A stretch of DNA of 10,556 bases from Armatimonadota bacterium (GTDB taxonomy: Bacteria > Armatimonadota > UBA5829): positions 1 through 10,556 of the forward strand of contig JAMCYN010000104.1 of NCBI GenBank assembly GCA_023474015.1, read 5' to 3'. Shown here piece by piece: positions 1 through 10,556 of the stretch (its first letter is position 1; every line of letters begins with the position of its first letter). Under the pieces are notes generated by a model. That model was not told the DNA's origin, ran no database searches, and saw nothing but the letters and a program-made list of their open reading frames with translations. The position numbers and the translations under genes are program-made.

Positions 1-190
1 CCAGGCACGTGAACAACCCGAATAGTATTGTGCCGACAACCAGTGCGCGAACGGACCTGGTCATCAGTGAGGTTCTCAGCACAATCGCCAACGCCGCAAG
101 TAGTATCACGAATATCCAATTACACAGTCTTGGAAAAACCATGCGAGGACTGTGGGTTTCGGAGGGTTGTTCAATGATAACGTCTTCCAT
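1..190 (-). CDS. Membrane protein, N-terminal fragment cut by the window edge
   Basis: An open frame starts at an ATG whose first base is 190 and stays open to base 1, giving 63 codons of an unfinished protein. It begins with a polar stretch of about 24 residues (MEDVIIEQPSETHSPR), followed by a hydrophobic helix (WIFVILLAALAIVL), a short basic loop (RTSLMTRSVR) and a second hydrophobic helix (LVVGTILFGLFTCL). Two closely spaced helices argue against a Wzz-type chain-length protein, which has one N-terminal helix and then a large periplasmic domain. A polytopic protein such as a polymerase, ligase or transporter is possible, but the family is not recognisable. The start could also be a TTG one codon earlier, at 193, placing a GGAAGG sequence 11 bases upstream. 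The gene follows the SLBB exporter gene after 85 bases and may share its transcript. Confidence 0.55.
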   Translation of the reverse strand, partial: MEDVIIEQPSETHSPRMVFPRLCNWIFVILLAALAIVLRTSLMTRSVRALVVGTILFGLFTCL

Positions 191-275
191 CAATCACTTT
201 ACGACCTTCCGTCGCCTATTGTTCCAATCAAGCAAGCATGACGAGACGAGAAAACAGACTGAAACCGCGATTCTC

Positions 276-3200
276 TTAGAACCTCGTCAGAACGAACACC
301 GAGCTCAGCACGTCGGATACCACCTTGGTGACGTTACCAACCCTCTCCCATTTCTTAGCGATATCGATCAGACCCGTGGTGGGAACCACGATAATGTCGC
401 CGGGCAGGACACTTTTCACGCGCTTCTGCGGAAGAGCATCGCCATTGGTCCTCACGACGACCACATCGCCGCGCGATGCTTCCTGCGAGTACCCGCCGGA
501 CCGTTCGATGTAGTATTGGGCGCTCTTGCCAGGACCGGCGGCGAATGAGTGCGGATGCAGTACGGCTCCGATGACGGTCACCACATTCACCAGTTTTGGC
601 ACAAGTATCCGGTCGCCATCGCGAAGGGCCAAGTTGTCGGGCGCGTCGGGGTCCTTGAGAGCATTTCCAAGGTTCACGGATATCCTTGAGGAGTCTTTGG
701 CCAACTGCTCAACTCCGCGCTCTATTTTAAGGTTCAACTTAGAATAAGGCGAGTCCTGGATCTCGTCATCAGGAAGTGGAGCGCCCATGGCGCTGATCTG
801 CTGCTCTCTCTGCTTTTCCCGCTCTATCCGGCGGAGTATCTCTTCCGCGGTCTGGGCGGACTTTTGGTCGGCAAACTGCGCATTTCCCCCATCTTCGGTA
901 GCCCCGGAGGTTTTCATCGTCCCCGCCGTCTCTTCGGTCCCCTGTGTCTCGCCTTCCTTTGCGTTATTGCTGGTTGTTCCGGCACTAGTCGTGACGGACT
1001 TGGTTCCGTTGGTCGCATCCGATTCAGTCACCTCGACAACCTGCGTGGGCTTAGAAAGCTCAGCGGCGGACTTGCTTCCGGACTGCATGAAAATAGATGG
1101 CAGTGTCACACCCGACTTCGCAAGTTGAGTCAGAAACTGCTTGTCCGCAAAGATACGTGACTTGGCAAGTATGGCGTCGGAGTCCAGTTCCTGCTGCGGC
1201 TTCTCGACACTGCTCCTGCGCCTTAGGAATATCAGCCCGTTGGTGTCGGCCACGCCGGTAAGCCCGCCTGCCCGCGCGATCACATCGGAAAGCTTCTCGT
1301 CCTGGTTCGTCAGTACATACGGCCCCGGATGCTCAACCTCTCCTGTCAGATAAACCACCTCCGGGGCGCGCAGTCGCGGGTTGATTGCCGTGACCGTGAC
1401 GACATCACTGTCCTGCAACACAGGGTCATTCTCAGGGGATTTGTCAAGCTCGGCAAGGTTGATGTGGCTGATCGCGCTGCAGCCGGATCCGACGCAGTGC
1501 GCTACTTCAGCGTTACCGCTAGCCTCGGGCAGAAGCCCACCAGCGGCGAAGAGCAGATCGCTAATGCGCATGCCCTCGGACCGAACGAATGTGCCGGGCC
1601 TCTGTACTGCGCCCTCGATTCGCACATTCCGATCTCGCCAATTCACTTCATCGCAAGTGTAAACCGTAATTTGATCGCGGTCGTGCAGCTCGACATTAGC
1701 GGATGGATCACCGTTAAGAGCGGATTGCAGGTCGACCCTGACAAGCGTGGTCTTCTCGTTGTCCCCAAGACGCAATAAGTCCGCGCGCTCGAGGTAGGCC
1801 TGCGGCAGCACTCCACCCGCCGCCGCCACTGCGTCGCTGACGCGCATATGCCCGGCTCTCTTGTAGACCCCAGGCCGCACCAGTGCGCCGCTGACGGTCA
1901 CGAGCTTCGGCCTGAACACGACCTGCTCAGGCTCATAGACGAAGACACGATCAAGCTTGGTAAGTTTGATATTACTCGTGGTATCGCCCTGCAAGGCCTT
2001 GTCGAGGTTGATAGAGATGATCTCGGTTCCTTTCATAGGATCGAGCCGAAGGATATCGGCGCGGCCTCCGTAGATCTCCTTACCCACTGCAAACCCCTGC
2101 GCCATCTTCACCAAATCCGTGACCTTCAGGCCATCCTGGAAGCCATACAGACCGGGAGCCTTGACCGGGCCCTCGATACTGACCTGATTCGTCCTGTCGG
2201 GACGGACGCTGATGACCGTTATTTGGTCTCCAGGCTTGAGAGGGAAACCGGACTTGCCGTCGCCGCCATTTATAGGCTCACTCAGAAGCACTTTATACTG
2301 GTTGTCCTCAATGCGCTCGACCTGCACTGCCTGGAGATAACCGCTCGGTTTGGATTGACCGGCCACATTCAATATCGCGCCCAGATTGGTCGGGAAGGTC
2401 GGCTCGTAGCGTCCCGGCCTTACGACCTCGCCGCCCACCGTCACCGTGGGACCCACCGACGGTACGAATATCAGGTCGCCGTCCTGCAGTGGGAGGTCCT
2501 GCTTTTTGTTACCGCGCAGAAGGAAATCATAAAGGTCGATGGTGCGCTTGGGCTCAGCATCTCGGGCAAGCTCTATATGTCGGAATGTGCCGGACTTGGT
2601 CGGCCCACCCGCCTGCACGAGCGCATCGAGTACCGTCGCAGTGCCGCGCAGTATGTATGTTCCAGGTCTTGCCACATCGCCGGAAACCTGCACCTGGATG
2701 GTGGACATTGCCGCCACCGTTACCTGCGCGTGGAGCTGCTTGAACTTGGAGCTGATTTTCTGTTCCAGAATGTTCTCGATCTGAGAGGTCGTCTTTCCGC
2801 CCGCCGAAATGCGACCCGCGCCAGGAACCAATATCGTGCCGGTATTGTCCACAATTAGCACATACTCATCCTGTGCGCCAAGGTTGCTAAGCACTATGAC
2901 ACGCACCTTGTCGCCCGAGCGGACTTTGTAGTTCTGTGGAGCCGGGCGAAGATCGGAGTCAGCGACCGGCGGCGCGCTCTTGAAAAAATCCATGCCGAAC
3001 ACGTTGCGTCCATTGTCCCAGCGCTGGTTCATAATCTCCATCGCTATCCGAAGTTGGAACAAGCGGTCCTGCAGGTCCTGCCACTGGATCTGCGCCAGGG
3101 TCGAGGTGTCCAGCGAAGAAACGCGCTTCAGCTCGTCATCGGTGAGCGTTAACTGGCGATTGATCTGATCCAACTCGTCCTGAGGAGGGGGGGCGGTCTC

Positions 3201-3494
3201 TCGGCGTATTGCCTTGATGCGCTTATCTAAGTTGATGATGACCTGGTTTACATTGATCAGACGCCGTTGGAACTCTTCCTCCAGCTTCATCTGCTGCTCC
3301 GCCTGCGTGGGCTCCGGAGCAGCTCCATTGACTTCTTTGCTATCTCGGGAGCGAGCCTGCTGATCGGACTGCTTATGTTCCACCCGCGCGGCGGCGGGTT
3401 CATCCTTTTGCCAGCCTGGTGTGTCCGCTGCCGTGGCAGCCGTGGAAAGGTTAACAAGTAGGGCGAGTGGAATGAGAATCGTGCTGAGTTTCAT
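276..3494 (-). CDS. Large Wza-like polysaccharide export protein with seven SLBB repeats
   Basis: This 1072-residue protein belongs to the polysaccharide biosynthesis/export family, which builds the periplasmic and outer-membrane channel for exopolysaccharide or capsule. A signal peptide is visible at residues 1-22 (hydrophobic ILIPLALLVNL, then an A-T-A cleavage site). It has no lipobox cysteine, unlike E. coli Wza. Residues 60-170 are charged and helical. The export domain begins near 187 (NYKVRSGDKVRV). Seven SLBB-like repeats follow, each opened by a V-x-G-x-V-x-x-P-G-x-Y type motif, at about 267, 350, 437, 531, 624, 713 and 972. The sixth is split by an insert at about 760-935 containing a Thr/Ser-rich linker (820-870) and a charged helix (880-900), and closes at NLALRDGDRILVP. 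Wza itself is about 380 residues with two SLBB domains, so this protein is much extended. Ligand and polymer are unknown. A perfect sigma-70 promoter lies 75 bases upstream. Confidence 0.92.
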   Translation of the reverse strand: MKLSTILIPLALLVNLSTAATAADTPGWQKDEPAAARVEHKQSDQQARSRDSKEVNGAAPEPTQAEQQMKLEEEFQRRLINVNQVIINLDKRIKAIRRETAPPPQDELDQINRQLTLTDDELKRVSSLDTSTLAQIQWQDLQDRLFQLRIAMEIMNQRWDNGRNVFGMDFFKSAPPVADSDLRPAPQNYKVRSGDKVRVIVLSNLGAQDEYVLIVDNTGTILVPGAGRISAGGKTTSQIENILEQKISSKFKQLHAQVTVAAMSTIQVQVSGDVARPGTYILRGTATVLDALVQAGGPTKSGTFRHIELARDAEPKRTIDLYDFLLRGNKKQDLPLQDGDLIFVPSVGPTVTVGGEVVRPGRYEPTFPTNLGAILNVAGQSKPSGYLQAVQVERIEDNQYKVLLSEPINGGDGKSGFPLKPGDQITVISVRPDRTNQVSIEGPVKAPGLYGFQDGLKVTDLVKMAQGFAVGKEIYGGRADILRLDPMKGTEIISINLDKALQGDTTSNIKLTKLDRVFVYEPEQVVFRPKLVTVSGALVRPGVYKRAGHMRVSDAVAAAGGVLPQAYLERADLLRLGDNEKTTLVRVDLQSALNGDPSANVELHDRDQITVYTCDEVNWRDRNVRIEGAVQRPGTFVRSEGMRISDLLFAAGGLLPEASGNAEVAHCVGSGCSAISHINLAELDKSPENDPVLQDSDVVTVTAINPRLRAPEVVYLTGEVEHPGPYVLTNQDEKLSDVIARAGGLTGVADTNGLIFLRRRSSVEKPQQELDSDAILAKSRIFADKQFLTQLAKSGVTLPSIFMQSGSKSAAELSKPTQVVEVTESDATNGTKSVTTSAGTTSNNAKEGETQGTEETAGTMKTSGATEDGGNAQFADQKSAQTAEEILRRIEREKQREQQISAMGAPLPDDEIQDSPYSKLNLKIERGVEQLAKDSSRISVNLGNALKDPDAPDNLALRDGDRILVPKLVNVVTVIGAVLHPHSFAAGPGKSAQYYIERSGGYSQEASRGDVVVVRTNGDALPQKRVKSVLPGDIIVVPTTGLIDIAKKWERVGNVTKVVSDVLSSVFVLTRF

Positions 3495-3568
3495 AGTCTT
3501 TCGATCACCAATACGAAGAATATTCTGTCTGGCCGCCTTAGGCGCGGAGTACGTTTCGACTGTGCAAA

Positions 3569-3597
3569 ATTATAGGCGCGAGGCTGCTTAATGTCAA
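3569..3597 (-). promoter_or_regulatory. Consensus sigma-70 promoter of the SLBB exporter gene
   Basis: Read on the minus strand, TTGACA (3597-3592) is followed by exactly 17 bases and TATAAT (3574-3569). Both hexamers match the sigma-70 consensus at every position and the spacer is optimal. The start of transcription would fall near 3562, giving a leader of about 67 bases before the ATG at 3494. The promoter lies well downstream of the glycosidase stop codon, so the exporter is probably transcribed independently of the deacetylase-transferase-glycosidase unit. Confidence 0.8.
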
Positions 3598-3646
3598 GGA
3601 AGAGCTACGGCGGTGTCAGGGCAATCGCACTAAAATGAAAGCAGCC

Positions 3647-3812
3647 CCCCGGCTATGCTGCGGGAACGGCTACTTGCACAAACCTATAGATTCTGCACGG
3701 TCGAAAGTTCCCGCAGCACGCACTGACGTAAGGCTGTACGAGCTGCGGGAACTCACGTCTGTTGCAATTTGATCACTCCGTGGACCCCGTCGTTCCCGTA
3801 GCATATCCGGGG
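3647..3812. repeat. 166-bp nested inverted repeat with four copies of GCTGCGGGAAC
   Basis: The core GCTGCGGGAAC occurs four times in alternating orientation: forward at 3657-3667, reversed at 3707-3717, forward at 3742-3752, and reversed with one mismatch at 3792-3802. The outer arms, 3647-3668 and 3791-3812, are complementary at 20 of 22 positions. The inner arms, 3706-3717 and 3742-3753, are complementary at all 12. Both pairs share the same symmetry axis near 3729.5, so the block is one large imperfect palindrome rather than scattered motifs. No clear target-site duplication flanks it and it encodes nothing. It could be a MITE or BIME-like repeat, a cruciform or RNA structure, or an operator array upstream of the exporter promoter. 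Confidence 0.75.
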
Positions 3813-3824
3813 TTCACACAACAT

Positions 3825-5018
3825 TTATACGTGCGTAGGCCCTGACGGCGGCGTATTGTGCAGAAGCTGAGTCTCGTTTGACTCGAGTGTGCCGAACACC
3901 GGCTCGCGGCCGTCTTTCACGCAGCAGTAGCCATATACATACATTCCCGCCGACCAGCATTGGTCCGTGGCTCCCCTGGGCTCCCCGGTGATGCCGTGAA
4001 ACCACTCATTGAACTCCCACTCGTGGTCGCGGCCCTCGCGGTTGGTCAGCGCCAGTCTGTGGAGGACATCCTTTGCCTGATCGAGGCGCCTCGCCCTCAC
4101 AAGCGCCGCCACGTAGAGTCCACCGACCCAAGGCCACGACCCACCATTGTGATACTGGTCGGGCATGTTCAGCTCGTGCTCGGTCCGATAGTACTCGCGC
4201 CAATCCTTGTCTCCGGGTTGTATTGGCGGATGCATCGTGCGTATCGGACGAGGTTCATACAGATGGTGACGGTCTATGTAGTCGAAAATGGTCGACGCCT
4301 GCTCGTCATCCGCAAGCCCGAACGCGACCGCGAAAAGGTTGGCGGCAGTGTCGAACCAGTCACCGTGCTCCTGTTTCCACGCGTAAGGCCTGAAGTAACC
4401 AAGCTCGGCGTTCCAAAGATAACCGTTGATGCCCTCCCGGACAAGGTGGGCTCGCTTGATATCTCCGTGAAGCTCCAATGCGGCGAAGTAGAGAACATTG
4501 GTATAAAGGACATGGCCGCGATTGTCTATGATGTCCATCCAGTCGGTGGCCTCTTGCTGCTCGATCAGGCCGTCCTCGTGAGCGTCCTGATACGACAGCC
4601 AGGCCATTGCCTGGTTTGCGGCTTCGTGGAATTCTGGGCGCTTGCCTATCAACTGCTCGGCGTAGGCAAGTGTAAGTACGAACCAGAGGGATGCGTCCGC
4701 CGCTCCGAAAGCGATCAACCTCGGCCTGGACGGAACGAATGTGTCCACGCAGTTTGGAATCTGCCCGCTGGTCGCTTGCCTGTCCATCAGCGTGTCCATT
4801 GTTTTGAGCCACTGCTGCGCGTAGCGGTCCTCGCCGGAGACCAACCCGCCAAGCGACGAAATCAGAGCATCGCGCGCGTAGATAGCGTTGTAGTAGGTTG
4901 GCGACGCGAAGAGGCCGTTGGGCGTCGAGCACTTGTCGAGGACGGTCTTGGCCTTGTTAAACGCCTCTTCTATGAGCACGGCTTTCTCATCCACTTTCTT
5001 GAGATTGCTTTTTGGCAT
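3825..5018 (-). CDS. GH100-like (alpha/alpha)6-barrel glycoside hydrolase
   Basis: The 397-residue protein has no signal peptide or membrane segment and should be cytoplasmic. Its pattern fits an (alpha/alpha)6 barrel related to GH100 neutral/alkaline invertases: DWMD at 159-162 followed by GHVLYTNVLYFAAL, YHNGGSWPW at 289-297, and NEWFHG at 337-342 followed by a WSAGMYVYGY helix. By analogy with the GH100 acid and base, D162 and E338 are candidate catalytic residues; this is inferred from motif position, not shown. The substrate could be sucrose or another glucoside. A glycogen-debranching amylo-1,6-glucosidase or a glucosylglycerate-type hydrolase are the main alternatives. The start codon lies three bases after the transferase stop, and its ribosome site GGAGG lies in the last codons of that gene, so translation is probably coupled. 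Confidence 0.75.
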   Translation of the reverse strand: MPKSNLKKVDEKAVLIEEAFNKAKTVLDKCSTPNGLFASPTYYNAIYARDALISSLGGLVSGEDRYAQQWLKTMDTLMDRQATSGQIPNCVDTFVPSRPRLIAFGAADASLWFVLTLAYAEQLIGKRPEFHEAANQAMAWLSYQDAHEDGLIEQQEATDWMDIIDNRGHVLYTNVLYFAALELHGDIKRAHLVREGINGYLWNAELGYFRPYAWKQEHGDWFDTAANLFAVAFGLADDEQASTIFDYIDRHHLYEPRPIRTMHPPIQPGDKDWREYYRTEHELNMPDQYHNGGSWPWVGGLYVAALVRARRLDQAKDVLHRLALTNREGRDHEWEFNEWFHGITGEPRGATDQCWSAGMYVYGYCCVKDGREPVFGTLESNETQLLHNTPPSGPTHV

Positions 5019-5021
5019 CAG

Positions 5022-6185
5022 CTATCCTCCCGCGGAGACAGCGGCGTGGGTCATGATCCGCTCATTTATGAGGCGGACTACATTCTCAGCCATTTGACGA
5101 TAATGGAAACACTCCAGCACGTGGAGCCGCGCGGTGGCGCCCATGCGCAGGGCAAGGTTGTCGTCCGTGAGGAGTTGCAGCCCGTAGTCGACCAGGTCAT
5201 CTACGTCGGCGCGCAGCGCAACTACTTTGGGCTCATCGAATCGCACCTCGAATTCCTCGCTGTAGCCCTGCGCCGGACCGACCTCACACTCGGTGAGGGA
5301 AATCCATCTTGCCACGCGCGCGAGGAAACCGGTCTTGCCGTGCACAACCGTTTCCTTTATTCCCATCGCATCCACGCTCAGAACGGGCTTCCCGCAGGCC
5401 TGGGCCTCGACGTGCGGCATGCCGAAGCCTTCCAGGCGGCTTGGCCCCGCGTAGATATCGCAGGCGTTGTAGAGATAGGGCATGTATTCGCGCGAGAGCA
5501 CGCCGTCAACATACTCGACCTTGTCCCGAATGCCCAGTTCCTCGGCCAAAGCCATATCCAGCCGATTTTGACGGTCCGTGCGCCCCTGTTTCCAAACCTT
5601 GCACACGTACCGCCAGTTGGAGTACTGCTTGTTTATCTTCGCAAGCGCCATCATCATTTCGCGGCTTCCCTTGCTTGCCCCGTCGCCGCCGATTGTGAGG
5701 ATCAGCTTCTCGTCATCGGCCACGCCCAACGACTCGCGGACCGCGCGCACCTTCGGGTCGTTTCTGGGTATGGGCTTGAATGATTCGGTGTCGCAGCCGA
5801 TGGGCTGAACCACCATTCGGTCGGGCGAGACCCCATCGCGAACATAAGCCTCCTTAACCCAACCACTGGTCGTGAGGATAAGCCGGAGCGAGTTCAGCTC
5901 GTCCTGGTAATTGGCCACCCACCCGTCTGCCACAAGCCACGGAATGGGCTCCACACCGAACTTGCGTGGATGGAGAACCAGCTCCGGGAGCTGGCCCCAG
6001 TAGCCGACGCCTATTGCCACATCTGGCTTGAAGCATCGATACAACCACTGTTTCTCGAGGTCCCCCGCGAGGTGGACCGGTGCACACTCCACGCCGATTT
6101 CCTGAAGTCCCCTATAGAGAAGCGCGCCCTGCGTCGCCAGGCCCGCCGGCGGAGATGGATACTCATACATCATCAGTATTCGCAA
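5022..6185 (-). CDS. GT4-family glycosyltransferase (GT-B fold)
   Basis: The 387-residue protein is a retaining GT-B glycosyltransferase that would move a sugar from a nucleotide donor to an unknown acceptor in the cytoplasm. The N-terminal Rossmann half starts MRILMMYEYPSPPAGLATQG. The donor-binding half shows GGDGASKG at 166-173 and the family's E-x7-E motif, E252 and E260, within PSRLEGFGMPHVEAQACG. Length is normal for GT4. The start is a TTG; it is supported by a GAGGG ribosome site eight bases upstream, and the nearby ATG is out of frame and closes after nine codons. The gene begins 16 bases after the deacetylase stop and ends three bases before the glycosidase start, so all three are probably one transcript. 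The pairing with a PIG-L enzyme recalls MshA/MshB and BshA/BshB, but the N-terminus does not resemble BshA. Confidence 0.88.
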   Translation of the reverse strand: MRILMMYEYPSPPAGLATQGALLYRGLQEIGVECAPVHLAGDLEKQWLYRCFKPDVAIGVGYWGQLPELVLHPRKFGVEPIPWLVADGWVANYQDELNSLRLILTTSGWVKEAYVRDGVSPDRMVVQPIGCDTESFKPIPRNDPKVRAVRESLGVADDEKLILTIGGDGASKGSREMMMALAKINKQYSNWRYVCKVWKQGRTDRQNRLDMALAEELGIRDKVEYVDGVLSREYMPYLYNACDIYAGPSRLEGFGMPHVEAQACGKPVLSVDAMGIKETVVHGKTGFLARVARWISLTECEVGPAQGYSEEFEVRFDEPKVVALRADVDDLVDYGLQLLTDDNLALRMGATARLHVLECFHYRQMAENVVRLINERIMTHAAVSAGG

Positions 6186-6201
6186 TTTTCATCCCTCGCT
6201 A

Positions 6202-6828
6202 TCAATCCAAGCTTTGGATCAGAGTTTGAAGCCGGCCAATATCGAGCGTATTGCGGTGAACCCGAAAAGCTTCCACGGGGCCGGAGGCGTTGAGTTCAAA
6301 GCTGTCCGGGCTAAAACCATAGATATCGCGGACAATCTTGCGTTTCTTATCATACTCCTCATCGAGCAACTTGACCAGGATATCGGCGTCGGCCGCCGGC
6401 TGGGGCCGACTTTTTCCGCCGAGGTCATCGTAAGCAAAGAAGAGCAGCTCGCCAGTGATATCTCCCGAATCGACCATATTCTGCACAGCCCGGTGGGCCT
6501 GCTCGTGGCGCTCGTGGCGCGTGTATTCGCCTTTTTCGCCGTGCGTGAAGATGAGATCGGGCACATCGGGCGCGAGGGCGGAGACTCGTTGGTTGATTTC
6601 GTGGAGGTCAGAGGAGAGGGGCGCGAGCACCGGGCTGTCGTCCAGGTTGGAGATGGATGCCCTCGCTCCAAGCTCCGCCGCCGCCCGATAAAAGCGCGGC
6701 GCTCGGTCGACATCATTTGCCCTGCAGAGACTGACTATGCGCCAGTCCCACTTGGGATGTCTAAGAATCAATCCGCCCATCCAGATGATCTCATCGTCGG
6801 GGTGGGCAACCACGATCAGGCACTTCAC
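6202..6828 (-). CDS. PIG-L/LmbE-family zinc-dependent deacetylase
   Basis: This 208-residue protein belongs to the PIG-L family, which removes N-acetyl groups from GlcNAc-type sugars or related metabolites (GlcNAc-phosphatidylinositol, the MshB and BshB substrates). The AHPDDE motif is at residues 8-13, giving zinc ligands H9 and D12 and the likely general base D11. The second motif, RHERHEQAH at 104-112, keeps the H-x2-H-x3-H pattern, with H112 as the expected third zinc ligand. All catalytic elements look intact and there is no signal peptide. The start is a GTG with GGAG eight bases upstream. It is the first gene of the unit with the transferase and the glycosidase, which suggests that the transferred sugar is an N-acetyl hexosamine later deacetylated; that order is inference. 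Confidence 0.9.
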   Translation of the reverse strand: MKCLIVVAHPDDEIIWMGGLILRHPKWDWRIVSLCRANDVDRAPRFYRAAAELGARASISNLDDSPVLAPLSSDLHEINQRVSALAPDVPDLIFTHGEKGEYTRHERHEQAHRAVQNMVDSGDITGELLFFAYDDLGGKSRPQPAADADILVKLLDEEYDKKRKIVRDIYGFSPDSFELNASGPVEAFRVHRNTLDIGRLQTLIQSLD

Positions 6829-6917
6829 ACTTCTCGCTCCTCAATAGCAGCCAGACCCATCAGTTTCCTTCTACCCAAATATGACGAACATAACCTGGCA
6901 ATGCGACACAAAAGGAG

Positions 6918-6944
6918 TAACTGCTCACTCTTGCTGAGCACTAA
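6918..6944. promoter_or_regulatory. Degenerate CIRCE-like inverted repeat
   Basis: TAACTGCTC, nine bases, then GAGCACTAA. The half-sites are complementary at 7 of 9 positions and have exactly the 9-base spacing of CIRCE (TTAGCACTC-N9-GAGTGCTAA), the operator of HrcA. Compared with the consensus on the minus strand, the left half matches 7 of 9 and the right half 5 of 9. It lies just downstream of hrcA and upstream of the deacetylase gene. The match is weak; it may be only a chance hairpin. Confidence 0.25.
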
Positions 6945-6955
6945 AGGACAACCCA

Positions 6956-7038
6956 GCATCCTGAGCTTTGTCGAAGGACGCAGTCAAGTTTCATCACTCG
7001 TCACCTCGCAGGCGCATGCTTCGACAGGCTCAGCATGC
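6956..7038. repeat. Inverted pair of short palindromic repeats (CTGAGC..GTCGAAG type)
   Basis: Copy one, at 6956-6981, reads GCATCCTGAGC then TTTGTCGAAGGACGC. Copy two, at 7014-7038, is its near match in the opposite orientation (GCATGCTTCGAC then AGGCTCAGCATGC). Each copy is itself a small hairpin with a 7-bp stem (one mismatch in copy one, perfect GCATGCT/AGCATGC in copy two), and together they form a larger stem enclosing about 32 bases. The core resembles CTGAGCTTGTCGAAG, which I recall as a common dispersed intergenic repeat in unrelated bacteria; no search was possible. It probably is not specific to the neighbouring genes. Confidence 0.7.
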
Positions 7039-7174
7039 TCACGTTGTACATATCATCTGTGAGCTGTTACCAAAAAGAGAATATACGCCAGTAATCCACT
7101 GCTCATGATTATAGACGACAGTTACCTGTTTCAGGAGGTGAATATGGGGATATTTGTAAGTGCGGACCTGTTTC

Positions 7175-8230
7175 TTACGCCACGCTGAGCGCGGTAAGCA
7201 GGTCTCCGAGGTTGCGGGCCATGAATTCGACCGCCCCGACTGCGCGGGGGTAGTCCATGCGGGTTGGACCGATTACACCTATGGTACCGGCGATGCGGCC
7301 GTAGATGCGATAGGGCGCGGCGACGAAGCTGCAGTCACGCATTTCACCCAGGGGGTTCTCCGAGCCAATAATGACCGTGGTGCCGGGGCCCAGGTAGACC
7401 GTGGAGAAGAGCTTGTAGAGGGCCTTGCGCTGCTCCAAAACCGACAGCACCGCCTCCAGCCGCTCGATGTCCTTGAACTCCGGCTGATGCATTATGTAGC
7501 TTGCGCCTTCAAGGTGCACGTCGCCTTCGTCGGTCGATTCCACCTCGCGCCTGATGAATTGCATCACCTTGCCCAGCATGTCCTTCATATCGACGGCGTC
7601 CGGCGGCAGGTCCTCCATCGCGCCGGCGCTTATGGATTCCAGTGTTCGCCCACCAAGCCTGCGCGTGAGGAAGTTGGTTGCGCGCACGGGGTCGGGCTGG
7701 ACAGTGGCCGAATCGAACTCCAGAAGCTCATGAATGACCCTGCCATTGCTCAAAACCAATACGGCCAGCAGCTTGCTGCGACCAACGTTCGCCACGCTGA
7801 TGTGGCTGACAACGGCGTCCTTGGCCATTGGGCTGGTCGCCATGGAGGTATAATGCGCCAGGTCCGCAAGAATGCGGCAGGTCTGCTCGATGATGATGTC
7901 TACCTCTGTCCGATGCGGTATAAGCCTGTCCCTCGCGCCGGCGGCCTCGATGCTATCGAGATCGACGGCTTCCATCAGCCGGTCCACGTAAAATCTGTAA
8001 CCGAGGTCCGAGGGTATGCGCCCGGCGGACGTGTGAGGTTGATGCAGGTAGCCCAATTCGGCGAGTTCGGCGAGTTCGTTGCGGATGGTGGCGGACTTGA
8101 CCCCAAAGTGATAACGGGTCATAAGGGTATGCGAGCCGACGGGCTCGACGGTGCGCACGTAGTCGGTCACAACCGCCTTGAGGATGACCTGCTTGCGGGA
8201 GTCAAGCGGGGTGATAGGAATACCTCTCAT
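7175..8230 (-). CDS. hrcA: Heat-inducible transcription repressor HrcA
   Basis: HrcA binds CIRCE operators and represses chaperone genes until GroEL is titrated by unfolded protein. The winged-helix start LDSRKQVILKAVVTDYVRT, the PVGSHTL and SATIRNELAELAELGYL helices and the HTSAGRIPSDLGYRFYVD wing are all present, as is the C-terminal IGSENPLGEMRDCSFVAAPY and GTIGVIGPTRMDYPRAV core. Length (351 residues) is normal. I chose the ATG at 8230. An in-frame TTG at 8266 would add 12 residues and has a GAGG site, but that site sits at the predicted transcript tip (about 8278), which makes it a poor start. The gene has its own promoter, no grpE, dnaK or dnaJ follows, and no good CIRCE lies upstream, so autoregulation by the classical site is not seen. 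Confidence 0.95.
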   Translation of the reverse strand: MRGIPITPLDSRKQVILKAVVTDYVRTVEPVGSHTLMTRYHFGVKSATIRNELAELAELGYLHQPHTSAGRIPSDLGYRFYVDRLMEAVDLDSIEAAGARDRLIPHRTEVDIIIEQTCRILADLAHYTSMATSPMAKDAVVSHISVANVGRSKLLAVLVLSNGRVIHELLEFDSATVQPDPVRATNFLTRRLGGRTLESISAGAMEDLPPDAVDMKDMLGKVMQFIRREVESTDEGDVHLEGASYIMHQPEFKDIERLEAVLSVLEQRKALYKLFSTVYLGPGTTVIIGSENPLGEMRDCSFVAAPYRIYGRIAGTIGVIGPTRMDYPRAVGAVEFMARNLGDLLTALSVA

Positions 8231-8284
8231 AATGCTACTCGCCTGCGCACGGGCCGGTTGCGGCAAAAATGCGCCTCTAAATGG

Positions 8285-8314
8285 ATATTAGCATTGGGAG
8301 AGGCTTCATGTCAA
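8285..8314 (-). promoter_or_regulatory. Sigma-70 promoter of hrcA, with extended -10
   Basis: On the minus strand TTGACA (8314-8309) is followed by 18 bases and TAATAT (8290-8285), with TGC directly before the -10 as an extended element. The -35 overlaps the TGA stop codon of the upstream presenilin-like gene. Transcription would begin near 8278, leaving a leader of about 48 bases to the ATG at 8230. Confidence 0.65.
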
Positions 8315-9324
8315 GTTTGCGCGGGGGATTCGGAGTGGCGCTGTTGGAGAGTACGGCCTGTATGCCCCACGTTCTTCTCCACGCGCGCCTTCAACACCGA
8401 CCATGCCGCCGTCATGAGGCACAATAGCACAATCCCCACGACGAGCATCGAAATCTTCTCCTGCCGGGTCAGATTGAACTCCCGCCGGTTCGCCGACACA
8501 ACGGCGATAGCAAGCACGATCAGCGCGGGCAGAGAGCTGAGCAGGCCGAACATCACGGCGAGCATTCCAATGGTCATTGCGCAGAAGACGTACACATAGT
8601 TGCGCGCGCCGTTCATCTTATGTTGATGAACCGCCGCGAATACCAGCGCCATGAACAGGAAATCACCCGGCCCGACCATCGTGACCGGCATGAATGTCCC
8701 AGTTCCGACCTGCGGAATCGGCGCGCTCACGGCCGGGGCGATGCTCGGAGCGTGCTTGAGCATGGTCGCGACGGGGCCGAAGAACACGGTCCAGAAGTCG
8801 ATGCAGGCGGCGATCATGACCACGGGCAGGAGGAGGTTCTTGTCCTTCACCCGCACGGCCACCAGGCAGCCGATGCTCGCGGCGGCCAGCACCTTCAGGA
8901 CGTTCATTGGCATCGCCAGCGGCCCGTAGTAGTTGGCCATGATGAACAGGTGCTCTTTGAGATTCGGATAGTGGTGGAGCTTAGCAGGCAGCTTGGCATG
9001 GATTATCACGATCCCGAGCATCGCCGCTATCAGCCCGAGGCACGCGACCAGCGCGAGTAGCCCCTGCCAGAAGTTCAACTTGAGCTTGGCGAAGAAGTAT
9101 ACGAGGGCTATCTGAATCGCCATGAAAGCGACCGTGGGCGCGGCGACTATCACGACGGCTCCGAGGTTTAGAATGAACGCGGCGGGACCTTTGATGAACA
9201 GGACCCCGGTGTCGATGGTGTTGACAATGTGAGGCAGGAAGGTAGCCCTAGGTACCAGGAGCCACAAGGCGAAATACGCAATTATCGATAGCAACAGACC
9301 CGACGCCGGTGACTTCCTGAACAA
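8311..9324 (-). CDS. Presenilin/signal-peptide-peptidase-like intramembrane aspartyl protease
   Basis: The 337-residue protein has about nine or ten hydrophobic helices. It shows, in the right order and within helices, the three signatures of GxGD-type intramembrane proteases: an aspartate in CIDFWTVFFG (D176), where signal peptide peptidases have YDxFWVFG; GPGD at 218-221 (D221); and PAL at 266-268. The stretch GPGDFLFMALVF also resembles the GLGD helix of that family. Such enzymes cleave transmembrane helices of membrane proteins or leftover signal peptides. The tyrosine of YD is replaced by isoleucine and an extra helix (291-311) follows PAL, both unlike the canonical enzymes. The start is a TTG with a strong AAGGAG site seven bases upstream. 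It diverges from the ANTAR regulator gene. The assignment rests on motifs only; a non-proteolytic membrane protein remains possible. Confidence 0.72.
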   Translation of the reverse strand: MFRKSPASGLLLSIIAYFALWLLVPRATFLPHIVNTIDTGVLFIKGPAAFILNLGAVVIVAAPTVAFMAIQIALVYFFAKLKLNFWQGLLALVACLGLIAAMLGIVIIHAKLPAKLHHYPNLKEHLFIMANYYGPLAMPMNVLKVLAAASIGCLVAVRVKDKNLLLPVVMIAACIDFWTVFFGPVATMLKHAPSIAPAVSAPIPQVGTGTFMPVTMVGPGDFLFMALVFAAVHQHKMNGARNYVYVFCAMTIGMLAVMFGLLSSLPALIVLAIAVVSANRREFNLTRQEKISMLVVGIVLLCLMTAAWSVLKARVEKNVGHTGRTLQQRHSESPAQT

Positions 9325-9360
9325 TCCAAAACTCCTTGAAATTAGAAGTTAGAGGTTAGA

Positions 9361-9505
9361 CTTCGACCTCTTGACTTTGAGGTTGTATCGGGAAACCCTT
9401 TTCCCGATACCCATGCGTCAAGCGTAGGCATTTCGGGATAGGGGTATCCCGAAACAACTCGTTTCCGTGTATTTGACATACACCCCTTCGACCTCTTGAC
9501 TTTGA
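9361..9505. repeat. 20-bp direct repeats flanking a block of three hairpins
   Basis: CTTCGACCTCTTGACTTTGA occurs perfectly at 9361-9380 and again at 9486-9505. The 105 bases between hold three inverted repeats: GTATCGGGAAA/TTTCCCGATAC with a 4-base loop (9385-9410), TTTCGGGATA/TATCCCGAAA with a GGGG loop (9431-9454) and GTGTAT/ATACAC with a 5-base gap (9467-9483). Neither large hairpin is followed by a T-run in either direction, so they do not look like terminators. Left of the block, TTAGAAG, TTAGAGG and TTAGACT form a short 7-base tandem array at 9342-9362. The arrangement could be an inserted element with duplicated ends, or a structured leader for the minus-strand gene. Confidence 0.75.
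9467..9483. promoter_or_regulatory. Operator-like palindrome GTGTAT-N5-ATACAC
   Basis: A perfect 6-base inverted repeat separated by TTGAC lies about 20 bases upstream of the -35 of the response-regulator promoter and inside the predicted leader of the divergent gene. Its 17-base size suits a dimeric repressor or activator. No regulator is identified. Confidence 0.4.
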
Positions 9506-9530
9506 CAATGATTATACCACACGCTAGAAT
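9502..9530 (+). promoter_or_regulatory. Sigma-70 promoter of the ANTAR response regulator
   Basis: TTGACA (9502-9507), 17 bases, TAGAAT (9525-9530). The -35 is perfect and the -10 matches 5 of 6. Transcription would begin near 9537, about 22 bases before the ATG. The first four bases of the -35 come from the end of the second direct-repeat copy. Confidence 0.75.
9511..9519 (-). promoter_or_regulatory. Extended -10 for the presenilin-like gene, overlapping the divergent promoter
   Basis: On the minus strand TGG-TATAAT (9519-9511) is a perfect extended -10. No good -35 lies 16-18 bases upstream. It sits in the spacer of the opposing plus-strand promoter, so the two could not be occupied at once. 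A start near 9504 would give a leader of about 180 bases that includes all three hairpins. Confidence 0.5.
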
Positions 9531-9558
9531 TAGGATGACATGTAACAGGAGAATACTA

Positions 9559-10134
9559 ATGAGCCAGATACGAGTAGTCATAGCCGACGATGAGTCGATA
9601 ATACGAATGGATTTGAAAGCCCTCCTCGAAGAGATGGGGCATGTTATCGTGGGAGAGGCCGCCGACGGCCAGAAGGCGCTGGAATTGACGCGCTCCTTGA
9701 AGCCGGATGTGGTGATTATGGATATCAAGATGCCCGTGATGGACGGCCTCGACGCCGCGAAGATCATTAGCGAGGAGAAGATCGCCCCCGTGGTCTTGCT
9801 CACGGCCTACAGCCAGAAGGACCTCATCGAGCGCGCGAAGGAAGCCGGAGTCTACGCCTACCTGGTCAAGCCGTTCCAGGAATCCGACCTCCTGCCCGCC
9901 ATCGAGATAGCGATAGCCCGATATCTCGAGCAGCAAGACCTTGAGAGCACCCTCGGCGACCTCGAACAGAAACTGGAAACCCGAAAGATCGTGGACCGCG
10001 CCAAGGGCATACTTATGGACAAGTATAAGATGGGCGAGTCCGACGCCTTCCGCCGCATCCAACAGCAGAGTATGAACCAGCGCCGCTCGATGAAAGAGAT
10101 CGCCGAAGCTATTATCATCGCGCACGAAATATAG
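9559..10134 (+). CDS. ANTAR-domain response regulator (putative RNA-binding antiterminator)
   Basis: The 191-residue protein has an N-terminal receiver domain (about 4-118) with acidic D10/D11, phosphoacceptor D55 in VVIMDIKMP, T82 and K104 in VKPF, all intact. A short coiled linker (QDLESTLGDLEQKLETR) leads to an ANTAR domain (about 136-190) with the typical IVDRAKGILMDKYKMGESDAFRRIQQQSMNQRRSMKEIAEAII pattern in segments. Family members (AmiR, NasT, EutV, Rv1626) dimerise on phosphorylation and usually bind paired hairpins in leader RNA to prevent termination. I chose the ATG at 9559, preceded by AGGAG with seven bases of spacing; an upstream in-frame ATG at 9496 lies in the promoter. No histidine kinase is visible in the window, so the partner must be elsewhere. 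Confidence 0.93.
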   Translation: MSQIRVVIADDESIIRMDLKALLEEMGHVIVGEAADGQKALELTRSLKPDVVIMDIKMPVMDGLDAAKIISEEKIAPVVLLTAYSQKDLIERAKEAGVYAYLVKPFQESDLLPAIEIAIARYLEQQDLESTLGDLEQKLETRKIVDRAKGILMDKYKMGESDAFRRIQQQSMNQRRSMKEIAEAIIIAHEI

Positions 10135-10155
10135 AAGGGTTTTTAATCGCGGAAG

Positions 10156-10179
10156 CCCGAAAACCCGAAATCCCGAAAA
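10156..10179 (+). repeat. Three tandem CCCGAAAN octamers
   Basis: CCCGAAAA, CCCGAAAT and CCCGAAAA stand directly in line 14 bases before the DUF433 start codon. The last copy runs into AAGGA, which is the probable ribosome site. A change in copy number would not alter the coding frame but would shift the spacing to upstream sequence. Confidence 0.6.
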
Positions 10180-10192
10180 GGACAGAGCACAG

Positions 10193-10429
10193 ATGGAGGA
10201 CGAAGAGGCGCTGTTGGAACGAGTAATGTTGGATCCAGACATACAGGGCGGACGCCCGGTGATAAAGGGTACGCGAGTACCCGTATCAAGAATTGTTGGA
10301 GCGTTCTCGGCCGGGGCGGACTTTACCGAGTTGAGAGAAGACTACGGTATCGAAGACGAAGATATCAAAGCCGCGCTCGCTTATGCAGCGTTAGGGTCAT
10401 CAGCCAACAAGCCCGAGATTTCATGCTAA
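10193..10429 (+). CDS. DUF433 protein (VapB-like antitoxin family)
   Basis: The 78-residue protein matches the DUF433 pattern: LDPDIQGGRPVIKGTRVPVSRIV at about 13-35 (written here as DPDIQGGRPVIKGTRVPV), then a GADFTELREDYG helix-turn and IEDEDIKAALAYA. DUF433 proteins are small helical DNA-binding proteins, commonly the antitoxin of a pair with a PIN-like (DUF5615) nuclease encoded directly downstream. Here the frame overlapping the stop codon closes after 14 codons and does not resemble DUF5615, and no partner is seen to the window end, so it may be a solitary copy or have lost its toxin. It starts 58 bases after the response regulator and may be read from the same promoter, since no separate promoter is obvious. 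Confidence 0.85.
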   Translation: MEDEEALLERVMLDPDIQGGRPVIKGTRVPVSRIVGAFSAGADFTELREDYGIEDEDIKAALAYAALGSSANKPEISC

Positions 10430-10556
10430 CCCGACTTTACGAAATAGTTTTCAGGAATGGGGTTTGAGGCCCAGTTAGATGAGCCGCATAGACCCTGAAT
10501 TCCAGTTTTCTGAGCGCGATTTTCGCAAAAGGAAGCCGCATTATAAGGTATGACCT

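Follow-up and report, generated by a model that had tools for sequence, protein, structure and literature searches.

A presenilin-like membrane protein family across Armatimonadota with a candidate di-aspartyl active site

Presenilin-type proteases have been studied mainly in eukaryotes and archaea. Presenilin-1 and presenilin-2 (Pfam PF01080) are the catalytic subunit of γ-secretase, which holds its substrate as a β strand; presenilin is linked to Alzheimer's disease, and presenilin G384A is a clinical mutation. The archaeal presenilin homologue PSH/MCMJR1 belongs to the Pfam family PF06550. Signal peptide peptidase (SPP) apparently has a topology opposite to that of presenilin and cleaves type II proteins (PMC2947513). 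The literature contains a passing mention of a 'bacterial presenilin homologue', and a search that left subscription papers and preprints largely outside its scope gave no report of a presenilin or intramembrane protease in Armatimonadota.

We analyzed a stretch of 10,556 nucleotides from an Armatimonadota bacterium (contig JAMCYN010000104.1; hereafter the window). At 8311..9324 it carries an open reading frame for a presenilin/SPP-like polytopic membrane protein of 337 residues; an earlier sequence-only reading had placed this span exactly but left the strand unstated, which is minus. The start codon is TTG at 9324 with AAGGAG located 7 nt 5' of it, and close relatives begin at the same position (M-F-K-K-S-P, M-S-K-K-P-P). 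We conclude that the product of this gene is very probably a di-aspartyl intramembrane protease of presenilin/SPP type, in a separate bacterial family. What we propose below on proteolysis, substrates, and a link to a two-component system is guesswork.

The sequence-only reading had pointed to three active-site motifs, and all three are present in the order that it gave. D176, the candidate for the first catalytic aspartate, lies in CIDFWTVFFG within the TM6 equivalent (codon 8797..8799, minus strand; model helix 162–181). GPGD occupies residues 218–221 (8662..8673, minus strand), with D221 as the second candidate in the TM7 equivalent (model helix 219–234), and PAL, residues 266–268 (8521..8529, minus strand), starts the TM9 equivalent. 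In the alignment of 86 homologues, D176, G218, G220, D221, and P266 were invariant and A267 and L268 were kept in at least 90%. In a wider set of 72 members across the phylum, with a mean column identity of 16%, the invariant residues were D176, D221, G218, F224, G152, P167, and E289, and the three PAL positions were kept in 69 (P), 56 (A), and 67 (L) members. Conservation of both aspartates among relatives, on which the earlier proposal had been made to depend, was therefore complete (86/86 and 72/72). Its remarks on the unusual residues also held: the tyrosine of the YD motif is replaced by isoleucine in the window protein (residue 175) and occurs in just one of the 72 members, and the x of GxGD is proline here and in 41 of the 72, the others having V, A, I, L, F, M, or S. 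Residue 220 is glycine in 45 members and alanine in 27 (GxGD versus GxAD). We also inspected 24 loci from weakly matching or missed genomes, in which the in-frame rows covering the sites kept D176 in 18/18 and D221 in 20/20, with GxAD in 18 of 20 covered rows; two short off-frame overlaps (L166 and L172) were excluded from these counts. These two, from genome G055, are one gene seen twice and split over two frames, possibly by a frameshift or an assembly error. Chance occurrence of the motifs was considered and ruled out by their conservation in the 86 homologues, the 72 members, and the loci of the weak genomes.

Searching 5.8 billion proteins at E ≤ 0.01 recovered 115 homologues, the window protein among them, and the listed homologues with a named organism were from Armatimonadota/Armatimonadetes or just 'bacterium'. 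The first alignment and profile were built from 86 of the 115. This profile matched 257 of 291 whole genomes of Armatimonadota, a little-studied phylum and the one covered by the genome searches (E ≤ 1e-3; weakest matching genome, 5.6e-11). Twenty of the 34 negative genomes were searched again with the wider 72-member profile, which recovered 10, and hence the family is present in at least 267/291 genomes; six of the 10 genomes still without a match are no larger than 2.6 Mb. The 72 members, at 71 loci, came from 60 fetched regions with flanks, ten genome contigs, and the window, the 60 regions being taken from the best-scoring matches rather than drawn at random. The earlier suggestion of a divergent subfamily was thus right but too modest: the family is phylum-wide, and the window protein has no Pfam match. 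One genome (G031) carries two family members in tandem (locus L097, 5647–7530), and some other genomes list two family matches, part of which may be split genes. Plasmids and viral contigs searched with SPP gave no relatives.

Structure prediction had been put forward as a check of the sequence-only reading. The AF2 model of the window protein, a GPGD member, had a pLDDT of 87.8 and a pTM of 0.84, and its predicted fold was presenilin/SPP-like, the best 22 VIA structure matches all being to PS1, PS2, SPPL2a, or PSH. In a viral structure library, the best match was a Megaviridae signal peptide peptidase (E 0.09). As had been expected, both aspartates fell within predicted membrane helices in the model and by hydropathy; D176 (helix 162–181) and D221 (helix 219–234) are predicted to lie in neighbouring transmembrane helices with only two short helices between them. 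Nine transmembrane helices are predicted, one of them N-terminal to the part aligned to known structures and one after PAL, with fewer between the TM1 and TM5 equivalents. The extra N-terminal helix (residues 6–26; 9247..9309, minus strand), predicted by AF2 and hydropathy, precedes the TM1 equivalent (47–79) and is outside the part aligned to the presenilin, SPPL2a, and PSH chains, which begins at residue 52–63 in the 22 matches. The extra C-terminal helix noticed earlier is present in the model at residues 287–327 (8344..8466, minus strand; AF2/DSSP), has a hydropathy peak at about 296–306, and contains E289 (72/72).

The orientation in the membrane was assessed from the charge bias of the loops. 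Over the 72 members, Lys plus Arg per residue was, from the N-terminus on, 0.168, 0.072, 0.168, 0.086, and 0.252, then 0.068 in the TM6–TM7 loop, 0.269, 0.032, and 0.217 in the later loops, and 0.128 in the C-terminal tail, where loop bounds were set from the model and the N-terminal value includes upstream extensions of the reading frames. Apart from the C-terminal tail, this alternation is the positive-inside pattern of nine helices with the N-terminus inside and the TM6–TM7 loop outside. Because of this pattern and because SPP apparently has a topology opposite to that of presenilin, we infer that the window protein has an SPP-like orientation, with the N-terminus and the TM9 end cytoplasmic and the TM6–TM7 loop outside.

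Curated profiles did not bear out membership in the known families. The window protein matched no Pfam family at E ≤ 1, and PF06550 and PF01080, the two profiles used genome-wide, came over the cut-off in 0/291 genomes. There was one chance match in NCBIfam (E 1.4), and the consensus sequences of the family gave one in Pfam (E 3). Searches of PDB by sequence with the window protein and the profiles gave nothing relevant (norcoclaurine synthase; none; acetylcholine receptor and a designed repeat), which is uninformative because known presenilin/SPP members also miss one another by sequence: against PDB sequences, a profile of 10 vertebrate SPPs found SPPL2a at 1.4e-22 but missed PSH and reached PS1 at no better than E 0.1, while a PS1 stretch as query found neither SPPL2a nor PSH at E ≤ 10. 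In per-member Pfam scans, the matches of the 86 close members looked like chance among the best 25 of 30 families. For the 72 distant members, PF01080 was the family matched by most members, yet only by three (best E 0.11), and the lowest E among the best 25 of 45 families was 2.5e-4, for NnrS in one member.

Weaker signals were found below these cut-offs. Over the 291 genomes, the Pfam Presenilin profile gave 24 weak rows in 23 genomes, none over the cut-off, and eight of them fell inside family genes (three confirmed, five by same-strand overlap). Chance would give far fewer, even with some bias toward membrane proteins, because a single gene makes up much less than a thousandth of the two strands of a genome. 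Six of the eight start at profile positions 330–334, at or just past GxGD, and two start at 179, near the first Asp. Against this, the remaining 16 rows lie elsewhere, and 4 of 14 control genomes also gave weak rows; PF06550 gave seven weak rows, none in this family. The profile–profile comparison by hhalign of the 72-member core (residues 125–305) with PS1, SPPL2a, and four of the 10 SPP sequences scored 32.0, with E 2.4e-4 for this one comparison. It paired D176 with YD and GPGD with GLGD, with PAL offset by three columns. The highest score among 180 column shuffles was 21.4, the decoys being such shuffles, which break motifs, one reversal, and one real family rather than a membrane proteome. 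Without PS1, the score was 28.0 and just the GxGD region was aligned; the full 72-member alignment against 10 SPPs gave E 0.0034, and the 86-homologue alignment against one SPP gave E 0.068. From the fold and the weak profile evidence, we infer homology to presenilin/SPP. Membership in the presenilin/SPP group is thus borne out by the fold, the aspartate pair, GxGD, and PAL, but not by the YD tyrosine or the curated profiles. Since that tyrosine is missing and the window protein reached no curated profile, we do not file the family inside the profiled presenilin/SPP families, and 'presenilin-like sister family' is a safer name than 'a presenilin'.

Polytopic membrane proteins with GxGD and another Asp also include type IV prepilin/preflagellin peptidases (A24), and the window protein could be read as their relative. 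We regard this as very improbable: in hhalign against 28 Armatimonadota A24 sequences, the family scored 16.5 with GxGD unaligned, PAL is conserved in the family, and the window protein has no A24 Pfam match. The same 28 prepilin peptidases scored 13.1 against the SPP/PS1 set. A24 genes occur separately in Armatimonadota (over the cut-off in 58 of 61 genomes), and prepilin peptidase identity was rejected on these genes and on the lack of motif alignment in hhalign. No A24 chain was among the 50 VIA structure matches listed, an absence that excludes nothing.

In a quick maximum-likelihood tree built from the 72 members, with 22 of 69 inner branches drawn open, the Gly/Ala exchange before the second aspartate needs at least four changes. 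The equivalent change in PSH (G219A) lowers the rate of proteolysis without abolishing activity (PMC2947513), and Gly-to-Ala at GxGD in presenilin is G384A (PMC2947513, PMC2405781). GxAD alone therefore need not mean a dead enzyme. The family might instead have kept the presenilin fold but lost peptide cleavage and serve as a chaperone, channel, or scaffold, with the aspartates in another role. Such a loss would fit GxAD in 27/72 members and the non-proteolytic functions of SPP mentioned in PMC3490818, and protease activity is itself a proposal. Nevertheless, we consider it improbable, for G219A only slows PSH and both aspartates are invariant in 72/72 members while most columns drift, which is the pattern of catalysis.

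In the di-aspartyl protease that we favor, a water molecule would be activated between two membrane-embedded aspartates, D176 late in the TM6 equivalent and D221 early in the TM7 equivalent, with the PAL turn as the remaining element of the active site. The substrate would be held as a β strand, as in γ-secretase, by the S-A-P-I-P stretch together with two short strands that precede GPGD (201–202 and 216–217 in the model). The substrates would be type II (N-in) segments, that is, remnant signal peptides or signal-anchored proteins; the predicted SPP-like orientation makes such segments the likely substrates, and their cleavage is our most likely guess. Clearance of remnant signal peptides could even be the main job of the protease, partly replacing SppA, with its regulatory neighbors described below merely reflecting inherited gene order. 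This is plausible, if somewhat short of probable. Besides the predicted orientation, S49 (SppA-type) was over the cut-off in 110/291 genomes versus 257/291 for the presenilin-like family, so that at least 147 genomes have the family without an S49 match over the cut-off, although the genomes may be incomplete. Another conserved neighbor is leuS, which in 17/71 loci follows directly in the same orientation at no more than 230 bp and sometimes overlaps the family gene. However, many genomes hold both S49 and the presenilin-like family (e.g., G001, G003, and G004), and S2P (M50), present in 61/61 sampled genomes, could do the clearing; the presenilin-like protein is therefore not the sole intramembrane protease.

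Divergent from the family gene, the window carries a response regulator with an ANTAR domain at 9559..10134 on the plus strand (Response_reg, PF00072, 5.5e-29; ANTAR, PF03861, 5.6e-23). Neighbors were counted in the fetched stretches with one member per locus. The regulator was identified with a profile built on this recurrent neighbor, and its Pfam domains were confirmed in the window and L054. It was divergently adjacent in 23/71 loci, within 600 bp in 22 and overlapping the listed 5' end in L061. A GAF-GAF-HisKA_2 kinase lies just past it, within 1.3 kb, in 20/71 loci (its domains were confirmed in L050 and L053, and fragments in L008 and L056). In L003, both are about 3–4 kb from the family gene; in the window, the 422 bases past the regulator, up to the window end, hold a DUF433 reading frame. 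The association with the regulator needs at least seven changes on the tree. It occurs in several deep lineages within one half and is absent from the other, which has 29 rows, 21 of them with GxAD.

Beside this pair, the protease might release or clear a signal for the kinase/regulator pathway, acting as its intramembrane arm in parallel to Rip1 (S2P) and PdtaS/PdtaR. The adjacency in 23/71 and 20/71 loci, with domains checked in a few representatives, extends to members as little as 24–32% identical to the window protein, and a published case couples an intramembrane protease functionally to a GAF kinase and an ANTAR regulator (PMC8131098). Yet that protease is of another catalytic class, the available part of the report does not mention gene adjacency, and 48/71 loci, including all 29 rows of the GxAD-rich half, lack adjacency in the fetched stretch. 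Nor were ANTAR-type hairpins conserved or enriched between the divergent genes (3 and 5 on the two strands versus about 1.6 expected per strand). We therefore hold the intramembrane-arm role to be doubtful for the family as a whole. Signal-peptide clearance is favored as the shared ancestral job, and a kinase/regulator role is possible in lineages with the conserved neighborhood. The full picture of a near-universal Armatimonadota SPP of presenilin fold that profiles do not see, with repeated GxGD-to-GxAD changes and a partial role as membrane arm of the GAF-kinase/ANTAR pathway, is unlikely in all its parts together.

Several other features of the window were observed. Between the divergent genes, a perfect 20-nt direct repeat, CTTCGACCTCTTGACTTTGA, at 9361–9380 and 9486–9505 flanks hairpin-forming sequence, and the second copy is overlapped at its end by a sigma-70-like promoter match (11/12; 9502–9530, plus strand). 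The two perfect hairpins at 9385–9410 and 9431–9454 are related in their arms, have stems of 10 and 9 bp and six-base A..G.. loops read on opposite strands, and could be ANTAR-type or REP-like; relatives scanned at the same place had nothing like them, and Rfam gave no match in the window. The next gene downstream of the presenilin-like one, likewise on the minus strand (7175–8266), encodes the HrcA heat-shock repressor. The usual partners of hrcA are grpE-dnaK, but past it here are PIG-L, glycosyltransferase, and GDE_C glycosidase genes. The 1072-residue protein encoded at 276–3494 (minus strand) combines a Poly_export domain with seven SLBB stretches.

If the assignment is true, a family in at least 267/291 Armatimonadota genomes would bring an entire bacterial lineage into the presenilin group. 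The family provides small relatives suited to work on structure and mechanism and a natural Gly/Ala series before the catalytic Asp, which makes a question of Alzheimer genetics testable, namely how presenilin G384A can be tolerated.

Among known systems, Rip1–PdtaS/PdtaR of another phylum likewise combines an intramembrane protease, a GAF kinase, and an ANTAR regulator (PMC8131098). Rip1 is of the S2P class, whereas the Armatimonadota protein would be aspartyl and is linked to its kinase and regulator by gene adjacency only; we thus regard the Rip1 circuit as a parallel by analogy and not as evidence of the same circuit. The A24/FlaK enzymes (PF01478) are also di-aspartyl, membrane-embedded, and of GxGD type, but there is no profile similarity and the window protein has PAL. 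For archaeal PSH/MCMJR1, the PF06550 profile finds nothing over the cut-off in the 291 Armatimonadota genomes. SPP/SPPL (PF04258) have the YD that is absent here, GxGD is often GxAD in the present family, and the comparison with one SPP sequence was not significant (hhalign E 0.068). Presenilin-1 and presenilin-2 have the YD tyrosine and a long TM6–TM7 loop, whereas the window protein has neither, is predicted to be oriented oppositely, and carries one extra helix at each end with fewer helices between TM1 and TM5.
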